From assembly GCA_032252755.1 (NCBI GenBank), contig JAVUPY010000017.1:1-64000 (forward strand): a stretch of DNA of 64,000 nt, in the 5' to 3' direction. The notes beneath the pieces were generated by a model. It saw nothing but the letters and a program-made list of their open reading frames with translations. It was not told the origin of the DNA and searched no databases. The DNA comes from Terriglobia bacterium (lineage in GTDB: Bacteria; Acidobacteriota; Terriglobia; Terriglobales; Acidobacteriaceae). Numbering within the stretch: the first letter of the stretch is position 1; every line of letters begins with the position of its first letter. The position numbers and the translations under genes were made by a program. Below are positions 1-64,000 of this stretch, in pieces.

Positions 1-900
1 TTTGACCGCGACAGGACCGGACCCCGGACCACCGCCGCCATGAGGCGTCGAGAACGTCTTGTGCAGGTTCAGATGCATCACGTCGACACCGAAGTCGCCG
101 GGGCGCGTCTTGCCGACCAGCGCGTTCATGTTGGCGCCGTCCATGTAGAGCAGGCCGCCCTTGGCGTGCAGGATCTCGGCAATCTTCCCGATCTGCGTTT
201 CAAAGCCGCCGAGTGTGCTCGGGTTGGTGATCATCAAACCGGCGATCTCGTCGTTCATCTGTGATTCAAGCGCCGCCAGATCGACCATGCCCTGCTCGTT
301 CGATTTGAGGTTCTCGACCGCATAGCCGGACATCGCCGCCGTCGCAGGGTTCGTTCCGTGCGCAGAATCCGGAATAAGCATGCGCTTGCGCGGATTGCCC
401 TGTGACTCCAGGTACGCGCGAATCAGCAGCACGCCCGTGAGTTCTCCGTGCGCGCCCGCCGCCGGTTGCAGCGTGATCGCATCCATGCCGCAGATTTCGA
501 TCAAGGCATCTGCAAGCGTCTTCATTACGCGCAGGCATCCCTGCGACACACGCTCCGGCTGATACGGATGCGCGTTCGCGAGTCCTTCAAATCGCGCTAC
601 TGCCTCGTTCACGCGCGCATTGTATTTCATCGTGCACGAGCCGAGGGGATACATCCCGTGATCGACCGCGTAGTTCCAGGTCGACATACGCGTGAAGTGC
701 CGGATGATCTCGATTTCGCTGACCTCGGGCATATTGCCAAGGTCCTCGCGGGCCACGTTGCCGAGTTCCTTTGCCGGATCGACTTCTGGAACGTCGAGCG
801 GCGCGAGTCGGTACCCCTTCTTGCCCGGAGAGGATTTCTCGAAGATCAGACCTTCGTTCTGGCTGATGTGCGTTGTCGCTTTGAGGATTTTGTCTTCCAT
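1..900 (-). CDS. gcvPB: Glycine dehydrogenase (decarboxylating) subunit 2, partial
   Basis: C-terminal half of the two-subunit P-protein of the glycine cleavage system. The PLP enzyme decarboxylates glycine and passes the aminomethyl group to the lipoyl arm of GcvH. I translated 300 in-frame codons from the ATG at 900; the frame stays open to base 1, so the C-terminus lies outside the window. Seen in the translation: N-terminal ISQNEGLIFEKSSPGK, the SCTMKYNAR segment, AHGTNPATAA, and the PLP-lysine motif HLNLHKTFSTPHGGGGPG near residue 290. The start codon shares one base with the gcvPA stop (TGATG), which indicates translational coupling. It is the last visible gene of gcvT-gcvH-gcvPA-gcvPB. 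Identification is secure; only the length is unknown. Confidence 0.96.
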   Translation of the reverse strand, partial: MEDKILKATTHISQNEGLIFEKSSPGKKGYRLAPLDVPEVDPAKELGNVAREDLGNMPEVSEIEIIRHFTRMSTWNYAVDHGMYPLGSCTMKYNARVNEAVARFEGLANAHPYQPERVSQGCLRVMKTLADALIEICGMDAITLQPAAGAHGELTGVLLIRAYLESQGNPRKRMLIPDSAHGTNPATAAMSGYAVENLKSNEQGMVDLAALESQMNDEIAGLMITNPSTLGGFETQIGKIAEILHAKGGLLYMDGANMNALVGKTRPGDFGVDVMHLNLHKTFSTPHGGGGPGSGPVAVK

Positions 901-2222
901 CACTTCACCTCCGCGACAGCCGCGTCGATTGCTTCGCGCGTATTCATTTCGGTGCAGCACCATACGGCGGCATTGCCGAGTTCGGGATAGAACTTCCTCA
1001 GAGGGAAGCCGCCGACGATGTGCTTGTCCGTCAGCCGCTGCCCTATGACATAGGAATCGTCCGCCGTTTGCACGACGAATTCATTGAAACGTGGCGCCGA
1101 ATCGAACAGCACCTTCGCCTTCTTGGCCATCTGCTGCCGTGCGTAAGCGGCCTTTGCAAGGTTCTGCTTCGCTAATTCCTTCAGCCCCTCGCGCCCGTAA
1201 ATCGTCATGTAAATATTCGCCATCAGCGCGATCAGCGCCTGGTTGGTGCAGATGTTCGACGTCGCCTTCTCGCGCCGTATGTGTTGCTCGCGCGTCGACA
1301 GCGTCAACACGAACCCTCGCTTGCCATTACGGTCGCGTGTTTCGCCCACAAGGCGTCCGGGAATCTGCCGTACGAATTTCTCCTTCGTCGCGATGACACC
1401 GGCGTACGGCCCGCCGTAACCGAGCGGGATTCCGAACGACTGCGTCTCCATGGAGATGATATCGGCATCCGCCGGCGGCTTCACGATCCCTAGCGATAGT
1501 GCCTCGGAGATCGAGACCACGAGCAACGCGCCTTTCTTGTGCGCGAGATCCGCAATAGCCGCAACGTCCTCGATGGTGCCGAAGAAATTTGGCGACTGAA
1601 TCAGCACGCACGCAGTCTGATCGTCAATTGAAGCGTCGAGCGCCTTCAGATCTACTCGCCCGTTGTCGCCGAAACCGATCTCCCCGAGAGGCATCCCCTG
1701 GTGCTTGACGTAGGTGCGAATCACCTCGCGATACTCCGGGTGCACGCTCCGTGCTACCAAAGCCTTGCTGCGGCCAGTCAGGCGCACAGCCATCATCAGA
1801 GCTTCGGCCGCGCCTGTTGAACCGTCGTACATGGAGGCGTTCGCGACATCCATCCCCGTGAGTTCACAGATCATCGACTGGAACTCGAATATCGACTGAA
1901 GTGTTCCCTGCGCGATTTCCGGCTGGTAGGGCGTGTAGGCGGTGAAGAATTCGCCGCGCGAGATGAGCGAGTCAATTACGACCGGCCGGTAATGGTTGTA
2001 GGCACCGGCCCCAAGAAAGATGTGAAAGCCGGTTGTGTTCTCGGCGGCACGTGCCTTGAACCACTCCATGATCTCCTGCTCTGACATCTGTCGTGGCACC
2101 TTGAGATCGCGGTTCAGCCGGTATTCCGCCGGGATCGGCGCAAAGAAATCGTCAATAGAATTAACGCCGATCTCGCGCAACATGTGTTCGCGGTCGGTGG
2201 GAGACTTCGGAAGATAGCGCAT
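900..2222 (-). CDS. gcvPA: Glycine dehydrogenase (decarboxylating) subunit 1
   Basis: N-terminal half of the split P-protein (440 aa, the usual size for subunit 1). It forms the heterodimer with GcvPB that decarboxylates glycine. Recognisable stretches are [15 protein letters not shown] at the start, [31 protein letters not shown], the glycine-rich [11 protein letters not shown] and [13 protein letters not shown]. The catalytic PLP lysine is not in this subunit, as expected. The ATG at 2222 has no clear Shine-Dalgarno sequence; the 77-bp gap to gcvH holds a repeat of ATCGGGTAATCGG-like words, so the leader may have been remodelled by that repeat. The stop overlaps the gcvPB start. Very likely co-transcribed with the gcv genes on both sides. 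Confidence 0.96.
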
Positions 2223-2229
2223 ATTAATA

Positions 2230-2263
2230 GGGTAATCGGGTGATCCGGAAATCGGGTAATCGG
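2230..2263. repeat. Short direct-repeat tract between gcvH and gcvPA
   Basis: About four imperfect copies of an 8-9 base word (GGTAATCGG, GTGATCCGG, AAATCGG, GTAATCGG) stand head to tail in the gcvH-gcvPA gap. The tract sits where the ribosome-binding site of gcvPA would be expected, and none is seen. A similar ATCGGAA-type word run lies at 29471-29507 inside another gene. Confidence 0.6.
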
Positions 2264-2299
2264 CAAATGCAGCTTACCCGCATAACGATCGAAGCTCTG

Positions 2300-2683
2300 C
2301 TACTTCTCTTCTGCTGCAAACTTTTCGTAATCGGCGGCGGAGAGCAGTCTATTCAACTCGGACGGGTCCTTCAACGTCACCTTCACCATCCATGCCGCAT
2401 GAGCGTCGCTGTTTACTTTCTCGGGGGCAGTCGCCAGCGCTTCGTTAATTTCGGTCACCGTCCCCGAAACCGGCGCAAACAGGTCGCTGACCGCTTTTAC
2501 CGATTCGACGGTGCCGAAGCTTTCGCCCGCCTTCAACTCGGCACCAACCTTCGGCAGTTCGACAAACACGATGTCACCAAGCGAGTTCTGAGCATGATCG
2601 GTAATCCCAATCGTTCCGGTCGTACCGTCAACCTTGATCCACTCGTGCTCTTTGGTGTACTTGAAATCTGCGGGATAAGCCAT
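2300..2683 (-). CDS. gcvH: Glycine cleavage system H protein
   Basis: Lipoyl carrier of the glycine cleavage complex, shuttling the aminomethyl intermediate between P, T and L proteins. With the start at the ATG at 2683 the protein is 127 aa, the usual length, beginning MAYPADFKYTKEHEW. The lipoylation motif GTVESVKAVSDLFAPVSG is present, with the lipoyl lysine at residue 63. I chose this start over the upstream one at 2701 because an AGGGA ribosome-binding site (2691-2695) lies at the right distance and the family begins here. It is 37 bp after gcvT in the same operon. No odd features. Confidence 0.97.
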   Translation of the reverse strand: MAYPADFKYTKEHEWIKVDGTTGTIGITDHAQNSLGDIVFVELPKVGAELKAGESFGTVESVKAVSDLFAPVSGTVTEINEALATAPEKVNSDAHAAWMVKVTLKDPSELNRLLSAADYEKFAAEEK

Positions 2684-2720
2684 CGAACGCTCCCTTGGCA
2701 ATGAATGCCACTGAATTTCG

Positions 2721-3896
2721 TCACACGCCGGGCTTCGGCGCTGTACTCAACTTCGGTCTCTTGTAGAACGGTGTCGGAATCACCTTGCACTTCACCATCT
2801 GCCCGCGAATCTCGACGTTAACCTCGGTATCGATGCCAGACAATTCGAGGGGGACATACGCGAGCGCGATGTTCTTCTTCAGGAACGGCCCGGGCGATCC
2901 GCTCGTTACGTAGCCAATTTCTTTCCCGGCGAGATCGAATACCTTGTAGCCGTCGCGCGGAATTCCTCGGTCGACGTTCTCAAGGCCGACCAATTTGCGG
3001 GTGATCCCCTCTTCCTTTTGCTCAGCCAGCGCGGCTCGGCCGACAAAGTTGCCCTTGTCCATCTTGAGGAACCGATCGAGTCCCGCCTCCCAAACCGTAA
3101 TCGACTCCGAAATTTCGTGCCCATATAAAGGAAGGCAACCCTCGAGCCGCAAGGTGTTGCGCGCGCCGAGCCCGCACGGAAGCACGCCAAACTCTTTCCC
3201 GGCGTCCATCACGGCGTTCCACACACGCGCGCTGGTCGCCTCGTCCGACGGGATATAGATCTCAAAGCCGTCCTCGGCCGTATATCCGGTCCTCGCGATT
3301 AGCGTGTTCGGCAAATCGCAAACTGCACCGTGCGTGAACCAGTAGAACTTCACCCTCGAGAGATCCGCGTCTGTCAGCTTCTGCAACAGCTTTACGCCGT
3401 TGGGACCCTGGATCGCGATCTGCGTGAAGTTGTCGCTGAGGTTTTCGACCCTGCAGTCGAATCCTTCCCCCTGACCCACGACCCAGTTGACGTCCTTCTC
3501 TCGAGTTCCGGCGTTGATCACCAGCAGGTAATCGCTCTCGCCCAGCCGATGCACGATGACATCGTCTACGAAGGTTCCCTCGGGATAGAGCAGAGCCGAA
3601 TACTGGCACTGGCCGATCGCGAGTTTCGTCGCGTCGTTCATGGTCATACGCTGGATGGCGGCAAGCGCCTCACGCCCATGAACGCGAATATCGCCCATGT
3701 GGCTGACGTCGAAAATGCCGACGCTCGTGCGCACTGCCATGTGCTCGGCGATGAGTCCGCCGGCCTTGCGATCACCGTGAGGCGGGTACTCGACCGGCAT
3801 ATCCCAGCCCGCGAAGTCGACCATGCGGGCGCCCATCTGTCGATGAACAGCATTCAATGCGGTCTTGCGGGGTGTGCCAACAACCGTGGGAGCCAA
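2721..3896 (-). CDS. gcvT: Glycine cleavage system T protein (aminomethyltransferase)
   Basis: Tetrahydrofolate-dependent aminomethyltransferase that releases ammonia and makes 5,10-methylene-THF. Family segments are clear: QMGARMVDFAGWDMPVEY near the start, HMGDIRVHG, ALLYPEGTFVDDVIVHR, RTGYTAEDGFEIY, and GLGARNTLRLEGCLPLYGHE. I place the start at a TTG at 3896, preceded by AAGGA eight bases away, giving 391 aa. The frame is also open to a GTG at 3977, which would add 27 residues unlike the family, so the long form is less likely. A small hairpin (GCAGAC/GTCTGC, 3913-3929) lies just upstream. First gene of the gcv operon. I looked for a glycine riboswitch and saw none. Confidence 0.95.
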   Translation of the reverse strand: MAPTVVGTPRKTALNAVHRQMGARMVDFAGWDMPVEYPPHGDRKAGGLIAEHMAVRTSVGIFDVSHMGDIRVHGREALAAIQRMTMNDATKLAIGQCQYSALLYPEGTFVDDVIVHRLGESDYLLVINAGTREKDVNWVVGQGEGFDCRVENLSDNFTQIAIQGPNGVKLLQKLTDADLSRVKFYWFTHGAVCDLPNTLIARTGYTAEDGFEIYIPSDEATSARVWNAVMDAGKEFGVLPCGLGARNTLRLEGCLPLYGHEISESITVWEAGLDRFLKMDKGNFVGRAALAEQKEEGITRKLVGLENVDRGIPRDGYKVFDLAGKEIGYVTSGSPGPFLKKNIALAYVPLELSGIDTEVNVEIRGQMVKCKVIPTPFYKRPKLSTAPKPGV

Positions 3897-4112
3897 GGAG
3901 AGTTTCCTTCGGGCAGACAACCTGTCTGCGCTCAGCAAGATAAAGCAACCTTGTACGTTAACACGCGCATTTTCCACGGGTCAATGAGTCGCAACCGCTC
4001 GAAAGAGGCAACCCCAAGGATACGAACGGACACTCTGGATTTCATGTTCCTTAGTGCCCTTCATGGTTAGCAAGCTCTTTCTTCTATTCTCATTTCGCGC
4101 TACTCTTCGCCC

Positions 4113-4283
4113 ATGACCGAACGATTCCGCTGCGTGGTTTGCGAGCAGGTAGAAGACAGGTGCGAGTGCACCAAGTACTGTGCCCTGTGCCAGGGTTCCA
4201 ACCAGGTACGCCTGTGTGAGGACGGTCAGTACTACTGCCTGGAGTGCCGCGAAGCCTGCGATTACCTGCCCGAAGGTAAATAA
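4113..4283 (+). CDS. Small ten-cysteine protein, putative metal-binding
   Basis: A 56-residue ORF with ten cysteines (7, 10, 17, 19, 23, 26, 35, 42, 45, 49), arranged CxxC, CxC, CxxC, then C, CxxC and C. It starts MTERFRCVVCEQ and ends with a charged tail. The pattern is that of a small zinc-ribbon or other metal-binding protein, not of low-complexity sequence. No signal peptide or membrane segment, so probably cytoplasmic. It lies between the divergent gcv operon and the S15 hydrolase on the hydrolase strand, ending 83 bp before it. I see no strong ribosome-binding site. I do not know the function; I believe similar short proteins occur in other acidobacteria, but could not check. Confidence 0.7.
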   Translation: MTERFRCVVCEQVEDRCECTKYCALCQGSNQVRLCEDGQYYCLECREACDYLPEGK

Positions 4284-4318
4284 GCGAGTCCGCGCCTCGC
4301 GCGGTCGACACACTCGTT

Positions 4319-4324
4319 TATAAT
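4319..4324 (+). promoter_or_regulatory. Candidate -10 element (TATAAT) for the S15 hydrolase
   Basis: A perfect TATAAT lies 43 bases before the hydrolase start and just after the small cysteine-rich gene. No convincing -35 hexamer is seen at 16-18 bp spacing, so this is a weak call. Confidence 0.35.
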
Positions 4325-4366
4325 TGCCCACCAATTTCCGACGAAAGCTGCTGCGAGGCCTTTATT

Positions 4367-6250
4367 ATGCGCATCCGTGTCACGATAGCCCTCGTCCTCT
4401 TCTGCTGCACTCTCATCTCCATCGCGCAAACCACGCCCGCGGAAAACGAATTCAAGCGCGTCGAAGTCATGGTCCTCATGCGCGACGGGGTTCATTTGCA
4501 GACCGTCTATTTTGTCCCGCTGAACCAGAAGGAGCCTCTGCCCATTCTGATGGTGCGCACTCCCTATGGCGTCCCGGAGACCGAAGCCTTTCTGCACGCG
4601 CCCTCCATGAAGCAACTCATCGCCGACGGATACATCTTCGTCTACCAGAACCTGCGCGGACGCTTTAAGTCCGAGGGCACCTTTAACATGTCGATGGCCT
4701 TCGATCCGAAAGGGCCAAACGAATCCACCGATGCCTACGACACCATCGACTGGCTCTTGAAGAACGTTCCCAACAACAACGGGAAGGTCGGTATTTTCGG
4801 CGTCTCCTACCCGGGACTCACTGCCGCGTTGAGCACCCTCGATCCGCATCCAGCGCTGAAGGCCATTTCCGAGCAGGCGTCTCCCGCCGACCAGTGGATG
4901 AATGACGATTTCCATCGCTACGGCGCACTGCGCCTGAGTTACGCCTTCGAATATTCCGTCCTCGAAGAAGCTGATAAAAACGCCAACACGCATTTCAACT
5001 TCGACAAGTTCGATACTTATCAGTGGTATCTGGATCTCGGCCCGCTCTCCAACATCAACGCCAAGTACCTTCACGGAAAGCTGCCGGCGTGGAACAACAT
5101 GGCCGACCATCCGAATTACGACTCCTTCTGGCAAAAAGAATCGTTTACGAACCAGATCCACGGTGCAACCGTGCCGATCCTCAACGTCGCCGGATTTTGG
5201 GATCAGGAAGACCCGTGGGGTCCGTGGAAGATCTATTACAGCGACGAAAAGAACGATCCGAAGCACTACAACTTCATGGTCGCCGGCCCGTGGAATCACG
5301 GTGGATGGCGCGGTGCGGACGGCTCCCATCTCGGCCTGATCCCCTTCGGCGGACACAACACGTCTCTCGAGTTCCGTGAAAACATCGAGGCCCCGTGGTT
5401 CCGCTACTGGCTGCACGGAGAAGGCCAGCCGTTTACGTGGGAGGCGCAGACGTTCCAGACGGGTTCGAATACCTGGCACAAGTACAGCGCATGGCCTCCG
5501 AAGGAGGCGAAGAATACCAATCTCTATCTGCTCGCGGGCGGTGAACTCTCCTTCATTGCCCCGAAGAGCACCACCGGTTACGCGCAATACATCTCCGATC
5601 CCGCGAACCCCGTCCCATACCGCCATCGCCCAATCTCGCCGACCTATCCGGGAGGCGATTGGACCACCTGGGAGGTGCAGGATCAACGCTTCGTCGAGCA
5701 TCGCCCCGATGTGCTCACGTTTGAGAGCAAGCCGCTGGATCATGACATAACGGTCACGGGGGAGTTGGCAGCAGATTTATTCGCTTCAACCACTGGCACC
5801 GATAGCGACTGGATCGTCAAACTGATCGATGTCTATCCCGAGGACGCTCAGCCGCGCAACATCGACACTGCGCCATACAAACCGGGTGAATATGCGCAGA
5901 GCTTGAACGGATACGAGTTGATCATTGCGGCAGAAGTAGCACGAGCGCGTTTCCGCAAAAGCTTCGAGAAACCTGTTCCGGTCGTTCCGAACCAAGTCAC
6001 TGAGTACAAAATCCCGCTGCGCAGCCATGATCATGTATTCCTGAAGGGGCACCGCATCATGGTGCAGGTACAGAGCACATGGTTCCCCATCATCGACCGC
6101 AATCCGCAGAAGTTCGTGCCGAATATCTTTCAGGCGAAAGCGCGCGACTTCATCAAGGCTACGCAACGGGTCTACGGCACCGTGAAGGCACCATCACACA
6201 TCGTGCTTCCGGTTATGCTGACATCTGCCGCGGAGCCTGGCTCTCGGTGA
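4367..6250 (+). CDS. Exported CocE/NonD-type hydrolase (S15 X-Pro dipeptidyl-peptidase fold)
   Basis: Serine alpha/beta hydrolase of the CocE/NonD family, acting on acyl or peptide bonds; the substrate cannot be told from sequence. An N-terminal signal peptide (MRIRVTIALVLFCCTLISIAQ) places it outside the cytoplasm. The nucleophile elbow GVSYPG puts Ser at 147; the acid is probably Asp279 (FWDQEDPWG) and the base His311 (GPWNHGGW), in the expected order. The C-terminal ~200 residues match the jelly-roll domain of this family (ending with LRSHDHVFLKGHRI and FQAKARDFIKATQRVYG). At 627 aa it has the normal size. Its 3' end overlaps the convergent DinB-like gene by 38 bp. No other gene looks co-transcribed except perhaps the small cysteine-rich one. 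Confidence 0.9.
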   Translation: MRIRVTIALVLFCCTLISIAQTTPAENEFKRVEVMVLMRDGVHLQTVYFVPLNQKEPLPILMVRTPYGVPETEAFLHAPSMKQLIADGYIFVYQNLRGRFKSEGTFNMSMAFDPKGPNESTDAYDTIDWLLKNVPNNNGKVGIFGVSYPGLTAALSTLDPHPALKAISEQASPADQWMNDDFHRYGALRLSYAFEYSVLEEADKNANTHFNFDKFDTYQWYLDLGPLSNINAKYLHGKLPAWNNMADHPNYDSFWQKESFTNQIHGATVPILNVAGFWDQEDPWGPWKIYYSDEKNDPKHYNFMVAGPWNHGGWRGADGSHLGLIPFGGHNTSLEFRENIEAPWFRYWLHGEGQPFTWEAQTFQTGSNTWHKYSAWPPKEAKNTNLYLLAGGELSFIAPKSTTGYAQYISDPANPVPYRHRPISPTYPGGDWTTWEVQDQRFVEHRPDVLTFESKPLDHDITVTGELAADLFASTTGTDSDWIVKLIDVYPEDAQPRNIDTAPYKPGEYAQSLNGYELIIAAEVARARFRKSFEKPVPVVPNQVTEYKIPLRSHDHVFLKGHRIMVQVQSTWFPIIDRNPQKFVPNIFQAKARDFIKATQRVYGTVKAPSHIVLPVMLTSAAEPGSR

Positions 6251-6683
6251 TCTCGGTGACATGCTCTTCCATGTGGCGCAGGTAGTCCTCGATGACATAT
6301 CGCAGCGTGACCGGCGGGTCGTTGCCGATGCGGCATTGGGCGGCGAGTTTGTCGTCGGCAATCTGCCTCACCACGCGAGCCAGCAGCGCGTTGTGTGCCT
6401 TCCACAATTCCAGCAGCTCGGACCACTGCATGTTCGCGTAATCGTGTATGGCCACCCAACCCTGCGCGTGATATGCAGGACCGCTATATTCGGCATCGAG
6501 CGCGGCCACAGCAAAGCGGACGTGATTATTGATTGCGGAGTCGATCAGATGACCCAGAACCTGCTTACGGGTCCATACATCAGGCTTGTAGGGTTCAGAA
6601 GCTTCAAATTCTGTGATGACTCTCAAATCAGCTTCTGCTGAGGCGAGTCGCGCGCTGAAATCATCGGCTAACTGTTCCGGCAT
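6213..6683 (-). CDS. DinB-like / YfiT-type metal-dependent protein
   Basis: 156-aa member of the DinB/YfiT-like four-helix-bundle superfamily, whose members use a three-histidine metal site and often act as thiol-dependent transferases or hydrolases. Candidate ligands are His45 (VLGHLIDSA), His137 and His141 (YLRHMEEH), at the spacing usual for the family. There is no signal peptide. The start at 6683 has a GGGAGG ribosome-binding site. It lies downstream of the BON-domain gene on the same strand but a strong terminator separates them, so it is probably transcribed on its own. The true substrate is unknown. Confidence 0.85.
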   Translation of the reverse strand: MPEQLADDFSARLASAEADLRVITEFEASEPYKPDVWTRKQVLGHLIDSAINNHVRFAVAALDAEYSGPAYHAQGWVAIHDYANMQWSELLELWKAHNALLARVVRQIADDKLAAQCRIGNDPPVTLRYVIEDYLRHMEEHVTEITESQAPRQMSA

Positions 6684-6693
6684 TTTGTCCTCC

Positions 6694-6738
6694 CAAAAAT
6701 AAATCTGTCGCGAACACGAACTATTCGATTCGCGACAG
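6694..6738 (-). terminator. Intrinsic terminator after the BON-domain gene
   Basis: A perfect 10-bp stem (CTGTCGCGAA / TTCGCGACAG, 6705-6714 with 6729-6738) with a 14-base loop is followed on the minus strand by ATTTATTTTT. It sits 31 bases after the BON-gene stop. The plus strand has no U-run after the stem, so it is directional. Confidence 0.85.
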
Positions 6739-6769
6739 CATGAAAGGATGAAACAAAAATCTTTCGGTT

Positions 6770-7408
6770 CTATTTTGCTGTTGCTACCTGCAATTCATTG
6801 TTCACGGAAAAAACTCCCGGAACACCATTAGCGCGAAGCCCCGCAGCGTTCTTGTCCGCCTGTGAATCTACCACTCCCATCAGCGTCACGTGCCCGCCGT
6901 TCACGACAATGTGAATGCTGGGCGCCGCCTCCCATCCGTACCGGGAAAGGCCGTCATAACTGAAAATGGCCCTCGCGGTAGCGATACGGATACTCTGGTC
7001 CATCGGCGAAGGCGGAAGAATATTAATCTTGTTCTCAACCTTCTGAACACCCTCAATTCTCTTCACTACGTTTTCCGAATCGCTCTTCAGCGTCGGATTG
7101 ATCACGTTGCCCAGCAGAGTTACCGTGCCGTTGTCCACCTTGTAACGAAGATCGTCGAATAGGCTGTAATACGGCAGCATCAGCAGTTCATGCCGGACTT
7201 CGCGTGCAATGCGCACGTCTCCGCGATTTGGTCCCTGTATGATCTGTACTCCCGGGATTACCGGAACCGAGCCGGTCATCTCATTCAGGTTGCCTGTTTG
7301 CGCCACAGGTTGCGACTGATTCTTTTGTTGGCCTTTCTGGTTTTGCGCAAAAACCCCAATCGTCAAGCCTAGGACGGCAGTTGCAACTGCCAGCACTGCT
7401 CTTCTCAT
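6770..7408 (-). CDS. Exported protein with two BON domains
   Basis: 212-aa protein with a cleavable-looking signal peptide (MRRAVLAVATAVLGLTIGVFA) and two BON domains, at about residues 70-135 and 140-205. BON domains bind phospholipid surfaces or other ligands in the envelope (OsmY-like). Typical motifs are seen twice: VDNGTVTLLGNV and VNGGHVTLMGVV, each followed by a helix with a GVxxVxN-like turn. The start at 7408 was preferred to 7483 because it begins the signal peptide directly. It follows the hox operon on the same strand after 209 bp, so it probably has its own promoter. Its transcript ends at the terminator at 6694-6738. Function is inferred only from the domains. Confidence 0.85.
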   Translation of the reverse strand: MRRAVLAVATAVLGLTIGVFAQNQKGQQKNQSQPVAQTGNLNEMTGSVPVIPGVQIIQGPNRGDVRIAREVRHELLMLPYYSLFDDLRYKVDNGTVTLLGNVINPTLKSDSENVVKRIEGVQKVENKINILPPSPMDQSIRIATARAIFSYDGLSRYGWEAAPSIHIVVNGGHVTLMGVVDSQADKNAAGLRANGVPGVFSVNNELQVATAK

Positions 7409-7617
7409 ATTCCTCAACCTCTCTTTCTGGATCAGGAACCCGGGCCGAAAAGTGTGCGCAGTGTCGTCGCACACCCTCCACATCGGTTCGAGAAACCCTC
7501 GTTCGGCAAAAGGCCCCTAATGAGTTGAAACCGGAAACCGCTCTGCAGTTGCACCGAAAACATCGGACATCAAAACGGTGGCTGATCGCCAGCGCCCTGA
7601 AAGTCACGATAAGCCGC

Positions 7618-9039
7618 TCAATCTGAGGCAACTTCGTCGAGCAGGTCTCCTTTCGCTCCCACCAGCTGGACCTTCATCGCAAGCACCCCAGCGGCGTGGG
7701 TCGAGCAACTGAGACAGGGGTCATAGGCCCGTACCACCGCCGAAACGCGGTTCAGCATGCCTTCATGCAGTTTGTCGCCGTGCACGTAGTGTTCTGCAAC
7801 CTGCTGCACGCTCTTGCCGATCGCAAGGTTGTTATGCCCGGTCGCAACGATCAGGTTCGCCCATGTAATCGCACCATCCGGATTGACCTTGTAGTGGTGA
7901 ATCAAGGTACCGCGTGGCGCCTCGATCATCCCGATACCTTCCATCGCGTTAACGCCCGCCATGGCACGTACGTGTGTATCGAGGATTGCCGGTTCGGACA
8001 GCAACTCTTCCATACGCTCAAGCGCGTAGACGATTTCAACGAGCCTCGCGTAATGGAATAGGAATGCGCTGTGCGCCGGATGTCCAAAGCGCTGGCGGAA
8101 TTCCTTGAGTTCGGCGTCTGCCTTCGGAGTACCGCACCGGTCTGCGACATTGAGTCGTGCCAGGGGACCGACCCGGTACACACCATCGGAGATTCCCTTC
8201 GGAGTGAAATACGGTGCCTTAAGATACGACTCCCGCAGGCTCGTCTCGCCGATGAAAGTTGCATAATCGTCGGCCGCGATCTGGTCTTCGACGATTGTTC
8301 CATCGGCGGCACGGAACCGCAGCGCACCTTCGTAGAGTTGCAGGTTGCCCTTGGCGTCGACCAGGCCGGCATACATGGTCGGAGTCGAGCCAAAGCATTC
8401 GATTTCCTCCTTGTAATCGTCCAGCACACTCTTGAAGAACTGTAGCGTGCGGTCCGTGACCGCCATAGCCTGTGGAATCTCCGCCAGCAGCTTATCCCGG
8501 GTCTGTGCCGTTATCGGCGATGCCACTCCGCCTGGCACTACCCACGACGGGTGTACGCGCTCCTGGGCAAGAGCCTCTATGACCATCAACCCGAACTTGC
8601 GCAGGTCGATGCCGTCGCGAGCGAGTTCGGGATGACGCGCAATGATTCCGAGCACGTTGCGAGTTGCGGGATCGGATTCCATCCCCAGCAGGAAATCCGG
8701 CGCCGAAAGATAGAAGAAACTCAACGCGTGCGATTGCACGAACTGGCCGCAATGCAATACCTCGCGAAGCTTTCGCCCGGCCTGCGGCACCCGCACGGCG
8801 AGAATCCCGTCGCACGCCTTCGAAGATGCCAGTTGATGGCTGATCGGACAGATTCCGCATATGCGCGAGGTGATCCCCGGCATCTCGTAAAACGGGCGAC
8901 CTTCCGTGAACTTCTCGAACCCGCGCACCTGCGTGACATGGAATTCCGTGCCCGCGACCTTGCCCGAGTCGTCCAGTTGAATCGTGATCTTGGCGTGGCC
9001 TTCAATGCGGCTCACGGGCTCAATGGTGATGCGCTTCAT
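7618..9039 (-). CDS. hoxH: [NiFe] hydrogenase large subunit, HoxH-like (group 3)
   Basis: Catalytic subunit carrying the NiFe(CN)2CO site. The N-terminal L1 motif RICGICPISHQLA gives Cys61 and Cys64; the C-terminal L2 motif DPCLSCSTHAAG gives Cys442 and Cys445. Maturation cleavage would fall after His448 and remove 25 residues, so the gene encodes a precursor needing a HoxW-type endopeptidase, which is not in the window. At 473 aa it has HoxH size. A GGAGA ribosome-binding site precedes the ATG at 9039, and hoxY ends 9 bp upstream. It is the last gene of the hoxEFUYH operon. Cytoplasmic, no Tat signal on the partner small subunit, consistent with group 3 rather than membrane uptake enzymes. 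Confidence 0.96.
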   Translation of the reverse strand: MKRITIEPVSRIEGHAKITIQLDDSGKVAGTEFHVTQVRGFEKFTEGRPFYEMPGITSRICGICPISHQLASSKACDGILAVRVPQAGRKLREVLHCGQFVQSHALSFFYLSAPDFLLGMESDPATRNVLGIIARHPELARDGIDLRKFGLMVIEALAQERVHPSWVVPGGVASPITAQTRDKLLAEIPQAMAVTDRTLQFFKSVLDDYKEEIECFGSTPTMYAGLVDAKGNLQLYEGALRFRAADGTIVEDQIAADDYATFIGETSLRESYLKAPYFTPKGISDGVYRVGPLARLNVADRCGTPKADAELKEFRQRFGHPAHSAFLFHYARLVEIVYALERMEELLSEPAILDTHVRAMAGVNAMEGIGMIEAPRGTLIHHYKVNPDGAITWANLIVATGHNNLAIGKSVQQVAEHYVHGDKLHEGMLNRVSAVVRAYDPCLSCSTHAAGVLAMKVQLVGAKGDLLDEVASD

Positions 9040-9048
9040 GCGCTCTCC

Positions 9049-9582
9049 TTATCCGAACTTTACGACCGGGGTCGTGTCGGTTTTCTTCTTGCCTTCCAGA
9101 AGACCGTTGATCAGGCCGAAGATCATCTTCGCCGGCGGCGGACAGCCCGGTACCGCAACATCTACCTTCACGAACTCCCGTAATGGACGTGCCGTCTTCA
9201 GCAGTGCTGGAACGCGGTCGGTCGGAACCACCTTGTTGCCCTGCGAGCCTTCGACGTAAACCCGCTGCAACAGTTTGCTTACCGGCACGGAATTGCGCAT
9301 TGCCGGAACGTTGCCGGTAACGGCGCAATCGCCCAACGCAATCAGGAGTTGGGTGCGGGCGCGTATCTTCTGGATCTTCGCGAGGTCGTCCTGCGAACTG
9401 ACCGCACCTTCAACCAGCGTGACGTCCACGTCCTCGGGAAACTCCTGCGCATCCACCAACGGCCCGTAGACGATGTCGATCTTGCGCGCCAGTTGGATGA
9501 TGGCGGCATCCATATCGAGTAGCGACATGTGACATCCAGAGCAGCCGTCCAGCCAGACGGTGGCGACTTTCACCTTCTTCAT
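9049..9582 (-). CDS. hoxY: [NiFe] hydrogenase small subunit, HoxY-like
   Basis: 177-aa short-type small subunit carrying the proximal [4Fe-4S] cluster. It begins MKKVKVATVWLDGCSGCH; Cys14, Cys17, a Cys in ALGDCAVTGN and one in VPGCPPP are the four expected ligands. The short form without the C-terminal medial/distal cluster domain and without a Tat signal is typical of group 3 cytoplasmic enzymes. The start at 9582 overlaps the hoxU stop as ATGA and has AGAGGAG upstream; the frame is open further to 9732 but that part only shadows hoxU. Partner of HoxH, receiving electrons from or giving them to HoxU and HoxF. Confidence 0.95.
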   Translation of the reverse strand: MKKVKVATVWLDGCSGCHMSLLDMDAAIIQLARKIDIVYGPLVDAQEFPEDVDVTLVEGAVSSQDDLAKIQKIRARTQLLIALGDCAVTGNVPAMRNSVPVSKLLQRVYVEGSQGNKVVPTDRVPALLKTARPLREFVKVDVAVPGCPPPAKMIFGLINGLLEGKKKTDTTPVVKFG

Positions 9583-10298
9583 GAGCGAACTCCTCTGCGG
9601 TGCACCAGCGAACTGATGTTGTCGTTCCGCTTCACCATCTCCTCCACTGCCCAACCCTTCTCGGCAAGCGCGCCCGTCGGACACGCTTGCACGCACTTGC
9701 CGCAATTCGTGCAACTGCGGGCATCGCTCCACTTCTGGTTCAGGTCGCTAACGATCCGTGAATGGATGCCGCGCGACGTCACCTCCCAAACGTGCGCGCC
9801 CTCGATCTCCGCGCACACCCGCACGCAGCGCGTGCAGAGAATACAGCGGTTGTGATCGAGCACGAAGCGCGGATGGGAAGCGTCGACCGACATTTTGGGG
9901 AAGTTGTACGCAAACCGAACCGTATCGATCCCCATCGCCGTCGCCAAACTCTGCAGTTCGCAGTGTCCGTTGGAGACGCACACCGCGCAGGTGTGATTCC
10001 TTTCGACAAAGAGGAGTTCCAGGGCCATCCGCCGATAGGCCGCCAGTTTCGGGGACTTCGTCGTTACCGACATACCGTCCTGGATTGGCGTGGTGCATGC
10101 GGGCAGCAATCGATTTACTCCCGCCACTTCGACAATACAGAGCCGGCACGCGCCTACGGGCGTCAAGCCCTCGAGATCGCAAAGGGTCGGGATGTATTTC
10201 CCGCTCGCCTTTGCAGCCTGGAGAATGGTCTGCCCTTCCAGCGCGGTAACCAGCTCGCCGTCAATTCGTATTGATAGTTTCTTTTGCGCCAAGGACAT
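9579..10298 (-). CDS. hoxU: Diaphorase iron-sulfur subunit, HoxU / NuoG-N-terminal-like
   Basis: 239-aa electron-wire subunit, equal to the N-terminal part of NuoG. Order of sites: a plant-type [2Fe-2S] domain (Cys40, Cys51, Cys54, Cys68), the His/Cys-ligated cluster motif HTCAVCVSNGHC (about 101-112), then two ferredoxin-type [4Fe-4S] sites, CILCTRCVRVC and CTNCGKCVQACP. It passes electrons between the flavin subunit and HoxY. The gene starts 8 bp after the fused hoxF, with a GAGAGGAGC ribosome-binding site, and overlaps hoxY by four bases. No deviation in the cluster motifs is visible. Confidence 0.94.
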   Translation of the reverse strand: MSLAQKKLSIRIDGELVTALEGQTILQAAKASGKYIPTLCDLEGLTPVGACRLCIVEVAGVNRLLPACTTPIQDGMSVTTKSPKLAAYRRMALELLFVERNHTCAVCVSNGHCELQSLATAMGIDTVRFAYNFPKMSVDASHPRFVLDHNRCILCTRCVRVCAEIEGAHVWEVTSRGIHSRIVSDLNQKWSDARSCTNCGKCVQACPTGALAEKGWAVEEMVKRNDNISSLVHRRGVRS

Positions 10299-10306
10299 GC
10301 TCCTCT

Positions 10307-13300
10307 CTAGCTGATGTTGCTTTCCAACTCGATGTCACAACGGAGGCAGCGGCACGCCTCATCCAGAGCCTCCTCATGCGTCAGGCCCAGCACGACTTCG
10401 TCCGCGGAGCGTTGTCGCTTCGCAACCGCGAGCGTATGGCCGTGGTGGCGATGGTTGGGACTCGGTTCCTCCGGCAGCTCCTGCGAATAGGCAATGGCCG
10501 GAAACAGCCGGCTCCAGCGATTCGTTTCCATCAGTTGGAAATCGATGTTGCGTGCCACCTGCTTGCCATAAGCCATTGCATTCGAAACGTTGGAGGCGCC
10601 GGTTACGACATCGCCGCCGGCGTAGAACCTCGGCCGGCTCGTCGCCAGCGTGTACCGGTCGACCTCGATAGTGCCGCTCTGCTTCAGGCTCAGACCCGAA
10701 GCACGTGCGAAATCCAGGTCCACGCTTTCTCCGATTGCGAAGATCACCGAATCGCACTCGTAGCGCGAGATCTCGTCCGTCAGCACCGGCTTGCGACGAC
10801 CTGAGGTGTCGTACCCGCCCAGCCGCGTCTTGACGAACTCAATCGCCTTTACTCGGCCCTTTGGATCGCCGAGCACGCGGTGCGGCGCGGCCAGGAAGAC
10901 AAACCTTGCACCTTCTTCCTTCGCCGCCCGTGTCTCTTCTTCGATAGCGGGCATGTCTTTTTGTGTGCGGCGGTAGAACACAGTGACTTCAGCTCCAGAA
11001 CGCAACGCGGTTCGTGCCGAATCAATGGCCGCATTACCCCCGCCGATAATTGCGACCTTCTTTCCAAGTGAAATCGGCTCGCCCCGTGCGACCGTTTCGA
11101 GGTACAGCAGCGCCGGGTGAACTCCTTGCAGCTCCGTTCCGGCCTGGTACACCGACGATTCTTTCCACGTACCGATGGAGATGAACACGGAGTCGAATCG
11201 GTCATCCAGTTCGTTGAGGGAAAGGTCGGTGCCAATCCGCGTGTTGAACACGAACTTGACGCCGAGCCGCTCGATCAATTCGATCTCGCGATGCAGCACC
11301 GACTTCGGCAAACGGTATTCCGGCAATGCGAAACGCAACATACCGCCGGCCTCCGCCTTCCCTTCAAACACGGTCACCTCGTGTCCCAGCAGCGCAAGAT
11401 AGAACGCGGCGGTCAGACCAGCCGGGCCTGCACCGACCACTGCGATCTTCCTGCCGGTCGGCTCCAGTTTGCGCGCAACGACCTTCCCTGCCATTTCTTC
11501 GAAACGATCCGAAAGGAAGATTGAATCGGCAATGAAGCGGTGTACTTCCCGCATGTTCACCGATTCATCGATGGTCTGGCGCCGGCAACGTTCGTCGCAC
11601 GGGTGCTGGCACACTCGTCCCGTGGACGCCGGCAGCGGATTCTCCAGAATCACCGCCTCAAACGCTTCGTCCAGCCGCCCTTCCTTGTAAAGCTGCAGGA
11701 ACCGGGGGATGTTCATGTGCAGCGGGCAACTGTTCTCACACGGCGAGACTGCCAGTTCCGTGCAAACTCCTGCCTGGCAGCGGCGCGCCACAATGTGGTC
11801 CTCGAATTCGTCGTGGAAGTGCCGCAGCGTCGTCAGTACCGGATTCGGCGCCGTCTGGCCTAGTCCGCACAACGAACAATCACGAATGAAGCGACTCAGC
11901 TCGTCCAGCAGTTCAAGGTGGTGCATGGTTCCCGCGCCCTGCGTGATTCGGTTCAAGATGCGCAGGCACTTGTCGAGTCCCACGCGGCACGGAATGCACT
12001 TACCGCACGACTCCGAGTGGGTGAATTCGATGAAGTACCGCGCCACGTCCACCATGCAGTTGTCTTCATCCATCACCACCATGCCGCCCGACCCCATGAT
12101 CGACCCAAGGTGCGCGAGGCTTTCGTAATCCACCGGCGTATCGAACATTTCCACCGGAATCGTTCCGCCAGACGGACCGCCCGTCTGGATCGCCCTGACC
12201 TCACGTCCGCCAGCACCGCCCTCACCAATGTCGTAGACAAATGTTTTCAGCGGCGTCCCGAGCGGCATCTCGACCAGGCCGGTATTGTTGACCTTTCCAA
12301 CGAGCGAGAATACTTTCGTCCCCGAACTTTTCGGGCTGCCCGTCTCCGTGAACCACGCCGGGCCCTTCATGATGATCGGCGACACGTTGTACCAGGTCTC
12401 GACGTTGTTGATGTTGGTCGGATATCCCCATAAACCGTGCTGCGCAGGATACGGTGGACGTGGTCGCGGCCGCCCCGCCTGGCTCTCGAGAGAGGCGATC
12501 AGGGCCGTCTCTTCGCCGCAGACAAACGCTCCCGCACCCTCGACCACCTCGATATCAAAATTAAATCCGCGCCCCAGGATGTTCTCGCCCAACATGCCGT
12601 ACTCGCGTGCCTGCTCGATCGCGCGGTTCAGACGGTGAACCGCCAGCGGATACTCGGCGCGGACATAAACGATTCCTTGCGTCGCACCCATCACGTATCC
12701 ACCGATGATCATGCCTTCGAGCATCGAATGCGGATCGCTCTCGATCTCGTTGCGATTCATGTACGCGCCCGGATCGCCCTCGTCGGCGTTGCAGATGATG
12801 TACTTGCGATCCGCCTTCGCCTTCGCCAGGTACTCCCACTTGTTACCGGTCAGGAACCCCGCGCCACCACGTCCTCGCAGCTTCGCCGCCTTAATCTGCT
12901 CAATCACCATCTCCGGACGGCCTTCGATCAGAACTTTGTAGAGTGCCTGGTATCCACCGACTGCGATGTACTCCTCAATGTCATCGGGATTGATGAGTCC
13001 GGAGTTGCGCAGCACGATCTTCTTCTGGCCCTTGAAGAACGCGACATCGTTCCACGACGGCACTTCCGGATATCCGCGCCCGTATTTGACGTGCGCGCTG
13101 ATGTGGTCCCACTCCTCGATCTTGCAGTAAACAAGGTCGGGCGTGATCTTACCCGTCATCAGATCGTGCAGAATACGGCCCGCATCGTTGGCCTGAACCT
13201 TGCGCAGCATCACCAGCGGATTTCCGGGCAGCCATACGTTTACCAGGGGCTCCTGGCAACACGCCCCAAAACATCCCACGCCGGCCAGAACGATGTTCGC

Positions 13301-13468
13301 TCCGCTGCGATCGATGGCTTCGGCGAAAGCGTGGTATACGCCTTCGGCGCCGTTGCCGCGCCCGCACGTCCCCATGCTGACCGCGATGCGCGGTGTCGAG
13401 GGGACGAGTTTAGCCAGCCCCCCTTCGCGCACGCTGCTGAATGCGCCTATATCTTGTATGCGCGGCAT
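10307..13468 (-). CDS. hoxF: HoxF/NuoF-type NADH diaphorase fused to a GltD/NfnB-type flavoprotein
   Basis: 1053-aa fusion. Residues 1-560 are a HoxF/NuoF-like diaphorase: an N-terminal thioredoxin-like domain with Cys35, Cys66, Cys70 and Cys71, the FMN/NADH glycine-rich loop RGRGGAGFLTG (198-208), NADEGDPGAY, and the [4Fe-4S] motif ESCGKCIPC with Cys488, 491, 494 and probably 534. Residues 565-1053 are a GltD/NfnB-like oxidoreductase: Cys577/581 and Cys620/624/628 for its N-terminal cluster, FAD loop VVGAGPAGL (677-685), a second dinucleotide loop IIGGGNAAIDSAR, and a terminal EACRCLRC cysteine group. Normal HoxF is about 530-600 aa, so the second half is an added module. It gives the complex two flavin and two pyridine-nucleotide sites. 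The start overlaps the hoxE stop (TGATG). The fusion is read directly; bifurcation is inference. Confidence 0.93.
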   Translation of the reverse strand: MPRIQDIGAFSSVREGGLAKLVPSTPRIAVSMGTCGRGNGAEGVYHAFAEAIDRSGANIVLAGVGCFGACCQEPLVNVWLPGNPLVMLRKVQANDAGRILHDLMTGKITPDLVYCKIEEWDHISAHVKYGRGYPEVPSWNDVAFFKGQKKIVLRNSGLINPDDIEEYIAVGGYQALYKVLIEGRPEMVIEQIKAAKLRGRGGAGFLTGNKWEYLAKAKADRKYIICNADEGDPGAYMNRNEIESDPHSMLEGMIIGGYVMGATQGIVYVRAEYPLAVHRLNRAIEQAREYGMLGENILGRGFNFDIEVVEGAGAFVCGEETALIASLESQAGRPRPRPPYPAQHGLWGYPTNINNVETWYNVSPIIMKGPAWFTETGSPKSSGTKVFSLVGKVNNTGLVEMPLGTPLKTFVYDIGEGGAGGREVRAIQTGGPSGGTIPVEMFDTPVDYESLAHLGSIMGSGGMVVMDEDNCMVDVARYFIEFTHSESCGKCIPCRVGLDKCLRILNRITQGAGTMHHLELLDELSRFIRDCSLCGLGQTAPNPVLTTLRHFHDEFEDHIVARRCQAGVCTELAVSPCENSCPLHMNIPRFLQLYKEGRLDEAFEAVILENPLPASTGRVCQHPCDERCRRQTIDESVNMREVHRFIADSIFLSDRFEEMAGKVVARKLEPTGRKIAVVGAGPAGLTAAFYLALLGHEVTVFEGKAEAGGMLRFALPEYRLPKSVLHREIELIERLGVKFVFNTRIGTDLSLNELDDRFDSVFISIGTWKESSVYQAGTELQGVHPALLYLETVARGEPISLGKKVAIIGGGNAAIDSARTALRSGAEVTVFYRRTQKDMPAIEEETRAAKEEGARFVFLAAPHRVLGDPKGRVKAIEFVKTRLGGYDTSGRRKPVLTDEISRYECDSVIFAIGESVDLDFARASGLSLKQSGTIEVDRYTLATSRPRFYAGGDVVTGASNVSNAMAYGKQVARNIDFQLMETNRWSRLFPAIAYSQELPEEPSPNHRHHGHTLAVAKRQRSADEVVLGLTHEEALDEACRCLRCDIELESNIS

Positions 13469-14004
13469 CAGTCGTTCTCCCGCTCGACGTTTCGGATCTC
13501 GCGTTGCAAGGTCCGTTCATTGACGTGGCTGCAGATGCGATGGTTGACCTCGACTACCGGTGCCAGTGCGCATTGCCCGAAGCACGCTACCGTCCGCACC
13601 GTAAACTTTCCATCCGCCGTCGTCAGTTGGATCTTGTCCCCTTCCATCTCCGTCGAGTCTTCCATCGGAAGACCGAGTTCCAGCCGAACACTCTGCAGCA
13701 GGTTCCGAGAGCCGCGCGTATGACAAGCCGTCCCGCGGCAGATGCAGATCGTGTTGTCGCCCTGCGGGTCCAGGTTGAATAAGGAATAGAACGTGCCAAC
13801 GCTGAAAATTTGCGAAAGCGGAATCTCCATCTTCGTCGCGATGTACTTCAGCGTATCGAGAGGAAGGTACTTATGAGGATTGTGGTCCTGCGCCGCCTGG
13901 AGAATCGCCAGCAGGGCTCCCGGCCGTTCGCTATTTTTCGCGATCACCTGGTCTAGAAAAGCCTGCTCGGCAGTATCCAAACGGTCTTCTACGAGTGCGG
14001 GCAT
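13468..14004 (-). CDS. hoxE: Diaphorase small subunit, HoxE / NuoE-like
   Basis: Thioredoxin-fold [2Fe-2S] subunit of 178 aa that pairs with HoxF. The cluster ligands are visible as CRGTACH (Cx4C) and CFGQC (Cx3C); the N-terminal helical part IFSVGTFYSLFNL is typical of NuoE. The start at 14004 has AAAGGAG at ideal spacing and was preferred to an upstream ATG at 14034. First gene of the hydrogenase operon, so its promoter should lie in 14005-14523. The presence of hoxE together with FUYH points to a five-subunit NAD-linked enzyme rather than the four-subunit Ralstonia type. Confidence 0.94.
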   Translation of the reverse strand: MPALVEDRLDTAEQAFLDQVIAKNSERPGALLAILQAAQDHNPHKYLPLDTLKYIATKMEIPLSQIFSVGTFYSLFNLDPQGDNTICICRGTACHTRGSRNLLQSVRLELGLPMEDSTEMEGDKIQLTTADGKFTVRTVACFGQCALAPVVEVNHRICSHVNERTLQREIRNVEREND

Positions 14005-14523
14005 GGCACTCCTTTCGAGAGACCAGCACGACATTGTGCGTGCCTTGAAATGCTGTTATCGGCGGATGAGTCGGCCAGATTTAGCCTGCTAGAAGCCTCG
14101 ATCCGTAGTTACGCGTTCCCACTGGGGAACCAAACCGCGCATCAGCACACGCGGGCACAAACGCGAACCCGTCTTTCGCCTGAACTGTTATTCGGGCCGC
14201 GGTCGGGACGATTCTGCGAATCGTCGTTGGCATTGGACTGTCTCGAATTGCGCCCCGGAGCGATGCTTCCACCCGAGGGGTAAACCGTTATGAGCCAACT
14301 AAAAGGATGGCGAATAAAAAACAGCTACTTAAATCCATGAATGCAACACTAATTATGAATGCACTACTAGGTTGGCGATATGCCGAGTACATGGCAGTGA
14401 TACCCGTCACATCGAGGGGTGCTTCGTTCCCATCTTTGCAGGGGGATCCCATATTCGCGCGCCTTGGCAGTTCCAGCAGCCCTGTTAACTCATTCCGCCG
14501 AAGAAGTTGCGTCTACCACGTTC
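14005..14523 (-). other. Intergenic region upstream of the hox operon
   Basis: 519 bp between hoxE and the MscS gene, both on the minus strand. It should contain the hox promoter, but I see no strong -35/-10 pair and no sigma-54 GG/GC pair. A small hairpin (GCACG/CGTGC) lies at about 14025-14043. The part 14290-14400 is clearly richer in A+T than its surroundings and has repeated ATGAATGCA words. ORFs here are short and not convincing. Confidence 0.5.
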
Positions 14524-16341
14524 TTACCTGGCCGCCGCTCTCTCTCCGTGCAACAAGTCCGCGATTTCCCGGTACAGCTTCGTCTTCATTTCGTACCGTT
14601 CCTGCGCCCGCGTGATGTACCGCACTGTAACCGTGATCCCGGCGCCCGCGGGCCGCACGTTAATGGCTGGCGAAAGACTGAACGATTGTGATTGTGCCGG
14701 ATAACCGCTCGTTGCCCGACGCCACTCCTGCTCAGCCTGACGTGTGTTCTCTGCCAACTGACCGGTGACCAGATCCGTAATCGCGTCGCGGATCTGGTGC
14801 GGGTTCTTTCCCGTCGGCACGTCAACTTCAAGCGAATCCCATGTCCACTGTCCGGCGGTCGAAAAATTGAAGTAGTGACCCTCGATCGCGAAACTGTTGA
14901 CGAAGGTCACGCGGCGTCCGGTGGGATGCCCAACATCGGCGGACTCACCGGTCTCCAGCAACACAGTACGCATCAATCCGATCTCGACGACTTCTCCGCC
15001 GATTCCATTGATCTCCACCCAGTCGCCGACCCGAATGCCATTCTTTCCCATCAGGATGAACCAGCCGAAGAACGCGACAATGAAGTCCTTCAGTGCGACC
15101 GTCAGCCCGGCGCCCGCAAACGCCAATATCGTCGAAAGCTGTCCCGGCGAACCCAGGATCACCAGCAGCACCAGCAGCAACCCGATGGCCTGCACGACAA
15201 AGTGTCCGAGCAGCCTCATCGTCGCCATCCGACGCCGCTCTGACGCCAACTTCGTCGAGGCTCGATCCACCGCCACGTTTCCAGCAACGGTTCCCATGAC
15301 GATTAGTACGATCCACAGCAGCGACTGCAGCATGCCGTGCTGCATCGTGCGATCGCGCGATGAGAGCAGTGCCAACCAGTCGCTATAGGACTGCGCCATC
15401 TGCTGCGCGTCCTGAATGCGCGCGTCGTATTCGGACAGCGTCTTGCGATCTTCGGACTCGTGCTGCAATAGGGCGAGTTTCGCCTTGTTCTGTTCTCTTG
15501 ACCCCTGCTTGCCTGGAGTCGCCGCCTGCTCAGGTGGTTGCGCCTGTTTCTGTTGCGCCAGTTGACTTACGTGCTCTTCCAGGGCGTCATGCTTTTTGTC
15601 GAGATCTGCCGCGAGATCGCTTGCCTGCTGCCGTGCAGCCTCGACTTGCGCGCACTTGTCGCGAAGGTGCCGCCAGCCACGAATCTGCCCGACTAGCGTC
15701 CCCGCGACTTGGTAACTCTCGGCTTTCGACAGCCATACCTGAGCGGGGTTTGTGTTCGTATCCGTGTGTTGCGTCGCTTCGTGGTTCGCGAAGGCTCGCT
15801 GGATACGGCTCTGCTGGTCGCCGCCAGAGCGCATCAGGTCCAGTTTAGAGTCCTCCAACTCTCCCTGGTGAAGCGCCAGTTCCGCCTGCAGCAATTGCAC
15901 TTCGTCCTGCAGTTCGTCGGCGCGATCGCCCTTCGCAGCGGCAGCAGCCGCCGTCAACTGCTTGATCTTGTCCTGATCATCCTTGACCTGGTCTTCCAGC
16001 GAGCGAATCTGTTGCCGCAGTTGCTTCACCGCCGGGGTCTCAGCCGGTGGGTGTACCTTCGCGTCCCGCAGGGCTGAGGCAAACGCCAGGTCCACCTCGT
16101 TGTCCGCAAGTCGCTGCGCACTGCGCACCAGACGCAATTCGTCTCGGGTCTCGGTAATTTTTTCCAGTTGCTGTGCCGTCTGCAGCGGCCGCTGGTTCAC
16201 GATTCTCGAAATCGGAACGATCGCCGAGTTCCGTCGCGGCTGCGGTGACTGCTCCGCCCCGGTGTACCAAAGCCCCGCGCAAATCGCGATTACCAGCAGG
16301 AACAGGAAGATGAATGCAAGTTTCTCGCGCCCTTTTTCCAT
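14524..16341 (-). CDS. MscS-family mechanosensitive channel with long periplasmic coiled coil
   Basis: 605-aa inner-membrane protein. An N-terminal membrane helix (residues 8-25) is followed by ~300 residues rich in Gln, Glu, Asp and Lys that read as coiled coil (for example LRQQIRSLEDQVKDDQDKIK). Three or so further membrane segments lie at about 335-435, and then the MscS pore and beta domain: GAGLTVALKDFIVAFFGWF, VGDWVEINGIGGEVVEIGL and FVNSFAIEGHYFNFS. The layout resembles large MscS relatives (MscK/YbdG-like) rather than the 286-aa E. coli MscS. It would release solutes under hypo-osmotic shock or sense tension. Next upstream is a sensor kinase gene, 127 bp away; no operon link is evident. 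Confidence 0.88.
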   Translation of the reverse strand: MEKGREKLAFIFLFLLVIAICAGLWYTGAEQSPQPRRNSAIVPISRIVNQRPLQTAQQLEKITETRDELRLVRSAQRLADNEVDLAFASALRDAKVHPPAETPAVKQLRQQIRSLEDQVKDDQDKIKQLTAAAAAAKGDRADELQDEVQLLQAELALHQGELEDSKLDLMRSGGDQQSRIQRAFANHEATQHTDTNTNPAQVWLSKAESYQVAGTLVGQIRGWRHLRDKCAQVEAARQQASDLAADLDKKHDALEEHVSQLAQQKQAQPPEQAATPGKQGSREQNKAKLALLQHESEDRKTLSEYDARIQDAQQMAQSYSDWLALLSSRDRTMQHGMLQSLLWIVLIVMGTVAGNVAVDRASTKLASERRRMATMRLLGHFVVQAIGLLLVLLVILGSPGQLSTILAFAGAGLTVALKDFIVAFFGWFILMGKNGIRVGDWVEINGIGGEVVEIGLMRTVLLETGESADVGHPTGRRVTFVNSFAIEGHYFNFSTAGQWTWDSLEVDVPTGKNPHQIRDAITDLVTGQLAENTRQAEQEWRRATSGYPAQSQSFSLSPAINVRPAGAGITVTVRYITRAQERYEMKTKLYREIADLLHGERAAAR

Positions 16342-16468
16342 GCTCTGAGTAGAAGTGCTTCGTTTCAGGATAGAGTGAGTTTAACCCGGAACAGGAACTG
16401 CAATTTGGGGGCCGATTGCGCAGAGGGTTACGAAAGACGGAGCACAGCGGAGAATGGGTGAGCGGCTC

Positions 16469-18580
16469 TCAACCGGTGGTGCCGTCCCGCGCCTCGGCAG
16501 CATCTGCCGCGGCAACTATCGGCGCTTCTACTGCCCCGCGCGTCACCGCTTGCGTCTTCTGCATTACCTCAATGGGCATCACGGACGGCACGAACACAGA
16601 AAACAGCGTTCCCGATCGGCCCGGTTCGACCGTGCTGCGGGCCCGTATCAGTCCGCCTTGCTTCTGCACGATACCTTGAGATACCCACAAGCCCAGTCCG
16701 GTGCCCTTCTCACCCTTGGTCGTAAAGAACGGTTCGAAAAGCTTTTCGCGATCCTGCGGGGCAATGCCGGGGCCCCGGTCCGCCACGACCACGCGAACTC
16801 CGCGTTTACCCGTACGCGGATGCCTGCATGACCGCACCGACAGCATCAGTTCGCCTTCAATGGGCAACGCATCAATAGCGTTGAGAACCAGGTTGCTGAA
16901 CACCTGTCTCAGCTCTCCGGGGAAGTTCAGAATTTCACCGTCGCTCCGGTATCGTCTTGTTACCCGCAGAGACTTGTCCAATACCTGTCGCGCGTAGAGT
17001 TCGAGTACGCTGTCCAGCACTTCCTCGAGCCGCACCGGGATCGGGTTGGCAGCCTCGCGGTAGAACGAGAGCGTATTCCTCGCAATCTGCGAGACGCGTC
17101 CCAACTCTGCCGCTGCAAGGTCAACGTATCGTTGATGAATCTCGTCCAACCCACTCGTCTGCAAGAGGTAAAGGAGGTTCGTCACCGCAGACAGCGGGTT
17201 ATTAATCTCATGCGCCAGCGTCCCTGCGATGCGCCCAGCGGCCGCCAATTTCTCCGAGCGCCGCAATGCCTCTTCGATCAGCATCCGCTCGGAAATATCG
17301 AGCAATGTGATTACACATCCAACTGCATGGCCCGAATCGGACAGAATCCGGCCGGCACCCATCAATAACCTCACACCTTCGCCACCTGGTTTGGCCAGAA
17401 TGACTTCCGAACTCTGGTGAGTGGTCCCGGCCAGGACCTGTCGTGCATGGAAACGCGCCGGCCGGTCTCCCGGATTCACTAGTTCAAGTGGCAGCACATC
17501 GTCGAAATACTGGAACTGTGGATTACCCCCGCAGATTTTCTCCAACGACCGGCTTGAAAGGATGATTCGTCCCTCTTCGTCGCATACTGCGATTCCCGAG
17601 CTCGCGTGTTCCAGCATCAGCCGCGAAAGCCGGCCCTCCGCAACGATCTGCTCGTTTCGCTTGTGGTGCCGCAGGTCGGTCACAACCATGGCGATCGCCT
17701 GCAGATCCTCGCTCGAAAACGGACTCATCGCCACTTGCACGGGGATGCGTTCTCCGGCGGTCGATTGTATTTCGATTTCGGCTACAACTCGTTCGCGCAG
17801 ACTCTGGCCGAACATTCCAACGAAGGCGCTCAGGTGCCCGGGCGCGATGAAGGCCTCGATGGGAGCCCCCAGCAGTTCCTTGGCCGACCCTTGAATCATC
17901 TCTGCAAAGCGGTTGTTGCAGTACAGTATGTTTCCGTCGCGGGCCAGCGTAACCGCCCCTTCTGCCATCGCCGCCACGAAATCCGGCGTCGCTCCCAAAC
18001 GCCCTGCAAGCTGGTCGCGCTTCTTTTCCGCCTTCGTGCGTTGGCGGATCTCCTGCTCCAGTTTGGCATTGGCTTCCAGGGTTGCCGCGAGCGCCTCTTC
18101 CAGTTTGGCGCTATTGGCTTGCATTGCCGCACCGTACCGTCGTAGCATTTCGTTCTTCTTCGCCAGCTCAACGAAGATGCGCACCTTCGACCGAAGCACG
18201 TCGGGATCGACCGGCTTAAGAAGATAGTCCACCGCCCCAGCCTTGTAGCCCTGCAGCATTTGGCTGTTTTCGGTTCCCAATCCGGTCAGGAAGATAATTG
18301 GAGTGTGCTTGAAACGCTCGCGCGTGCGAATCGTCGCCGCCAATTCAAAGCCATCCATCTCTGGCATCATGACATCCAGAACGATGACTGCCGGATCAAC
18401 CTTCAACAAATGCTTTAAAGCAGCATTGGCATTGACGGCCGTCAGAATTTCTTCATCCAGAACTTCAAGGGCAGCTGCCATCGAATTGAGGACGTCGACA
18501 TTATCGTCCACCAATAAAATGGTGACTTTCGGCGTCTCCAACTCCTTCGGCTTGCGTCGAGTAACCGGGTCCATAGGCAC
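16469..18580 (-). CDS. Hybrid sensor: receiver domain, PAS domains, histidine kinase
   Basis: 703-aa cytoplasmic signalling protein. An N-terminal receiver domain (residues 18-135) has the acidic pair DD25-26, phospho-acceptor Asp69 (IVLDVMMPEMDG) and the conserved Lys in LLKPVD. A short coiled coil (150-195) leads to PAS-like domains at about 198-305 and 318-430, then HisKA with His457 (GTLAHEINNPLSAV) and an HATPase with NAIDALP, DRGPGI and GTGLGLWVS. Having the receiver first suggests it is driven by another kinase. It follows the poly-HAMP kinase by only 14 bp, so that kinase is the obvious partner. No membrane segment. The start is a GTG at 18580, with an ATG two codons later. Confidence 0.9.
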   Translation of the reverse strand: MPMDPVTRRKPKELETPKVTILLVDDNVDVLNSMAAALEVLDEEILTAVNANAALKHLLKVDPAVIVLDVMMPEMDGFELAATIRTRERFKHTPIIFLTGLGTENSQMLQGYKAGAVDYLLKPVDPDVLRSKVRIFVELAKKNEMLRRYGAAMQANSAKLEEALAATLEANAKLEQEIRQRTKAEKKRDQLAGRLGATPDFVAAMAEGAVTLARDGNILYCNNRFAEMIQGSAKELLGAPIEAFIAPGHLSAFVGMFGQSLRERVVAEIEIQSTAGERIPVQVAMSPFSSEDLQAIAMVVTDLRHHKRNEQIVAEGRLSRLMLEHASSGIAVCDEEGRIILSSRSLEKICGGNPQFQYFDDVLPLELVNPGDRPARFHARQVLAGTTHQSSEVILAKPGGEGVRLLMGAGRILSDSGHAVGCVITLLDISERMLIEEALRRSEKLAAAGRIAGTLAHEINNPLSAVTNLLYLLQTSGLDEIHQRYVDLAAAELGRVSQIARNTLSFYREAANPIPVRLEEVLDSVLELYARQVLDKSLRVTRRYRSDGEILNFPGELRQVFSNLVLNAIDALPIEGELMLSVRSCRHPRTGKRGVRVVVADRGPGIAPQDREKLFEPFFTTKGEKGTGLGLWVSQGIVQKQGGLIRARSTVEPGRSGTLFSVFVPSVMPIEVMQKTQAVTRGAVEAPIVAAADAAEARDGTTG

Positions 18581-18594
18581 TTAAGGTTCGAATC

Positions 18595-24447
<5,853 letters not shown>

Positions 24448-24772
24448 AGGGTGAGCGCGTCTCCAATCAGGGTCCCTTCGTGACCCAGATCTGCGCGTTT
24501 GTCGCAGACGCGGGCTTCCAAAGGGCTTGCAGACATCAGAAAAGCGAATTTGAGCGCAGTCCGGGCGCGTTTAACCCCTCGTGACACTTAACAAACCGCT
24601 TGCAGGGAGGAACTAAAAGGCGGACCACACCGCGAGTGAGAAGCAGTTCTGCTGCCCGAAGTTGCCCATAAGTGGAATTTTTTGTAATCGGTGTTCGGTT
24701 CTTCGATTCGCTTAAAATCCCCGAGCCTCGGCCTTTGCGCTCAGCGTATATTTCTGTTGCGGAGACTCACCC
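24448..24772. other. Divergent intergenic region between the poly-HAMP kinase and HAD genes
   Basis: 325 bp holding the promoters of both flanking genes. It includes the palindromic element at 24483-24517 and a TATATT (24747-24752) that could be the -10 of the HAD gene. No ORF worth reporting. Confidence 0.45.
24483..24517. repeat. Dispersed palindromic element, copy A
   Basis: Imperfect palindrome with arms CCCAGATCTGCG and CGCAGACGCGGG around a 7-base loop, preceded by AC and followed by CTT. Related copies are at 28816-28850 and 53631-53665. Confidence 0.6.
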
Positions 24773-25468
24773 TTGCTGAAACACAAAATCGTCTTCTTAT
24801 TTGACGTCGATAACACACTGCTCGACAACGACCGCATCCAGGAGAACCTGCGCGACCACATCACCACCAAAGTGGGGGCTGAGTGCCAGCAGCATTACTG
24901 GGAAATCCTCGAACAGCTCCGGTCCGAACTCGGCTATGTGGATTACCTCGGCTCTCTCCAACGCTTTCGCGTCGCGCACCCCCGCGACGAAGGCATTCTT
25001 GAAGTTTCCAAGTACCTCATCGAATATCCATTTGCCAATCGCCTTTACCCGGGCTCCATCGATGCCATCGAGCACGTTCACAAATGGGGGCCCGCGGTCA
25101 TCCTCAGCGATGGCGACGCCGTCTTCCAGCCCTGGAAGGTCCACCGTTCCGGCCTTGCCGAAGCTGTCCACAACAACTTCCTCGTCTACATCCACAAAGA
25201 GCAGATGCTCGACGAGGTCGAACATCATTTCCCAAGCGAGCACTACGTGATGATCGATGACAAGCTCCGCATCCTCGACGCCATGAAGCGACAATGGCGC
25301 GAGCGCGTCACCACGGTTTCCGTCGACCAGGGACACTATGCCCACAATCCCCAGAACCTCGCCCAATACCCGCAAGGGGACCTTCGCATCGAGCGGATCG
25401 GCGAACTCGCGGAACTCTCCCTCGCCGACTTTCACCCCGACCCCGAATCTGCCACCAGGAGCAACTAG
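24773..25468 (+). CDS. HAD-superfamily hydrolase
   Basis: 231-aa haloacid-dehalogenase-fold protein, probably a phosphatase. Motif I is FLFDVDNTLLDND with nucleophile Asp11 and general acid Asp13; motif II is VILSDGD; motif IV is the acidic YVMIDDKLRIL. Start is a TTG at 24773 with GGAG nine bases upstream; the family motif begins directly after it, so no longer form is expected. It is followed by a membrane protease gene on the same strand after 75 bp. Substrate cannot be assigned from sequence. No signal peptide. Confidence 0.85.
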   Translation: MLKHKIVFLFDVDNTLLDNDRIQENLRDHITTKVGAECQQHYWEILEQLRSELGYVDYLGSLQRFRVAHPRDEGILEVSKYLIEYPFANRLYPGSIDAIEHVHKWGPAVILSDGDAVFQPWKVHRSGLAEAVHNNFLVYIHKEQMLDEVEHHFPSEHYVMIDDKLRILDAMKRQWRERVTTVSVDQGHYAHNPQNLAQYPQGDLRIERIGELAELSLADFHPDPESATRSN

Positions 25469-25543
25469 CTTGCTGCGATAAGATTCTGAACACTTCGGTC
25501 AGCTCGAATCAGTGTTTTTCGTTAACAGATTTACCATTGGCCG

Positions 25544-26590
25544 ATGACCCGATTCACGATGGCACGATCGCTGGATCGCTCGATGACACGCCCCTTTCTT
25601 GGCGTCCTCGTATTCGCTTTGCTCCTTGAGGGCTTCTGGGTGGAAGTTCACGCCTTCCGCATTTCCCAAACCCTCGGCGGACACATTGCGCCCGCATTCA
25701 TCTGCTTCGCCCTGCTGCTCGTTCCGCTTTGGTTCTTCGGCTTCGGGCTCGGTGAACCACTGGCAAAGATAAAGCCGGTGGCACTCCGCGTATTGGTCCC
25801 TGCCACTCTCGCGGTCCCTTATCTCATCTTTTCGATCCCCCGCCACGAATTCCACTGGATCTACTTCATCTCACTCGCGCTCATCCCTGTAGCTACTGCC
25901 GCAATCATCGAATTTTCACGCCTGCCGCAAAAACTCACACTGCAGGATGTCGTCGTTCTTCTCGCCCTCGCCCTCATTCTCGAAACCCATGCTGTTGGCG
26001 GCGCATGGCCCTATCCCGGCCTCGGCAGCCTCCCCAAGCTCTATCTCGCCGATGTCGCCCTTTACGTGTACATCGTGAATCGACGCCTTGAGGGTATCGG
26101 CTATTCCTTCGTCCCCACTGACTCAGGCGACCCTTCTCGCGCGCAGTCCAGTGCGAAAGCGTGGCGCGGTTTGATTCCTTTCGCAATCGGTCTCCGTGAA
26201 TGGTGTTTCTTCGCGCCCATCGGGATCGGTCTGGGCCTCGTGCTTCACTTCATCCGCTTCTTCCCGCGCGTGCACAACGCGATCGAAATCATCGGCGCTC
26301 TGCTCGTCACATTTCTCCTCACCGCTATCCCCGAAGAACTCTTTTTCCGCGGTATCCTCCAGAATCTTCTCGAACCTTGGATGGGCCGCACCCGCGCGCT
26401 CTTTACCGCCTCCGTCCTTTTCGGCCTTTCCCATTACCCAAAGGGAGCCATTTTCAACTGGCGCTACGTCATCCTCGCCTTTATCGCCGGAATCTTCTAC
26501 GGACGCGCTTGGCGCTCCCGCCGCCAAATCCTCGCCTCCGCCACCACCCACACCCTCGTCGACACCGTCTGGTCCTTGTGGTTCCGGTAG
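25544..26590 (+). CDS. CPBP-family (CAAX/Abi) intramembrane metalloprotease
   Basis: 348-aa polytopic membrane protein of the CPBP (Rce1/Abi) family. Motif 1 is AIPEELFFRGIL with Glu264, Glu265 and Arg269; motif 2 is FGLSHYPKG with His297; motif 3 is ATTHTLVDTVW with His336. These are the catalytic glutamate and zinc- or water-binding residues of the family. About eight hydrophobic segments precede and surround them. The start may also be Met7 or Met14, since three in-frame ATGs cluster at the 5' end. Bacterial members process membrane peptides or prenylated substrates; the target here is unknown. Neighbours give no clear hint. Confidence 0.85.
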   Translation: MTRFTMARSLDRSMTRPFLGVLVFALLLEGFWVEVHAFRISQTLGGHIAPAFICFALLLVPLWFFGFGLGEPLAKIKPVALRVLVPATLAVPYLIFSIPRHEFHWIYFISLALIPVATAAIIEFSRLPQKLTLQDVVVLLALALILETHAVGGAWPYPGLGSLPKLYLADVALYVYIVNRRLEGIGYSFVPTDSGDPSRAQSSAKAWRGLIPFAIGLREWCFFAPIGIGLGLVLHFIRFFPRVHNAIEIIGALLVTFLLTAIPEELFFRGILQNLLEPWMGRTRALFTASVLFGLSHYPKGAIFNWRYVILAFIAGIFYGRAWRSRRQILASATTHTLVDTVWSLWFR

Positions 26591-26656
26591 CTGCTTTCTG
26601 CTCTTTGCGTCTGTGGTGAATCGACTGCGCGATTGTGTTAGCCTTCTCCCTTTCTT

Positions 26657-28120
26657 ATGCACAGCCCTAACCACCACGTCGATCTCGAGTCCCTTGCCCT
26701 CCAATCCATGCTCGAACACGGCTTCGAGCCCGATTTTCCGCCTGAAGTGCAGCAACAACTTGATTCTTTGAACGCACACCCGCCGCAGATCTCTCCCTCG
26801 ACCGACATCCGCGATCTTCGCAACCAGCCTTGGTCGTCAATCGACAACGACACCTCCAGGGACCTCGACCAGATCGAAGTTGCCGAAGACCTTGGCGACG
26901 GAAAGATCAAGGTAATGATCGGCATCGCCGACGTCGATACTTTCGCGAAGCGCGCTACTCCCATTGATCAGCACGCCGCCCGCGAAACCACCACCGTTTA
27001 CACCGGCGTGCGCATCTTCCCCATGCTTCCTGAGCAGCTTTCCACCGCCGCAAGCTCCCTTCTGCAGGACCAGGACCGTCTCGCGATCGTGACTGAGTAC
27101 GTCGTCGACACGCAGGGCTGCGTCGATTCCGGAAATATTTATCGCGCCATCGTTCGCAATAAGGCGCAACTCGCCTACAGCGCGGTCGGAGCCTGGCTCG
27201 AAGGCCACTCCGGACCGCCCGAACGCATCGCCAACTCACCTGAAATTCAGCAGCAGATCAAGCTGCAGGACCGCGCCGCGCAGGCGCTCAAGAGCGAGCG
27301 TTATCGTCACGGTGCGCTCAATATCGAGAGCACAGAACTCCAACCCGTGTTTCACGGAGACCAGGTTGTTGACGTAGCTCAGCAGGAAAAGAATCGTGCT
27401 TCCGACCTCATTGAAGATTTCATGATCGCCGCCAATGGCGCGGTCGCGCGCTACCTCCTCGACGTCTCCTCAATTCGCCGCATCGTGAGAACACCCCTGC
27501 GCTGGGACCGTATCGTCGAACTCGCCGCCCAGCATGGCGGTCATCTGCCCGCCACCCCTGATTCCAAGGCGCTCAACGATTTTCTCGAAAAGCAAAAAGC
27601 CGCCGATCCCGACCGCTTCCCTGAAGTCTCCCTCATCGTCGTGAAACTCATGGGCCCCGGCGAATACGTCCTCGAGCCTCCAGGCGACACCGGCGAAGGC
27701 CACTTTGGCCTCGCCGTGCAGGATTACACCCACTCCACCGCGCCCAACCGCCGCTTCGCCGATGTCGTTACCCAGCGTCTTATTAAGGCCAAGCTCGCGA
27801 AACGAAACGGCCCCTACTCCGATACCGAACTCAATACCATCGCGCAGAACTGCACGCAAAAGGAAAACGCTGCGCGTAAAGTCGAGCGCGAAATGGGTAA
27901 GCGAATCGCCGCGGTCGCGATGAGCCATCGGGTGGGAGAGACCTTCAATGCCATCGTTACCGGTGCGGGCCCGAAGGGCACCTTCGTGCGAGCCTTCCAA
28001 CCGCACATCGAAGGCATGCTTCAGCACGGCCGCAACGGCTTCGACGTCGGCGACCGCCTGCGCGTCAAACTTGTCCACACCGACCCCGTGCACGGCTACA
28101 TCGACTTCGACCACGCATAA
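26657..28120 (+). CDS. RNB-domain exoribonuclease (RNase II/R family, short form)
   Basis: 487-aa protein made almost wholly of the RNB catalytic domain. The active-site acidic cluster is DNDTSRDLDQIEVAE, with Asp63, Asp65, Asp69 and Asp71 as candidates for Mg binding; ADVDTFAKRATPIDQHA and the C-terminal HSTAPNRRFADVVTQRL follow as in RNase II. The usual N-terminal cold-shock domains are missing and only a short OB-like tail is present (about 430-487), so the protein is shorter than E. coli RNase II (644 aa). Short RNB proteins of this kind are known in cyanobacteria and acidobacteria. It would degrade RNA 3' to 5'. A long inverted repeat lies right after its stop. Confidence 0.87.
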   Translation: MHSPNHHVDLESLALQSMLEHGFEPDFPPEVQQQLDSLNAHPPQISPSTDIRDLRNQPWSSIDNDTSRDLDQIEVAEDLGDGKIKVMIGIADVDTFAKRATPIDQHAARETTTVYTGVRIFPMLPEQLSTAASSLLQDQDRLAIVTEYVVDTQGCVDSGNIYRAIVRNKAQLAYSAVGAWLEGHSGPPERIANSPEIQQQIKLQDRAAQALKSERYRHGALNIESTELQPVFHGDQVVDVAQQEKNRASDLIEDFMIAANGAVARYLLDVSSIRRIVRTPLRWDRIVELAAQHGGHLPATPDSKALNDFLEKQKAADPDRFPEVSLIVVKLMGPGEYVLEPPGDTGEGHFGLAVQDYTHSTAPNRRFADVVTQRLIKAKLAKRNGPYSDTELNTIAQNCTQKENAARKVEREMGKRIAAVAMSHRVGETFNAIVTGAGPKGTFVRAFQPHIEGMLQHGRNGFDVGDRLRVKLVHTDPVHGYIDFDHA

Positions 28121-28122
28121 AT

Positions 28123-28224
28123 GCCTATTCACGACCGAAACACAGGAACACCGAGCACAATAATCGGATCTCACGATCTTAGGTTTTAAGCCCATCTTCC
28201 TCTGTGTCTCTGTGGTGAATAGGC
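28123..28224. repeat. Inverted pair of a CACAGAG-type dispersed repeat
   Basis: Two copies of a GCCTATTCAC...ACACAG word stand head to head. The outer 10 bases (28123-28132 and 28215-28224) are perfectly complementary, and complementarity continues imperfectly for about 27 bases. The pair starts 2 bp after the RNB gene stop and could act as a terminator in both directions. A degenerate single copy (CTTTGCGTCTGTGGTGAATCG) is at about 26604-26625. Confidence 0.7.
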
Positions 28225-28344
28225 TTTCGCTTTCTGTTGGTAAAACTTTCATTGCCTCTCTTTAGTCCATGTCTCCCCGGTCCCTTTTTCACAGCGGTAT
28301 TTGTGCTAACCTCATCTCAAATTTTCACTTGGAGGTCTCGTAGG

Positions 28345-28746
28345 ATGTCTTTCATCCACAGGCGGTATCTTCAGCTTGTGGCCGCTACGTTCCTGTTCGC
28401 GGTCTTCGTTGTTCCGCAACTTGCAGCGCAGAGCCATGTCGTAAGCCAGGCCGACCTGCAGAAAGAAACCGTCTCGGCCACACAAATCCGTCAGCAGAAT
28501 ATCGACAAGCTGACGAACGCCCTTGCCGCACCGAAGGTGCAGAAAGCAATGAAGGCGGCGCAACTTGATCCGGCGCAGGTGAAGACTGCGGTCTCTTCTC
28601 TCTCCAGCGCCGAACTCGCGCAACTCGCCTCGCGCGCGAACAACGCGCAGAACGATTTCGCCGCCGGCAGGATCGACGATCACGACCTTCTGCTCATTCT
28701 CGTCGCGATCGCGGCACTGATCCTGATCATCGTCGCGGTCCACTAG
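28345..28746 (+). CDS. PA2779-like small exported protein
   Basis: 133-aa protein with an N-terminal signal segment (residues 8-28, ending QLAAQ) and a very hydrophobic C-terminal helix (LLLILVAIAALILIIVAVH) preceded by DDHD. The middle part has the pattern of the PA2779 family: ATQIRQQNIDKLTNALAAPKVQKAMKAAQLDPAQV and LSSAELAQLASR. The start at 28345 has a GGAGG at suitable distance; the frame extends upstream to 28237 but with no family match. It is followed after 10 bp by a PA2778-like peptidase, the usual genomic partner. The function of the family is unknown. Confidence 0.8.
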   Translation: MSFIHRRYLQLVAATFLFAVFVVPQLAAQSHVVSQADLQKETVSATQIRQQNIDKLTNALAAPKVQKAMKAAQLDPAQVKTAVSSLSSAELAQLASRANNAQNDFAAGRIDDHDLLLILVAIAALILIIVAVH

Positions 28747-28756
28747 CGCGAAAGTC

Positions 28757-29359
28757 ATGCTCGGACGGGTAGCAAAAGTAATTGCAGTCCCCCTGTGCTT
28801 TTGCACCCTTTCGGTGCCCCATATCTGCGCGCTTTTCGCAGATGTGGGTCTTTCCGCGGCCTTCACGCATTCCGCTGCGGATACCGGAGTCTGGCTCGAC
28901 GTTCCCTTCGTCCAGCAGTCGAAAGATGGGTGCGGCGCCGCGTCCATCGCGATGGTGATGCAGTACTGGATCCGCCAGTCAGGCCGGCAACCGACTAAAG
29001 CTGCCGACGCGGTGCACATATTCGGCCAAATTCATTCGCCGGAAGCGCACGGCATCTACGCTTCAGCGATGGAGCGATACCTGCAGCAACAGGGTTATAG
29101 AACATTCGTCTTTCGCGGCGCGTGGTCCGATCTCGATCAGCACCTGCGAAAAGGTCGTCCGCTGATCGTGGCGCTGAAGCCGGTCGAGAACAGTCAAGCC
29201 TTGCACTATGTCGTCGTCGCAGGCGTGGACACCGGCCGCAATCTGGTAATGTTCAATGATCCCGCCGGACGCAAACTAGAGAAGCTGGATCGAAGGACCT
29301 TCGAAAAAGAGTGGAACGTCACCGGAAACTGGACGCTGCTCGCCGTGCCTCAATCCTGA
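28757..29359 (+). CDS. PA2778-like exported C39-type cysteine peptidase
   Basis: 200-aa papain-fold peptidase of the PA2778/C39-like group. An N-terminal hydrophobic segment (residues 5-30) suggests export or anchoring. The catalytic Cys is Cys59 (QSKDGCGAASIAMVMQYW), His150 (QALHYVVVAGVD) and Asp168 (MFNDPAG) complete the triad. A tetratricopeptide domain often fused to this family is here instead supplied by the next gene, whose start overlaps the end of this one by 49 bp. The region coding the signal segment contains the palindromic element at 28816-28850, which is unusual inside a coding sequence. The target may be the adjacent PA2779-like protein, but this is inference. Confidence 0.82.
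   Translation: MLGRVAKVIAVPLCFCTLSVPHICALFADVGLSAAFTHSAADTGVWLDVPFVQQSKDGCGAASIAMVMQYWIRQSGRQPTKAADAVHIFGQIHSPEAHGIYASAMERYLQQQGYRTFVFRGAWSDLDQHLRKGRPLIVALKPVENSQALHYVVVAGVDTGRNLVMFNDPAGRKLEKLDRRTFEKEWNVTGNWTLLAVPQS
28816..28850. repeat. Dispersed palindromic element, copy B, inside a coding sequence
   Basis: Arms CCCATATCTGCG and CGCAGATGTGGG with a 7-8 base loop. It encodes part of the signal segment of the PA2778-like protein. Confidence 0.6.
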
Positions 29360-31125
29360 GTGCAGCGCTCCTGTACATCTTGTTGCCGTCGTTTGTGCCG
29401 GCCGCCGCGCAGAGTTCGTCATCCCGAGAGGAACGCCCGTCCGGTAACGCAGTCGAAGTACCCCCATCTCGCTCTTCCGATATTCCGATCTTTCGATCTT
29501 CCGATGCCGCCCGGCAGGACCTCGATAATCTCCACCAACTCTTCGCCCAGAAGCGCTGGGCCGAAATCGTCGCCATCGTCCAGCCCTTTTCCAATCGCTC
29601 TGCCGACACCGACTACATCTACGGCACCGCACTCGCCAAGCTCAACCGATGGCCCGAAGCTCGCGAATGCTTCCTCGCGGGCCGTAAGCTCGCCCCACGT
29701 GATTCGCGCTTCCCGGAAGAGCTCGCCGGTGTCGCCTTCAAACAAAAGAACCGTTCCGAAGCGAGGCACTGGCTTTTCGTCGCCTTACATCTCAATCCGA
29801 AAGACGACTACGCCAATGATTTCCTCGGCACACTCTATTTTCTCGACGGCAATCTAGAAGCCGCGTTGAAGTACTGGAACCGCGTCCAAAAGCCAGTGCT
29901 GCAAAATGTCCGCACCGGACCTGAACTTCGAACAGACCTCGTGCTCATCGATCGCGCCCTCGCATTCGCTCCTGCAAGCATGATGACGCGCCCCCAATAT
30001 CTCGCCTCAACCGCGCGCCTCGGCGGCCTCGGAATCTTTCCTCAGTTCAACATCCAACTCGAGGCCCGCAACGACGGCAAATTCGACGCTGCGCTGAACG
30101 CCAGCGAACTCAACGGCTTTGGCAGTAACATGTGGTCCGCTCTCCTGTCGACATTTCGCGGAGTCCCCTTCGAAACTATCACTCCCGAGTATTCGAATGT
30201 CCGCGGCGAAGCCATCAACATCCACTCTCTCTTCCGCTGGGATAAGAACAAACGCCGCATCAGCGCCGAAATTTCCGCTCCGCTGCGACGCGACCCACGC
30301 TGGCTTTGGCGACTCTCGACCGGCCTCCGAAACGAGAACTGGTCGCTCGAAAATTTCTCCGTTCTGCCAATCGACTCTCTTGGCGATCTCAACATGCGCC
30401 GCGAATCCGCGCTCGCCGGGATCGCTTCGTATCGCAGCGGAAAGTGGAACTGGTCCACCGGCGGCGAGTTCTCCCACCGCAATTTCCGCAACCTTGCTGT
30501 CGATTCAACTCTGCCACAATCTCTTTTCGTGAACGGTAACCAGCTCAAGCACTTCGCTCGCATCAACTACGGCCTGCTTCGCCTGCCCGAACATCGTTTC
30601 TTCATCACTACGTCGGCATCGACCGAGGAAGGGCGGTTCTGGAGCACACAAGACTCCACTTTTGCGAAGCTCCAATTCTCGTCCTCGCAGCACTGGTTCC
30701 CCCGTGCGACCAGCGACGATTACGAGATGCAGAGCAAGGTCAGCTATGGCCGCACATTTGGCGACGTACCGTTTGACGAATTATTCATGCTAGGAATCGA
30801 GCGCGACAATAACCTCATGCTCCGCGCACACGTCGGAACAAAAGACGGCCTTAAAGGCAGCGCGCCTCTCGGCAGGAACTATTTTCTGTCCAATTGGGAA
30901 ATCGATAAGCAGATTTACAACGCCGGTCTTTTCCGCCTCACGCTCGGCCCATTCCTCGACACCGGCAAGATCACAGACCCGAACCCAGCGCTGGGTTCGC
31001 GCAAGTGGCTCTACGACACCGGCGCCCAACTCAAACTCCGCGTCCTTGATGTCGGGTTCGCCGTCGTTTACGGCAAGGATCTCCGCTCCGGCAATAACAC
31101 CTTGTACGTATACCTCGTCCGCTAG
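29311..31125 (+). CDS. Exported TPR protein with C-terminal outer-membrane beta-barrel-like region
   Basis: 604-aa protein. A signal peptide (SILSAALLYILLPSFVPAAAQ) is followed by a low-complexity stretch made from ATCGGAA-type words, TPR-like helices at about 70-180 (AEIVAIVQPF, YGTALAKLNRWPEARECF, LFVALHLNPKDDYANDFLG), and then ~400 residues of alternating polar/hydrophobic strands rich in Trp, Phe, Arg and Asn. The last ~150 residues, with FLDTGKI and the final strand TLYVYLVR, recall Omp85/TPS-type barrels; the family is uncertain. The start is a GTG at 29311 overlapping the peptidase gene by 49 bp, so the three genes are surely linked. Function unknown; the context suggests processing or presentation of a surface protein. 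Confidence 0.72.
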   Translation: MERHRKLDAARRASILSAALLYILLPSFVPAAAQSSSSREERPSGNAVEVPPSRSSDIPIFRSSDAARQDLDNLHQLFAQKRWAEIVAIVQPFSNRSADTDYIYGTALAKLNRWPEARECFLAGRKLAPRDSRFPEELAGVAFKQKNRSEARHWLFVALHLNPKDDYANDFLGTLYFLDGNLEAALKYWNRVQKPVLQNVRTGPELRTDLVLIDRALAFAPASMMTRPQYLASTARLGGLGIFPQFNIQLEARNDGKFDAALNASELNGFGSNMWSALLSTFRGVPFETITPEYSNVRGEAINIHSLFRWDKNKRRISAEISAPLRRDPRWLWRLSTGLRNENWSLENFSVLPIDSLGDLNMRRESALAGIASYRSGKWNWSTGGEFSHRNFRNLAVDSTLPQSLFVNGNQLKHFARINYGLLRLPEHRFFITTSASTEEGRFWSTQDSTFAKLQFSSSQHWFPRATSDDYEMQSKVSYGRTFGDVPFDELFMLGIERDNNLMLRAHVGTKDGLKGSAPLGRNYFLSNWEIDKQIYNAGLFRLTLGPFLDTGKITDPNPALGSRKWLYDTGAQLKLRVLDVGFAVVYGKDLRSGNNTLYVYLVR

Positions 31126-31184
31126 TGAACTGCGCGCTGGCCCCTCGCATCGCGCATCCGGTGCGAGATAGTGGCGCAGCTCGT

Positions 31185-32696
31185 TCAGATGTCCGCTCTC
31201 GCCCACCCTCTCACTCGTTCGACCGCATTCACCCAGCGCAGATATCGCGCTTCGCGGTCGCGTGGTTGCATCTTCGGCTCAAACTCCCGATCCAGGCTCC
31301 ACTGCTCCGTCAACTCGTCCCGCGACTTCCAGAATCCTGTCGCAAGCCCCGCCAGGTAAGCTGCCCCGAGCGCCGTCGTTTCCGTTACCTTCGGCCGCCG
31401 GACTCTCACGTCCATGATGTCCGCCTGGAATTGCATCAGTGAGTTATTCCGGCTGGCACCACCATCGACCCGCAATTCCGCCAGTCCGACTCCCGCATCG
31501 CGCTGCATCGCCTGCAAGACGTCGCGCGTCTGCAACGCAATCGCCTCAATCGCCGCCCTCGCTACATGCGCAACCGTCGACTCCCTCGTCAGCCCAATGA
31601 TCATTCCTCGGGCATCGGGGTCCCAATAAGGCGCTCCGAGCCCAACGAACGCTGGCACAAAATAGACGCCATTCGAGTCTTCCACCGAGTTGCTCAGCGC
31701 CTCAATGTCTGCCGACTGTGCGATCGCCTTCAGCCCATCGCGCATCCACTGCACCACCGCGCCGGCGATAAACACCGCGCCCTCAACGCAATACGTCAGC
31801 TCGTCGCCAATCTTCCACCCGACCGTCGTCAGCAATCCGCCCTGCTGTTGAGGCGCACGCGACCCGGTATTGAGCAGCACGAAGCATCCTGTCCCGTACG
31901 TCGCCTTCGCCATTCCCGGCTCGAAACAGAGTTGACCAAACAGCGCCGCCTGCTGATCCCCCGCAATTCCTGCAATTGGAATCACACTTCCTAGCAGCGA
32001 CGGCTCGGTCTCGCCGCAAACCTCGCTCGACGCCACAATCTCCGGCAGCATCACCCGCGGAATCTCCAATAGCCGCAGCAGCTCTTCATCCCATTCGCAC
32101 GAATGAATGTTGAACAGCATCGTCCGGCTCGCATTGCTTACGTCAGTCGCGTGCCGCTTCCCTCCCGTCAGCCGCCACAGAAGAAAGGAATCCACGGTCC
32201 CGAACAGCGCCTCTCCATCTTCCGCACGCTCGCGCAATCCGGGAACCGTATCCAGAAGATGCTTCAGCTTCGTCGCAGAGAAATATGGATCGATCACCAG
32301 CCCTGTCTTCGCGCGTATCAGCTCGTCGTTCCCACCGTGGTGCAGGTCCTCGCAGATCGGCGCGGTCACCCGGCTCTGCCACACGATGGCGTTCGCCACT
32401 GGCTTCCCGGTCTTCCGATCCCACACAATGGTCGTTTCGCGCTGATTGGCAATCCCGATTGCGGCGATCTCTTCCGCAGAGATTCCTGAGCTGCGCAGCA
32501 CTTCGCGTGCGACCTCCAGCTGCGAATTCCAGATCGCCTCGGGGTCATGCTCTACCTGTCCCGGCGCAGGATATATCTGCTCGAACTCCTTCTGGGCAAC
32601 CGCCATTGGCGTTCCGGTGCGGTCAAAAAGAATGGCCCGGCTCGACGTGGTTCCCTGGTCCAGCGCTAGCACATATTTCTTCTTTTGTGTGCTCAT
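31185..32696 (-). CDS. glpK: Glycerol kinase
   Basis: ATP:glycerol 3-phosphotransferase of 503 aa, normal size. Typical segments are [21 protein letters not shown] at the start, [45 protein letters not shown] and [11 protein letters not shown]. It commits glycerol to lipid synthesis or glycolysis. It stands alone: no glpF, glpD or regulator adjoins it, unlike many bacteria. It is convergent with the TPR/barrel gene, 59 bp apart. A GGGGAG ribosome-binding site and a promoter-like pair lie upstream. Confidence 0.97.
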
Positions 32697-32755
32697 GAGG
32701 TGAAAGTGCTCCCCATCAGGAGGCCGGTAATGGTGCTTCCCGAAAGTAATAACTG

Positions 32756-32783
32756 ATTATGTTCACCTGTACCCACAGCTCAA
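32756..32783 (-). promoter_or_regulatory. Candidate glpK promoter
   Basis: On the minus strand TTGAGC (32778-32783) and CATAAT (32756-32761) are separated by 16 bp, about 60 bases before the glpK start. Four of six and five of six matches to the sigma-70 consensus. Confidence 0.4.
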
Positions 32784-32807
32784 GCAATTTACGCTACGAT
32801 CATCGAC

Positions 32808-32900
32808 ATGGAGATGGCTAATACTTTTGTGGGCATTTTACTGGTAGCTGCGGCGGTGGGGTTCTCTTTCTTAATACGACGACATTTCCTCAACGGCTGA
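32808..32900 (+). CDS. Possible 30-residue single-span membrane peptide
   Basis: A short ORF, MEMANTFVGILLVAAAVGF followed by SFLIRRHFLNG, forms one hydrophobic helix with a positively charged C-terminal end, as in small membrane proteins. No good ribosome-binding site is present and the ORF is short, so it could be chance. Divergent from glpK. Confidence 0.3.
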   Translation: MEMANTFVGILLVAAAVGFSFLIRRHFLNG

Positions 32901-33178
32901 GACCCTGTTGGATTCGCAACATGTCCAGGCCCTGGGATCTCATCGCCTCTTCTCGGCGATACCAGCAGACACCGCAAACTTAGATCCCGCGAAAATCGCC
33001 CATTACCGCCCAGTAAGTCCAGCACTAACGCGGGCTAACGCTCTTCCCCCTTGATGGGCTTGTCTCCTCAAATTATTGAGTTGCCGCTGTTTCTGGACTC
33101 TGGTTCAGCTGAGCGGTAACGTTTTTCTGCGGGTTTGCATTTATTCTAAGTGAATTGATAGGAAAGGGACTGCCTCTC
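32901..33178. other. Intergenic region before the OsmC gene
   Basis: Nothing clear. The AGGAAAGGGA just before 33179 serves as ribosome-binding site of the OsmC gene; a promoter is expected within 33060-33150 but no strong pair is seen. Confidence 0.4.
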
Positions 33179-33613
33179 ATGGTTTCTTGCAATCTTACTC
33201 TTACTCAGCCGACAGGTTCCGGGCGCCAGTTCGTCGCCACCAGCGGCACTGGACACCACTTAATTATCGATGACGCGGCGGGCGCGACCGGCGCCAAGCC
33301 AATCGAACTCGTCGCCATTGCTCTGGCTGGCTGTACGGCATTTGACGTGATCAACATACTCCGCAAAAAACGTCAGACGGTGACCGGGTACCAGGTCTCC
33401 TGTGAGGCTGACCAGGCCGCTGATCCGCCTCAGGTGTTCACCGATGTCCGGATCCATCATGTGATTACGGGAGAGGTCACTCCATCCGCAATTGAGGATG
33501 CAATTCGCCTCTCCGAGGAGAAGTATTGTTCAGTGGGTGCGATGATCGGCAAGAGCGCGAAGATCCATACGACTTACGAGATCCTCGATTCGTCGCTGGT
33601 CGGAGCAAAATAA
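33179..33613 (+). CDS. OsmC/Ohr-family thiol peroxidase-like protein
   Basis: 144-aa OsmC-fold protein. The two redox cysteines are Cys52 (LAGCTAFDVINIL) and Cys117 (EEKYCSVGAMI), at the usual places. The Glu and Arg that assist organic-peroxide reduction in true Ohr are not obvious, so it fits the broader OsmC/YhfA group. A start at 33179 with AGGAAAGGG upstream is preferred over a TTG at 33155. It is convergent with the ArsR gene, 30 bp apart. Role: probably detoxification of peroxides or reactive sulfur, inferred from family and neighbourhood only. Confidence 0.88.
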   Translation: MVSCNLTLTQPTGSGRQFVATSGTGHHLIIDDAAGATGAKPIELVAIALAGCTAFDVINILRKKRQTVTGYQVSCEADQAADPPQVFTDVRIHHVITGEVTPSAIEDAIRLSEEKYCSVGAMIGKSAKIHTTYEILDSSLVGAK

Positions 33614-33643
33614 CCAGAGGTCCGCAATTCTTGCAGGAAATGC

Positions 33644-34000
33644 TTAGATTGCGAACTTCTTCTGATCGCGAATCTGGCTGCGCAGAACTTCGTGGATCAG
33701 GTGACAGGCTTTCTTCACCTCGGGAAACGCGAGAAAACAATACATGTGCTGCCCGTTGCGGTAAGTATCGATCACACCGGCAGCGCGAAGAATAGCCACG
33801 TGTTGCGACATATTTGCGCGGGAGAGCGACAGTTCCTTCTGCAATTCCGACATTGGCCGTTCGCCATCGCTGAGCAGCGACAGCAACTTCAATCGCTTCG
33901 GATGAGCGAATGCCTTGCAGATGACCGCCTGTCGCTCGAAGATCCTGTCGTCAATCGCGAAAGGCTTCCGTCCGTTTGATCTTTTCACAGCTTTATTCAT
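33644..34000 (-). CDS. ArsR-family winged-helix regulator with three cysteines
   Basis: 118-aa repressor-type regulator. The HTH is visible as PMSELQKELSLSRANMSQHVAILRAAGV, followed by the beta-wing YRNGQHMYCFL. Cysteines are at 28, 88 and 99; Cys28 precedes the AFAHPKRLKLLSLL helix and Cys99 lies in the last helix (KKACHLIHEVL), a pair that could sense metals, thiols or sulfane sulfur. Classical ELCVCDL arsenic site is absent. It is 42 bp downstream of the cytochrome b gene on the same strand, so it may be the last gene of the respiratory operon and its regulator. The ligand is unknown. Confidence 0.87.
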   Translation of the reverse strand: MNKAVKRSNGRKPFAIDDRIFERQAVICKAFAHPKRLKLLSLLSDGERPMSELQKELSLSRANMSQHVAILRAAGVIDTYRNGQHMYCFLAFPEVKKACHLIHEVLRSQIRDQKKFAI

Positions 34001-34042
34001 CTTAATACCGCCAGCTTGGAGTTTAACCTGTGAACCAGGAAA

Positions 34043-34894
34043 TCATTTGTGATCCCGCTCACCCTCCTCCGGGGTTGGGCTCTCCGCCATGATCTCGGTA
34101 ACACTTTGGAGGATCCCTTCGGGTTTCGCCTGCGCATTCTGTTCGCACTCCCATTCCCGTTGCAGGATTTTCACCTCACGCCACCACTTAAAGTGATGCC
34201 GGTACGCATAGAGCTCGTCGACCATGCCGGTGATCATGGAATAGAATGCCGGACGTTCTTCGGGAAAAACGGCTCCCATATAAACGTGGATCATGAGACC
34301 AGAGACTACACTGCCCACCGCCAGGAAATGCAGCAGCATGGCCCATTGCACGAGAACGGTGCCGAGGTGAAAAGTCATGACCACGCCCGTGATCATGATG
34401 ACGGGGATCATGACGTAAACCATGAGCGCATAAAGTTTCTGCCCGGCGTTGTAGGCGCCCTGGGGTGGTAGCGGTTCTTTCGTCCGGTTCAACAGGAGCA
34501 ACAATCGGACTCTCAGCCAGGAGAAGTCATCTTCGTCCAGACCGACTTCCTTACGAAGAACTTCCGTGTGCAGGTAATCGCGCCAGCCAAATATCGCATA
34601 GACGAGGAAGACGATCATCCAAGTCATTCCGAAGGCAATATGCGCACGCAGCAGGTTGGCGCGAGTGCCGAACAGCTCTTCCATGAACGTTAGGTACCAC
34701 TGCGGCATGAACCGGTAGGATGGAGCGACAATCAGCGCCGACCCCGTGGCCAGTTCAAAAGCCCAGACAATGGCGTTGAACCAGTGCAGAAGCACGATGG
34801 CCACGTGGTGCTTCTTGATACGGTTCTGAGCCATGATTTCGGCCTGCTCTGCCGTCAGCGGAACCGGGAGGTTGGGAATAGCCTCAAATGACAT
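34043..34894 (-). CDS. Membrane cytochrome b subunit of a molybdoenzyme complex
   Basis: 283-aa integral membrane protein of the cytochrome b561 / formate-dehydrogenase gamma type. Four hydrophobic helices are seen: about 30-55 (HHVAIVLLHWFNAIVWAF), 84-105, 153-177 (LYALMVYVMIPVIMITGVV) and 185-210. Histidines in helices 1, 2 and 4 (HHVAIVLLHW, RAHIAFGMTW, LLHFLAVG, MIHVYMG) are candidate ligands of two b haems. It would pass electrons between the quinone pool and the iron-sulfur subunit. The hydrophilic C-terminal ~60 residues are longer than usual. It starts 9 bp after the ferredoxin-type subunit stop. Confidence 0.87.
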   Translation of the reverse strand: MSFEAIPNLPVPLTAEQAEIMAQNRIKKHHVAIVLLHWFNAIVWAFELATGSALIVAPSYRFMPQWYLTFMEELFGTRANLLRAHIAFGMTWMIVFLVYAIFGWRDYLHTEVLRKEVGLDEDDFSWLRVRLLLLLNRTKEPLPPQGAYNAGQKLYALMVYVMIPVIMITGVVMTFHLGTVLVQWAMLLHFLAVGSVVSGLMIHVYMGAVFPEERPAFYSMITGMVDELYAYRHHFKWWREVKILQREWECEQNAQAKPEGILQSVTEIMAESPTPEEGERDHK

Positions 34895-34903
34895 ACAAGC
34901 CTC

Positions 34904-35635
34904 CTACTCGTCGAACTGCTTTTCGCCAACGGACAGCTGGCGGAAGAATGCCATGGCCTGGCCGGCAAACGTGGCGGTGACCATGAGATAAACAAGTTTT
35001 TTCGCGAGTTTGGCCCAGACCTGTCCGGCGGCAACGGTTCGCGGCGGCTGTGGAACGAATGACGCGAACCCCATCTCGATATGTTCTGGTTTACCGAGGT
35101 AGTAGACGTTGGGGCCGATCGCGATCTCGGCGGTCTCATTGCGGCGAGCGCCTTCATGGTAGACGAGATCGAACACGCGACTGTTGCGATCATCAAGATC
35201 ACCGAAGATTTTTGCTTTCGCCGGGCAGGTAACGACGCACGCAGGTTCGATTCCCTGGTCGGTTCGCGACGAGCAGAAGTCGCACTTATCAACCTTGTCG
35301 ATCGCCGGACTGACGTATCGCGCGCCGTAGGGACAGGCTGCGACGCAACTTCCGCACCCAATACAAAGCTGCCTGTCGACCCGAACGAGGCCGTCCTTGC
35401 CTTGCGATGTCGCGCCCGTGGGACACGCCGGAACGCAGGTGGGATGATCGCAGTTGTTGCACTGCGACAGGTAAAAAGTTGACTTGAAATTCGGGAAAGT
35501 GCCCCTGACGCCCGCTGGACGAACGCGCGTGCGTGCGTTGCCGTTGGGCACATCCCATTCCGATTTGCAGGCCACGGTGCAGGACTGGCAGCCTACGCAT
35601 TTTTCGGTATCGACGACCATTGCATATCGCGCCAT
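34904..35635 (-). CDS. Four-cluster ferredoxin subunit with C-terminal membrane anchor
   Basis: 243-aa electron-transfer subunit (FdhB/PhsB/DmsB-like). Four [4Fe-4S] motifs occur in order: CVGCQSCTVAC, CNNCDHPTCVPACP, CIGCGSCVAACP and CDFCSSRTDQGIEPACVVTC. The C-terminus has one hydrophobic helix (LVYLMVTATFAGQAMAFF), which could anchor it to the membrane as in FdhB. It links the molybdopterin subunit with the cytochrome b. It lies 8 bp after the catalytic gene. No Tat signal, so it would be co-exported with the catalytic subunit. Confidence 0.92.
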   Translation of the reverse strand: MARYAMVVDTEKCVGCQSCTVACKSEWDVPNGNARTRVRPAGVRGTFPNFKSTFYLSQCNNCDHPTCVPACPTGATSQGKDGLVRVDRQLCIGCGSCVAACPYGARYVSPAIDKVDKCDFCSSRTDQGIEPACVVTCPAKAKIFGDLDDRNSRVFDLVYHEGARRNETAEIAIGPNVYYLGKPEHIEMGFASFVPQPPRTVAAGQVWAKLAKKLVYLMVTATFAGQAMAFFRQLSVGEKQFDE

Positions 35636-35643
35636 GTTTGCTC

Positions 35644-37857
35644 CTATCCCTTCTCTGCCGCGATTACGCGAACAAAGTTGACTCTCATGCCCGTCGCACC
35701 CGTGAGAGGATCGATGGCAACACGCGTCATGAGAGCCGTGTCCGAGAAACCGTGCTGGTAAGCCTTCTTCAAGCCGGGCGCTTGAGGACCGAATCCGTGC
35801 ACGGTATAGGCGACGTCGTTGCGCATCCCGGGCGTGACTCTCAGAGTGACCGTCGGACTCTTCACGCCATCCTGGTTTTCTAGAATGACCTCCTGGCCAT
35901 CTTTCAAGCCTGACTTGTTAGCCGCCTCGGCACTCAGCCAGACGGGGTTTTCGTGCATCAGGTCATCAAGCCATGCGTTGTTTTCGGTGCGCGAGAACGA
36001 GTGCACCGGAGCACGACCGTAGATCAGGCGCACGTACCCGGCGGGAGGATCGGGAACCGGTTCGTACTTCGGAAGCGCGTCGAGTTTGAGATCTGAGAGA
36101 ACCGAAGATACGATTTCGATCTTTCCCGATTGCGTTGGAAAGAGCGGACCGTCGGATTCAGTGCGATCTTCTATATACGGTTTCCCGTCAAAAGAGATTG
36201 CACCCAGAGACTTGAGTTCCGACTCATTGATGTTCATCGGGGCGATCAGTTTCCGCAGATGCTCGTCCGGGTCTGTCCACGGGAAGTAGTCCTGCAACCC
36301 GAGTCTCTTCGCGGTTTCTTTGGCGATCCACCAGCCCGGCTTCGATTCATACATGGGTTCTACGGCCGGTTGGCGGATAGATACGAATGGACGCTTCGCG
36401 GTAGTCGAGACGGCAGGAGGGTCATAACGTTCGAGATAAGTAGCTTCAGGTAGGACGAGATCAGCGTAGCGAGTCTGTTCCTGCGGAAGGACATCGACAA
36501 CGGCCATGAATTCCAGCTTCTTGATAGCCTCGAGCGTCTGCGCCCGCGTAGGAATGCTTTCGAGAATATTCTGGCCATAGACGACCCAGGCCTTGATCGG
36601 ATACGGGTTTTCGGTCCGGGTCGTTTCGATCAGTCCATGGGTGAGACCGTACGCTTCTTCGCTTGCGAGGGGATAGACATCTCCCACGCGATCGCCACGG
36701 CCCCTTTCGGATTCCGGCATCGGTGGCAGTGGTATACGTCCCTGCGCAAGTTTGGTCGGCAGGAAAATTCCACCCTTGCGCCCGTAGGCTCCGAGTAATG
36801 CCGTTAGAATCGCCATCGCGCGCGCACGCTGCGTGTCGTTGCCATACCAGGTGACGTGACGTCCGGGATGGATCGCGACGGCCGGCTTGGCCTCAGCCAT
36901 CGCATGCGCGGTTTCGCGAATCTGCGCGGCAGAAAGTTCCGTAATCGTCTCCGCCCACTCAGGCGTGAATTCCTTCACGTGAGCAGTGAGTTCCTTGAAG
37001 CCGACCGCGTACTCGTCGAGGTAATCCGTGTCGCACAGCTTTTCTGTGACCAGCACATTCATCCAGGCCAGCAGGAGCGCCGTATCGGTTCCGGGCTTGA
37101 TCGGTAGCCACCAGGTAGCTTTCGAAGCTGCAGTGGAGAAGCGCGGGTCCACGACGATGAGTTTCGCGCCTTTTCCGAGTCCATCCGAGAAAGCCGTGAC
37201 CTGCGATGTAAAGATGTTCTCGCCAATGTGGCTGCCCATGAGAACGATGCATTTGGACTCTTCCAGATCGACCGGTTCGGGCGAGTTCACAGGCCGCCCG
37301 AAAGTCAGCTGGTAACCGACATCGCGCGGACCGCGGCACTGCGCAAACGCTGGCTCAGCCGCGTTCGGTGTACCGTATGCCTTCATCAGAGTAGCGAAGA
37401 ATCCCGAGCCAACGCCGTGCGGAAAGACAGCCACGCTCTCCGCGCCGTACTTCTGCTTTAGATCCTTCAATCGCGATGTGAGAAAGTCGAGGGCTTCATC
37501 CCACGAAACGCGCTTAAACTTCCCTTCTCCACGCTCTCCCGTTCGAATTTGCGGATACTTCAGGCGGTCGGGATCGTTGAGCAGTGCGACACCGGCGTTT
37601 CCCCGCGCGCAGAGCTTGCCCTTCGTAAGCGGGTGATCGGGGTTTCCCTGCAGCTTGAGTAACCTTCCGTCTTTGACTTCTGCAAGCACGCCGCAGCGCC
37701 AGAAGCACATCTCGCAGTTCGTTGGGATGAGTTCGACCCGAGTGTTGCCTTTCCAGCCAGGGGGAAACGGTTGTGCAACTGCAGAGGTCGCTGCGGCCGC
37801 ACCGGCCACACCGCCAGTGACCTGGAGAAACTTTCGCCGTGAGATTCCTTTTGCCAT
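35644..37857 (-). CDS. Tat-exported molybdopterin oxidoreductase, Cys-ligated (PsrA/PhsA-like)
   Basis: 737-aa catalytic subunit of the DMSO-reductase superfamily. A Tat signal (ISRRKFLQVTGG) places it in the periplasm. The N-terminal [4Fe-4S] ligands are Cys48, Cys51, Cys55 and Cys83. The likely Mo ligand is Cys174 (FAQCRGPRDVGYQ), not followed by His, which argues against a true formate dehydrogenase (which has Sec/Cys-His) and for polysulfide, thiosulfate or a related reductase/oxidase. MGD-binding parts such as LIVVDPRFSTAASKA, HPGRHVTWYGND and the C-terminal VTPGMRNDVAYTVHGFG are clear. Substrate remains open. Expression context: cytochrome c and porin upstream, iron-sulfur and cytochrome b downstream. 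Confidence 0.92.
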   Translation of the reverse strand: MAKGISRRKFLQVTGGVAGAAAATSAVAQPFPPGWKGNTRVELIPTNCEMCFWRCGVLAEVKDGRLLKLQGNPDHPLTKGKLCARGNAGVALLNDPDRLKYPQIRTGERGEGKFKRVSWDEALDFLTSRLKDLKQKYGAESVAVFPHGVGSGFFATLMKAYGTPNAAEPAFAQCRGPRDVGYQLTFGRPVNSPEPVDLEESKCIVLMGSHIGENIFTSQVTAFSDGLGKGAKLIVVDPRFSTAASKATWWLPIKPGTDTALLLAWMNVLVTEKLCDTDYLDEYAVGFKELTAHVKEFTPEWAETITELSAAQIRETAHAMAEAKPAVAIHPGRHVTWYGNDTQRARAMAILTALLGAYGRKGGIFLPTKLAQGRIPLPPMPESERGRGDRVGDVYPLASEEAYGLTHGLIETTRTENPYPIKAWVVYGQNILESIPTRAQTLEAIKKLEFMAVVDVLPQEQTRYADLVLPEATYLERYDPPAVSTTAKRPFVSIRQPAVEPMYESKPGWWIAKETAKRLGLQDYFPWTDPDEHLRKLIAPMNINESELKSLGAISFDGKPYIEDRTESDGPLFPTQSGKIEIVSSVLSDLKLDALPKYEPVPDPPAGYVRLIYGRAPVHSFSRTENNAWLDDLMHENPVWLSAEAANKSGLKDGQEVILENQDGVKSPTVTLRVTPGMRNDVAYTVHGFGPQAPGLKKAYQHGFSDTALMTRVAIDPLTGATGMRVNFVRVIAAEKG

Positions 37858-37961
37858 TGCTTCACCTTCAAAGGGACGCCTGTCCCGTCTGAACTACACG
37901 TACTTGCCCGGCGGCCCGAGGACAGTTATGTCTCGCGGCCGCCGGAAAGAGGCACAACGCC

Positions 37962-39872
37962 CTAGAAGCGAGCGGTTAGCCCGACCGTCAACATGCCTGC
38001 CCGGTCATAGGTCGGGAATCCGAGCATCGGCGTGGAATCCAGGCGCTTTGGCGCGCCCACATGCCAACCGGATCCGCTCCAGGTGTAGTTGAAACGCTGG
38101 TAATCGGCTTTGAGAATGAAACGTTGGTTGATGCGATGCGTTAGATAGGTTTCGAAAACGTCACCACGAGCGCTTGTCTTCGGCGAAATGATGTCGTCTT
38201 CTGCTTGCGCGAAGTTGAACCAGTACTTGGAACCGTGGTTGTACTCAAATCCCAGCTTGGTTCGGCCATCGTTCTGCGGGAAGGCATAGCGCACGCCCGC
38301 GTACACCATGTAGCCGGAGTGGTTGGTGGCGCTCGCGTCGAACGGATCTGATCCCAACCCGCCAAACGGACTGGTTACGCCGTTCGGAAGGAGAGTGTTG
38401 GCGTTGATGCTCACAAAAGTATCGAACTGAGCGAGGCGCTTCTGCATCGTCAATCCGTACAGATTGATCCCACCCAGGTTGGCCGAGGGGCTGTAGCGCA
38501 TGACGACCGGAGCCCCCACCGGGTTGCCAGTGATGGGGTTATTGGGTAATACCATCGTGCCGGCGAAACCGTCGGTTACATTCCAGGCGTGAGCATAGAT
38601 CGCCTGAACAAATGTCTTTTCGGTCTCGATCAAGTCGATCATGCCGCCGAACAGGTGAACGTCTTTGACGCGATCAGCCGGGCTCTTCAGCAAGTCGCCA
38701 TTTCCGAAGCCCGCCGTATAGCCCATGCCATAGCAGGCCCGCACAGTCATCGTATCGGTGATGTGGTAACCCACGGTCACGCCGTCGTACTGATAGTCGA
38801 ACAATGAGCCGGGGGGCGTTCCGCCGCGCGGTTCGTCTTGCCGGAAATTCATGGGTGGCCCATCCGTGGAGGGACGCCGTCCAATGGACAGGTAGAGTTT
38901 TGAGCCGCCGATGTCGTGCCAGGTAAAGAACGCGCGCTCCACGCGCACCATGTCGCCTGTCGGAACCCGAGCGGTAGTGCCGTCAACGTTGAGCGAGTTT
39001 GCCTGGCCATTGAACACCTGGACATTGGTTGAGTCGCCGAACGTCTTGTACATGCTCAGACGGGCACCCACTGTAACGTTATCCGAGACCGGAGCATCGA
39101 AATTGAGACGCAGGCGATTTGTCATCAAGACATTCGTATCGGCCGAGTAGCCAGGCACAAGCACTCCGGGAACCTGCCCCAGGTACTGCATCATTGCCTG
39201 CTGCATCTGGGGCGAGAAAGCCCCGACCATCTGCTTCAGTCCGGGATTGTTAGGATCGGCGTTGTTGAACTGCAGGTTGTTGGCGAAATACTGATATGAG
39301 GAGTAATTGCTGGCGACAGCCCCATTCACCAGGTTGGCGAAGTTTGCTGGAGTATTAACTTGCCCATTGGGCAGCGTAGGGCTGCTCAAAATTGCTCCCA
39401 TCTGGTCAGGCGTATAACCGTTCAAGGCCCCAAACCACAGCGTCTTCACCATCATGTTCTGTAGCCGCATCCCGTCGTAATGCGCCGGAACATGGCCGAA
39501 GATACTGTGCGATTCCACCCGGAAATCGCCGCTCCACTGCAGGCGATCGAGCGCGGAATGCCGCTCGGTCTTGTTGACGCGATCATCGAGGTCCTTTACC
39601 TGGGCCTGGAGGTCGGTCGCGGAGACCGTGTCGTCTTTCTTTGCTTCTTCCGCCTTTTTCGCTTCTTCTGCCGCTTTGTCCTGCGCGGCCTTCTCTTGTG
39701 CGGCGAGCCTCTCTTCCATGGCCGCCAATTGTTTCTTCAGTTGCTCGATTTCCTGCTTCATCTGGGCATTGTCCTGGCCGGTAGACGCGGTTTCTTGCGC
39801 CCTCGCCATCGGACTCGCGAGCATTGCAGTCAGAATGAACGTAGATATAGATGTGCGTATGAATGTGCGCAT
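37962..39872 (-). CDS. DUF3373-like outer-membrane porin with coiled-coil N-terminus
   Basis: 636-aa exported protein. Signal peptide MRTFIRTSISTFILTAMLASPMARA is followed by a coiled coil (residues 36-110: QEIEQLKKQLAAMEERLAAQ and an Ala/Lys/Glu-rich run), then ~500 residues typical of a large barrel with many aromatic strand ends, ending in LTVGLTARF with a terminal Phe, the outer-membrane assembly signal. This matches the DUF3373 group, often found near cytochrome and sulfur or metal respiration genes. It lies between the cytochrome c and molybdoenzyme genes and is presumably co-transcribed, 104 bp before the latter. It may carry substrate or form part of an electron conduit; inference. 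Confidence 0.82.
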   Translation of the reverse strand: MRTFIRTSISTFILTAMLASPMARAQETASTGQDNAQMKQEIEQLKKQLAAMEERLAAQEKAAQDKAAEEAKKAEEAKKDDTVSATDLQAQVKDLDDRVNKTERHSALDRLQWSGDFRVESHSIFGHVPAHYDGMRLQNMMVKTLWFGALNGYTPDQMGAILSSPTLPNGQVNTPANFANLVNGAVASNYSSYQYFANNLQFNNADPNNPGLKQMVGAFSPQMQQAMMQYLGQVPGVLVPGYSADTNVLMTNRLRLNFDAPVSDNVTVGARLSMYKTFGDSTNVQVFNGQANSLNVDGTTARVPTGDMVRVERAFFTWHDIGGSKLYLSIGRRPSTDGPPMNFRQDEPRGGTPPGSLFDYQYDGVTVGYHITDTMTVRACYGMGYTAGFGNGDLLKSPADRVKDVHLFGGMIDLIETEKTFVQAIYAHAWNVTDGFAGTMVLPNNPITGNPVGAPVVMRYSPSANLGGINLYGLTMQKRLAQFDTFVSINANTLLPNGVTSPFGGLGSDPFDASATNHSGYMVYAGVRYAFPQNDGRTKLGFEYNHGSKYWFNFAQAEDDIISPKTSARGDVFETYLTHRINQRFILKADYQRFNYTWSGSGWHVGAPKRLDSTPMLGFPTYDRAGMLTVGLTARF

Positions 39873-39908
39873 GATTCGTTCCTCAGAGAAAACGGTGAAG
39901 AATGCTGT

Positions 39909-40253
39909 CTAACCGCACGTCGCGGGCTGTTCCGAGTCCGCCGCGTGATCGATGCAGAAACGCTGAATGCTCTTGATCTGTTCTGGCGTCAGGAGATCAA
40001 ACAGCTTCTTGCCTTCTTTGGGATGAACCGCGGTCTTGTGGCTCGTTGCGAGCTTGGTGGTAAAGAACCTGCGCCATTGTTCCTGGGTCAAAGTCATGGG
40101 CGTGTACATCCCATTCTTCGAACCCTTGTCGTGACAAACCTTGCAGTTGCTTCGATAAAGTGACTTGCCATCCTGCGGGCCGGCAGCGAAGACCAATCCC
40201 GTCAGGGTAATCAAAACAGCACACAACAACAAAAAACGATAGTAAGAATGCAT
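39909..40253 (-). CDS. Small exported monohaem cytochrome c
   Basis: 114-aa c-type cytochrome. Signal peptide MHSYYRFLLLCAVLITLTGLVFA; haem site CKVCH at 37-41; likely axial Met49 or Met53 (NGMYTPMTL). First gene of the respiratory operon, with GGAGGAG six bases before the ATG at 40253. It is probably the periplasmic electron partner of the molybdoenzyme or of an outer-membrane acceptor. The C-terminal CIDHAADSEQPATCG adds two cysteines that do not form a second haem motif. Confidence 0.9.
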   Translation of the reverse strand: MHSYYRFLLLCAVLITLTGLVFAAGPQDGKSLYRSNCKVCHDKGSKNGMYTPMTLTQEQWRRFFTTKLATSHKTAVHPKEGKKLFDLLTPEQIKSIQRFCIDHAADSEQPATCG

Positions 40254-40324
40254 CTCTAGCTCCTCCGGCTAAGAAATTTACATGCCGGCAACTCCAATCA
40301 TCCGACTGTTCACGTACAGGAAAC

Positions 40325-40340
40325 CGTGAGCCGTATCACA
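40325..40340. promoter_or_regulatory. CRP/FNR-family-like palindrome upstream of the cytochrome c operon
   Basis: On the minus strand TGTGA-N6-TCACG, 72-87 bases before the cytochrome c start, matches 9 of 10 bases of the CRP consensus TGTGA-N6-TCACA. A TTGACA lies directly upstream of it, and GTTAAG/CTTAAC arms (40343-40375) flank that. No good -10 is seen at 17 bp. Confidence 0.5.
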
Positions 40341-40444
40341 TCGTTAAGTGTCAAACTGTTTAGATATTTCTTAACTTCGAAATACCGATCGCGTCATCCG
40401 TTCTTTTTTCCGGGAACGCTATTACTTGGCTGCTGGGCAAGCGA

Positions 40445-40476
40445 GGGGAAAAAGAGGGCCGGTCGAAGCCGGCCCT
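40445..40476 (-). terminator. Intrinsic terminator of the decayed TonB-receptor gene
   Basis: Perfect 8-bp stem AGGGCCGG / CCGGCCCT (40455-40462 with 40469-40476), 6-base loop, followed on the minus strand by CTTTTTCCCC. It lies 17 bases after the stop of the TonB-receptor remnant. Confidence 0.75.
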
Positions 40477-40492
40477 ATTGGAGAAGGGCTGT

Positions 40493-40752
40493 TTAGAAAA
40501 TGAAACGCACTCCGAACTGGAACTGGCGGGGCGTAGTGACAGTATTCGTCAGTGATCCGCCGTGTGGGGCCCGCCCGGATTACAGGTAAGATCAGGCCTC
40601 TGATTGAAATAAGAAACGCCATTTGCAATGTTCAACGCTCCGGCAGTCGGCGAGGCAATCGGAATACCGGAACTGACATACACAATGGCGTTGGTCGTCC
40701 AGTCCCCCAGAATCCTGTCTGTCGCGCCACTCAGATTCAGCGCACCGCCCAT
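40493..40752 (-). pseudogene. C-terminal remnant of a TonB-dependent receptor (Oar/carboxypeptidase-regulatory type)
   Basis: Two pieces in different frames make up the end of an acidobacterial TonB-dependent receptor. The first (to about 40560) reads GATDRILGDWTTNAIVYVSSG and GVSYFNQRPDLTCNPGG; the second, after a frame break, reads GGSLTNTVTTPRQFQFGVRFIF and ends with a terminal Phe and a TAA at 40493. The latter is a typical last beta-strand. Between them the ~100 residues usually present are missing, and there is nothing of the plug or barrel upstream, so the gene is decayed, not merely frameshifted. Its terminator (40445-40476) survives. Confidence 0.75.
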
Positions 40753-40819
40753 AACCCTGTATTGAAACGTATTAAAGACCTAAACCCTGTCTCTCAAGAG
40801 AAATTGTTACACACGCAGG

Positions 40820-41893
40820 TTATCCGAGAGGACGCGTGGATTGTCGAACCACGAGTTCAGGCGCAAGTTTTCGGTGCGCCAGCGAAAGTTCCCGCTTTTC
40901 CATCTTCGCCTTGATGGCCTGGACCACGAGGTCTGCCGCCGCGCTCCCCATGGTCTCCATTGGTTGCCGGACGGTCGTTAATGGAGGGATTGAAAATGCC
41001 GCGGGCGCCACATCATCGAAGCCTATCACCGAGCATTGTTCCGGCACCTTGATCCCGAGCTTCGCCAGCGCTCGCATTGCGCCCAGCGCCGTAATGTCGT
41101 CGTAGGCCATCAGCGCCGTGAACGGACGGCATCGTTTCAGCAGTTCCTCGGTGAGTTTCTCCGAAGTGTCGAACACCATATTCGGGTCCGCCTCGCTGGA
41201 TATCTCGACCACCAGTTTGGAATCGATATTCAACTTCACAGACCGCGCGAATGATCGCACCGCATTCCACCGCAACTGGCTGTCTTCCAGCGCCTTCGGC
41301 CCGCGAATGAACGCGATCTGCCTGTGCCCAAGTTCGTACAGGTGCTCAATCGCCTTCCGCGCGCCCGCTTCGTTGTCTACGATCACCGAACTCATCGCAT
41401 CCGGCTGGATTTCACGTGCCACGATGACCGTCGGAATGCGGTGTTTCTCCAGGTCCGACAGAAGGTTGATGTCAAGCACCAGCCAGTTCGCAATCACGAT
41501 CAGCCCTTCGACACGGCGCTCCAACATCAGTTCCAGGTAGCGCTCAAATCGCGAAAGATCGTTATGCGCGTCGGCAAAGATCGAAAGGTAGGAATACTGA
41601 AAAAGTCCGTTCTCGATGCCACGCACGATCAAGGTGCAGAATGGGTCGGTAACATCGATGACCATGACCCCGATCGTGTGACTCCTGCTGCCACGTAACG
41701 AGCGTGCAAACTGGTTCGGACTGTAGCCCAGTCGCTCGGTAACCTTCTTGATGTGAACCTTCGTCTTTTCGGAAATGTAGCGCGCCAGGGGAGCATCATT
41801 CAGGACGATCGAAACCGTGCCCACAGAGAATCCGCTCTCGCGCGAAATATCTTTCACGGTAACCATCGACGAAGCTGTTTTGCCGCGGGACAT
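40820..41893 (-). CDS. LacI-family transcriptional regulator
   Basis: 357-aa regulator. The N-terminal HTH reads VTVKDISRESGFSVGTVSIVLN with the hinge SPNQFARSLRGSRSHTIGVMV; the effector domain is periplasmic-binding-protein-like with ELGHRQIAFIRGP and CSVIGFDDVAPAAFSIPPLTTV. LacI members usually sense sugars. The next gene in the same direction is only the TonB-receptor remnant, so its original target may have been a carbohydrate-uptake locus now lost. It diverges from murC with 103 bp between. The start could be 41893 or Met10. Confidence 0.9.
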   Translation of the reverse strand: MSRGKTASSMVTVKDISRESGFSVGTVSIVLNDAPLARYISEKTKVHIKKVTERLGYSPNQFARSLRGSRSHTIGVMVIDVTDPFCTLIVRGIENGLFQYSYLSIFADAHNDLSRFERYLELMLERRVEGLIVIANWLVLDINLLSDLEKHRIPTVIVAREIQPDAMSSVIVDNEAGARKAIEHLYELGHRQIAFIRGPKALEDSQLRWNAVRSFARSVKLNIDSKLVVEISSEADPNMVFDTSEKLTEELLKRCRPFTALMAYDDITALGAMRALAKLGIKVPEQCSVIGFDDVAPAAFSIPPLTTVRQPMETMGSAAADLVVQAIKAKMEKRELSLAHRKLAPELVVRQSTRPLG

Positions 41894-41981
41894 TCCACAA
41901 ACACATACTGCATTCCACCAGGAAACGCAAACGGAACTTTGGCCCCGCAGCAGTTCTGCGTCAATCCTGGTGTTTATCCTT

Positions 41982-41987
41982 TACAAT
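41982..41987 (+). promoter_or_regulatory. Candidate -10 element just before murC
   Basis: TACAAT ends 9 bases before the murC ATG, so transcription would begin at or a few bases before the start codon. No Shine-Dalgarno sequence is visible, which fits a leaderless or near-leaderless mRNA. No clear -35. Confidence 0.35.
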
Positions 41988-41996
41988 CATCTCTTC

Positions 41997-43385
41997 ATGT
42001 TCGCGAAGATTCAGCGCATTCATTTTGTAGGCATCGGTGGAATCGGCATGAGCGGCATTGCCGAGGTGCTGCTCAATCTCGGATACAAAGTTTCCGGCTC
42101 GGATCTCAAGCACTCGGGCGTAACAGCTCGGCTGATCTCCCTTGGCGCGCAGGTGTTCGATGGGCATCAGGCGGAGAACGTACGGGGAGCCGATGTTGTC
42201 GTTACGAGTTCGGCCATAGCCCGAGATAACCCAGAAGTCGCCGAGGCGCACCGCCTGCACCTGCCCGTCATCCAACGGGCCGAGATGCTCTCCGAGTTGA
42301 TGCGCCTCAAGTACGGCATTGCCATTGCCGGGATGCACGGCAAAACCACCACCACCAGCATGGTTGCCTCCGTGCTCGCCGCAGGCGGCCTCGATCCCAC
42401 GGTGGTGGTAGGCGGGCGCGTCGACGCAATGGGTTCCAACGCCCGTCTGGGCAAATCTCAGTATCTGGTCGCCGAAGCCGATGAAAGCGACCGCTCTTTC
42501 CTGAAGCTTTCGCCGATCCTCTCGGTGGTGACCAACATCGATCGCGAGCACATGGACTGCTACCGTGACATGCAGGACGTGGAAGATACGTTTATCGAAT
42601 TTATAGACCGAGTGCCTTTTTACGGCATGGTCGTCGCCTGCTGGGACAACGAGGCTCTCCGGGCGCTTCTACCGCGAGTACAGCGGCGTGTGGTCACTTA
42701 CGGAATAGGCGAAGGCGCGGATTTCCGCATCTCTTCCTTCGCGCGGTGCGGCACGCAGGCAGAACCGAACAGCACCTTCGAGGTCACCTACAAAGGCCGC
42801 AGCCTCGGCGAGTTCCACCTGCGCGTCCCGGGAGCCCACAATATCCTGAACGCAACCGCCGCCATCGCCGTCGGCATCGGGCTTGACGTCGGCCCGGAGC
42901 ATATTCGCCGCGCACTCGAGGAGTTCCGCGGCGTGGACCGCCGATTCCAGATCAGGGGTTCCGGAGCCGGTGTCACCGTTATCGACGACTACGGACACCA
43001 CCCCACCGAGATCAAAGCCACACTCGCTGCTGCGAAGGAATGCGGATATCGGCGCGTACTGGTCGTCTTCCAACCGCATCGCTACACAAGAACCCAATTG
43101 CTGATGGAAGACTTCGCGGACGCATTCCGCGACGCCGATGCCGTGTTCATGCTGGATATCTATGCGGCAAGCGAGCCGCCGATCGCAGGAGTGAACGCGC
43201 AGTCATTGGCAGCGAAAGTCCGCGACAAGTGCAACCGTCCGGCTGAGTATGTCGCGACCTTCGACGACGCCATTGAAGCCGTCGCGAAGAACGCGCAGGC
43301 AGGAGACATGGTGCTCACCTTGGGAGCAGGCAATGTCTCCCAACTCGGATTACTCATCGTGGATCGTCTGAGCGCAACGTACTGA
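41997..43385 (+). CDS. murC: UDP-N-acetylmuramate-L-alanine ligase
   Basis: Adds L-Ala to UDP-MurNAc, the first amino-acid step in peptidoglycan precursor synthesis. 462 aa, starting MFAKIQRIHFVGIGGIGMSG, which is the dinucleotide-like N-terminal fold of MurC. The ATP loop GMHGKTTTTSMVA, DESDRSFLKL and the later VIDDYGHHPTEIKATLAA are diagnostic. The frame is open upstream to 41817, but family length and start point to 41997. It is on the opposite strand from all other dcw genes and convergent with murG, which it would normally follow; see findings. Confidence 0.96.
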   Translation: MFAKIQRIHFVGIGGIGMSGIAEVLLNLGYKVSGSDLKHSGVTARLISLGAQVFDGHQAENVRGADVVVTSSAIARDNPEVAEAHRLHLPVIQRAEMLSELMRLKYGIAIAGMHGKTTTTSMVASVLAAGGLDPTVVVGGRVDAMGSNARLGKSQYLVAEADESDRSFLKLSPILSVVTNIDREHMDCYRDMQDVEDTFIEFIDRVPFYGMVVACWDNEALRALLPRVQRRVVTYGIGEGADFRISSFARCGTQAEPNSTFEVTYKGRSLGEFHLRVPGAHNILNATAAIAVGIGLDVGPEHIRRALEEFRGVDRRFQIRGSGAGVTVIDDYGHHPTEIKATLAAAKECGYRRVLVVFQPHRYTRTQLLMEDFADAFRDADAVFMLDIYAASEPPIAGVNAQSLAAKVRDKCNRPAEYVATFDDAIEAVAKNAQAGDMVLTLGAGNVSQLGLLIVDRLSATY

Positions 43386-43522
43386 TTTGAGGATAGACAA
43401 ACTGGGTGCCAATCCTGATGCCCTCTTTTGGCGTTAAAGTGGGATAGTTCTTTCAGGTCCTTCAAACCCTCAAGAGGCACGTACCTCGCGATGACTGCGC
43501 CCCGCCGGACTTGAGGACATCC
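43386..43522. other. Intergenic region between convergent murC and murG
   Basis: 137 bp. It contains TGCCCTCTT and AAGAGGCA arms about 50 bases apart and a near-palindrome GAGGCACGTACCTC. On the minus strand it would read GLKDLKELSHFNAKRG in one open frame, but without a ribosome-binding site and running into murC. Possibly a bidirectional terminator or a dispersed repeat. Confidence 0.4.
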
Positions 43523-44614
43523 TTATTGGGTAGTGCTGACCGCTGCTTTGCTCTTCCCCGCAATCCGTGCTGCGAGTTCGGCGATCTGCCCGGCTGCATT
43601 CGGATGTGACAGCTTCTTCGCAGCTTCCGACATCGACCGTAACCGTGCTCGGTCTTTCAGCAAGCCAATCACGTTTTCCGCGAATCGCTTCGAGTTCAAA
43701 TCCTTCTCTTCGATCAGAACCGCGGCGTTATTTCGAACCAGTAATTCGGCGTTCTTGAACTGGTGATTGTCCGCTGCTCCGGCAAAAGGTACGAAAAGTG
43801 CCGGCTTCGCGGCGGCGGTGACTTCGGCAACGGTACTGGCGCCGGAGCGGCACACCAGCAGGTCGGCTCCGGCGAATGCTGAAGCCATGTTGTCGATAAA
43901 CGGAGAAACTTCGGCCGAGATCTTCACGTCGAGATAGGCCTTGGTAACCATCTCGTATTCCTTCTCGCCGGTCTGATGGACGACATGCAGGCCGGGAAGC
44001 GCGGCGGAGAGTTGCGGAAGAGCCTCCACCAGAACCGTATTGAGGATATGCGACCCCTGGCTGCCGCCGAAGAGCAGCAGCGATGGACGAGCGTTCGCAG
44101 CGCGGGTTGGGATCTCGAAGAAGCGCTGCCTGACCGGCACGCCTGTCACAACGCAACGCTTAAAGTACTGGCATGTGGCCTCGAAGTGAACGGCCGCGGT
44201 AGTGGCGAACGGCGCAACCATCTTGTTCGCGAATCCAGGAACAACATTGGGTTCAAAAATGAGCGTGGGTATACGGCGCAGAGTCGCCGCGAGCATCGCC
44301 GGTCCGGAGGCATAGCCGCCGACCCCAATCACAACGTCAGGCTTAAATTCGCCGAGAATTTTGGACGAGGCCAGGATAGCTTGTGGAAGCGCGAACATCG
44401 TTTTAGCCCGGGTTGCCAGGCTGACGCGCTTGAGAGCCCCAACTTCGATAAGCCGCAACTCGAACCCGGACGCCGGGACAAGCCGGGTTTCAATGCCGCG
44501 CGCGGTGCCGATAAACACCACTTCGGCGCTCAGGCGCGACTTCAAGTCCTGGGCGATCGCGAGCGCCGGAATAACGTGACCGCCCGTCCCGCCACCTGCA
44601 AGAACCGCTCTCAT
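43523..44614 (-). CDS. murG: UDP-GlcNAc:undecaprenyl-PP-MurNAc-pentapeptide transferase
   Basis: Makes lipid II from lipid I on the inner face of the membrane. 363 aa with the N-terminal loop [18 protein letters not shown], the second glycine loop [13 protein letters not shown], and the donor-binding [24 protein letters not shown]. The ATG at 44614 is chosen; a TTG one codon earlier (44617) would give an extra Met. It follows ftsW by four bases. It is the last minus-strand dcw gene, since murC comes from the other side. Confidence 0.96.
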
Positions 44615-44618
44615 CAAT

Positions 44619-45710
44619 TTAGTCCGTCTGTTTTGTGATGTTCAGTAAAACGCCGACGCTGGCTAAGGTTATAAACAGCGACGACCCGCCATATGAAATG
44701 AAGGGCAATGGAATGCCTTTGGTTGGCAGGAGTCCGAGCACCACGCTGATATTGAAGAATGCCTGGACACCAACCATGGAGGTGATACCGACGGCGAGAA
44801 ATCGCGCAAAGTTGTCCTTTGTATTCAATGCGCAGCGCAGGCCGCGATAGCAGAAGAACGCAAAAAGGGCCACGATTATGACCGATCCGATCAACCCCCA
44901 CTCTTCGGCTATTACCGCGTAAATGAAGTCGGTCTGCGGCTCGGGAAGGTAGAACAGCTTCTGCTTCCCTTCCATCAGCCCCTTTCCTGTAAAACCACCC
45001 GTACCGACCGCGATCAGCGATTGGATCATGTGGAAGCCGCTGCCCTGCGGATCCGAGTAGGGGTTCAGGAACGCGAGAATACGCTGGTAGCGCCACGGCG
45101 TCCGGAAGATCAGCCAGTACAGCGGCACCATGGAAGCAGCCGCGGCGTATCCGAGATACTTGGGGTGCATTCCTGCGACCCAGAGCACCGTGGCAGTGAT
45201 GGCGCAGCAAGCCATCGCGGTTCCGAGATCCGGCTCCTTTACAATCAGGAGCGCAAACAGCACGCTCGGGATGACTGCCGGAACCAGCGTTCGTCGCCAG
45301 TCTTCAATGTCGCGAAGACGGGTTTCCAGGAAGTACGCGAGATAAAGGATAAGCGCGGGTTTCGCAAGCTCCGACGGCTGAAACGAAAACGCGCCGAGTT
45401 TGATCCACCGATGCGTATTGTGCGACCGGTCGAGGAAGAGAACGAGTATCAGGAGCAGCGTTGTAATGGCCACGCTCGAGTAGACGAACGCCGGATGCCG
45501 GTACTTGCGGTAGTCCACGTTCATCAGCAGTAGCATCGCACCGATACCGGCGAACGCCCAGAACGTCTGCTTGACCATGAAGTAATAAGGCGAGCCGAAG
45601 CGGTCCTTGGCAATCACCGCCGAGGCACTGAAAACCATGACCAGCCCTATGAGAACAAGGAGAACGGTAACGCCAAAAAGCCACCGATCCACGCTGACGC
45701 GCTTGGCCAC
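44619..45710 (-). CDS. ftsW: Lipid II polymerase / division protein FtsW
   Basis: Polytopic SEDS-family glycosyltransferase working with FtsI at the septum. 363 aa with about ten membrane helices; motifs include [65 protein letters not shown] and the C-terminal [19 protein letters not shown]. The start is a GTG at 45710 that directly abuts the murD stop (TAGGTG), with AGGAGG from the murD end as ribosome-binding site. FtsW rather than RodA is indicated by its place between murD and murG. Confidence 0.96.
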
Positions 45711-47102
45711 CTACTTACCTCCTACGTGGGTGGCTTCGCGCGCGGCCAGCGCATGAACGGCTTCTTTGAACGCGCGCCCGCGGTGTTCGTAGCTCTGGAA
45801 CTGATCGAAGCTGGCACACGCGGGCGCCAGCAGCACGATGTCGCCAGCCTGTGCGAACTCGCTCGCCTTTCGGACAGCCTGGTCGAGAGTTCCAGCGCTG
45901 GTGATTTCGACACCGGCAATTTGCGACTCGATCTTCTGCGCCGCCGCACCAATCGTGTAAATCCGCTTCACACGCTCTTTGAGCAGATCGTTAAGCACGG
46001 AGTAGTCGCTGCCTTTGTCTTTCCCACCTAGAATCAGGTGAATGTTGCCGGGGAAAGACTCGAGCGCCTTGATCGTTGCATCGACGTTCGTGGCCTTGGA
46101 GTCATTGAAGTACTGCACGCCTCGAATGGTGGCAGTGTATTCGAGCCGATGCTCAACGGCCTTGAAATCCTTGACAGCCCGACGGACCTTCGTCGGTTCG
46201 ACTCCAGCGAGAATCCCCATCGCGGCCGCCGCCAGAACGTTCTCAAGGTTGTGCGCGCCCTTGAGCGTGATCTCATCCACTGGCATGATCTCGCGCTCAC
46301 CTCGCGCATCGCGAAAGATAATCTTCCCGTTGCGAACGAATGTTCCTCGCTCCACTTCTACTTTTCGGCTGAACCAGTAGACCTGCGGCGTAAGCTTCTG
46401 TACAAGCGTCACACAGGTCGCGTCGTCCATATTAAGGACGGCAAAATCCTTCTCCGACTGATTCTCGAAGATTCGCGCCTTTGCCGCGATGTAAGCCCCC
46501 ATCGAGCCGTGCCGGTCAAGGTGGTCCGGCGTGATATTGAGAATCGCAGCGATATGCGGCCGAAAAGTCTCGATTGTTTCCAACTGGAAGCTGGAGATCT
46601 CCAGCACAACCCAAGTGCTGGGCGATGACTGGTCAACGAACGTAATAGCCGGCGTGCCAATGTTTCCGCCCACCAGCGATTGGAATCCACCCGCGGCAAT
46701 CACCTCGCCGGTCAGCGTGGTCGTAGTCGTTTTTCCGTTCGACCCGGTGATCGCGATAACGCGACCCTGCAGGAAGCGCGTCGCCAATTCGATCTCGCCA
46801 ATAACCGGAATCCCCAGTTTTCGGGCATTCATCAGCGGCGGGACGTCGTTCGGAACGCCGGGGCTGACCACAATCAGGTCCTGCTCGCGAAAAGTCCGCT
46901 CTCCGTGCTTGCCCGTTTCCACGACGATGCCCTTGTCGAGAAGCGCCGGGATCTCCGTCCGGAGTTGCTCCTGTGACTTCTCGTCGGAGACGGTGACCCG
47001 CGCCCCGCGCGATTGCAGAAACAAAGAAGATGCAACGCCCGATTTACCGAGCCCGACCACCAACACACGTTTGCCTTGCACGTCCATGAGTGCCTTCGTC
47101 AT
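45711..47102 (-). CDS. murD: UDP-N-acetylmuramoyl-L-alanine-D-glutamate ligase
   Basis: Adds D-Glu to UDP-MurNAc-L-Ala. 463 aa; the N-terminal VLVVGLGKSGVASSLFL, ATP loop VIAITGSNGKTTTTTLTGE, NITPDHLDRHGSM and YFNDSKATNVDATIKALES are typical. The start could be Met1 (47102) or Met6. It follows mraY after 101 bp, a gap that contains a 7-bp stem (TTGAGGC/GCCTCAA, 47156-47181) without a U-run. It runs directly into ftsW. Confidence 0.96.
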   Translation of the reverse strand: MTKALMDVQGKRVLVVGLGKSGVASSLFLQSRGARVTVSDEKSQEQLRTEIPALLDKGIVVETGKHGERTFREQDLIVVSPGVPNDVPPLMNARKLGIPVIGEIELATRFLQGRVIAITGSNGKTTTTTLTGEVIAAGGFQSLVGGNIGTPAITFVDQSSPSTWVVLEISSFQLETIETFRPHIAAILNITPDHLDRHGSMGAYIAAKARIFENQSEKDFAVLNMDDATCVTLVQKLTPQVYWFSRKVEVERGTFVRNGKIIFRDARGEREIMPVDEITLKGAHNLENVLAAAAMGILAGVEPTKVRRAVKDFKAVEHRLEYTATIRGVQYFNDSKATNVDATIKALESFPGNIHLILGGKDKGSDYSVLNDLLKERVKRIYTIGAAAQKIESQIAGVEITSAGTLDQAVRKASEFAQAGDIVLLAPACASFDQFQSYEHRGRAFKEAVHALAAREATHVGGK

Positions 47103-47203
47103 TGTGCCACGGAAAATGATTGGCGCAATCAGGTAAGAACCTATAAGTGTATCGTTTGAGGCTCAAAACCGGTTGCCTCAATGCGCCCGGGAGCGCCCTG
47201 AGA

Positions 47204-48343
47204 TTAGCGCAGTTTCAAGGTCGTCAGTGCGAACAGCGCGAAGATCAGCGACGCGATCCAGAAGCGCACGATCACCTTCGACTCCGACCATCCCATCAGT
47301 TCGAAATGGTGGTGCAGCGGCGCCATCTTGAAGATTCTCTTCTTGCGAAGTTTGTAGCTGCCCACCTGCAGTATGACCGAGAGTGCTTCGATGACGAAGA
47401 TGCCCCCGATGAACGGCAGCAGCAGTTCTTGCTTGATGATGACCGCAACCGTCCCAATCGCTCCGCCCAGCGCGAGCGACCCGACATCGCCCATGAAAAC
47501 TTCCGCGGGGTGCGCGTTATACCAGAGAAAACCGATCGCTGACCCGACCATCGCCCCGCAGAAAATCGTCAGTTCCCCAACTTGCGGCAGGCTCTGAATT
47601 TCAAGGTAGCTGGCGAAAACGGCATGGCCGCTGACGTACGTCAGCACCGTCAGCGCGCCAGCCGCAATCACCGTGCACCCAATCGCGAGCCCGTCGAGGC
47701 CGTCGGTAAGGTTCACGGCATTGCTCGATCCGACAATTACCAGCACGACGAAAGCAATAAACGGCAGGAAAGCGATGGGCCACAGGTGCGGCTTATCGAG
47801 CAAAGAGCTAAAAACAAGGTCGGGCCGGAACTTCTTGGCGAAGGGCACAATCAAGTGCGTCGAGTACATGCCCACAGCCTGGTAGATGATCAGTGTCGCC
47901 CCGATGATGACAGCGAACAGGATCTGAAGTGCCATCTTGGTGCGCCCGGTCAGGCCAAGGTTCCGGCGGTGGACGACTTTCAGATAGTCGTCAGCAAACC
48001 CGATCCCCCCGTAGGCGAGAGTCGCAAAGACAGCGATCCAGACAAATCGATTCGTCAGGTCCGCCCAGAGAATCGTCGGAATCACGATGGCGATGACAAT
48101 GAGCACTCCGCCCATTGTCGGAGTGCCAGCCTTCTTCTGGTGCGCCTTCGGACCTTCTTCCCGGATGTATTGGCCGATCTGGAACTCGCGCAGCCGGTTC
48201 ACCACCCACGGCCCAACGATCAGCCCCATGAATAACGCCGTCAGGCTGGCGAAGGCCGTTCGGAACGTGAGGAATCGGAAGAGCCTGAACGGCCCGATGC
48301 CGAAGTGCCGGAAAATGTATTCGTATAAAAGCCAGTAGAGCAA
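47204..48343 (-). CDS. mraY: Phospho-MurNAc-pentapeptide transferase
   Basis: Makes lipid I on undecaprenyl phosphate. About 379 aa and ten membrane helices. Motifs: AHQKKAGTPTMGG, NLTDGLDGLA, VFMGDVGSLALGG and PLHHHFE, which hold the catalytic aspartates and the His triad. I place the start at a TTG at 48343 (LYWLLYEYIF), preceded by AAAAGGG; the automatic ATG at 48376 lies in the short intergenic repeat and adds residues not seen in the family. 97 bp separate it from murF. Confidence 0.95.
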   Translation of the reverse strand: MLYWLLYEYIFRHFGIGPFRLFRFLTFRTAFASLTALFMGLIVGPWVVNRLREFQIGQYIREEGPKAHQKKAGTPTMGGVLIVIAIVIPTILWADLTNRFVWIAVFATLAYGGIGFADDYLKVVHRRNLGLTGRTKMALQILFAVIIGATLIIYQAVGMYSTHLIVPFAKKFRPDLVFSSLLDKPHLWPIAFLPFIAFVVLVIVGSSNAVNLTDGLDGLAIGCTVIAAGALTVLTYVSGHAVFASYLEIQSLPQVGELTIFCGAMVGSAIGFLWYNAHPAEVFMGDVGSLALGGAIGTVAVIIKQELLLPFIGGIFVIEALSVILQVGSYKLRKKRIFKMAPLHHHFELMGWSESKVIVRFWIASLIFALFALTTLKLR

Positions 48344-48359
48344 AGAAAACCCTTTTCTA

Positions 48360-48446
48360 GAATGTCGGAATGACAATGTCAGAATGACGAATGGAACTGC
48401 TTTTCGCCGTAATGCATTTCATTCGTCATTTCGACATTCGTCATTT
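48360..48446. repeat. GAATGACGAATG-type inverted word repeat between mraY and murF
   Basis: Left arm 48360-48393 is a run of GAATGTCGGAATGAC / AATGTCAGAATGAC / GAATG words; right arm 48420-48446 is the reverse complement type CATTCGTCATTTCGACATTCGTCATTTT. The right arm overlaps the murF stop codon, so the last MurF residues (RTK) are encoded next to it. Confidence 0.65.
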
Positions 48447-49823
48447 TGTTCGTATCATTCGCGACTTAAACACCTCAAGCCCTCTCTCCAACCTCACTCC
48501 CCGCGATGCCTTGAACAGAATCGCGTCTCCTTCGCGCACTTCCGAAGCCAGACGTTCGCCTGCCTCTTCAGGCGTCTCCACGAACTCCGCGTCCTGCAAC
48601 CCCGCCTCGTGAGCACCTTCTACACAAGCCTGCGCCATGCCCCGGACGCCGATAAGCCGAGTAACGCCGCGTTCGGCCATGTAGCGCCCGCACTCGCGAT
48701 GCAGTTCGGCGCTCGTCGGTCCCAGCTCGAGCATCTCCCCAGAGACCACAATGTGGCGCTTCGCCGGCATCGAGAGGAGTGCGTCTACCATTGCCCTGAG
48801 GGCTTTCGGATTGGAATTGTAGCAATCGTTCAGTACCGTGCTATTACCGATTTGGAGTACCTCTCCACGCTTTTCCACCGGAGCCATTGTGGCGAGAGCC
48901 GCGGCCGCCTCCGACGGTCGAAATCCGAACTGCATTGCCACTGCTACCGCGGCAAGCGCGTTCAGGACATTATGCTCGCCGACCAGAGGCAAAGTGGTGC
49001 GCTCCCGAACACCTTCCACCACAAGATCGAACTCGGTTCCAGCGGTGCCCCGTGCATCAATCTTCTGCGCCAAAATATCAGCGGGACGGCGAATACCATA
49101 CATGACGACCTTGCCGCGGAAGTCGCGGCCGAATTGCGACACGTACTCGTCATCGGCATTCAGAACGGCCACGCCCTGTGCCGGAAGCGATTCGATCAGC
49201 TCGTACTTGGCTCGCGCGATCCCCGCGATCGAGTCGAAGAACTCGAGGTGTACCGGAGCAACGTTCGTCACGACACCCACGTCTGGCCTCGCCTGCCGGG
49301 CAAGTTCAGTGATCTCCCCCGCATGCGACATGCCGAGTTCCAGGACTGCGATCTCGTGCTCGGGCTCGAGCTGAAGCAGATTGAGCGGCAATCCAAAATG
49401 GTTGTTGAAGTTCCCGCGCGACTTGTGGACTCGGAACTTCGAAGCCAGTACGTGAGCAATGGTTTCTTTCGTCGTGGTCTTGCCGGCGGAGCCGGTAACC
49501 CCAACGAGCTTTTTCCCCCAGATGCGGCGGACAGCTGCACCCAGCGACTGCAGCGCCACAAGTGTATCGTCAACCGCCAGCAGGTTGGTCTTGGCCGCAA
49601 ACCGTGCGGCCGCGTCTTCGCGAACGACAGCCGCGACTGCGCCGGCCGCCAGGGCGGCCTCGACATAGTCATGGCCATCGAGGCGCTCACCTTTGACGGC
49701 GAAGAACAGGTCGCCCGGTTGGATGGTGCGGCTGTCAATGGAATAACCGGTCGCGACGGCATTGTCGTCGAACTCACCCACCGCCTGCACCAGTTCCGAA
49801 ATCCGCAAGAGAGATAACTTCAT
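48441..49823 (-). CDS. murF: UDP-MurNAc-tripeptide-D-alanyl-D-alanine ligase
   Basis: Adds D-Ala-D-Ala to the muramyl tripeptide. 460 aa; key parts are GYSIDSRTIQPGDLFFAVKGERLDGH, the ATP loop VGVTGSAGKTTTKETIAHVL, NFNNHFGLPL and LNDCYNSNPKALRAMVDAL. It begins seven bases after the murE stop. The C-terminus ends inside a short dispersed repeat. Confidence 0.96.
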   Translation of the reverse strand: MKLSLLRISELVQAVGEFDDNAVATGYSIDSRTIQPGDLFFAVKGERLDGHDYVEAALAAGAVAAVVREDAAARFAAKTNLLAVDDTLVALQSLGAAVRRIWGKKLVGVTGSAGKTTTKETIAHVLASKFRVHKSRGNFNNHFGLPLNLLQLEPEHEIAVLELGMSHAGEITELARQARPDVGVVTNVAPVHLEFFDSIAGIARAKYELIESLPAQGVAVLNADDEYVSQFGRDFRGKVVMYGIRRPADILAQKIDARGTAGTEFDLVVEGVRERTTLPLVGEHNVLNALAAVAVAMQFGFRPSEAAAALATMAPVEKRGEVLQIGNSTVLNDCYNSNPKALRAMVDALLSMPAKRHIVVSGEMLELGPTSAELHRECGRYMAERGVTRLIGVRGMAQACVEGAHEAGLQDAEFVETPEEAGERLASEVREGDAILFKASRGVRLERGLEVFKSRMIRTK

Positions 49824-49830
49824 TCGTTCC

Positions 49831-51321
49831 TTACTTCCTGTACCCCAGCCGGTTCAACTCTTCTTTCGCAACCGTAAAATCGTCGAAGGGAAAAACGCCT
49901 TCTCGTGTCGTCTGCGTACGCTCGTGACCCTTTCCGGCAATTAGCACGATGTCCCCTGGCTTCGCCTCTTCAAGCGCCTTCGCAATCGCTTTGCGGCGGT
50001 CGGGCTCAAGGATATATGGCGTGCGCGTGCGCTGCAGGCCCAACAGGGCATCATTCATGATCGCCAGCGGATCTTCACTCCGGGGATTATCCGAGGTGAG
50101 CACGACAAAATTACTGCCATTCCCGGCGGCTTCGCCCATCATCGGCCGCTTGGCGCGATCGCGGTCTCCGCCGCAGCCAAATACTGTGATAACCTGCCCG
50201 CCCGCCTTGGCGACGAATTCACGCGCGAGCGCCGTGAGGTTCTTCAGGGCATCATCTGTGTGTGCATAGTCGACGACCACCGAAAACGGCTGGCCTTCAT
50301 CGACGCTTTCGAACCGTCCGGGAACTCGCTCCAGCGCCCCAATACCGCGCGTGATCTCCTCAAGCGAACAGCCTCGGGCGTAAGCGGCGGCCGACGCGGC
50401 AAGCACGTTGTAAACGTTCACCCGCCCACGCATGGGCGAGAACACAGGAATCGTCCCAGTCGGCGTAACCAGGTCGAATCGGTTCCCCGCGGAGCTGATC
50501 TCAAGGCGCTGTGTGCGGAAATCGCCTTTGTCGAGACCATAGGTGAAGACTTCCTCACTGTGCTTTTTGCTGAAATCGAGCAGGCGCCGTCCGTACTCGT
50601 CCTCACAATTGGTGACCGCTACGCGCGGCGGTTCGGTTCCGCACCCCTCGAAAAGGATGCGCTTCGACGCGAAGTACGCATCCATTGTCTTGTGGTAGTC
50701 GAGATGATCCCGCGTGAGGTTCGAAAATATCGACACGTCGAACGGGATCGCATATACCCGCTGCTGCTCCAGCGCATGCGACGAGACCTCCATCACCGCT
50801 TCCGTGGCCCCGTCGGCCAGGGCATGCGCGAATATCTGGTTGAGTTCGAGCGATTCCGGTGTGGTGTGCGGTGCTGGTAGAACTTCACCCGGCAGGTGAT
50901 ATTCGACCGTGCCGACGAGGGCGTTCTTGCGTCCAGCCGTCTTGAGAATCGACTCGACGATGAACGTCGTTGTGGTCTTGCCGTTCGTACCGGTAATGCC
51001 CGTGATCCGCAGCTTCTCCGCCGGACGTTTGTAGAAATTCGCACTCAGACGAGCAAGAGCGCGGCGTCCGTGCGAAACCTGCGCCCACGCGATCCCCGTG
51101 CGCGGCGATTCTGCCGTCGAGTCGGAGACGACCGCAACAGCACCGGCGGCAATCGCCTTATCGATAAAGCGATTTCCGTCCGTGCTCTCGCCACGCATGG
51201 CGACGAAAGCAAAGCCGGGCTTCACCCGGCGGGAGTCGTAATCGAGACCCGTGATCTCGGTGTCCCCCTGCTGGGCGAGTACTTCGGCGCCATCCAACAA
51301 GCGCTGGAAATTCATCTGCAT
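49831..51321 (-). CDS. murE: UDP-MurNAc-L-alanyl-D-glutamate-2,6-diaminopimelate ligase
   Basis: Adds the third residue to the peptide stem. 496 aa. N-terminal GLDYDSRRVKPGFAFVAMRG, ATP loop ITGTNGKTTTTFIVESI, TRDHLDYHKTMDAYF, and the specificity motif SDNPRSEDP, which in this family indicates meso-diaminopimelate rather than lysine, so the wall is predicted to be A1gamma type. Start at Met1 or Met3. The 163-bp gap to ftsI contains word repeats. Confidence 0.96.
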   Translation of the reverse strand: MQMNFQRLLDGAEVLAQQGDTEITGLDYDSRRVKPGFAFVAMRGESTDGNRFIDKAIAAGAVAVVSDSTAESPRTGIAWAQVSHGRRALARLSANFYKRPAEKLRITGITGTNGKTTTTFIVESILKTAGRKNALVGTVEYHLPGEVLPAPHTTPESLELNQIFAHALADGATEAVMEVSSHALEQQRVYAIPFDVSIFSNLTRDHLDYHKTMDAYFASKRILFEGCGTEPPRVAVTNCEDEYGRRLLDFSKKHSEEVFTYGLDKGDFRTQRLEISSAGNRFDLVTPTGTIPVFSPMRGRVNVYNVLAASAAAYARGCSLEEITRGIGALERVPGRFESVDEGQPFSVVVDYAHTDDALKNLTALAREFVAKAGGQVITVFGCGGDRDRAKRPMMGEAAGNGSNFVVLTSDNPRSEDPLAIMNDALLGLQRTRTPYILEPDRRKAIAKALEEAKPGDIVLIAGKGHERTQTTREGVFPFDDFTVAKEELNRLGYRK

Positions 51322-51335
51322 GAAATTATAAATGC

Positions 51336-51477
51336 GTGTGGATCGTGGATTGTGAATGGTGGATCGTTACTTAGGGTCCGGTACCTCGCCCAGAATCGTC
51401 CCAACCGCGATCTTCCGAACCATCCGTTGTCTTCAATGGCACGATCGCACGATCCCTTTGATCCACAATCCAAAATC
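51336..51477. repeat. GGATTGTG / CACAATCC word repeats between ftsI and murE
   Basis: Left part 51336-51367 has GTGGATCGTGGATTGTGAATGGTGGATCG-like repeated GTGGATCG words; right part 51459-51477 reads TGATCCACAATCCAAAATC. The two can pair over GATTGTG/CACAATC. It fills most of the ftsI-murE gap. Confidence 0.55.
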
Positions 51478-51484
51478 TAACGTC

Positions 51485-53593
51485 TTACCTCGTGAATCTC
51501 ACCGCGATCTTCGACCCAATGGGCAATTTCGTTCCTGGCGCGGGCGATTGCTCTCGCGCGATGCCGCTGCCGAGAATCGCCAACTCGAAGCCGGCTTCCT
51601 GGGCCTTCGCCACCGCCGTCCGCAGGGGCATACCGACGAGCGAGGGAACAACCTGGCCGTCTTCGGCGTCAAGAATAACCGTGCCTTGCGCCGGCGTGGG
51701 GTTCGGGTTCGGGAGCGGCGGACCATCTGAAACGGATTGCTTCATCGAGGCTTGCATAACTCCGCCGGACTTAGCTGTTGAGTTGGGCGTCGCATCGGCT
51801 TCGGTTTCCAGGGGCTCCCCAACATGCTCGTCGTCGCCATCGCTTAGGTCTTCATTCTTCAGCTTCGCGAGCATGCTTTTCCGCTGCGAGTCGGTCTTGA
51901 TCTCCGCATCGTGAGGAACATTCAAGTACGCCAGGACCTTTTGCGCGATCCGCGCGAACACCGGTGCTGAAACCTGGCCGCCTTGGTGCAAGCCCTTGGG
52001 CGAGTCGAGGCTCACCACGATGGTTAGCGCCGGATTATTGACCGGCGCAAAACCTGCAAACGTCGCAACGTAATTTGTTTGAGAGTAACGGCCAGTCGCA
52101 GGATCCACTTTCTGCGCGGTACCGGTTTTACCCGCGCTCGTATAGCCATTCAGAATCGCGCGGCGCGCGGTGCCGAACAACACAACCTGTTCCATCAGTC
52201 TCTTCATGGTTGCCGCGGTCATCGTGGAGATGACCCGGTGCTGTTGCGGCGGTCGAAAGACGATTTGCTGGTAAAGACTGCTGGGCTCCGTCAATCCCGC
52301 GACTACCCGTGGCGGCGTGTAGATCCCGTCGTTCGCAACCGTCGAAATCATCGAGGCAAGTTGCAGCGGAGTTACCCCGACTTCCTGCCCAATGGACATC
52401 GCGCCGATTGATGATGCCGACCAGCGGCTCGGGGGCTTCACCAGCCCGCGCGTCTCCCCGGGCAGTTCAATTCCCGTATGCTGCCCGAACCCGTAATCGC
52501 GAATGTATTTGTAAAAACGATCCGGACCGAGACGTAGTCCCATTTTCACCGCCGCGACGTCGCTCGATTCGGCGTACGCCTTCTCCAGGGTTACAGTCCC
52601 GATGTGGTGTGCGTCCCGTATGCGAATCCCGCCGACATTGATGTACCCGGGATCGCAATCCGTGATCTCGTCCGTTTTCGCCAGGTGGTCTTCGAAAACC
52701 GCTGAGTAGGTAACCGTCTTAAACACCGAACCGGGCTCGTAGACATCGCTTACGGCATGGTTCTTCAGCGCGGCCGGAGTAATTTGTTTTGAAATGTTCG
52801 GATTAAACGTTGGCCTGTTTGCCAGGGCCAGTATTTCGCCCGTCCGCGGGTTTTGTACCACCACTGTCCCGGAAGCCGCGTGCGTATCCGCCATCGCTTG
52901 GGCGAGCTCGGTCTCTACAATGTATTGAATCTTCTCGTCGATGGTGAGGACCACGTTCTGACCCGGGTCCGGACGCTTTTCGATGCTGCCGAGCGATTTG
53001 CGCCGCGCGTCGAGCGAGATCACCATCTTGCCCGGCGTGCCGCGCAGTTGCTCATCGTACTCGCGCTCGATACCGGCAAGCCCCTCGTCATCAAGACCGA
53101 CATAACCAAGCACCTGCGCGGTTAATTCGCGGTTGGGATAAAACCGCTTCGGCTCCTGCTGGAAGTAGATTCCCTTCAAATTCAGAGCGCGTATCCGCGC
53201 CGACACATCGCCATCAACCTTGCGCGCAATCCACGCGAAGTTTCGCGACCCCTTCAACCGCGCAAGCAGTTCGCGCGGATCCGTCTTCAGAATCCTTCCG
53301 AGTATCGATGCCGTCGAGGCTTGATCTGGAATTTCGCTGGGAACCGCAAACACCGAGTCAACCATGATCGACATCGCCAGTTCCTGCCCGTTGCGGTCAT
53401 AAATAACTCCGCGCCGTGGAGCGACATCGACCGTACGCTGCTGCTGACGCTCAGCCCTGTCAACGAAAAACCCGTATTGGAAGATTTGTAGATAGACGAG
53501 CCGTCCGCAGATCGCAACGGCCCAAAAGCAAAGAAAAATGACAAAAAGATAAAGTCTTGGTTTGGCTCCGTTCGCTGCTGTAGTGGATGCCAT
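51485..53593 (-). CDS. ftsI: Septal peptidoglycan transpeptidase FtsI (PBP3) with a PASTA domain
   Basis: Class B penicillin-binding protein, 702 aa with the start at 53593. One N-terminal membrane helix (YLFVIFLCFWAVAICGRLV), dimerisation domain with RRGVIYDRNGQELA, then the transpeptidase: SxxK as GSVFKT, second motif as ESSD instead of the common SxN, and KTGTA in SAGKTGTAQ. After it come a spacer rich in Asp, Glu and Ser and one PASTA domain (VPSLVGMPLRTAVAKAQEAG) at the end. The upstream extension to 53719 crosses intergenic hairpins and is rejected. Works with FtsW and FtsL at the septum. Confidence 0.95.
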   Translation of the reverse strand: MASTTAANGAKPRLYLFVIFLCFWAVAICGRLVYLQIFQYGFFVDRAERQQQRTVDVAPRRGVIYDRNGQELAMSIMVDSVFAVPSEIPDQASTASILGRILKTDPRELLARLKGSRNFAWIARKVDGDVSARIRALNLKGIYFQQEPKRFYPNRELTAQVLGYVGLDDEGLAGIEREYDEQLRGTPGKMVISLDARRKSLGSIEKRPDPGQNVVLTIDEKIQYIVETELAQAMADTHAASGTVVVQNPRTGEILALANRPTFNPNISKQITPAALKNHAVSDVYEPGSVFKTVTYSAVFEDHLAKTDEITDCDPGYINVGGIRIRDAHHIGTVTLEKAYAESSDVAAVKMGLRLGPDRFYKYIRDYGFGQHTGIELPGETRGLVKPPSRWSASSIGAMSIGQEVGVTPLQLASMISTVANDGIYTPPRVVAGLTEPSSLYQQIVFRPPQQHRVISTMTAATMKRLMEQVVLFGTARRAILNGYTSAGKTGTAQKVDPATGRYSQTNYVATFAGFAPVNNPALTIVVSLDSPKGLHQGGQVSAPVFARIAQKVLAYLNVPHDAEIKTDSQRKSMLAKLKNEDLSDGDDEHVGEPLETEADATPNSTAKSGGVMQASMKQSVSDGPPLPNPNPTPAQGTVILDAEDGQVVPSLVGMPLRTAVAKAQEAGFELAILGSGIAREQSPAPGTKLPIGSKIAVRFTR

Positions 53594-53630
53594 CCGTATC
53601 CCTGATCGTAGTTCTTGAATGTTGTTGGTG

Positions 53631-53665
53631 GCCCCACATCTGCCGCGGTTAGCGGATGTGGGGTT
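53631..53665. repeat. Dispersed palindromic element, copy C
   Basis: Arms CCCCACAT and ATGTGGGG (53632-53639, 53655-53662) with an inner CCGC/GCGG pair. Sits in the ftsL-ftsI gap, so it is transcribed as a hairpin in the ftsI leader. Related to 24483-24517 and 28816-28850. Confidence 0.65.
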
Positions 53666-53691
53666 ACCGCATCCCGTCCTTTGAGATACCA

Positions 53692-53719
53692 ATGGCGGTC
53701 CCACCTTGTGGACCGCCAT
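53692..53719. repeat. Perfect 10-bp hairpin in the ftsL-ftsI gap
   Basis: ATGGCGGTCC / GGACCGCCAT with CAC/GTG pairing further inside after a one-base bulge. No U-run follows on either strand, so it is not a classical terminator. Possibly an mRNA-stability or attenuation hairpin. Confidence 0.65.
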
Positions 53720-53755
53720 CCTTTCGCCTAAGACTCTGGTTGAAGTCCGGCAAAA

Positions 53756-54268
53756 CTATTGCGACAGGCTGACGACCGAAATCCCTGCTCGCGCCATTAC
53801 CGGACCATTCGAGTCAGGCGCCGCGTCCATCTGCTGAACCTGACCGGCAGCCGGAACTTCAAACCCCATCGAGCGAGACAACTTGTCGATCCGCTCTGGA
53901 TTCCGCAACGAAGCGTCTTCGAGTCGCAGCTCCCGGTTCTGCTCGATCAACTGGTCGCGCTGCGCCTTCGCCGCTTCAATGTTGTACCCGTACTCGATCG
54001 CCCGGAAATGCTGCCACACGTACACCGTGCACAAAACGAAAACCACCGCGGCTGCGATCATGAACATCCGCATCTCGCGCTTCCGCCCAGGATCGTCGAT
54101 CTTCACCAGGCGCGAGTTATCGATCGTCTTTTGAAAGTACACTTCCGGCGAGCCGGGAACGAAACGTCGCGCCGCGGCGCGCGACGGCAACTTCGTCTCG
54201 GCAACGCTCTTGACGCGCGAGAGCAACGCTTCCTGCAAACTCGAAGTGGCAACAGCCCAGACCGACAT
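53756..54268 (-). CDS. ftsL: FtsL-like division protein
   Basis: 170-aa bitopic protein. A cytoplasmic N-terminus of ~65 residues, one membrane helix (MFMIAAAVVFVLCTVYVW, about 68-87), then a coiled coil with a leucine-type heptad (AKAQRDQLIEQNRELRLEDASLRNPERIDKLSRSMGF) ending in the DPxxIExxAR-like NPERIDKLSRSMG. Position between rsmH and ftsI and topology identify it as FtsL despite low sequence conservation. It would recruit FtsQ/FtsB and activate FtsWI. The N-terminal region is longer than in E. coli (38 aa), as is common in other phyla. Start overlaps the small upstream gene (TAATG). Confidence 0.85.
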   Translation of the reverse strand: MSVWAVATSSLQEALLSRVKSVAETKLPSRAAARRFVPGSPEVYFQKTIDNSRLVKIDDPGRKREMRMFMIAAAVVFVLCTVYVWQHFRAIEYGYNIEAAKAQRDQLIEQNRELRLEDASLRNPERIDKLSRSMGFEVPAAGQVQQMDAAPDSNGPVMARAGISVVSLSQ

Positions 54269-54444
54269 TACGCTACCCCCATCAATAGCGGCGCATTCAA
54301 CGGACGATAGAACTGCTGCTGGCCCGGAGGTAGCAGGACCGGGATCTTTTCGATCTCCTCCTGCAGCCGGACCTTGGTCTCGGCCTGATTCTCAGCCTTC
54401 TGAACCATATCCAGAAGCTCGTCAATCGTCGTACCGGTAAACAT
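54268..54444 (-). CDS. Small conserved-looking dcw gene of unknown function
   Basis: 58-aa hydrophilic ORF between rsmH and ftsL, ending TAATG in overlap with the ftsL start, which argues that it is translated. It begins MFTGTTIDELLDMVQKAENQ with an AAGG nine bases upstream; the frame is open to a GTG at 54510 (80 aa), but those codons coincide with DnaA-box-like 9-mers. The sequence predicts a helix (DELLDMVQKAENQAETKVRL), then a Pro/Gln-rich tail. No membrane span. I do not recognise the family; its position suggests a role in division or in coupling ftsL translation. Confidence 0.65.
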   Translation of the reverse strand: MFTGTTIDELLDMVQKAENQAETKVRLQEEIEKIPVLLPPGQQQFYRPLNAPLLMGVA

Positions 54445-54481
54445 AACCATCAACCTTTCCACCTGATCCACAACCTGGAAC

Positions 54482-54511
54482 TTATTCACATTACCCACAG
54501 AATTTTCCACA
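54482..54511 (+). promoter_or_regulatory. Cluster of three DnaA-box-like 9-mers
   Basis: TTATTCACA (54482-54490), TTACCCACA (54491-54499) and TTTTCCACA (54503-54511) all point the same way. The first and third fit TTWTNCACA exactly, the second has one mismatch. They lie in the rsmH-ftsL interval. Confidence 0.45.
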
Positions 54512-54541
54512 TCACCGCAAAACCAATTTGGAAAATCCTAA

Positions 54542-55552
54542 TCATCTCGTTCTCCTCGCGGCTCGCATCTTGGCGCTACGGCTCCGCGGATTCCCTGCGA
54601 TCTCTTCCTCGTCTGCCGTGACCGGCTTGCGTGTCAGCACCTCCCAGGTGCCTTCGCGCGCGCCCTCGCGCAGCGCATCTTTCACCATCCGGTCTTCCAA
54701 CGAGTGAAAGCTGATCATCACCAGCCTTCCCTCTTTCCGAAGCACCTTGGGCGCTGCCTCGAGCAGCGCCCCCAGGTCTTCCAGTTCGCGGTTTACGAAT
54801 ATTCGGAGAGCTTGAAAAGTCAATGTCGCTGGATGAATTCGCCGTTCCGCTTGTTCTGGTTTGCGGGGCCCCCGGCGCGAGCCGCTTTTGCTCGCGATGG
54901 GGCTTTTCATTGGCCGGGCCGCGGCCGATACAACTTGTGCTAGATGAGCGGTCGTTCTTATCGGCCGCGCCCGAACAATGGCTCTGGCGATTCTCCGCGA
55001 CCTCCTTTCCTCACCGAATTCGTAAATCAGGTCGGCGAGTGTTTTCTCGTCGAACTGGTTTACCACTTGATCGGCGGTCAACTCGGCTTGCGGGTTCATC
55101 CGCATGTCGAGCGGTCCTTCCGCCTGAAAACTGAATCCACGCGCAGGGTCTTCGAACTGCATCGAGCTCACTCCCAGGTCCGCGAGCAATCCGTTCAGCG
55201 ATCCCGGCTCCACTCTCGTCGCAACTTCTGCATACGAGGCATGCACCAGGGTCACGGAAGGCCAATCACTGCGCAGTTCCTGCGGAGGCTCCAACAACCG
55301 CCTGCGGGCCAACTCCAGCGCTCGCGTGTCCTTATCGAAGCCAATCAAACGACCCTGTGCGCCGAGGCGTTTTGCAATTTCGAAACTGTGCCCGCCCAGG
55401 CCCACCGTGGCGTCCAGATAAGTCCCGCCGCGCTGAACGGCCAGGAAATCGATCGCCTGTTTCAAAAGAACCGATACATGGCCAAACTTGCCTTTGCCAT
55501 GCGCGCCCCTCTGAGCGCTGGGGTCGAACTCCCTGTCGCTGTCGTCCGTCAC
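54542..55552 (-). CDS. rsmH: 16S rRNA (cytosine(1402)-N4)-methyltransferase
   Basis: SAM-dependent methyltransferase (formerly MraW) acting on 16S rRNA C1402. 336 aa with GHVSVLLKQAIDFLAV, the SAM motif YLDATVGLGGHSFEIAKRL, GFDKDTRALELA, DLGVSSMQFEDPARGFSF, and near the C-terminus MISFHSLEDRMVKDALREGA. The start is a GTG at 55552 that overlaps the mraZ stop by one base (TAGTG). An insert rich in Arg/Pro (about residues 215-240, ARPMKSPIASKSGSRRGPRK) is longer than usual. Confidence 0.96.
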   Translation of the reverse strand: MTDDSDREFDPSAQRGAHGKGKFGHVSVLLKQAIDFLAVQRGGTYLDATVGLGGHSFEIAKRLGAQGRLIGFDKDTRALELARRRLLEPPQELRSDWPSVTLVHASYAEVATRVEPGSLNGLLADLGVSSMQFEDPARGFSFQAEGPLDMRMNPQAELTADQVVNQFDEKTLADLIYEFGEERRSRRIARAIVRARPIRTTAHLAQVVSAAARPMKSPIASKSGSRRGPRKPEQAERRIHPATLTFQALRIFVNRELEDLGALLEAAPKVLRKEGRLVMISFHSLEDRMVKDALREGAREGTWEVLTRKPVTADEEEIAGNPRSRSAKMRAARRTR

Positions 55553-55995
55553 TAGATGCCCAACTTACCCAAAGTTTCCGCATCTTCAGGAGTGAACGGC
55601 TGCGCTTCCATCTCCTTCTTGAACTCTTCCGCGTTGCGCACTTCCAGGTTCGTCAGGTTCCCGAATACGAGTACTTCGCCTTTAATGTTCGCGCTCTCGC
55701 GCAGAAGGCTCGGAACCAGCAAACGCCCCTGTCCGTCCATCTCGACAACCTGCCCGTAGTAGTTGGTGCGATCGAGAAACTTCTTCTTCGTCGGATTGAA
55801 AGTCGGCAACGCTGCCAACTTCTGCTCGATCCGCTCCCACTCTTCCATCGGGTAAATCTGCGCGACCTTCCCATCCAGGCTCGTGATGTAGAACTTCAGC
55901 GAGCTGTACTTCTCGTCCAGCACGCGCTTGAAGTCCGCCGGGACCTTCAACCGTCCCTTTTCGTCGATCCGGGTTGGAGAGTTGCCGCGAAACAT
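55552..55995 (-). CDS. mraZ: Transcriptional regulator MraZ
   Basis: DNA-binding regulator of the dcw cluster with two AbrB/SpoVT-like half-domains. 147 aa from MFRGNSPTRIDEKGRLKVP, with the two signature repeats DEKGRLKVPADFK and DGQGRLLVPSLLR. E. coli MraZ starts the same way, so I use the ATG at 55995. The frame is open to ATG 56100, adding 35 residues (MSKQGHWGSW...) with no family match; that start lies only 15 bp from the operator-like repeats, so the longer form cannot be excluded. MraZ rings bind direct repeats upstream of their own gene; such repeats are seen at 56145-56189. Confidence 0.94.
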   Translation of the reverse strand: MFRGNSPTRIDEKGRLKVPADFKRVLDEKYSSLKFYITSLDGKVAQIYPMEEWERIEQKLAALPTFNPTKKKFLDRTNYYGQVVEMDGQGRLLVPSLLRESANIKGEVLVFGNLTNLEVRNAEEFKKEMEAQPFTPEDAETLGKLGI

Positions 55996-56114
55996 ACTTG
56001 CTAGCTCGTCCAAGAGCTGCCAATCTTGCTGGTTCGGCCCCTTTTGAAGCTTTTTCGAACCCATTGCTGTCCAGGAGCCCCAGTGGCCTTGCTTCGACAT
56101 CGAGTTGTTGGTCG

Positions 56115-56189
56115 ACCACTTTTTGGTTCATCTGAGAACCGGCCACCACGACCAACCACCTTGCTCCACTTCGTACCACTTTGGACCAC
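56115..56189 (-). promoter_or_regulatory. MraZ operator: 10-bp-phased GTGG repeats
   Basis: On the minus strand GTGG occurs with exact 10-bp spacing at 56189, 56179, 56169, 56159 and 56149 (first base on that strand), often preceded by AA, and a sixth AAAGTGG lies in phase three turns on (56119). This matches the direct-repeat form of known MraZ boxes (TGGGN-N5 in E. coli, AAAGTG in mycoplasmas). It covers the predicted transcription start. Confidence 0.75.
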
Positions 56190-56217
56190 ATCCTACGCCT
56201 AACTGGTTGTGTGTCAA
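56190..56217 (-). promoter_or_regulatory. dcw (mraZ) promoter
   Basis: TTGACA (56212-56217) and TAGGAT (56190-56195) on the minus strand, 16-bp spacer. The -35 is perfect, the -10 matches four of six. It sits immediately upstream of the MraZ-box array. Confidence 0.6.
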
Positions 56218-56545
56218 TAACTTTTTTAATGTGGAAAACGCGGACGGACATGTCCTTCAGGTAGTCTTTTGGGTTGCTGCGAATGAAGTCGAGGAATTGT
56301 GGTGTGACTCCCACCAGCCACAATCTTTAGCGTTTACTTCCGTGGTTCATGCGAACTAGCCCGTATAACTCGCGTTTTCACATTCCGCGTGGAGCCCCGG
56401 CTCCCTTTTGCAGGTACTAGCATTTTGTATCGAGCGGGTCGCTCCGGGTGGTCGAAGGTAGACTAAATTCCGTGTGGTGGTAAAAAGTGGAGCCCCGCGG
56501 GAATTTCGGGCAGCCGATGAACGTCAAAACCGACACTAAGTGATT
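56218..56545. other. Intergenic region upstream of the dcw promoter
   Basis: 328 bp with no ORF of note. A TGTGGAAAA (56230-56238, a DnaA-box-like TTTTCCACA on the minus strand) lies 13 bp upstream of the -35. GGAGCC-CC-GGCTCC followed by CTTTT (56391-56408) is a weak hairpin. Confidence 0.45.
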
Positions 56546-56701
56546 ATGTGGCTACACCTGCTTGGGTCATGTCTAACGGCACTGTTCTTCCTCGGACTCA
56601 TGGGTTCCACCATTGTGGCTGTGCTCTTTCTCGTCGAATTGTTCGGAACTGTGTTGCACGGTGAGCACAATCGGGAGGATGAACCGATCCCCAGTTCTTG
56701 A
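56546..56701 (+). CDS. Small single-span membrane protein
   Basis: 51-aa ORF: a hydrophobic N-terminal half (MWLHLLGSCLTALFFLGLMG and STIVAVLFLVELFG) followed by an acidic tail HGEHNREDEPIPSS. The pattern of a Gly-Ser break within the hydrophobic stretch and Glu at its end resembles short membrane proteins I have seen in acidobacterial genomes, but I cannot confirm. No strong ribosome-binding site. It diverges from the dcw promoter. Confidence 0.5.
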   Translation: MWLHLLGSCLTALFFLGLMGSTIVAVLFLVELFGTVLHGEHNREDEPIPSS

Positions 56702-56738
56702 GGGAGAGTCGCGAGACCCTATGTCTTCTTCGCTGCGG

Positions 56739-56777
56739 CTGCCCCACCCTCTCGCAAGAGCGAGAAGGATAGGGCAG
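56739..56777. repeat. Long imperfect hairpin downstream of the exported-protein gene
   Basis: CTGCCCCACCCTCTCGC pairs with GCGAGAAGGATAGGGCAG over about 16 bp with a short AAGA-type loop. It lies 24 bases past the stop of the minus-strand gene at 56801 and may end its transcript, though no U-run follows. Confidence 0.5.
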
Positions 56778-56800
56778 GAGTGAGACAGTACGCCACCAGC

Positions 56801-57703
56801 CTACTGGCCGATTCTCACGGCTTCACCAAACGAATACTGCGTCCCGATCGGACCGGAGTTCATGTTCAGGCCAAACGCCTTCTTGCCCTCGTCGTATAGA
56901 ACCCCGCGGACGGGAGCCGTTGCAGTGATACCCAAGTTCGGAAAGTCGATGTTGAGAATCGACACAAAAGAACAGTCTGGATTAACCGTCGTAGTCCCCC
57001 AGACGGGCAGTTCGATATTGCCTGTGGGTCCCAGTTTCTCGTAAAGCGTGCCCGTAAACTCACCCGTCATCGAAACATTCATCCGAATTAGCAATGCGTC
57101 AGAGAAGATAGGGTACGGGGTGTCAAACCGCACCAGGTTTTCCACGGTCCACAAGTAGCTACCCTGAGCGGTCTGCTGCCCGCAACTATTCGGCGGATCG
57201 CCGGGCTTGCCGATGCGGTGAGTTTCGCCGACATAGGTTAGGGTAGGAACACCCGTCTCCGTAGGAATGGAGCGACTCTCGCGACCGTTGTCGAAAGAAA
57301 TGAAACGTTCTTCGACAGTGTATGTGCTGCCGAAAAGGTTGAACGGGAATTGTAGCTTGCCCGTGCAATCTGCGTTCAACTCCGTGACCGTCACCTCCAC
57401 CGGCACCGGATCAGGCCCACTGCTGAATGACCCGATCCTGATCCAGTAAAAACCCTTGCCGATTCCGTTGCCATCGAAGGTGACTTCCCCGATGGCGACG
57501 AACGGCGATAACGCACCAGCCCAGTGCAACGGATACGGCTCCGAGTTTGGATCCAGGATCGCGCTTGATCCTTTCTCGGCGATCGCGTAGGTTCCCGTCA
57601 GACTCTTCAGATTGCACGGCCCTTGAGCCTGCGCCGCCGGGCCAGTCAGACCGAGGGTCATTAGCAAAAATGCAACGACAACAATTGTGATTCTCGTTTT
57701 CAT
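56801..57703 (-). CDS. Exported protein of unknown function
   Basis: 300-aa protein with a clear signal peptide (MKTRITIVVVAFLLMTLGLTGPAAQAQ) and four cysteines after it (CNLKSLTG, ADCTGKL, NSCGQQ, PDCSFVS) that could form disulfides. The body is beta-rich with repeated G-x-Y/F turns and a pair of similar segments (EVTFDGNGIGKGFYWI; ADCTGKLQF and TGEFTGTLYEKLG; PDCSFVSIL), suggesting an internal duplication of a GxYxx/DGNG type fold common in secreted acidobacterial proteins. The start at 57703 has AAGGAA upstream; the 128 residues further upstream are not coding. No function can be given. Confidence 0.75.
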   Translation of the reverse strand: MKTRITIVVVAFLLMTLGLTGPAAQAQGPCNLKSLTGTYAIAEKGSSAILDPNSEPYPLHWAGALSPFVAIGEVTFDGNGIGKGFYWIRIGSFSSGPDPVPVEVTVTELNADCTGKLQFPFNLFGSTYTVEERFISFDNGRESRSIPTETGVPTLTYVGETHRIGKPGDPPNSCGQQTAQGSYLWTVENLVRFDTPYPIFSDALLIRMNVSMTGEFTGTLYEKLGPTGNIELPVWGTTTVNPDCSFVSILNIDFPNLGITATAPVRGVLYDEGKKAFGLNMNSGPIGTQYSFGEAVRIGQ

Positions 57704-57925
57704 CGTCGATTCCTTCTGCGGTTGATGTCTGGACGACATCGCTCGCTGACTGCAGGCAGTGGCAACTATTCTGTTCAGGCAGCGACGTATAGCAATAGAC
57801 ACTCCCTTGCTTAGTTCTTGTTTTGCCCTTGCCGCGTTCATCATTGGCATAGCGGGGTTTAACGTTGACCGAAAAGTCCCGCGGGGGTACGCTTTCGGCG
57901 CGGCGATTACCGCAGGACTGCGACA

Positions 57926-59671
57926 ATGTCCAACGTCGTCCGCTTCGATCCCTTTGAAATAGACCTGGACTCGGGCGAACTCCGAAAGCGCGGCATCCGA
58001 ATCAAGTTGCGAGATCAATCCTTCCAGGTGCTGCTCACCCTTTTGGAGCACCCCGGTGGCGTGGTCACACGCGAGGAGTTGCGTCAACGATTGTGGCGCA
58101 ACGACGTTTTCGTTGACTTCGATAACAATCTCAACATTGTCGTCGCCCGGTTACGCGAGGCGCTGGGCGACCCTGCCGACCATCCCCGATTCATTCAGAC
58201 ATTGCCCAGGCGGGGTTATCGTTTCATCGCGCCCGTTCGCGAAGTGCCAGCGCATCCGCAAGAGACTCCCCTGCCGTCGCGAACCAGGGTTGTCGTGCTT
58301 CCCTTCATAAACCTGAGCGGTGATTCAGCGCAGGATTACTTCAGCGATGCCATGACCGACGAGATCATCACCGCGCTCGCAACCTTAGCGCCGGAGCAAC
58401 TCGCCGTTATCGCCCGCACGACCGCCATGCTTTATAAGAGCAGTCACAAGGATGTTGGACAGATTGGTCGCGAATTGCACGTGGACCACGTCGTGGAAGG
58501 CGGTGTCCGCACCGACGGCGATCACGTCGCCATCAATGTGCAACTGATTCAGACCAGCGACCAGGTGCACGTCTTCGCGAAGAGATATGACATCGAGATG
58601 AATCAGGTCTTCCGTCTTCAGAGTCGTATTGCCGCCGACATCGCTAGGCAAATCCCTTCTCTATCCAGCAAGCTTGGCACCGGAGACCCCGCCAGAAAGC
58701 AGCCAACCAGCGATTTACTCGCATACCAGTCGTATCTCCGCGGTCGCCAGCACATGTACAGGGAAACACCGCTGGAATTGATCGAGGCAAGAAAGTGTTT
58801 CGAAGAAGCCATCGCCCGCGATGCCCAATTCGCTCTCGCTTATGACGCTTTGGGTGAGGCTTATTTTTGGACAGGATTTTTCGGGTACATACCACCGAAG
58901 GAGGCGTTTTCGGCAGGGCTTTGGGCCGCCCTGCGGGCCCTCGAGATCGATAACACGCTGGCCGAGACCCACGGACTGCTCGGGCAGTTTCGCCAACAGC
59001 TTGACTACAACTGGCCCGAGGTTCAACGCGAATTAAATCGCGCTATGGAACTGAACCCGTCATCCCCGCTTGTCCGCTTTCGGTATGCCGGAAGCGGACT
59101 CCTGCCCCAAGGTCGCCTTACGGAGGGCATCACCCACCTTGAATATGCATTGCAGCTGGATCCTCTTTCTCTGCTGCTGCGCTGTTGGGTTTCGGTTTTC
59201 TTCTGGTTGGCGCATGAATACGACCGGGCATTGGCAGCCGCACGTTTCCTGGTGGGACTCGCTCCGGACTACTACTTACCCCAAATGATGATCGGCCACA
59301 TCTGCCGCGACATGGGAAAACTCCAGGAGGCGATCACTGCTCAGCGCCTGGCTGTGGAGTGGTCAGGTGGTGCACCGCAAATGCTGGGTTGGCTCGGCTT
59401 TTCCCTGGCCCTCGAGGGCAACACGTCTGAAGCTCGTTCGCTGCTGAACCGCATTCACTCCCTTGCGGATCAAACATACGTGTCACCGACATCTTTCGCC
59501 GTCATCCACCTTGGGCTGGGAGAAATCGACGAGACTTTTCTCTGGATGGAGCAGGCAATCGAAGACCGCGATCCCATCATGATCCCCATCAAAAGTTATC
59601 CTTTCCTCGACCCACTACGCGCAGATCCTCGTTTTACCGGCCTGCTCCGCAAGATGAACCTCGAATCCTGA
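57926..59671 (+). CDS. Winged-helix / TolB-like / TPR regulator (CadC-like, no membrane span)
   Basis: 581-aa protein. Residues 1-103 form an OmpR/CadC-type winged helix (EIDLDSGELRKRGIRIKLRDQ, GGVVTREELRQRLW, DFDNNLNIVVARLREALGD, RFIQTLPRRGYRFIAPV). Residues 120-245 are the TolB-N-like domain common in this architecture (VVVLPFINLSGDSAQDYFSDAMTDEI, GRELHVDHVVEGGVRTDGD). TPR repeats fill 265-575. This three-part layout is very common in acidobacteria, in many paralogues. No membrane helix is evident between the parts, so it is probably cytoplasmic. It diverges from the exported-protein gene, 222 bp apart, and might regulate it. Confidence 0.88.
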   Translation: MSNVVRFDPFEIDLDSGELRKRGIRIKLRDQSFQVLLTLLEHPGGVVTREELRQRLWRNDVFVDFDNNLNIVVARLREALGDPADHPRFIQTLPRRGYRFIAPVREVPAHPQETPLPSRTRVVVLPFINLSGDSAQDYFSDAMTDEIITALATLAPEQLAVIARTTAMLYKSSHKDVGQIGRELHVDHVVEGGVRTDGDHVAINVQLIQTSDQVHVFAKRYDIEMNQVFRLQSRIAADIARQIPSLSSKLGTGDPARKQPTSDLLAYQSYLRGRQHMYRETPLELIEARKCFEEAIARDAQFALAYDALGEAYFWTGFFGYIPPKEAFSAGLWAALRALEIDNTLAETHGLLGQFRQQLDYNWPEVQRELNRAMELNPSSPLVRFRYAGSGLLPQGRLTEGITHLEYALQLDPLSLLLRCWVSVFFWLAHEYDRALAAARFLVGLAPDYYLPQMMIGHICRDMGKLQEAITAQRLAVEWSGGAPQMLGWLGFSLALEGNTSEARSLLNRIHSLADQTYVSPTSFAVIHLGLGEIDETFLWMEQAIEDRDPIMIPIKSYPFLDPLRADPRFTGLLRKMNLES

Positions 59672-60216
59672 CCCGATTTTCAGCGAACGGTCACGGCCAG
59701 CCCGAAGATCGCCCACCTGCTACCAATGAATTCCCGTTGTCATCCTCTCGCGTACATCCAGTGCGACAACGTGGAGCACGCGAATTCACGTGTTGCGGAT
59801 ATTACTTCCGTTTTCGAAAATTTCTCCTGAGTGCACGCTCACGATGCACGACTCCTTCTTTGCAACGCTTTGCACTCTTCGCGCGCGGGCTCATTTACTT
59901 CCGAATCGTTTCTTCTACGCGTTTCATCGGGCTTTCTCGGCGCTTTCCTTGCCTGAGTGGGTTTTTGCGGTGGTCGTTGGGAGGCCTTTCTGTTATCTCC
60001 CCGGGAATTCCTTATGCCATGCCTGTTCCAGCGTGTATGAAAAGTTTTCGTGGAAAAAAATTAGCCTCCTGATTACGGAAGGCCGCTTTCAAACTGGCCA
60101 CAAATTCATTTGCAATTGAAAGGCAATAGCACTAAGGTGTGCAACGCGCGCGCTTTGTTCATCCCTCCGCACGAGGCGGCGATACAGCTTCAATTCTTCA
60201 GGAGGACATAGCAACA
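59672..60216 (+). other. Intergenic region without a convincing gene
   Basis: 545 bp. Short ORFs here have no ribosome-binding site or protein-like composition. The promoter of the exported-protein gene at 60217 should lie near its right end; an AGGAGG (60200-60205) is its ribosome-binding site. Confidence 0.5.
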
Positions 60217-60915
60217 ATGAAAAGCATTCATGGCTGGGCGATTCTTCTCGTAATTGCCCTGCTGATTGCCAGCCCCGCAGTCGCACAAACGGGTAATGGA
60301 GGGCCAAGTGGGACCCATTACAACCTTAACGTAATCGGAGTTGATAAAGGCAAGACAGCCGATATGGACGGAACCCAGGGCCACACGATCTTCGTCCCTC
60401 TCTGGGGAACGGCGAAGATCCTGCTTTGTGATTCCGCCACTTGCTCCGACGGTGCTTTTGAGGTGCTGGATCGAAATGGCACCGATGCTGACGGAGCTTC
60501 GTTCGCTCTTCCCAATCCTGACGTAGACGGTGACGGTACGACAACGTATTCCGTCTTCGCTCGGGCGCTTGGGAGTCCAAAGAACTCTCCTTACAACATC
60601 GTCACAACCTGCGCTTATGACCCGGCAGAGCCTGACGTACCGATCTGCTCCGTCATCTCAATGAATCTGACCCGAACCAAAGGTCCCTCGAAGTTCACGA
60701 ACGTCAGCAAGTACCTGCTTTACATTTATGCTGATATCGATGCCGACGGGACCGTTGAACGCGTCCCGCTATTTGACGACGGACTCGTGGACTTTTATTG
60801 GAATTGGGAAAACCACGGGCTGCGGCTTGCCCAACTCCGGTTCTATCCCTGCTCCAGCACGGTTCCGGACCCGAGCAATCCCGATGGGCCCACGACCGAC
60901 ACTTGCAATCCGTAA
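60217..60915 (+). CDS. Exported Asp/Gly-rich protein of unknown function
   Basis: 232-aa protein with a signal peptide (MKSIHGWAILLVIALLIASPAVAQ). The mature part is acidic, with calcium-loop-like strings DRNGTDADGASF, NPDVDGDGTTTY and YADIDADGTVERVPLFDDG, and three cysteine pairs (CDSATC, CAYDPAEPDVPIC, CSSTVPDPSNPDGPTTDTC). It probably folds as a disulfide-bonded, possibly Ca-binding, secreted protein. AGGAGG lies 11 bases before the ATG at 60217. It is followed after a strong hairpin by a DUF1573-like gene. Family not recognised. Confidence 0.75.
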   Translation: MKSIHGWAILLVIALLIASPAVAQTGNGGPSGTHYNLNVIGVDKGKTADMDGTQGHTIFVPLWGTAKILLCDSATCSDGAFEVLDRNGTDADGASFALPNPDVDGDGTTTYSVFARALGSPKNSPYNIVTTCAYDPAEPDVPICSVISMNLTRTKGPSKFTNVSKYLLYIYADIDADGTVERVPLFDDGLVDFYWNWENHGLRLAQLRFYPCSSTVPDPSNPDGPTTDTCNP

Positions 60916-60925
60916 GACCAACCTC

Positions 60926-60955
60926 GCTGTCGTGGGCCTCACTGCCCACGACAGC
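60926..60955 (+). terminator. Perfect 12-bp hairpin between two exported-protein genes
   Basis: GCTGTCGTGGGC / GCCCACGACAGC with a 6-base loop, followed by CTCTCTTCATAT. The tail is only moderately U-rich and the next start is 17 bases on, so it may terminate partially or act as a stability hairpin. Confidence 0.6.
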
Positions 60956-60971
60956 CTCTCTTCATATACAT

Positions 60972-61982
60972 ATGAGACTTCTTACTCGAGCATCTCTGGT
61001 TTTTCTCCTCTTTCTGACGTTGGCAACAGAGCTATTCGCTTTCGATGGGCCCAAGGCTGAGTTTCCCCAAACTACGTTTCAATTTGGCAAGGTACTCCGC
61101 GGTTCTGTCGTCGAACACGAATTTTTAATTCGAAATACCGGCGATCAAGCACTTACTGTCAAGGGCGTCACGATGAGTGTGCCGCTCAGGCTGCTGCACA
61201 TGGTTCCAACAGTGCCGCCGGGCGGAGAGGCGAAACTGAAGTTCGCCCTTAATACCAATGAGGTTGGAAACTTCTACGAAGGAATGATCGTGGTTGCTAC
61301 CGATGATCCCGCACAACCTGAATTCCAACTGACATTTGACGGCAACATTATCTCAACGGTCGAGATCTCCCCGATGCCGGCGTTTTATGTCGCCTCGCAA
61401 CGAGGTCAGTTGAAAGAAGAGTCTCTTGAAATTATCAATCACCAACCGGACCCGCTACATATCGAAAGCGTGGAATCTTCCAGTAATCGATTCACCTTGC
61501 GTCTCGTGACCATCGAAGATGGGCAGCGCTACAGGTTGTTCCTGAAGATGAATCCAAACGCGGAGCTCGGAAAGAAAGATGAACTCATCCGCATCCACAC
61601 AACCAGCAAGGAACACCCGATCGTGAATGTGGGAGCGCACACCTATGTCCGCGACCACGTGTACACTTTTCCTCCCGCGGTGGAGTTTGGACGGCTCAGA
61701 CTGGCTGATATAAGCGACACCAAGATCGCCGATGCATTAACTCAGAGACTGGTGGTTTATGACAGAGATCGAACAGACCTGCAGGTGCGACTTTCGAGCG
61801 ATTTGCCTTTTCTCAGCATGATTTCGCGTCGCGCCACCACAGGGGATCGCTCCGAGGTGTTCGTTTCCGTGGATCCGGCCAGGATCGCGCCCGGAAACTA
61901 CAGCGGCACCATTGAGATCATCACTAACGATGCGAGAGTGCCAAAACTAAAGGTTCCGGTATCGATCGCGGTTCAGAGGTAA
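60972..61982 (+). CDS. Exported DUF1573-like Ig-fold protein
   Basis: 336-aa protein with signal peptide MRLLTRASLVFLLFLTLATELFA. The first mature domain (residues 30-130) matches the DUF1573 pattern: FQFGKVLRGSVVEHEFLIRNTGDQALTVKGVT, then GNFYEGMIVVATDDPAQPEFQLTFDG. Two further Ig-like domains follow, ending RIAPGNYSGTIEIITNDARVPKLKVPVSIAVQR. Normally DUF1573 carries a cysteine after the V-x-C-G motif; here it is absent (GVTMSVPL). It lacks its own ribosome-binding site and lies 56 bp after the previous exported-protein gene, so the two probably form a unit. Confidence 0.8.
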   Translation: MRLLTRASLVFLLFLTLATELFAFDGPKAEFPQTTFQFGKVLRGSVVEHEFLIRNTGDQALTVKGVTMSVPLRLLHMVPTVPPGGEAKLKFALNTNEVGNFYEGMIVVATDDPAQPEFQLTFDGNIISTVEISPMPAFYVASQRGQLKEESLEIINHQPDPLHIESVESSSNRFTLRLVTIEDGQRYRLFLKMNPNAELGKKDELIRIHTTSKEHPIVNVGAHTYVRDHVYTFPPAVEFGRLRLADISDTKIADALTQRLVVYDRDRTDLQVRLSSDLPFLSMISRRATTGDRSEVFVSVDPARIAPGNYSGTIEIITNDARVPKLKVPVSIAVQR

Positions 61983-62047
61983 GTGGATTTCTGTGTGGAC
62001 TACTGGGTCGATGGTTTCCATTCGTCCAAATGTGGAACCGCCGTTCG

Positions 62048-64000
62048 TCAATTCGACCAGTAATAGGTCATCTTCACCTGGAACTGGTATGACGCCCGTT
62101 CCAACCCGCGTCCCGTGGTCTGCGTGTAGATCGCAAAGAAATCGCTGTTCGGACGGAAGATATAGCGCAGCCTGACATTCACACTCGAGAGCTTGGCGTC
62201 GTTGTTGATCTGCACGAACGTCGAACTCAGCAACTTGCGCGAAACGTTCACGTTCATTCGCCCGCCGATCAGGTTCGTCGAGAAGTTTCCCTGCGGCAGT
62301 CGCACGCGGTTGAAACGGTCCGTCAGTTCCAGCATGAAATGCGCATCGGGACGGACTACGAAAGCAGCACCGGTTTCATACAGCTGTCCGGAATAGAAAT
62401 CACCCCACGCCTGTTCCACTTCCCACATGAACCGCTTGCTCGCATCACTGACGTACTCAACCGACGGACGCAAGAAATGGTACGTAGCCTGAGGAATGAC
62501 GATCCCCGGACGGATCTCGAAGGGCCCCGGCAGCGCGTCCGTCAGGTCCTCGGCGCGGAACTCGAAGGCCGCCGAATTCTTGAAGTCGGTTCTCCAGTTC
62601 AACTCCGCCTGTCGCGTTGAGAGTCGTCCCTGCCGGTTCTCGTGGTACTCCATCGCGTTCTCGAACTGCATCTGCCGCACGAAAGGCAGAAACTTCGGAC
62701 GCGGCTTGTATGCAGCCACGCCGTAATACTGGCGATCTCCCGTGCGCTCGACAAAGCCCATCTCCGGGTTAAAGTTCTTGCCGATGTCCTCGACAACACC
62801 GTTGAAAGTCCAGAGGTCATCCTTGTACTCGGCCTGCATGCGCGCCGAATGCGTATCGGAATGCAACCCGGGCGTTGCGGTCGCCATCAGGATTCCGATC
62901 ACATGGAAATGATCGGTCAGGTTCAGAGTCGTATCGGCCCCGAAGCCGCGGTTATAGTCGTGTGGCACACCGCCTTCCCGGTTTACGACCATTGCGCCCA
63001 CGTATGATCGCTTCAGGATTCCAGCTTTCACCCGACCAACCGTGAATTGCTGGCGTGGAATTCCGTTCGCGCCAATTGTCCCCAGTTCTCGCGTCTGCAC
63101 CTGCAGAAAACCGATGTCGAAGCGGCCCGTCTTCCCCGTTAACTTCGCGCCGTAGTCGATGGGCACTGGTTCCCCGTCCTCGGTTAAGCCGATGCGCCGG
63201 CTGAAGAATAACTGGTTCCAGTGCGAGCGCCCGAAATCGAAAATGCCCGCATTTTCCAGGAAGAATTCGCGCTTCTCGGGGAAGAAGAGCGGAAAACGCG
63301 ATAGGTTCACTTGCTGCTCGTCTACTTCCGTCTGCCCGAAATCGGGGTTCGCCGTCACCTCAGCCGTGAGCGACGGAGTCACGCCGATTCTCGCCACCTC
63401 GAGCCCACCAGCACCGAACATCCCGGCGTCATAACCCGCATAGCCGATGCGCTCAACGCCTTGGCGCCAGCCGGAAGTCACATATGGTTTGATCTCGAAC
63501 AGACGTCTCCGATGCAGTTCGCCTACTCCGTCCAGATCGCCGGCCTGCGACACGCGCTCCAGGGCGAAGCTGCGCTGCCAGCCACTCCAGAGATTCTCTT
63601 CGTTCTTTCGCCGAATGACTCGTGAGACATTGAATCCCCAGCGGTCGCGCCCTTCTTTGAATCGCAGACTGCTGAGCGGAATTGCGATCTCCACCGTCCA
63701 GCCGCCCTTGTCCACCCGCGCCTCGCTGACCCACGCCGTATCCCAGGAGATGTTGGTTGGGTCTTCGTCCTCGTAATCGCCGCCCAAGCCGTCTTCGGTA
63801 ATGAGAGCATCCTGTTGAGTACCCAGCGGTGTTACTGTAAAGCGGTACGCGCTGCGCCGGTCGTGATACGTGTCAAGTACGATCGCGATCTTGTCGTCAT
63901 TGCTGAAATCCGCGTCGCGCACCAACTCGCGCGCGTTTATTCGTCGAGGCTCACTGTCCCAGGCACGAATTCCGAGGTAGAGGTTCCTGTTGTCATAAAG
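62048..64000 (-). CDS. DUF5916-type outer-membrane protein, partial
   Basis: 651 codons, open at the right edge, so the N-terminus is missing. The upstream part (LYDNRNLYLGIRAWDSEPRR, DDKIAIVLDTYHDRRSAYRF, GGWTVEIAIPLSSLRFK) is a carbohydrate-binding family 9-like domain; the rest is the DUF5916 region predicted to be a beta-barrel (ITANPDF/EVTANPDFGQTEVD, FPLFFPEKREFFLENAGIFDFG) and ends with the strand FQVKMTYYWSN. Such proteins are common in acidobacteria and Bacteroidota; the natural role is unknown. Convergent with the DUF1573-like gene, 65 bp apart. Confidence 0.88.
   Translation of the reverse strand, partial: LYDNRNLYLGIRAWDSEPRRINARELVRDADFSNDDKIAIVLDTYHDRRSAYRFTVTPLGTQQDALITEDGLGGDYEDEDPTNISWDTAWVSEARVDKGGWTVEIAIPLSSLRFKEGRDRWGFNVSRVIRRKNEENLWSGWQRSFALERVSQAGDLDGVGELHRRRLFEIKPYVTSGWRQGVERIGYAGYDAGMFGAGGLEVARIGVTPSLTAEVTANPDFGQTEVDEQQVNLSRFPLFFPEKREFFLENAGIFDFGRSHWNQLFFSRRIGLTEDGEPVPIDYGAKLTGKTGRFDIGFLQVQTRELGTIGANGIPRQQFTVGRVKAGILKRSYVGAMVVNREGGVPHDYNRGFGADTTLNLTDHFHVIGILMATATPGLHSDTHSARMQAEYKDDLWTFNGVVEDIGKNFNPEMGFVERTGDRQYYGVAAYKPRPKFLPFVRQMQFENAMEYHENRQGRLSTRQAELNWRTDFKNSAAFEFRAEDLTDALPGPFEIRPGIVIPQATYHFLRPSVEYVSDASKRFMWEVEQAWGDFYSGQLYETGAAFVVRPDAHFMLELTDRFNRVRLPQGNFSTNLIGGRMNVNVSRKLLSSTFVQINNDAKLSSVNVRLRYIFRPNSDFFAIYTQTTGRGLERASYQFQVKMTYYWSN

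Follow-up and report, generated by a model that had tools for sequence, protein, structure and literature searches.

The window analyzed here, a 64,000-nt stretch of a genome assigned to a Terriglobia bacterium, a soil acidobacterium, carries a regularly spaced series of GTGG motifs in front of mraZ. This raises the question of which protein, if any, reads these motifs, and what their number means. We conclude, with a probability of roughly 0.92, that the GTGG array is the predicted operator of MraZ, the product of the gene that opens the dcw cluster served by this promoter. This reading draws on the position and phase of the repeats, their conservation, the near-absence of such arrays elsewhere in the genome, the typical character of the MraZ protein, and the dcw gene order.

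A phased GTGG array at the mraZ promoter

On the minus strand, GTGG starts at 56189, 56179, 56169, 56159, and 56149, in exact 10-bp steps; a sixth GTGG in phase with these starts at 56119, 30 bp past the fifth, and an additional copy starting at 56146 overlaps box 5. Toward mraZ, the order is TTGACA, 16 bp, and TAGGAT, followed directly by GTGGTCCAAAGTGGTACGAAGTGGAGCAAGGTGGTTGGTCGTGG, a gap, and AAAAAGTGG. The array lies approximately 190 bp upstream of mraZ, and box 1 starts at the base that directly follows the −10 element. A promoter scan independently chose the same TTGACA-16-TAGGAT arrangement. The positions of the six motifs and the promoter, as claimed in the initial annotation, are thus borne out on the minus strand. 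Its choice of AAGTGG as the repeat unit suits boxes 2 and 3 (AAAGTGG and GAAGTGG) and fails for boxes 1, 4, and 5 (GATGTGG, AAGGTGG, and GTCGTGG); because the literal AAGTGG occurs in boxes 2 and 3 only, GTGG is the accurate core. The features of the locus are as follows (all on the minus strand).

56212–56217 (−), −35 element TTGACA; sequence and promoter scan, TTGAC start conserved in relatives
56190–56195 (−), −10 element TAGGAT; sequence, promoter scan, and conservation
56186–56189 (−), predicted MraZ box 1, GATGTGG, abutting the −10 element; offset 0
56176–56179 (−), predicted MraZ box 2, AAAGTGG; offset 10
56166–56169 (−), predicted MraZ box 3, GAAGTGG; offset 20
56156–56159 (−), predicted MraZ box 4, AAGGTGG; offset 30
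56146–56149 (−), predicted MraZ box 5, GTCGTGG, within GGTCGTGG; offset 40
56116–56119 (−), sixth in-phase GTGG, weak candidate box; offset 70, inside the +1 leader frame
55682–56131 (−), leader reading frame in frame +1; begins at ATG 56131 (MNQK...) and overlaps the first 314 nt of mraZ out of frame
55552–55995 (−), mraZ; PF02381 above cut-off, MraZ NCBIfam matches, alignment, and model
54542–55552 (−), rsmH (mraW), second dcw gene; TIGR00006
53756–54268 (−), ftsL; TIGR02209, under its curated cut-off
51485–53719 (−), ftsI-type penicillin-binding protein; database match
43523–51321 (−), murE, murF, mraY, murD, ftsW, and murG, in this order; gene order

The phasing of the five boxes is far above the chance level. 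With GTGG positions assumed independent, the expected number of five-box chains on both strands is 1.6e-7 in 64 kb and 1.3e-5 in the 5.39-Mb genome, and 300 windows simulated with an order-2 Markov model contained no chain of four. Within its own 5.39-Mb genome, three phased GTGG motifs occur at two places only, the mraZ promoter and one other. From the spacing to the −10 element, transcription is predicted to start at approximately 56182–56184, between boxes 1 and 2. The promoter spacer also holds TTAGGCG (56196–56202, −) directly before the −10 element; it is kept in most family members, possibly as the sign of an additional regulator or of a class of promoters. On the opposite strand, a two-box GTGG site (GTGGTAAAAAGTGG, 56477–56490, +) lies upstream of a small membrane-protein-like ORF (56546–56698, +; 51 aa), which is divergent from mraZ and has a single weak match among 60 relatives.

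The genes that follow, mraZ, rsmH, ftsL, ftsI, murE, murF, mraY, murD, ftsW, and murG, lie on one strand and constitute a dcw cluster. In relatives, MraZ begins with MFRGN, corresponding to ATG 55995, which is the start conserved in the family; the ORF could extend to ATG 56100. With the start at ATG 55995, the predicted mraZ leader (55995–56185, −) is long, at approximately 190 nt; it spans approximately 150–280 nt in most family members with a leader frame. The protein has what is expected of a cognate MraZ, namely two MraZ-domain halves and both DxxxR motifs (DEKGR at residues 11–15 and DGQGR at 87–91), and D11, R15, D87, and R91 are invariant across 24 aligned sequences. Its AlphaFold model (pLDDT 95) aligns with MraZ of M. 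pneumoniae and M. genitalium over 137–138 residues (Z 17–18.6). The matched structures include two cryo-EM structures of MraZ on promoter DNA, 9sz7 and 9r4j; with the former, M. genitalium MraZ in an entry titled "4 box promoter," the model aligns at Z 18.0 over 138 residues.

Conservation and origin of the boxes

We compared mraZ upstream regions from 60 relatives and then from one genome per genus for 60 genera of the family, and we drew further regions from 64 named assemblies and from phylum-wide pattern matches. At least three GTGG motifs at exact 10-bp steps precede mraZ in 48 of the 60 family genera (one genome each); 12,000 dinucleotide shuffles of these upstream regions never gave three phased motifs. 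Six of the 60 genera have no phased GTGG pair upstream of mraZ. The alignment of relatives that the initial annotation had proposed as a check is therefore passed by a wide margin, and its claim of an MraZ operator covering the dcw start is very probably correct.

The usual form in the family is TTGACA-16-TAGGAT with boxes at offsets 0, 10, and 20 and a distal GTGGG at 41. In a comparison of 62 relatives' loci, GTGG is present in 61 at offset 0, 60 at offset 10, and 59 at offset 20, these being the positions that anchor the comparison, with offset 0 as the anchor itself. At offset 41, GTGG occurs in 45 of the 62 loci, against approximately 0.8 expected per offset, with the consensus GG(T/C)CGTGGG, and at offset 30 or 31 in just four (G011, G030, G032, and L126). 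The bases between boxes vary while GTGG remains constant, and TTGAC starts 28 bp before box 1 in 48 of the 57 relatives where it was found. Conserved GTGG arrays were found at mraZ and not at other genes. No relative truly lacking mraZ was found for a test of co-loss; one genome (G033) gave no match, and its rsmH lies at a contig edge.

An operator of three or four boxes, and no more, does not describe the window, which has five exact boxes. Among the 60 family genera it is alone in having five at exactly 10 bp; two members (G011 and G030) have five boxes at the same place with one 11-bp step. The proposal that the copy number is unusually high accordingly stands within the family and does not extend beyond it. 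Four boxes are frequent in the sister family, 45 of 396 genomes across the phylum have four or more exact boxes, and most sampled genomes of genus g82 have two overlapping four-box matches, equivalent to five boxes, in an array that lies upstream of mraZ in all 22 fetched loci (L065–L086).

The family form suggests how the window's array arose. Box 5 (GGTCGTGG, offset 40) is the probable counterpart of the relatives' distal box at 41, since its flank matches the GG(T/C)CGTGGG of that box, and box 4 was probably acquired recently, occupying a turn (30–31) that is normally empty. The likeliest history, judged from these alignments, would start from core boxes at 0, 10, and 20 and a distal box at 41, with the loss of approximately one base from the interval between boxes 3 and 5 and the appearance of box 4. 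The sixth box may be coincidental, because it falls within the leader reading frame and has no consistent counterpart: at offsets 71–73, relatives carry the GTG start codon of the leader frame, sometimes as GTGA, and the box is not what is conserved. We rejected the GTGG at offset 72 in relatives as an extra MraZ box on the same grounds, since the leader frame takes its GTG start codon from this position, where several genomes have GTGA.

The second triple GTGG of the genome (contig C88, 7668–7691; L064:1501–1524, −) sits in the promoter region for two cell-division genes, zapB-like and zapA, downstream of pheT and on the opposite strand. As a candidate member of an MraZ regulon it was rejected, with three phased boxes in 0 of 29 relatives and two boxes, 20 bp apart, in one. 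The site is only a lead, given this absence of conservation in the 29 relatives and the approximately 0.8 such sites expected by chance. Within murF, GTGGAAAAGCGTGG (48865–48878, −) is identical to 14 bp of this site, probably by chance.

An out-of-frame reading frame in the mraZ leader

Many family members (L098–L128 and G001–G036) have a reading frame in the mraZ leader, typically with a Shine-Dalgarno sequence GAGGCGCCA and GTG at offset 72, a hydrophobic stretch, and a continuation into mraZ in the +1 frame. Membership in this class was assigned mechanically, as a +1 frame open over the 30 codons before mraZ in one genome per genus. Of 41 genera open upstream by this criterion, 33 are also open through at least 75 codons of mraZ, versus 1 of 19 closed upstream (Fisher p = 2.6e-8, a value that overstates independence because the genera are related, as do the other p values for this frame). 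Of all 60 genera, 33 thus have a leader frame that meets no stop in the first 75 or more mraZ codons. No association between upstream and mraZ openness was found for frame +2 (p = 1). In the window, the +1 frame stays open over 104 mraZ codons (shuffle p below 0.01), and its leader frame has no hydrophobic segment (hydropathy 0.09).

Codon usage in mraZ is consistent with stops being avoided in this frame. In the open class, T stands at 17 of 695 third positions at which it would give rise to a +1 stop, versus 112 of 665 matched control contexts; the closed class has 46 of 335 versus 51 of 289, where avoidance is not clear. Shuffling synonymous codons gives an expected +1 open length of 72 nt against 335 nt observed, and has no effect in frame +2. 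Part of this openness is possibly a generic codon-context bias, because rsmH, taken as a control from the same genomes, also shows a mild general depletion of +1 stops, strong in its first 150 nt. A hydropathy segment with a mean of at least 1.6 within the 40 codons before mraZ, in frame +1 only, is present in 23 of the 33 open genera and in 0.5% of shuffles. Amino-acid-level selection on the overlapping frame was rejected: conservation at fourfold sites of mraZ codons 1–75 is no higher than in rsmH, leaving these sites free, and leader pN/pS is 0.86, equal to that of shifted frames. Openness and hydrophobicity are therefore supported, and residue identity is not.

These observations lead us to a tentative proposal, to which we give a little less than even odds, that in much of the family the MraZ operator controls two overlapping genes, one for a small membrane-helix protein running from the leader through at least half of mraZ out of frame, and the other for MraZ, and that translation of the first could set the amount of the second. 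Under the two-gene proposal, the window genome would have kept the open frame and lost the hydrophobic segment. The finding of such a leader frame in about half of the sampled genera may be newer than the operator finding. At the RNA level, no minus-strand terminator was found in the window's leader, its fold is no better than that of shuffles (z −0.39), and an Rfam search of the leader region returned zero family matches.

MraZ as the predicted reader of the array

That the array serves another conserved dcw regulator of Acidobacteriota in place of MraZ is very improbable in our judgment. The spacer motif TTAGGCG is also conserved and could mark a second factor; however, E. coli mraZ has the same GTGG core and 10-bp step, with MraZ binding reported there, the mollicute boxes (AAAGTG[T/G]) share the core (PMC8475190), and the conserved arrays were found at mraZ and at none of the other genes. 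Less credible still is an origin of the repeats as a by-product of coding or leader sequence, through low complexity, RNA structure, or start codons. The offset-72 motif of relatives, being a start codon, is an instance of just this, but the boxes at offsets 0, 10, 20, and 41 precede the leader frame, and their GTGG is retained although the bases separating them vary, and the leader RNA neither exceeds shuffles in stability nor matches an Rfam family.

It is a distinct possibility, though one we do not favor, that only the three-box core, with or without one distal box, is functional and that boxes 4 and 6 are chance occurrences of no effect. Most relatives indeed have three core boxes and one at 41, box 4 reads AAGGTGG, and box 6 sits inside the leader frame. 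Against this, longer arrays recur: five boxes with one 11-bp step are present in two family members, and arrays of five in exact phase precede mraZ at every locus fetched from a distant genus, most of whose sampled genomes carry them. A three-box core is in any case a sub-case of the MraZ operator and compatible with it.

Taking the array as an MraZ operator, its position and the behavior of MraZ elsewhere suggest that MraZ would bind and repress here. A single MraZ ring would contact the GTGG boxes one after another along the same side of the helix, over a stretch that opens right behind the −10 element and takes in the predicted start (56182–56184), and would so prevent use of the promoter. 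Placed there, the protein would keep an open complex from forming or the polymerase from escaping the promoter, which would lower expression of mraZ and the following dcw genes. Autorepression of the dcw cluster by MraZ, as predicted in the initial annotation, is plausible. Five boxes would be expected to make binding tighter or more graded. Some of the five may stay unbound, since AA stands directly before GTGG in boxes 2 and 3 and is missing from boxes 1, 4, and 5; as five contiguous boxes are one more than in the M. genitalium MraZ complex, they might call for a bigger ring or for two rings.

The finding extends the MraZ operator in detail to another phylum and points to a common grammar, GTGG every 10 bp from the −10 element, in which the number of boxes, three to five, depends on lineage. 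The varying natural promoters make the relation among box number, MraZ ring size, and repression testable, and the leader frame, if translated, would add a second layer of control to a very conserved cell-division regulator.

The array has the features of an MraZ operator, namely 10-bp direct repeats at the mraZ promoter and a core common to E. coli and mollicute boxes (GTGG and AAGTG). In E. coli, the mraZ operator reportedly consists of direct repeats upstream of mraZ. The K-12 sequence reads GTGGGAAATT GTGGGGCAAA GTGGGAATAA GGGG (as a whole, GTGGGAAATTGTGGGGCAAAGTGGGAATAAGGGG) and resembles the window in its GTGG core, its exact 10-bp steps, and its place shortly before mraZ, across the region of the dcw promoter. 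The view that the window's repeats resemble the mycoplasma boxes more than those of E. coli consequently falls, as the K-12 operator itself has the GTGG core and the 10-bp step. K-12 has three exact copies and a degenerate fourth, whereas the window has five exact copies, and the base after GTGG is G in E. coli and T or A in the window.

The predicted leader, at approximately 190 nt, also contrasts with the 38-nt 5′ UTR reported for E. coli (PMC5089854). Most species examined have an mraZ leader of at most 70 nt, and a long leader with a terminator is described as special to Rhodobacteraceae (PMC5089854). The extended mraZ leader of that family (sRNA UpsM; approximately 200–270 nt) is similar in length to the window's (PMC5089854), which differs in carrying an out-of-frame reading frame instead of a terminator or an unusually stable fold.

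MraZ of both E. coli and mollicutes represses its own cluster via direct repeats (PMC8475190). For mollicutes, the consensus AAAGTG[T/G] (Fisunov et al. 2016, as quoted in PMC8475190) likewise describes repeated AAGTG-type boxes at the mraZ promoter, read by an MraZ of the same fold. M. genitalium has four boxes (9sz7), whereas the window has five contiguous ones, all GTGG and none GTGT. Closest in number are the g82 arrays (L065–L086), also five GTGG motifs at exact 10-bp steps upstream of mraZ; they belong to a distant family of the same phylum and differ in promoter context, with the first box approximately 105 nt before mraZ. Set beside these systems, the locus is very probably a switch of a familiar type whose boxes are somewhat more numerous than is usual, and its novelty is modest.
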